DNA of 12,526 nt from a bacterium (GTDB lineage: Bacteria; AUK180): assembly GCA_030622125.1 (NCBI GenBank), contig JAUXGM010000060.1, forward strand, positions 1 to 12,526. Direction: 5' to 3'. A program made the translations under genes and the position numbers. Shown here piece after piece: positions 1 to 12,526 of this stretch (its first letter is position 1; each line of letters starts with the position of its first letter). The notes below the pieces were generated by a model. It searched no databases and was not told the DNA's origin. It worked only from the letters and a program-made list of their open reading frames with translations.

Positions 1-172
1 CCATAGGTATTCCTTTTAAGCCTTCTTCATCATAAATTTCTCGCATATCTTCTGCTGCCATAGGAACAAATAGCCTACCTATTTCTACTGGTATATCAAC
101 CTTACCGCCTCTTGCCTTTGAATATTCTATTTCAGAATTAAGTGCTCTTTCATCCCAATTGATCTTATTCAT
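1..172 (-). CDS. Unrecognised protein, N-terminal part only (cut by window edge)
   Basis: The minus strand reads from an ATG at 172 to the window edge without a stop, giving about 57 residues that begin MNKINWDERALNSEIEY and continue with a mixed charged/hydrophobic sequence that includes VEIGRLFVPMAAEDMREIYD. An in-frame ATG at 190 would add MLKKKI. Neither start has a convincing Shine-Dalgarno, so the choice is open. A TTGATT-17-TATAAT promoter lies 32-60 nt upstream of the 190 start, which supports this being a real gene with its own transcript. I do not recognise the family. No signal peptide or membrane segment is visible in this part. It lies downstream of the AbiE pair in the same orientation, separated by a palindrome. 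Confidence 0.6.
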   Translation of the reverse strand, partial: MNKINWDERALNSEIEYSKARGGKVDIPVEIGRLFVPMAAEDMREIYDEEGLKGIPM

Positions 173-221
173 AATTTTTTTCTTCAACATTTTTTTTTCA
201 TTTAACTCGTATTTATATTTA

Positions 222-250
222 ATTATATAGCAAAGAATAAAAAAAATCAA
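222..250 (-). promoter_or_regulatory. Sigma-70-type promoter for the left-edge gene
   Basis: On the minus strand the -35 is TTGATT (250-245) and the -10 is TATAAT (227-222), separated by 17 bp. Transcription would start near 215, giving a leader of about 25-43 nt before the two possible starts. The -10 is a perfect consensus match and the -35 matches 4 of 6. Confidence 0.6.
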
Positions 251-288
251 ATGCGATTTTTCATAGATAGTAATTCAAATTTTTTGTC

Positions 289-320
289 TTGCGCATTTGC
301 GCAATTGCGCAAATGCGTAA
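289..320. repeat. REP-like palindrome, 26 bp perfect
   Basis: Positions 292-317 form a perfect inverted repeat centred between 304 and 305, built from the words GCATTTGCGCAA and TTGCGCAAATGC. With one G/T mismatch (291/318) the symmetry extends to 289-320. It sits in the gap between the end of abiEii and the promoter of the left-edge gene. It is much more GC-rich than its surroundings, as interspersed REP-type elements often are. No T-run follows on either strand, so it is not a canonical intrinsic terminator. Nearby, at 333-344, is TGAGATTGCCAC, which resembles one end of a widespread bacterial intergenic repeat; that similarity is from memory only. Confidence 0.75.
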
Positions 321-378
321 ATGGTTACAAAAATGAGATTGCCACAGATTTTTAGAAATAACTTCCTGCAAGTATCTT

Positions 379-1170
379 TCAAAGATATTTTATTAGATTT
401 TTTAATATTAATTGGTAACCTTCTTTAAAATTAAAATTTATTGTTGGATTTAAAATATTTTTCGTATCGTATATAAATTGTTTATCATTTAATTTTGTTT
501 CTAAGTTTTTAATATATTCTTTTTTAGAAATGTTTACTTTTTGATTTTTTATATAAAATTGAAATGATTTTATAATTTTTTGTGAATTACATTTATAATT
601 TTCTAATGAATACCATAAATCAAATAGATCTCTTCCCCTTTTTCTTTGATATAAAGCTCTCATTTTTGTACCCAATAGTTCATTTATTGAATACGTTTTA
701 ACCAATGTTCTCCCCTTGAACCAACGAGAATTCATTTTATATTCTATATTTTTTAAATCATAAATTGAAAAGTGTTCTCTTGTATTAATTTCTATTTTAA
801 ATTTTAAGGGAACAATAGGCGGAATTTCGGAAATAACTTTATAATAAAATGTAACCCTGCCTTTTGTTTGTTTATATTGTGGAATTCCTAAAATTGGCTC
901 ACAAACATTTCTTATTTCCGACATAATTTGCCCTATTGGTTTATTTTTTTTTTGAACTAAATCAATATCCTCAGAAAATCTTATGCTTTTATTATTAAAA
1001 TATATTTTATATAATGCGGTTCCACCTCTTAATAATAAAGAAGAAGAAATTTTTTCATTTGAAAATAATTCAACCAATAAGCGACTTAATATTAAATCAT
1101 GCTCAACTTGACTATCTAAAATCCAGGGGGCATAATTTCTCCATTCAGTAATATATGATCTTGGAATCAT
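379..1170 (-). CDS. abiEii: AbiEii-type nucleotidyltransferase toxin
   Basis: This 263-residue protein is the toxin half of a type IV (AbiE) toxin-antitoxin pair. The nucleotidyltransferase signature is complete: GGTAL at residues 49-53, then RFSEDIDL at 64-71 with the metal-binding acidic pair, KIEINTRE at about 124-131, and the C-terminal block around 165-187 ending RGRDLFDLWY, typical of the AbiEii/DUF1814 family. Family members bind nucleotides, and the related MenT enzymes modify tRNA acceptor ends; the exact target here is inferred. The ATG at 1170 overlaps the stop of the antitoxin gene by 4 nt and is preceded by the SD-like GAGGTGGAG, so translation is probably coupled. Length and motifs look intact. 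The gene is more AT-rich than the neighbouring ligA, which suggests horizontal acquisition. Confidence 0.9.
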   Translation of the reverse strand: MIPRSYITEWRNYAPWILDSQVEHDLILSRLLVELFSNEKISSSLLLRGGTALYKIYFNNKSIRFSEDIDLVQKKNKPIGQIMSEIRNVCEPILGIPQYKQTKGRVTFYYKVISEIPPIVPLKFKIEINTREHFSIYDLKNIEYKMNSRWFKGRTLVKTYSINELLGTKMRALYQRKRGRDLFDLWYSLENYKCNSQKIIKSFQFYIKNQKVNISKKEYIKNLETKLNDKQFIYDTKNILNPTINFNFKEGYQLILKNLIKYL

Positions 1171-1952
1171 ATGTTCTCCACCTCAATTTCATAATTTATA
1201 AGCACTTTCCATTGATTATCAATCTTGTCAAATTTTTTATTTTTATCTGGTACTAACAAAACGGGGTAGATTCTTTTTCCATTTAAAGCTTTTTTAAAAA
1301 TAATTGCTTTTTTTTCTTTATTCAAAAATTGAAATACATAACCTAATCGTTGTATATAAACAGTTCTCATTTGATTTTTTGCTAATTCTAATAATTTATT
1401 ATCATCTATTAAATCTTTTAGTTGCAATATTAAACTTACAGCTTGATTAATTCCACCTGATTGTTTTATATATTTTACCAAATCGAAACAGGTTAATTCA
1501 GGCGAAGAAACTTTAAGTATTCCTGTTTCACTTTTTTTACTTTCTAAATATTTTTCTTCCGGAAATTTCATTTTGGTAATAAAGTCAATTTGCAATTGCT
1601 TAACTTTAATTGGGCTCATTTGTTTATTTGTTATAACTTGAAAAATTTGTGGTTGTTGATGTGAAGCACCATAAACATTCGCTGCACTAATGAGCCCAAC
1701 ATAATATTGAAGTTTAAGATATTTCATCAAATCATCAATAAACCAAAATGGTGGTAAAATTCCTATCTTTTTATATTCAAGTGGTATGATTAAATAAAAT
1801 TTTTTTCTTAATTTTAAAATGCGCCCTTTTTTTTCATATCTTTGTAAAGTTTTTTTTAAAGCACTTTCTGAAATATTAAGTTGTTTCCTTACAAGTTCTT
1901 TTGAAAATGTATAGATTCCATTTGATTGAAGGTCTTCTAAAAATTTTTTCAT
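1167..1952 (-). CDS. abiEi: AbiEi-type antitoxin and transcriptional autoregulator
   Basis: This 261-residue protein is the cognate antitoxin. Residues 1-55 form a winged helix-turn-helix (TFSKELVRKQLNISESALKKT, then a basic wing GRILKLRKKFYL). The C-terminal part carries family-typical segments: YYVGLISAANVYGASHQQPQ at about 83-102 and SSPELTCFDLVKYIKQSGG at about 149-167. In characterised AbiE systems AbiEi represses its own promoter through inverted repeats and counteracts AbiEii without stable protein-protein binding. Here a matching inverted repeat lies 14 nt before the start codon. No Shine-Dalgarno is visible before the ATG at 1952; the leader is A/T-rich and carries the operator hairpin. 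The gene overlaps abiEii by 4 nt. The family is clear; the precise AbiEi subfamily is not assigned. Confidence 0.88.
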   Translation of the reverse strand: MKKFLEDLQSNGIYTFSKELVRKQLNISESALKKTLQRYEKKGRILKLRKKFYLIIPLEYKKIGILPPFWFIDDLMKYLKLQYYVGLISAANVYGASHQQPQIFQVITNKQMSPIKVKQLQIDFITKMKFPEEKYLESKKSETGILKVSSPELTCFDLVKYIKQSGGINQAVSLILQLKDLIDDNKLLELAKNQMRTVYIQRLGYVFQFLNKEKKAIIFKKALNGKRIYPVLLVPDKNKKFDKIDNQWKVLINYEIEVENI

Positions 1953-1965
1953 AATGTTTTATATT

Positions 1966-1994
1966 AGTAAGTGGACATTTTATGTCTACTTACT
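1966..1994. promoter_or_regulatory. Inverted-repeat operator, probable AbiEi binding site
   Basis: The arms AGTAAGTGGACA (1966-1977) and TGTCTACTTACT (1983-1994) are inverted with a single G/T mismatch (1973/1987) around a 5-nt spacer. The site lies between the predicted start of transcription (~2001) and the abiEi start codon, a position where bound protein would block RNA polymerase. In the transcript the same sequence can fold into a 12-bp stem just before the start codon, so post-transcriptional control is an alternative. Binding by AbiEi is inferred from known AbiE autoregulation. Confidence 0.7.
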
Positions 1995-2007
1995 CATAAT
2001 TTTACTT

Positions 2008-4039
<2,032 letters not shown>

Positions 4040-4060
4040 TCAAAAATGGAAGTCGCAATT

Positions 4061-5839
4061 TTATTTTTTTTCTTTATTCTTTTTAATTTTTTTGCAAAAA
4101 TAGTTTCCGAAATCGTAAACCGATAGTCCAAATGTATAAACCGAGATCCCAGCTGTAACATCTCTACCTATTGCGAAATACCTTGCATTGTCTTTATCCC
4201 TTTGCTTTCCGTTTAGATCATAATCATCCTTATAATCACTGCTTACCTTGTTCATATATAAAGAAGAAGCAATAAAAGCTCCTGTCCATAGTAAGTTCTT
4301 TATTCCATCCTTTAAAAATTTCTTTTCGCCTCTCGGGGTTAATTTATTCCAATCTATCATTGTTTTTTCAAGAACAGGATGCCTTAGATCAACCTTCTGC
4401 TCCTTCATTATTTTTGGTCTTATATAAAATACAAGTTCAGTTGCATCATCGGTTTTTGTCTTCTGTGAAAAGAGATTCCCTATTATCGGGATATCTCCTA
4501 AAAATGGAACCTTATCCTTTGCATCCGATTCGGTTCTTTTGATAAGCCCTCCTATTACAATCATCTGCCCATCCTTTACACGAAGTGTGGTGCTTGCACT
4601 TTTCTGGCTTGTTGCAGCTTTTCCGGAACCGGATGTCTGAACAAAATCACTTACCTCAGGATTGAGTTCCAATATGATCTCATTATTTGCCGTTATCCAC
4701 GGAGTTATCTTTAAAATTACACCTGTTTTTATCTTTTGAAGTGAGGTGAGAGGGGTTTCTACATTCCCAGTTGTTACCTCGTAATATTCATCCTGACCAA
4801 TTGAAATCTCAGCGGGATAACCTGAAAGTGCCGATATATGCGGATTTGCAATTATCTTCGCCTTGTTCTCGTTTATTAAAAATCTTAAATTTGCCGTGAA
4901 CTTACCCATATCCCAGGATTCCTCGTCAAAGGTTGCGGAGAAAAATCCTCCTTGCTGTGATGAAGTAGAACCAGGCTGCATCTGCCCATCGGTAAATTGA
5001 TGGTATGAACCCGATACATTAAAATCCTGAATATTTTTATATCCTTTTTTATATTCAACTGTTATCACATCTATGGAAACGACAGGTGATTTGATATCAA
5101 TATCTGAAATGTATTCCTTGACCTTATTTATTTCTTTCTGTGAACCCATTATTACAATCCCATTTACCTCTTTTACTACCTTTACATTAACATTTGGGGA
5201 AAAGGTCTTGACTATATCCGGTATATCATCTGCTTTAAGGTATTTAAGGGAGAGCAATTCACTTGTTGATAATATTGGTGCGGAAGGTGATTGTGTAGAT
5301 GGATCGCCCACAAAATAGATGCCTTCCTTTGATTTCTTGATCGTGTATTTTGTGCCTCCGAGTATATAATTAAGTGCATCCTCAAAGGGAACTGCTGTTA
5401 AAGTTGCATCAATCGTTCCTATCAAATTCCCATAGACAACTATATCGATCTTTGATTGGTCTGCTACCTCTTTAAATACATCCTTGATATCGGCATTCTT
5501 TAAATCACAGGTAAGGGTTTTGCCGTCTGTTATTATTTGGAGGCGCCCACCCTGTCTTCTTGGAACGGAGATCAAATATACACTTCCTCTTTTTTTATAT
5601 ATATATCCATTGGGTTCAAGTATTGCCCGAAGTGCCTTTTCAAGTTCAAGATCCTTGATGTTTACATTTATATTACCCTTTACCGAGGCATCAGGGATGA
5701 TATTTACACCGCTCTGTTGAGATATTAGTCGTAATACATCCCTTATATCCGTCTCTTTTGCCGTAATAGAGATTGCTGATATACTTAATTTTAAGATCAT
5801 AAGTATTATCAAAGCAGATAGCAATTTTTTATTTCTCAT
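4061..5839 (-). CDS. pilQ: Type IV pilus secretin, PilQ-type
   Basis: This 592-residue protein would form the multimeric outer-membrane channel through which the pilus passes. A signal peptide (about 1-22, ending SISA) is followed by two STN/N0-like modules (about 23-92 and 100-178), an N1-type module (about 193-250, including VNGIVIMGSQKEINKVKEYI), and the secretin core (about 250-480) with the hallmark VPFLGDIPIIGNLFSQKT (444-461) and a closing strand ELVFYIRPKIM. After the core lies an unusual tail of about 100 residues with two hydrophobic stretches (512-528 and 562-580) and a basic end. No AMIN domain is obvious. A strong AAGGAG lies 7 nt before the ATG at 5839. The gene overlaps the upstream prepilin by 11 nt. 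A T2SS GspD is less likely because the PilN/O/P-like genes are directly upstream and no other gsp genes are present. Confidence 0.92.
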   Translation of the reverse strand: MRNKKLLSALIILMILKLSISAISITAKETDIRDVLRLISQQSGVNIIPDASVKGNINVNIKDLELEKALRAILEPNGYIYKKRGSVYLISVPRRQGGRLQIITDGKTLTCDLKNADIKDVFKEVADQSKIDIVVYGNLIGTIDATLTAVPFEDALNYILGGTKYTIKKSKEGIYFVGDPSTQSPSAPILSTSELLSLKYLKADDIPDIVKTFSPNVNVKVVKEVNGIVIMGSQKEINKVKEYISDIDIKSPVVSIDVITVEYKKGYKNIQDFNVSGSYHQFTDGQMQPGSTSSQQGGFFSATFDEESWDMGKFTANLRFLINENKAKIIANPHISALSGYPAEISIGQDEYYEVTTGNVETPLTSLQKIKTGVILKITPWITANNEIILELNPEVSDFVQTSGSGKAATSQKSASTTLRVKDGQMIVIGGLIKRTESDAKDKVPFLGDIPIIGNLFSQKTKTDDATELVFYIRPKIMKEQKVDLRHPVLEKTMIDWNKLTPRGEKKFLKDGIKNLLWTGAFIASSLYMNKVSSDYKDDYDLNGKQRDKDNARYFAIGRDVTAGISVYTFGLSVYDFGNYFCKKIKKNKEKK

Positions 5840-6221
5840 AAAGAACTCCTTTTCTTAATATATTTATTTTAAGGTTTATTTTTTTAAAGTCAAGAAGAAG
5901 CTTGAAATAATTCTTTTTTTTCTCTAAGATTGTCATTTTTATCCCCGTCAGATATAATTTACCTTCTTTGAAAATTTTGTTCCCCTTAAAAAGATAACTT
6001 TTTGTATTATATAAAACAAGAATGTTTTCTCCATTTTTAATTATCTTACCTTCATTTAACATTTTTAGTAGATTTGTTATTTGTAAATCTTCTTCGGCTT
6101 TTATTTTCAGTCTATCCGTTGTTTTTGTAAATGATACCTTCACCGTATAAAATATTGAAAAAATAATGGCAAGAAGTGAAATTGCAATAAGTATCTCAAT
6201 TAGTGTAAAGCCCTTTTTCAA
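5829..6221 (-). CDS. Minor prepilin (TTG start)
   Basis: This 130-residue protein starts MKKG followed by FTLIEILIAISLLAI, a textbook class III prepilin signal. Cleavage would fall after G4, F is methylated and the conserved Glu is at +5. The remaining ~100 residues are lysine-rich and predicted to form a small pilin head; no cysteine pair is present. The start codon is TTG at 6221, chosen because it places the four-residue leader correctly and follows GAGGT by 6 nt; no ATG is available in the right place. It overlaps the next prepilin by 26 nt and the secretin by 11 nt, which suggests translational coupling. Its position and size suit a PilW/GspJ- or FimT-like minor pilin; the subtype is uncertain. 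Confidence 0.88.
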   Translation of the reverse strand: MKKGFTLIEILIAISLLAIIFSIFYTVKVSFTKTTDRLKIKAEEDLQITNLLKMLNEGKIIKNGENILVLYNTKSYLFKGNKIFKEGKLYLTGIKMTILEKKKNYFKLLLDFKKINLKINILRKGVLYEK

Positions 6222-6555
6222 AAAAATACCTCTTTATCTTATATCTTATTTTTAGCTTTTCAATCTCTCCCCTTATTTCGGTTGATATAAATCCTCTTTC
6301 AACTATTCTTGTTTCAACATCAAATCTTACTTGATATTTACCATATTTTTCATCTCCAAAATTTTTATAAAAATCCCTTTTTATCTTTATTTCTTCCATT
6401 TTGTTGGCAACCGATTGGACAAGCATAATCTTATATCGTTCCCTTTTCACCTTGTATTTTTCAGTGGTCATATACTTGAAAAAAGCCACCAATACTATCT
6501 CAATTACAAATAGTGCAATAAGAAGTTCAAGTAATACAAATCCCTTACATTTCAT
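6196..6555 (-). CDS. Minor prepilin, PilV/GspI-like
   Basis: This 119-residue protein begins MKCKG followed by FVLLELLIALFVIEIVLVAF, a prepilin peptidase site with cleavage after G5, F at +1 and Glu at +5. The hydrophobic alpha-1 helix runs to about residue 28, followed by a basic, charged stretch and a short C-terminal region. The LLELLIAL core and the MEEIK segment after the helix recall PilV/GspI minor pilins, but the assignment rests on these alone. An AAGGA lies about 8 nt before the ATG at 6555. The gene overlaps the upstream PilX-like gene by 11 nt and the downstream prepilin by 26 nt. It would be inserted in the inner membrane and incorporated at the pilus tip or initiation complex. 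Confidence 0.85.
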   Translation of the reverse strand: MKCKGFVLLELLIALFVIEIVLVAFFKYMTTEKYKVKRERYKIMLVQSVANKMEEIKIKRDFYKNFGDEKYGKYQVRFDVETRIVERGFISTEIRGEIEKLKIRYKIKRYFFEKGLYTN

Positions 6556-7765
6556 CTATTTTTCCTTCTATTCCAAAAAGAAATTTTTCCGCTATTTCAT
6601 CCTCTCTTTTCAGCTTTAGATCCGATATTGTATGTTCCTCCTTGCCGCTTGTAAAATCATAAGAATAGACAGAACCCTTAATTTTTCCTTCTAATTCCGA
6701 GACACCGTAATTTATAACACTGCCTTCATAAATTACATCCTTACCTTTTTTAAAAAGTAGTTTTTTCCTCTCGGTAAAGTATTTTTTTTCTTCCGGCAGT
6801 ATCAATATATTACCGTTAAAAAATGCTCTATCATAAAAATAAAGAGCTGCTTTCTCAATCTCTCTATCTTTTATACGTCCGATCAATAAGATATTTGTTC
6901 TATTTAAGATTGCTTCTTTCTCCTCTATGATTTTTTTGAATGCTACGATCTCACAATCTTCAATCTTGCTTTTATCTCCAATATATATCACAGGTGCTAT
7001 AATGGTTGAATTTTCTATTACACAATTCTTCTTGATTATTATAGAGCCTTCCGATACGATATAACTATCCTTAACAATAGTATTTTCACCGAATACCACC
7101 TGTTTTTTATAAAAATCATACTTTTTATTTAAGATTATTTTTTCTTCTTTTGAGTCATAAGTTTTCATTGAAAGAAAACTTGTAAAATCATCATTTTCTT
7201 TTATATCATTGTAAAATTCTATTATCCGCTTGATATAAATCCCATCTATTTCAGGTAATCTATCGGAAGGGCTTCTGTTAATCAGGTCAATACCGGAATC
7301 ATAATCTACATAACAATCTCTTTGTGTTGAAAGCCCACCTTCTATTTCCGTTTTGCCCCTTATATTTAACGGTTTCGTTTTATTTCCATAATAGATACCG
7401 TATTCAAATGGAAATTTCGTAAAGAATTTCTTTTTTATCGAACGATTTTTATACACGGTAGTTAGACCGATCATTCCACCTATTTGAGTTATTTCGGAAT
7501 GGAATAAATCATCACTCGTATATTTTAAACTACTTTTTATCTCTATCCCTTTTTTGTATATATTCAAAAGAAGCTCTTCCTTTTGTGATTCTATCTTGCT
7601 TTTGACTTTATAAAATCTAAGATTTTTGTCCGTTAATCTTTGTTTGGAAGTAACAAAGCTATCTATTATTAAGATCAACGATGCAAGAAAAATAATAAAT
7701 AACATTAAAAATATGTATGCCGACCCTCTCTTTTTACCAGATAGAGATTCTTTTTTTGATTCCAT
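6545..7765 (-). CDS. PilX-like pilus assembly protein with beta-helix-like repeats
   Basis: The 406-residue product has a short basic N-terminus ending KKRGSAYIFL and one membrane helix (about 15-36), the layout of PilX/GspK-type proteins, whose N-terminus often reads RGSALxxxL. The canonical Glu at +5 is absent, so processing by prepilin peptidase is uncertain. Residues 38-75 are a charged helical stretch. From about 110 the protein is beta-rich. Residues 222-298 contain short hexapeptide-like turns (ENTIVKDSYIVSEGSIIIKK, ENSTIIAPVIYIGDKSKI), suggesting a left-handed or bactofilin-like beta-helix, and a second such stretch lies near 345-370. The start at 7765 overlaps the PilP-like gene by 32 nt. 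The role as a minor pilus or scaffold component is inferred from its place between pilP and the prepilins. Confidence 0.7.
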   Translation of the reverse strand: MESKKESLSGKKRGSAYIFLMLFIIFLASLILIIDSFVTSKQRLTDKNLRFYKVKSKIESQKEELLLNIYKKGIEIKSSLKYTSDDLFHSEITQIGGMIGLTTVYKNRSIKKKFFTKFPFEYGIYYGNKTKPLNIRGKTEIEGGLSTQRDCYVDYDSGIDLINRSPSDRLPEIDGIYIKRIIEFYNDIKENDDFTSFLSMKTYDSKEEKIILNKKYDFYKKQVVFGENTIVKDSYIVSEGSIIIKKNCVIENSTIIAPVIYIGDKSKIEDCEIVAFKKIIEEKEAILNRTNILLIGRIKDREIEKAALYFYDRAFFNGNILILPEEKKYFTERKKLLFKKGKDVIYEGSVINYGVSELEGKIKGSVYSYDFTSGKEEHTISDLKLKREDEIAEKFLFGIEGKIDEM

Positions 7766-8165
7766 TATAACTCACAATTATCTTATTTTTCTTTATCTCT
7801 TCAACCTTCCATTTTCCAAGTACATCTCCTTTTTTTATTATCAAAGAAATATTGGTTTTGTTATTTCTAACCATTGCCGAGAACCTGTCTCCCTCATTTG
7901 TTATGGCAATCAAGGTATATTCAAAAGGGGGAATTTCCGTTATCTTCTGATCTTTTATGAGCTTTTCGGGACAGTTGAACGGATCTATTTTAATCTTATA
8001 ATCATTTTTATTTAAACCATTATTTAGTTCCATTGCTTTCGGAAGGGCAAACACATTTTTTTTCATACTTTTTTTTAATGAGACATTTTTTATAACCGCA
8101 ACTCCCTCATAAATGAAAAAGATAAGGGTGAGAATAAATAACAGAAGATAGAATTTACTTTTCAT
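7734..8165 (-). CDS. PilP/GspC-like pilus alignment protein
   Basis: This 143-residue protein has an N-terminal membrane anchor (about 5-24), a linker containing a proline and a lone cysteine (NCPEKL), and a C-terminal beta-domain from about residue 80. That domain includes YTLIAITNEGDRFSAMV, the loop IIKKGDVLGKWKVEEIKKN and IIVSYNGIKKRISI. This matches the HR/PilP fold, in which the ligand is the N0 or similar domain of the secretin. Unlike classical PilP it has no lipobox; the N-terminal helix makes it more like GspC. It would connect PilN/PilO in the inner membrane with the secretin encoded downstream. It overlaps pilO by 11 nt and the PilX-like gene by 32 nt. Overall fold and context agree, but sequence similarity is modest. 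Confidence 0.72.
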   Translation of the reverse strand: MKSKFYLLLFILTLIFFIYEGVAVIKNVSLKKSMKKNVFALPKAMELNNGLNKNDYKIKIDPFNCPEKLIKDQKITEIPPFEYTLIAITNEGDRFSAMVRNNKTNISLIIKKGDVLGKWKVEEIKKNKIIVSYNGIKKRISIW

Positions 8166-8643
8166 CTTTTAAGTTCACCCTTATTTCCAAATTCATCTTC
8201 AATGAATTTTTATCTTTTTCTACATAGATATTTTTGAGTTTGAGCAATTTACCAGAACCGGTAAATGCCTTCAATACCCCGAATAATTTTTTATAATTCC
8301 CTTTAATTTTCAGGTTGATTATTCCTTCTTTTTTGACTTCCTTTTGATTCATCTCCAATGGTTTTATATTAAGTTTACTTAGTATTTCCGTAATATAAAT
8401 CAGTGCATCTACCGTTTTGGAAAATTTTAATGATCCCCTTAAAGTATTTGCATTATCATTATAAACATCTATCAGGTCTTTATATATCTTTAGATTACTA
8501 ATTTCTGTCAACATCAAGGTTTTTCCCCCCAACTCCTTATTTACTCTTGTTTTTAGTTCGTTTAAATAGCCAATTCCTTTAAAGATAATGATTGTTAGAA
8601 TCAGATTAACGATAATGAAAATATACAGCTTCTTATTTCTCAT
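8155..8643 (-). CDS. pilO: PilO-like inner-membrane pilus assembly protein
   Basis: The 162-residue product has a very short cytoplasmic tail (MRNKK), one membrane helix (about 6-23), a helical periplasmic region (25-65) and a ferredoxin-like C-terminal domain. That domain shows the family pattern ALIYITEILSKLNIKP (79-94), then INLKIKGNYKKLFGVLKAFTG (109-129) and a final strand MNLEIRVNL. PilO pairs with PilN through this domain and holds the alignment complex in the periplasm. The 11-nt overlap with pilN and the position directly after it are diagnostic of pilNO pairs. The gene is slightly shorter than typical PilO. Confidence 0.8.
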   Translation of the reverse strand: MRNKKLYIFIIVNLILTIIIFKGIGYLNELKTRVNKELGGKTLMLTEISNLKIYKDLIDVYNDNANTLRGSLKFSKTVDALIYITEILSKLNIKPLEMNQKEVKKEGIINLKIKGNYKKLFGVLKAFTGSGKLLKLKNIYVEKDKNSLKMNLEIRVNLKDEK

Positions 8644-9181
8644 CTTTCTCTACCTGCACCAATTTCAATGAAAAATCTATAATTTTTTCTCCTCGTTTCA
8701 TATTTTCAAGCTCTACCAATTTAAACGCATCCGTATTTTTGACTTTCACAAGATAGTTCGTAACATCTTTCATTTTCTCGGCAATGCCGGTAATATCATA
8801 GATATAATTATTTCTGAAATATTCAAGATGTATTGAGCTAAAATAGACCTTTCCATCTGTTAAATCCGATAATCTACATAAATTTTCCGAAAAATCCCTT
8901 GTTGCTCTGTTTCTCTTTTTTAGATCTATTATTTCCTTTTCCATTTTTTTCTTTTCATTTTTAAGGGTTATAACCTCATTGTATTTACTCTTTAATGAAT
9001 CGGTCTCTTTTGATATACTTTTTAGATCATTAGAATATTTTACCACAAAAAAGGAAAGGATAATTAAAAGAATAATCTGAAAGATCAGTATCTTCATTAA
9101 ATACGATGTGAAAAAAACCGATATCCCATTATTTATATTGCTCTTAATCTGGTTTTTTGACAAAAAATTCATCTGAAACAT
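8633..9181 (-). CDS. pilN: PilN-like inner-membrane pilus assembly protein
   Basis: The 182-residue protein has a cytoplasmic N-terminus (1-28), one membrane helix (about 29-48), a coiled coil rich in Lys/Glu (50-92) and a C-terminal ferredoxin-like domain (about 105-178, including VYFSSIHLEYFRNNYIYDIT). PilN heterodimerises with PilO, and its N-terminal tail binds PilM through an INLLP-like motif. MNFLSKN at residues 4-10 is a plausible variant of that motif and suggests the second ATG (9172) as the true start; AGGAAAG lies 9 nt before it. The first ATG (9181) has AAAGGAT about 9 nt upstream, so both are possible. This is the first gene of the operon; no pilM precedes it. A promoter lies 22-50 nt upstream. 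Confidence 0.8.
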   Translation of the reverse strand: MFQMNFLSKNQIKSNINNGISVFFTSYLMKILIFQIILLIILSFFVVKYSNDLKSISKETDSLKSKYNEVITLKNEKKKMEKEIIDLKKRNRATRDFSENLCRLSDLTDGKVYFSSIHLEYFRNNYIYDITGIAEKMKDVTNYLVKVKNTDAFKLVELENMKRGEKIIDFSLKLVQVEKDEK

Positions 9182-9202
9182 CTTTCCTTATCCTTTTTCT
9201 TT

Positions 9203-9231
9203 ATTATATAATAATTTTACCAATAATTCAA
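9203..9231 (-). promoter_or_regulatory. Promoter of the pil-lig operon
   Basis: On the minus strand the -35 is TTGAAT (9231-9226) and the -10 is TATAAT (9208-9203), separated by 17 bp. Transcription would begin near 9196 and leave a very short leader before pilN. This places the operon start at pilN and argues against co-transcription with an unseen upstream pilM. Confidence 0.65.
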
Positions 9232-9246
9232 ACTTATTTTAAAGAT

Positions 9247-9275
9247 TTGACTTTTGTTTCAATTTAGTTTATAAT
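9247..9275 (+). promoter_or_regulatory. Promoter of the TIGR04255-X-PIN operon
   Basis: The -35 TTGACT (9247-9252) and -10 TATAAT (9270-9275) are 17 bp apart and match consensus at 11 of 12 positions. The expected transcript starts near 9282, leaving about 17 nt with AAGGA (9289-9293) before the ATG at 9299. It stands back to back with the pil-lig promoter; the two -35 boxes are only 15 bp apart, so the promoters may interfere or share a regulator. Confidence 0.75.
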
Positions 9276-9298
9276 CAAATATAATAAGAAGGATAGAT

Positions 9299-10066
9299 AT
9301 GAAAAACAAAAAACTGAAAAATCCACCTTTATTAGAAGCAATTTTTGAGCTTAAATGGGAATTGAAAAAGAAAACTAAAAATTTAATCAAACCTAATTAT
9401 CAAATTTTGCCTGGAATGCTCTACGATAAATTAAAAGATAAATATCCTGAATATGAAGAACTCCCTGCTAATAAAATTCCATCGGAAATTGCTCCTTATA
9501 TTATTCAACACAGATTTAGGCAATCTCAAAATCAATGGCCACTATTCCAGCTCGGCTCAGGCATTTTAACTTTTAATGATACAAAACAATATACATGGAA
9601 TAGTTTCAAAGATAACATCTCATATTTACTTGAAAATTTTTACGATTTGTATCCCGAAAAGGATAAATTAATTGTCAATAGTTTATTGTTACAATATATG
9701 AACGGAATTCCAATTGATAAAATAAAAAATAACAGTTTTGATTTTTTACATAAAAAAATGGGTATTAATATTGAATTGAAAAAAGAATTATTCGATAATT
9801 CGGGAATAAATTCAAATCCATTAGCGTTTGATTATAAATTTGTTTTCTTAGTAAATGAACCGGAGGGTGCTTTGCATTTGAGATTATCCTTGGGAAAAAT
9901 AAAAAATATAGAAAATTTAATATGGGAACATAAATTTATCAGCCAAAATATTAAACTAATAAATTCGCCGGAAAATATATTAAAATGGTTGGAAAAATCT
10001 CATAATATTTTAGAAAAATGGTTTTTAGAATTAACAAAAGGTGATCTATATAGGAGTTTCCTATGA
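9299..10066 (+). CDS. TIGR04255 family protein, first gene of a PIN-toxin operon
   Basis: The 255-residue protein shows features I associate with the sporadically distributed TIGR04255 family: an N-terminal NPPLLEAIFELKWEL (8-22), WPLFQLGSGILTFND (80-94) followed by the aromatic YTWNSFKDNI, a hydrophobic strand VNSLLLQYMNGIPID, and a C-terminal helix ending FLELTKGDLYRSFL. No catalytic signature, signal peptide or membrane segment is visible, so it is probably cytoplasmic. The family's biochemical function is unknown to me. AAGGA lies 5 nt before the ATG. Its stop codon overlaps the start of the next gene in an ATGA, and the whole unit has its own promoter. The gene is strongly AT-rich and scattered in distribution as a family, which fits a mobile defence or addiction cargo. 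A role as antitoxin, sensor or third component is inference. Confidence 0.8.
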   Translation: MKNKKLKNPPLLEAIFELKWELKKKTKNLIKPNYQILPGMLYDKLKDKYPEYEELPANKIPSEIAPYIIQHRFRQSQNQWPLFQLGSGILTFNDTKQYTWNSFKDNISYLLENFYDLYPEKDKLIVNSLLLQYMNGIPIDKIKNNSFDFLHKKMGINIELKKELFDNSGINSNPLAFDYKFVFLVNEPEGALHLRLSLGKIKNIENLIWEHKFISQNIKLINSPENILKWLEKSHNILEKWFLELTKGDLYRSFL

Positions 10067-10515
10067 ATAGTTCAGTAATAAACACTTATATTTATGAAAA
10101 TAATAGTTCTGTTTTATTAAGCAAAAACCAATTTCCGAAATTTTTATCTAATTTTAGTAAATTCATATTCGAAAGTAATAGTGTGAATATAGATTACATG
10201 TCCCCAGATTTAGATGAAAAAAACAGTATACTTACTAATTTTGCAAATAAGGCTAACTTACTTAATATTTTAGAAAACTTATTACAAGAAGAGCTTTTCA
10301 AAGATATTAATAAAGAAAAATGTAAAGAAAATGTCATTAATCTTATAGAAACTGAAACAAACGGAAACTATAATTTTTTGGATTTTTCAACAATTAAAGA
10401 ACGTTTAAGAAAAGTTTTAGCAGTAGAATTACTAAGTGGTTTAACCGCTGATTTTAGTAAAGAAGAAAGAAAGAAATTTAATAAGGCAATAAAACGACGA
10501 CCTTTATTTAAATGA
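10063..10515 (+). CDS. Unrecognised 150-aa protein, candidate antitoxin
   Basis: I do not recognise this protein. It begins MNSSVINTYIYENNSS, has a helical leucine-rich middle (NLLNILENLLQEELF at about 64-78), and ends in a compact helical segment AVELLSGLTADFSKEERKKF followed by a basic tail NKAIKRRPLFK. The last ~35 residues look like a defined motif, possibly the piece that docks on a partner. There is no membrane segment or obvious DNA-binding fold. It overlaps both neighbours by 4 nt (ATGA at 10063 and at 10512), so its production is coupled to both. Its place directly before a VapC-like toxin is where the antitoxin normally sits, which is the main ground for the suggestion. It is somewhat longer than usual VapB antitoxins and lacks a recognisable AbrB, RHH or Phd domain. 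Confidence 0.72.
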   Translation: MNSSVINTYIYENNSSVLLSKNQFPKFLSNFSKFIFESNSVNIDYMSPDLDEKNSILTNFANKANLLNILENLLQEELFKDINKEKCKENVINLIETETNGNYNFLDFSTIKERLRKVLAVELLSGLTADFSKEERKKFNKAIKRRPLFK

Positions 10516-10931
10516 AATATCTTCTTGATACAAATATTATCTCAGAGATAATGAATAATCCTCGAAATAAATCTAAGGTAACTGGAATATACCAGAAAAA
10601 ACTTATAAGAGGTGATGATATTTATATAAATGGTATTACATATTATGAAATAAAGAGAGGATTACTTTATCGGAAAGCAAAAAGAAAAATTAAAGCATTT
10701 GAAATAATATGTTCAATATTAGAATTAATATTTCTTGAAAAAAAAGAAGTATTTGATGCAGCAGCTGAAATTTATATAGAATTAAAAAGGAAAGGTAAAT
10801 TTAAAAAAGATAATGATGCCGACATTTTGATTGCAGCCACTGCATTAGTTGACGATTTAACTTTAGTTACAGATAATGAAAAAGATTTTATGTATATAAA
10901 TAAACTAAAATGGGAAAACTGGAAGAAATAA
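10512..10931 (+). CDS. PIN-domain ribonuclease, VapC-like toxin
   Basis: This 139-residue single-domain protein starts MKYLLDTNIISEIM, the first PIN strand with catalytic D6. The other acidic residues are in place: E46 in ITYYEIKRG, D104 in NDADILIAATAL, and D121/D125 in LVTDNEKDF. This set binds Mg2+ for RNA cleavage in VapC/FitB enzymes, which usually cut tRNA or rRNA when free of antitoxin. The length is normal and nothing is missing, so it is probably active. The start overlaps the preceding stop in an ATGA. The last 27 nt overlap the 3' end of the convergent large gene. A partner antitoxin of known type is not seen; the 150-aa upstream product is the candidate. Confidence 0.9.
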   Translation: MKYLLDTNIISEIMNNPRNKSKVTGIYQKKLIRGDDIYINGITYYEIKRGLLYRKAKRKIKAFEIICSILELIFLEKKEVFDAAAEIYIELKRKGKFKKDNDADILIAATALVDDLTLVTDNEKDFMYINKLKWENWKK

Positions 10932-12526
10932 TGTATGCAGTTTTTTGTTTTCCATCATCAACCAATCAAGCCCAATCCTCACCTCTCTTGTATCCGCTGA
11001 TTTTATCTTTCTTACCTGATTTATCGCTTTTATGGTTTCAAGTATCGCCTTCTCATAATCTTCTTCCGTAACTATCGGATCTGGTATCCTTTCTATACAT
11101 TTTATTGCATTTAATACAAAATGGTTTTCCTTTTCATCAACATTCAGATTATCAAGCATCTCTATAATATCGGATTTCAGGGTTTCGGGATCATACAAAA
11201 TTGTTTCGGTAAACTCAAAGGGTTCTTCCTCCCACCAGATACCATTTGCAAGATATGAGACATTTGTTATAAAGGTAAAATTATTTCCTGTCTCCGGAAG
11301 TTTGGCAAATACATAGTAATTTTTTGTCTCCTCTTTTAATATAAGAGCATTCCAGTTTGCAATATTTGAGTCTATCTCGCCTGCGGGAATTATTTTTAAT
11401 ATTTCGCTACCTTCCGGCAATACCTCTTCAATCCTTGTATTAAGGTCAAAGACATTGGATTTCACAGATACCTTCAGGGTTACATATCCCTTTGGGGCTA
11501 CATTTTCCTCTTCCGGTTTCACATATTCAATAGCATTAGATAAAATATCTTCTGAATTTTCAAGTGATTTTAATAAATCATAAGCAAAGTAAACCGCCTT
11601 CCCATTTCCGTAACTATTTCCAACAATAACAGGAGTGGAACCAACCGGAGTTCCTTGAACTCCGTTAGAGGCTGGAGGTTGGAGGTTAAAGGTTAGTCCA
11701 ATACCGTCATTCAGAGCAGTCTCTCCGTCTGTCATTCTGAGGGACGAAGTCCCGAAGAATCCAGCATTTGTATTCTCTTTTCCGTCAATTTGAAGTTTGG
11801 AGTTTGAAGTTTCCCTTTCTTCTGGTAACTGGTGACTGGTGACTGGTGACCTGGTGACCTTTGCATTTTCTTTCAACCTTTCAACCTTTGAACCTTTGAA
11901 CCTTTGAACTGTTTTTGCAATCACAAACCCACCCTCAAACAATCCATAAGAATCAATCCTATAGATTATACCCAATGTATTTAAGATACCTGCTGTCGTT
12001 ATCGGTGAATCAATAAGATTTACCGTAAGGTTCTCTTCATCATATCTGCCATGATAACGGATACCAAAAACCTCGGGCTCATTACCTTCACCGAGAAAAT
12101 GATAGTAATGTGAAGTAATAAGTCCTTTCCCCGAATAGACCTGTTCCCTTAATTCTTCTGATGTATGTCCTTCAAGATGTTTATCATTTCCAAGTATTAT
12201 ATACTCGTTATAGAGTCCGCTTCTCATGCCCGACACAAATTCACTGCTGCTTTCAACAATATCATAAAGCATAATGTTTTGAGAAACGAAAAATGAGGTT
12301 AATGGTTTGTAGTTTGAAGTTTGGGGTTTAGAGTTTGAAGTTTCTTCAGTCCTCACCTTGTACCTCGCACTCTGTACTTCTTTCTCTTCTCCTTGAATTT
12401 TTAGTTTTTCACTAACCTCCAGCCTCGAACCTCTAACCTCTGTTTTTGTGTTTACCCATACCAGTATCCTCGGCATTATAGAAACTTCCGCTGTTATATC
12501 ATACGCCTTAACGAGTTCAACATCAA
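10905..12526 (-). CDS. Large putative exported protein, 3' part, with repeat-derived insertions
   Basis: The frame stays open from the stop at 10905 through to the right edge (upstream codons read VELVKAYDITAEVSI before MPRILVWVN), so the true start lies outside the window and the Met at 12476 is not the start. Residues below count from that Met. Residues 63-188 and 281-302 look like two halves of a ThuA/GATase-like alpha/beta domain (GLYNEYIILGN, KGLITSHYYHFLGEG, NSYGNGKAVYFAYDLL). Residues 328-428 resemble an Ig-like/DUF11-type beta-sandwich (YVTLKVSVKSNVFDLNTRIE). Residues 430-495 are a helical segment. Two repeat-made blocks (about 13-61 and 190-280) interrupt the first domain in frame. 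The mix of domains suggests an extracellular protein; no enzyme activity is assigned. The 3' end overlaps the PIN gene by 27 nt. Confidence 0.75.
   Translation of the reverse strand, partial: DVELVKAYDITAEVSIMPRILVWVNTKTEVRGSRLEVSEKLKIQGEEKEVQSARYKVRTEETSNSKPQTSNYKPLTSFFVSQNIMLYDIVESSSEFVSGMRSGLYNEYIILGNDKHLEGHTSEELREQVYSGKGLITSHYYHFLGEGNEPEVFGIRYHGRYDEENLTVNLIDSPITTAGILNTLGIIYRIDSYGLFEGGFVIAKTVQRFKGSKVERLKENAKVTRSPVTSHQLPEERETSNSKLQIDGKENTNAGFFGTSSLRMTDGETALNDGIGLTFNLQPPASNGVQGTPVGSTPVIVGNSYGNGKAVYFAYDLLKSLENSEDILSNAIEYVKPEEENVAPKGYVTLKVSVKSNVFDLNTRIEEVLPEGSEILKIIPAGEIDSNIANWNALILKEETKNYYVFAKLPETGNNFTFITNVSYLANGIWWEEEPFEFTETILYDPETLKSDIIEMLDNLNVDEKENHFVLNAIKCIERIPDPIVTEEDYEKAILETIKAINQVRKIKSADTREVRIGLDWLMMENKKLHTLFLPVFPF
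11647..11663. repeat. Short palindrome in block B
   Basis: GGAGTTC (11647-11653) and GAACTCC (11657-11663) are perfect inverted arms around CTT. The outer pair 11646/11664 also matches. It encodes the NGVQGTPV part of the inserted peptide. Confidence 0.7.
11664..11697. repeat. GGAGGTT-type repeat, copy 1
   Basis: The plus strand holds GAGGCTGGAGGTT followed by GGAGGTT and AAAGGTT. The 13-mer GAGGCTGGAGGTT occurs again, inverted, at about 12415-12427, in block A, about 0.75 kb away. Confidence 0.65.
11734..11760. repeat. Hairpin repeat of the TCATTCTGA/GAAGAATCC type
   Basis: A symmetrical 27-nt hairpin: ATTCT and AGAAT outer arms, opposed GA/GA dinucleotides, GGGAC/GTCCC inner arms and a GAA loop. 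The sequence type is familiar as a widespread small intergenic repeat in bacterial genomes (from memory). Here it is translated as GFFGTSSLRMTD. Confidence 0.75.
11822..11857. repeat. Tandem heptamer CTGGTGA
   Basis: CTGGTAA (11822-11828) is followed by three perfect CTGGTGA units (11829-11849), one extra C, then another CTGGTGA (11851-11857). The unit length is not a multiple of three, so loss or gain of one unit would shift the reading frame. Confidence 0.85.
11874..11909. repeat. Tandem octamer (C/G)AACCTTT
   Basis: Two CAACCTTT units (11874-11889) and two GAACCTTT units (11890-11905) stand head to tail, followed by a partial GAAC. On the coding strand they give VQRFKGSKVERLK. The octameric period is not a multiple of three. 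Confidence 0.85.
12296..12440. repeat. Composite repeat block A inside the large coding sequence
   Basis: About 145 bp near the right edge translate to a low-complexity peptide (EVRGSRLEVSEK, EVQSARYKVRTE, ETSNSKPQTSNYKPLTS) between MPRILVWVN and SQNIMLYDIVE, which otherwise look like consecutive parts of one domain. It contains two GAAGTTT-type units (12311-12344) and GAGGCTGGAGGTT inverted at about 12415-12427. The exact 14-mer GAGTTTGAAGTTTC occurs both here (12331-12344) and in block B (11800-11813), in the same reading frame. Confidence 0.7.

Follow-up and report, generated by a model that had tools for sequence, protein, structure and literature searches.

Does a TIGR04255 family gene that precedes an unrecognised gene and a PIN-domain gene form a single functional unit with them, and if so what does it contribute? 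The question is raised by a run of three + strand genes in the window, by which we mean the whole 12,526-nucleotide stretch of DNA that was analysed. The first gene encodes a TIGR04255 family protein of 255 aa (9299..10066), the second a proposed antitoxin of 150 aa (10063..10515), and the third a PIN-domain (VapC-like) ribonuclease of 139 aa, the proposed toxin (10512..10931). They are joined pairwise by 4-nt ATGA overlaps and lie behind one near-consensus promoter. This sigma-70-like site, TTGACT-17-TATAAT (9247..9275, +), is supported by consensus matching only, with 11/12 matches. It is the top-scoring of the 17 promoter-like sites in the region; overall such sites are not enriched (17 vs 14.3 in shuffles). 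A Shine-Dalgarno-like AGAAGGA (9287..9293, +) was read from the sequence with the ATG 5 nt downstream. The original prediction had described the promoter, the overlaps and the TIGR04255, unassigned and PIN genes, and all of these held when examined by ORF coordinates and family scores. The same gene order was found again in unrelated organisms.

The third gene scores 48 bits against PF01850 (cut-off 23.6). It falls below the cut-offs of the NCBIfam VapC equivalogs NF047863 (63.6 vs 140 bits) and NF047959 (40.4 vs 80). Residues D6, E46, D102 and D104 are invariant in an alignment of eight PIN proteins. The acidic set originally proposed was D6, E46, D104 and D121/D125; the first three held, D102 was added, and D121/D125 failed, being not invariant. 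In PIN relatives that lack TIGR04255, the overlapping upstream place is mostly taken by a small VapB-type gene, in many cases AbrB-like by eye, and a Nostoc plasmid pair is annotated as antitoxin family plus VapC. The PIN protein is likely to be a VapC-like RNase toxin, an inference from sequence alone without toxicity data. The genome of the window (2.08 Mb, 192 contigs) has a single TIGR04255 match and a single PF01850 match, both in this operon, and their adjacency is therefore not explained by an abundance of PIN genes.

The 150-aa middle protein matched no Pfam, NCBIfam, PADLOC or PHROG family above cut-off, and no N-terminal DNA-binding domain was recognised in it using Pfam, NCBIfam and PADLOC. 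Its structural model has low confidence. Residues 1-53 score below 50 and are predicted to be disordered; helices are predicted at 49-74, 84-99, 108-129 and 133-144. The gene has a VapB-like layout: it is small, lies immediately before the PIN gene and overlaps it, and ends in a conserved C-terminal tail. The protein is a probable antitoxin because it occupies the place of the VapB-type genes in the PIN relatives; the assignment draws on a family alignment, the low-confidence model, and comparison of position and tail with VapB genes. The tail covers residues 118-150, ...KEERKKFNKAIKRRPLFK (10414..10512, +), and is the best-kept part in all seven homologues. The stretch ERKKF...KRRPLFK had been picked out as conserved, and it is indeed the most conserved part of the protein.

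The intact trio, including the ...KRRPLFK tail, was found in six other contigs, both bacterial and archaeal. These belong to a Methanocaldococcaceae archaeon (L089), Atribacteria (L095), an unclassified bacterium (L098), Aminicenantes (L099), Altarchaeum (L101) and Argoarchaeum (L109). A further copy is decayed (L138). The middle proteins of the six relatives are 130-182 aa long with the same tail, and are only 23-28% identical overall to that of the window, conservation being concentrated in the last ~35 residues. Their PIN proteins (133-139 aa) are 45-51% identical to the window's. Had TIGR04255 seldom been found beside the 150-aa family or a PIN gene, the original prediction would have been refuted; the co-occurrence check was run and did not give that outcome. 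The middle family was found in 2/376 genomes (G000 and G204), both carriers of TIGR04255. The middle-PIN piece of G204 lies at a contig end, as does a fragment of TIGR04255, and it is possible, judging from these positions, that they are one split module. The first and third proteins of L098, a bacterium, and L101, an archaeon, are 83-86% identical. This closeness could reflect recent inter-domain transfer, or mis-binning or contamination of metagenome-assembled genomes. Between these two loci dN/dS is 0.16-0.35 across the three genes, which indicates purifying selection on all three.

TIGR04255 is sporadic, occurring in 50/386 diverse genomes and 0/14 controls. At these loci it almost invariably opens a short operon whose second gene is small and variable and whose third gene is variable as well; the few loci without clear followers include L056 and L074. 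In this wider set, Pfam confirmed third genes encoding PIN (L039, L044, L080), HEPN (L058) and DUF7689 (L062) proteins, and at L047 the second gene encodes SocA/Panacea. The remaining third genes are uncharacterised, or similar to confirmed ones by eye. HicA- or PemK-like third genes guessed by eye at L054 and L069 had no Pfam match. Uncharacterised gene pairs of two more kinds also recur behind TIGR04255 (L064, L043, L049, L077, L048, L050), one of 'NWDGYG...EPDG' plus 'HANIxGWP', the other with 'NWLEFL' proteins.

The window's own subfamily was scanned against GTDB genomes, which yielded 55 named loci in bacteria and archaea. The resulting clade contains 55 loci, counting the window and omitting the partial L139. 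TIGR04255 almost always heads a three-gene operon in it, with gaps of mostly -1, -8 or -4 between TIGR04255 and the middle gene and mostly -4 or -11 between the middle and third genes. Third genes were typed by similarity to six seeds. QGD accounts for 32, PIN for 9, PemK/MazF for 5, HEPN for 3 and NWL for 1; 5 are untyped, 2 of which stop at a contig edge. Pfam confirmed PemK (L111, L086), HEPN (L129) and PIN (L091, L101), and gene order and these three family identities are regarded as shown. With third genes of unknown function at 32/55 loci, the label 'toxin' is backed by family for PIN, PemK and HEPN only, and even there it is inferred from sequence alone. The commonest third gene (32/55, L085-L135) encodes an uncharacterised 'QGD...SxSCD/TQDCD...' protein, a candidate new toxin family. 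One 'QGD...S/TxxCD' member matches phrog_4575, of unknown function.

BLASTP alignments between middle proteins from operons with different toxins fall almost entirely in the N-terminal 75-95 residues. Those of L111 (PemK/MazF) and L117 (QGD) are 64% identical over residues 1-76 (E 3e-31); nucleotide identity of the two genes is 76% and then drops to 23% past the shared part, while their TIGR04255 proteins are 84% identical. Across 593 different-toxin pairs, similarity of the middle N-terminus tracks TIGR04255 similarity (rho 0.50, with 0/300 permutations as high), whereas that of the C-terminus does not (0.07, 42/300). C-termini resemble each other more within a toxin type than between types (0.21 vs 0.09). 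A profile of the HEPN-partner C-terminal domain, built from other TIGR04255 clades, matched just the three HEPN middle proteins of the window's clade. Thus the middle proteins of the relatives are shown by covariation to be chimeric, with an N-terminus that follows TIGR04255 and a C-terminus that follows the toxin.

Some caution is needed here. The 85-residue N-terminal stretch was picked after the BLAST pattern was known, and related loci are not independent. The evidence is also weak for the window's own protein, whose N-terminus has diverged (17% identity to the top sequence of the module alignment) and matches the N-terminal-module profile only weakly (E 2e-4), with the window itself in the alignment. 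Searched against 376 genomes, this profile recovered the TIGR04255-linked copies already known, largely self-matches, and one weak match with a stop codon. No strong free-standing copy of the module was found away from TIGR04255 in these genomes.

Toxin type was mapped onto a tree of 52 TIGR04255 proteins. It requires 14 changes, compared with a shuffled mean of 15.4 (22/200 as low), which means that within the clade the descent of TIGR04255 says almost nothing about the toxin. The tree has modest support, and the window sits on a long branch of unsure placement. The analysis here goes beyond the original prediction: PIN is only one member of an exchangeable set of toxins, the shared component being TIGR04255.

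Phages and plasmids were also searched. The 150-aa protein has no relative among the viral contigs or plasmids, and the window's TIGR04255 protein gave no plasmid or phage match by tblastn. A sister TIGR04255 protein used as query matched five phage records and one plasmid. In three phage records (VW-6S, SNW-1 and Dobby), among five hits in all, TIGR04255 is followed by two small genes. The VW-6S module sits between the CI repressor and the integrase, and the SNW-1 gene is already annotated as TIGR04255. In VW-6S and Dobby the larger follower is similar by eye to the 'SCD' family of L082. Comparison of the PemK tail with plasmid pairs gave one plasmid match only.

What kind of protein is TIGR04255? 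The window's copy scores 109.5 bits against the NCBIfam model (cut-off 30), covering positions 1-251 of 252. No paper naming TIGR04255 was found in the open-access literature searched; a prior description is not excluded, subscription papers and supplements being outside the scope of that search. The AlphaFold2 model (pLDDT 86.9) is alpha+beta with long strands and has no evident HTH or RHH element. The profile matched no solved structure by sequence at E <= 10, and Foldseek found no solved structure below 1e-3. Eight predicted viral structures matched with E below 1e-3, the best at 2e-7 (TM 0.57 by target); the top three are nameless. The best VIA rows were guanido kinases (Z 8.5 over 181 residues), a likeness that was discounted as background, such a Z being expected when an arrangement is common. 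The succession of helices and strands in the model hinted at an internal duplication, which was unsupported when profiles of the two halves were compared. Among 50 members the most conserved positions are mainly aromatic or hydrophobic, without an invariant polar set, and the window carries Q where 88% have R. We infer from this pattern that conservation resembles that of a binding scaffold more than that of an enzyme.

A relationship to SecB was considered and was not detected by sequence profile. An hhalign comparison of 52 TIGR04255 with 8 SecB-like proteins gave a probability of 0.2%, and PF02556 had no match in the window's genome. SecB is also absent from the listed fold-comparison rows, which by itself excludes nothing. 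As a separate observation, weak SecB-family matches were seen in genomes of diverse bacteria (L178-L184), possibly SecB-like chaperones of other systems.

Taken together, we lean modestly towards reading the three genes as a tripartite toxin-antitoxin module, with the middle protein as a bridge between the toxin and TIGR04255. The tripartite reading was part of the original prediction and is supported; toxicity, neutralisation and binding remain inferred. In this proposal the 150-aa antitoxin would neutralise the PIN toxin through its C-terminal helices and the ...KRRPLFK tail, and would have a TIGR04255-specific N-terminal segment in place of a recognised DNA-binding domain. Pairing of this segment with TIGR04255 is shown by covariation in the relatives; physical binding is an inference. 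TIGR04255 would bind the segment and keep the antitoxin folded or stable. Were TIGR04255 lost, titrated or misdirected, for example during phage infection or stress, the antitoxin would fail and the toxin would be freed. Recombination inside the antitoxin gene would swap a 'tail + toxin' cassette, producing TIGR04255 modules with PIN, PemK/MazF, HEPN and other effectors. Such exchange would be possible because the two interfaces occupy separate halves of the antitoxin. TIGR04255 may be a stabiliser or chaperone, or it may be a sensor; a preference for stabiliser over sensor, repressor or enzyme is not shown.

Four other readings were weighed. The one with the most left to it, though still unlikely, is that TIGR04255 is a phage or stress sensor that holds the antitoxin-toxin complex inactive until a viral protein triggers abortive infection, the module being a defence system first. 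The sporadic distribution noted above is in its favor, as are the modules in temperate phages, including the one next to a CI repressor, and the frequent swapping of toxins. Toxin swapping is common in defence modules. Against it, none of the three proteins matched a PADLOC model of a known anti-phage system, no defence island is shown on the 12.5-kb contig beyond an AbiE pair, and sensing is inferred, going beyond the sequence evidence. The suggestion that TIGR04255 senses phage infection was in the original prediction and is neither supported nor excluded, although such modules do occur in phages. It is less likely again that TIGR04255 is a dedicated operon repressor, like omega, replacing the DNA-binding domain missing from the antitoxin. 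Its first place in the operon would fit, and so would a middle protein in which, in contrast to the VapB genes of related PINs, no DNA-binding domain is recognised. The alpha+beta model without evident HTH or RHH does not fit, and covariation with the antitoxin N-terminus is not required of a repressor.

The remaining two readings can hardly be sustained. An ordinary VapBC pair, merely co-transcribed with TIGR04255, is suggested by the VapC-like PIN protein and its sub-threshold NF047863 match. This is contradicted by the trio turning up again in archaea and across unrelated phyla, by the pair of genes that follows almost every TIGR04255 in the clade, and by covariation of TIGR04255 with the antitoxin N-terminus. 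That TIGR04255 is an enzyme modifying antitoxin or toxin is favored only by the guanido kinase rows, and is opposed by their background score and by the conservation pattern, including the window's Q in place of R.

The bridging module that we prefer can be compared with known systems. In TAC systems a SecB-like chaperone binds a C-terminal extension of the antitoxin, and the chaperone-extension pair is transferable between TA families (PMC5105189). The present module likewise consists of three genes, one of whose products is proposed to bind an extra segment of the antitoxin, and this pair too is combinable with different toxin families. Unlike in TAC, the partner is TIGR04255, which has no detectable relation to SecB and is encoded first, the extra segment is N-terminal, and the toxins seen are PIN, PemK and HEPN. 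The module may work like TAC by analogy, but it does not qualify as a SecB-type TAC. It shares with type II VapBC a PIN toxin with conserved acidic residues and a small, overlapping upstream antitoxin with a basic tail, and differs in its longer antitoxin, in the lack of a recognised DNA-binding domain in that protein, and in the presence of TIGR04255 alongside. In the Panacea (PanAT) network, too, a single protein family combines with many toxin domains (PMC8832971, PMC10440598). The promiscuous domain of that network is the antitoxin itself, whereas the common protein here is a third component. The omega-epsilon-zeta system is a three-gene module whose separate first gene encodes neither toxin nor antitoxin, omega being a ribbon-helix-helix repressor. 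It resembles the present operon in having an extra first gene, but no ribbon-helix-helix element is found in the TIGR04255 model.

A bolder reading is that TIGR04255 is a toxin-agnostic hub, a non-SecB family of chaperones or sensors. In bacteria, archaea and phages alike it would define a whole class of tripartite modules for toxin-antitoxin or defence functions, in which the antitoxin N-terminus belongs to the hub and the tail to the exchangeable toxin. We could argue this joint claim as readily against as for. If it is true, the uncharacterised third genes would be new toxin families, and a widespread family known only as 'TIGR04255 family protein' would gain a function. 'Chaperone addiction' of toxins would have a second route besides SecB, and toxin exchange in TA systems a natural test bed, with the crossover point readable inside the antitoxin gene.

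Two other features of the window were recorded. An AbiEii/AbiEi pair (379-1952, -) with a 4-nt overlap was identified by PADLOC (E 1e-97 and 2e-87). It is a second, ordinary TA-like module of the contig, a type IV toxin-antitoxin. On the opposite strand to the operon, a 523-aa ORF without known function (10905-12476, -) shares 27 nt with the 3' end of the PIN gene. It contains repeat-like stretches, for example near 11850-11920 and 12290-12450, that resemble inserted short repeats.
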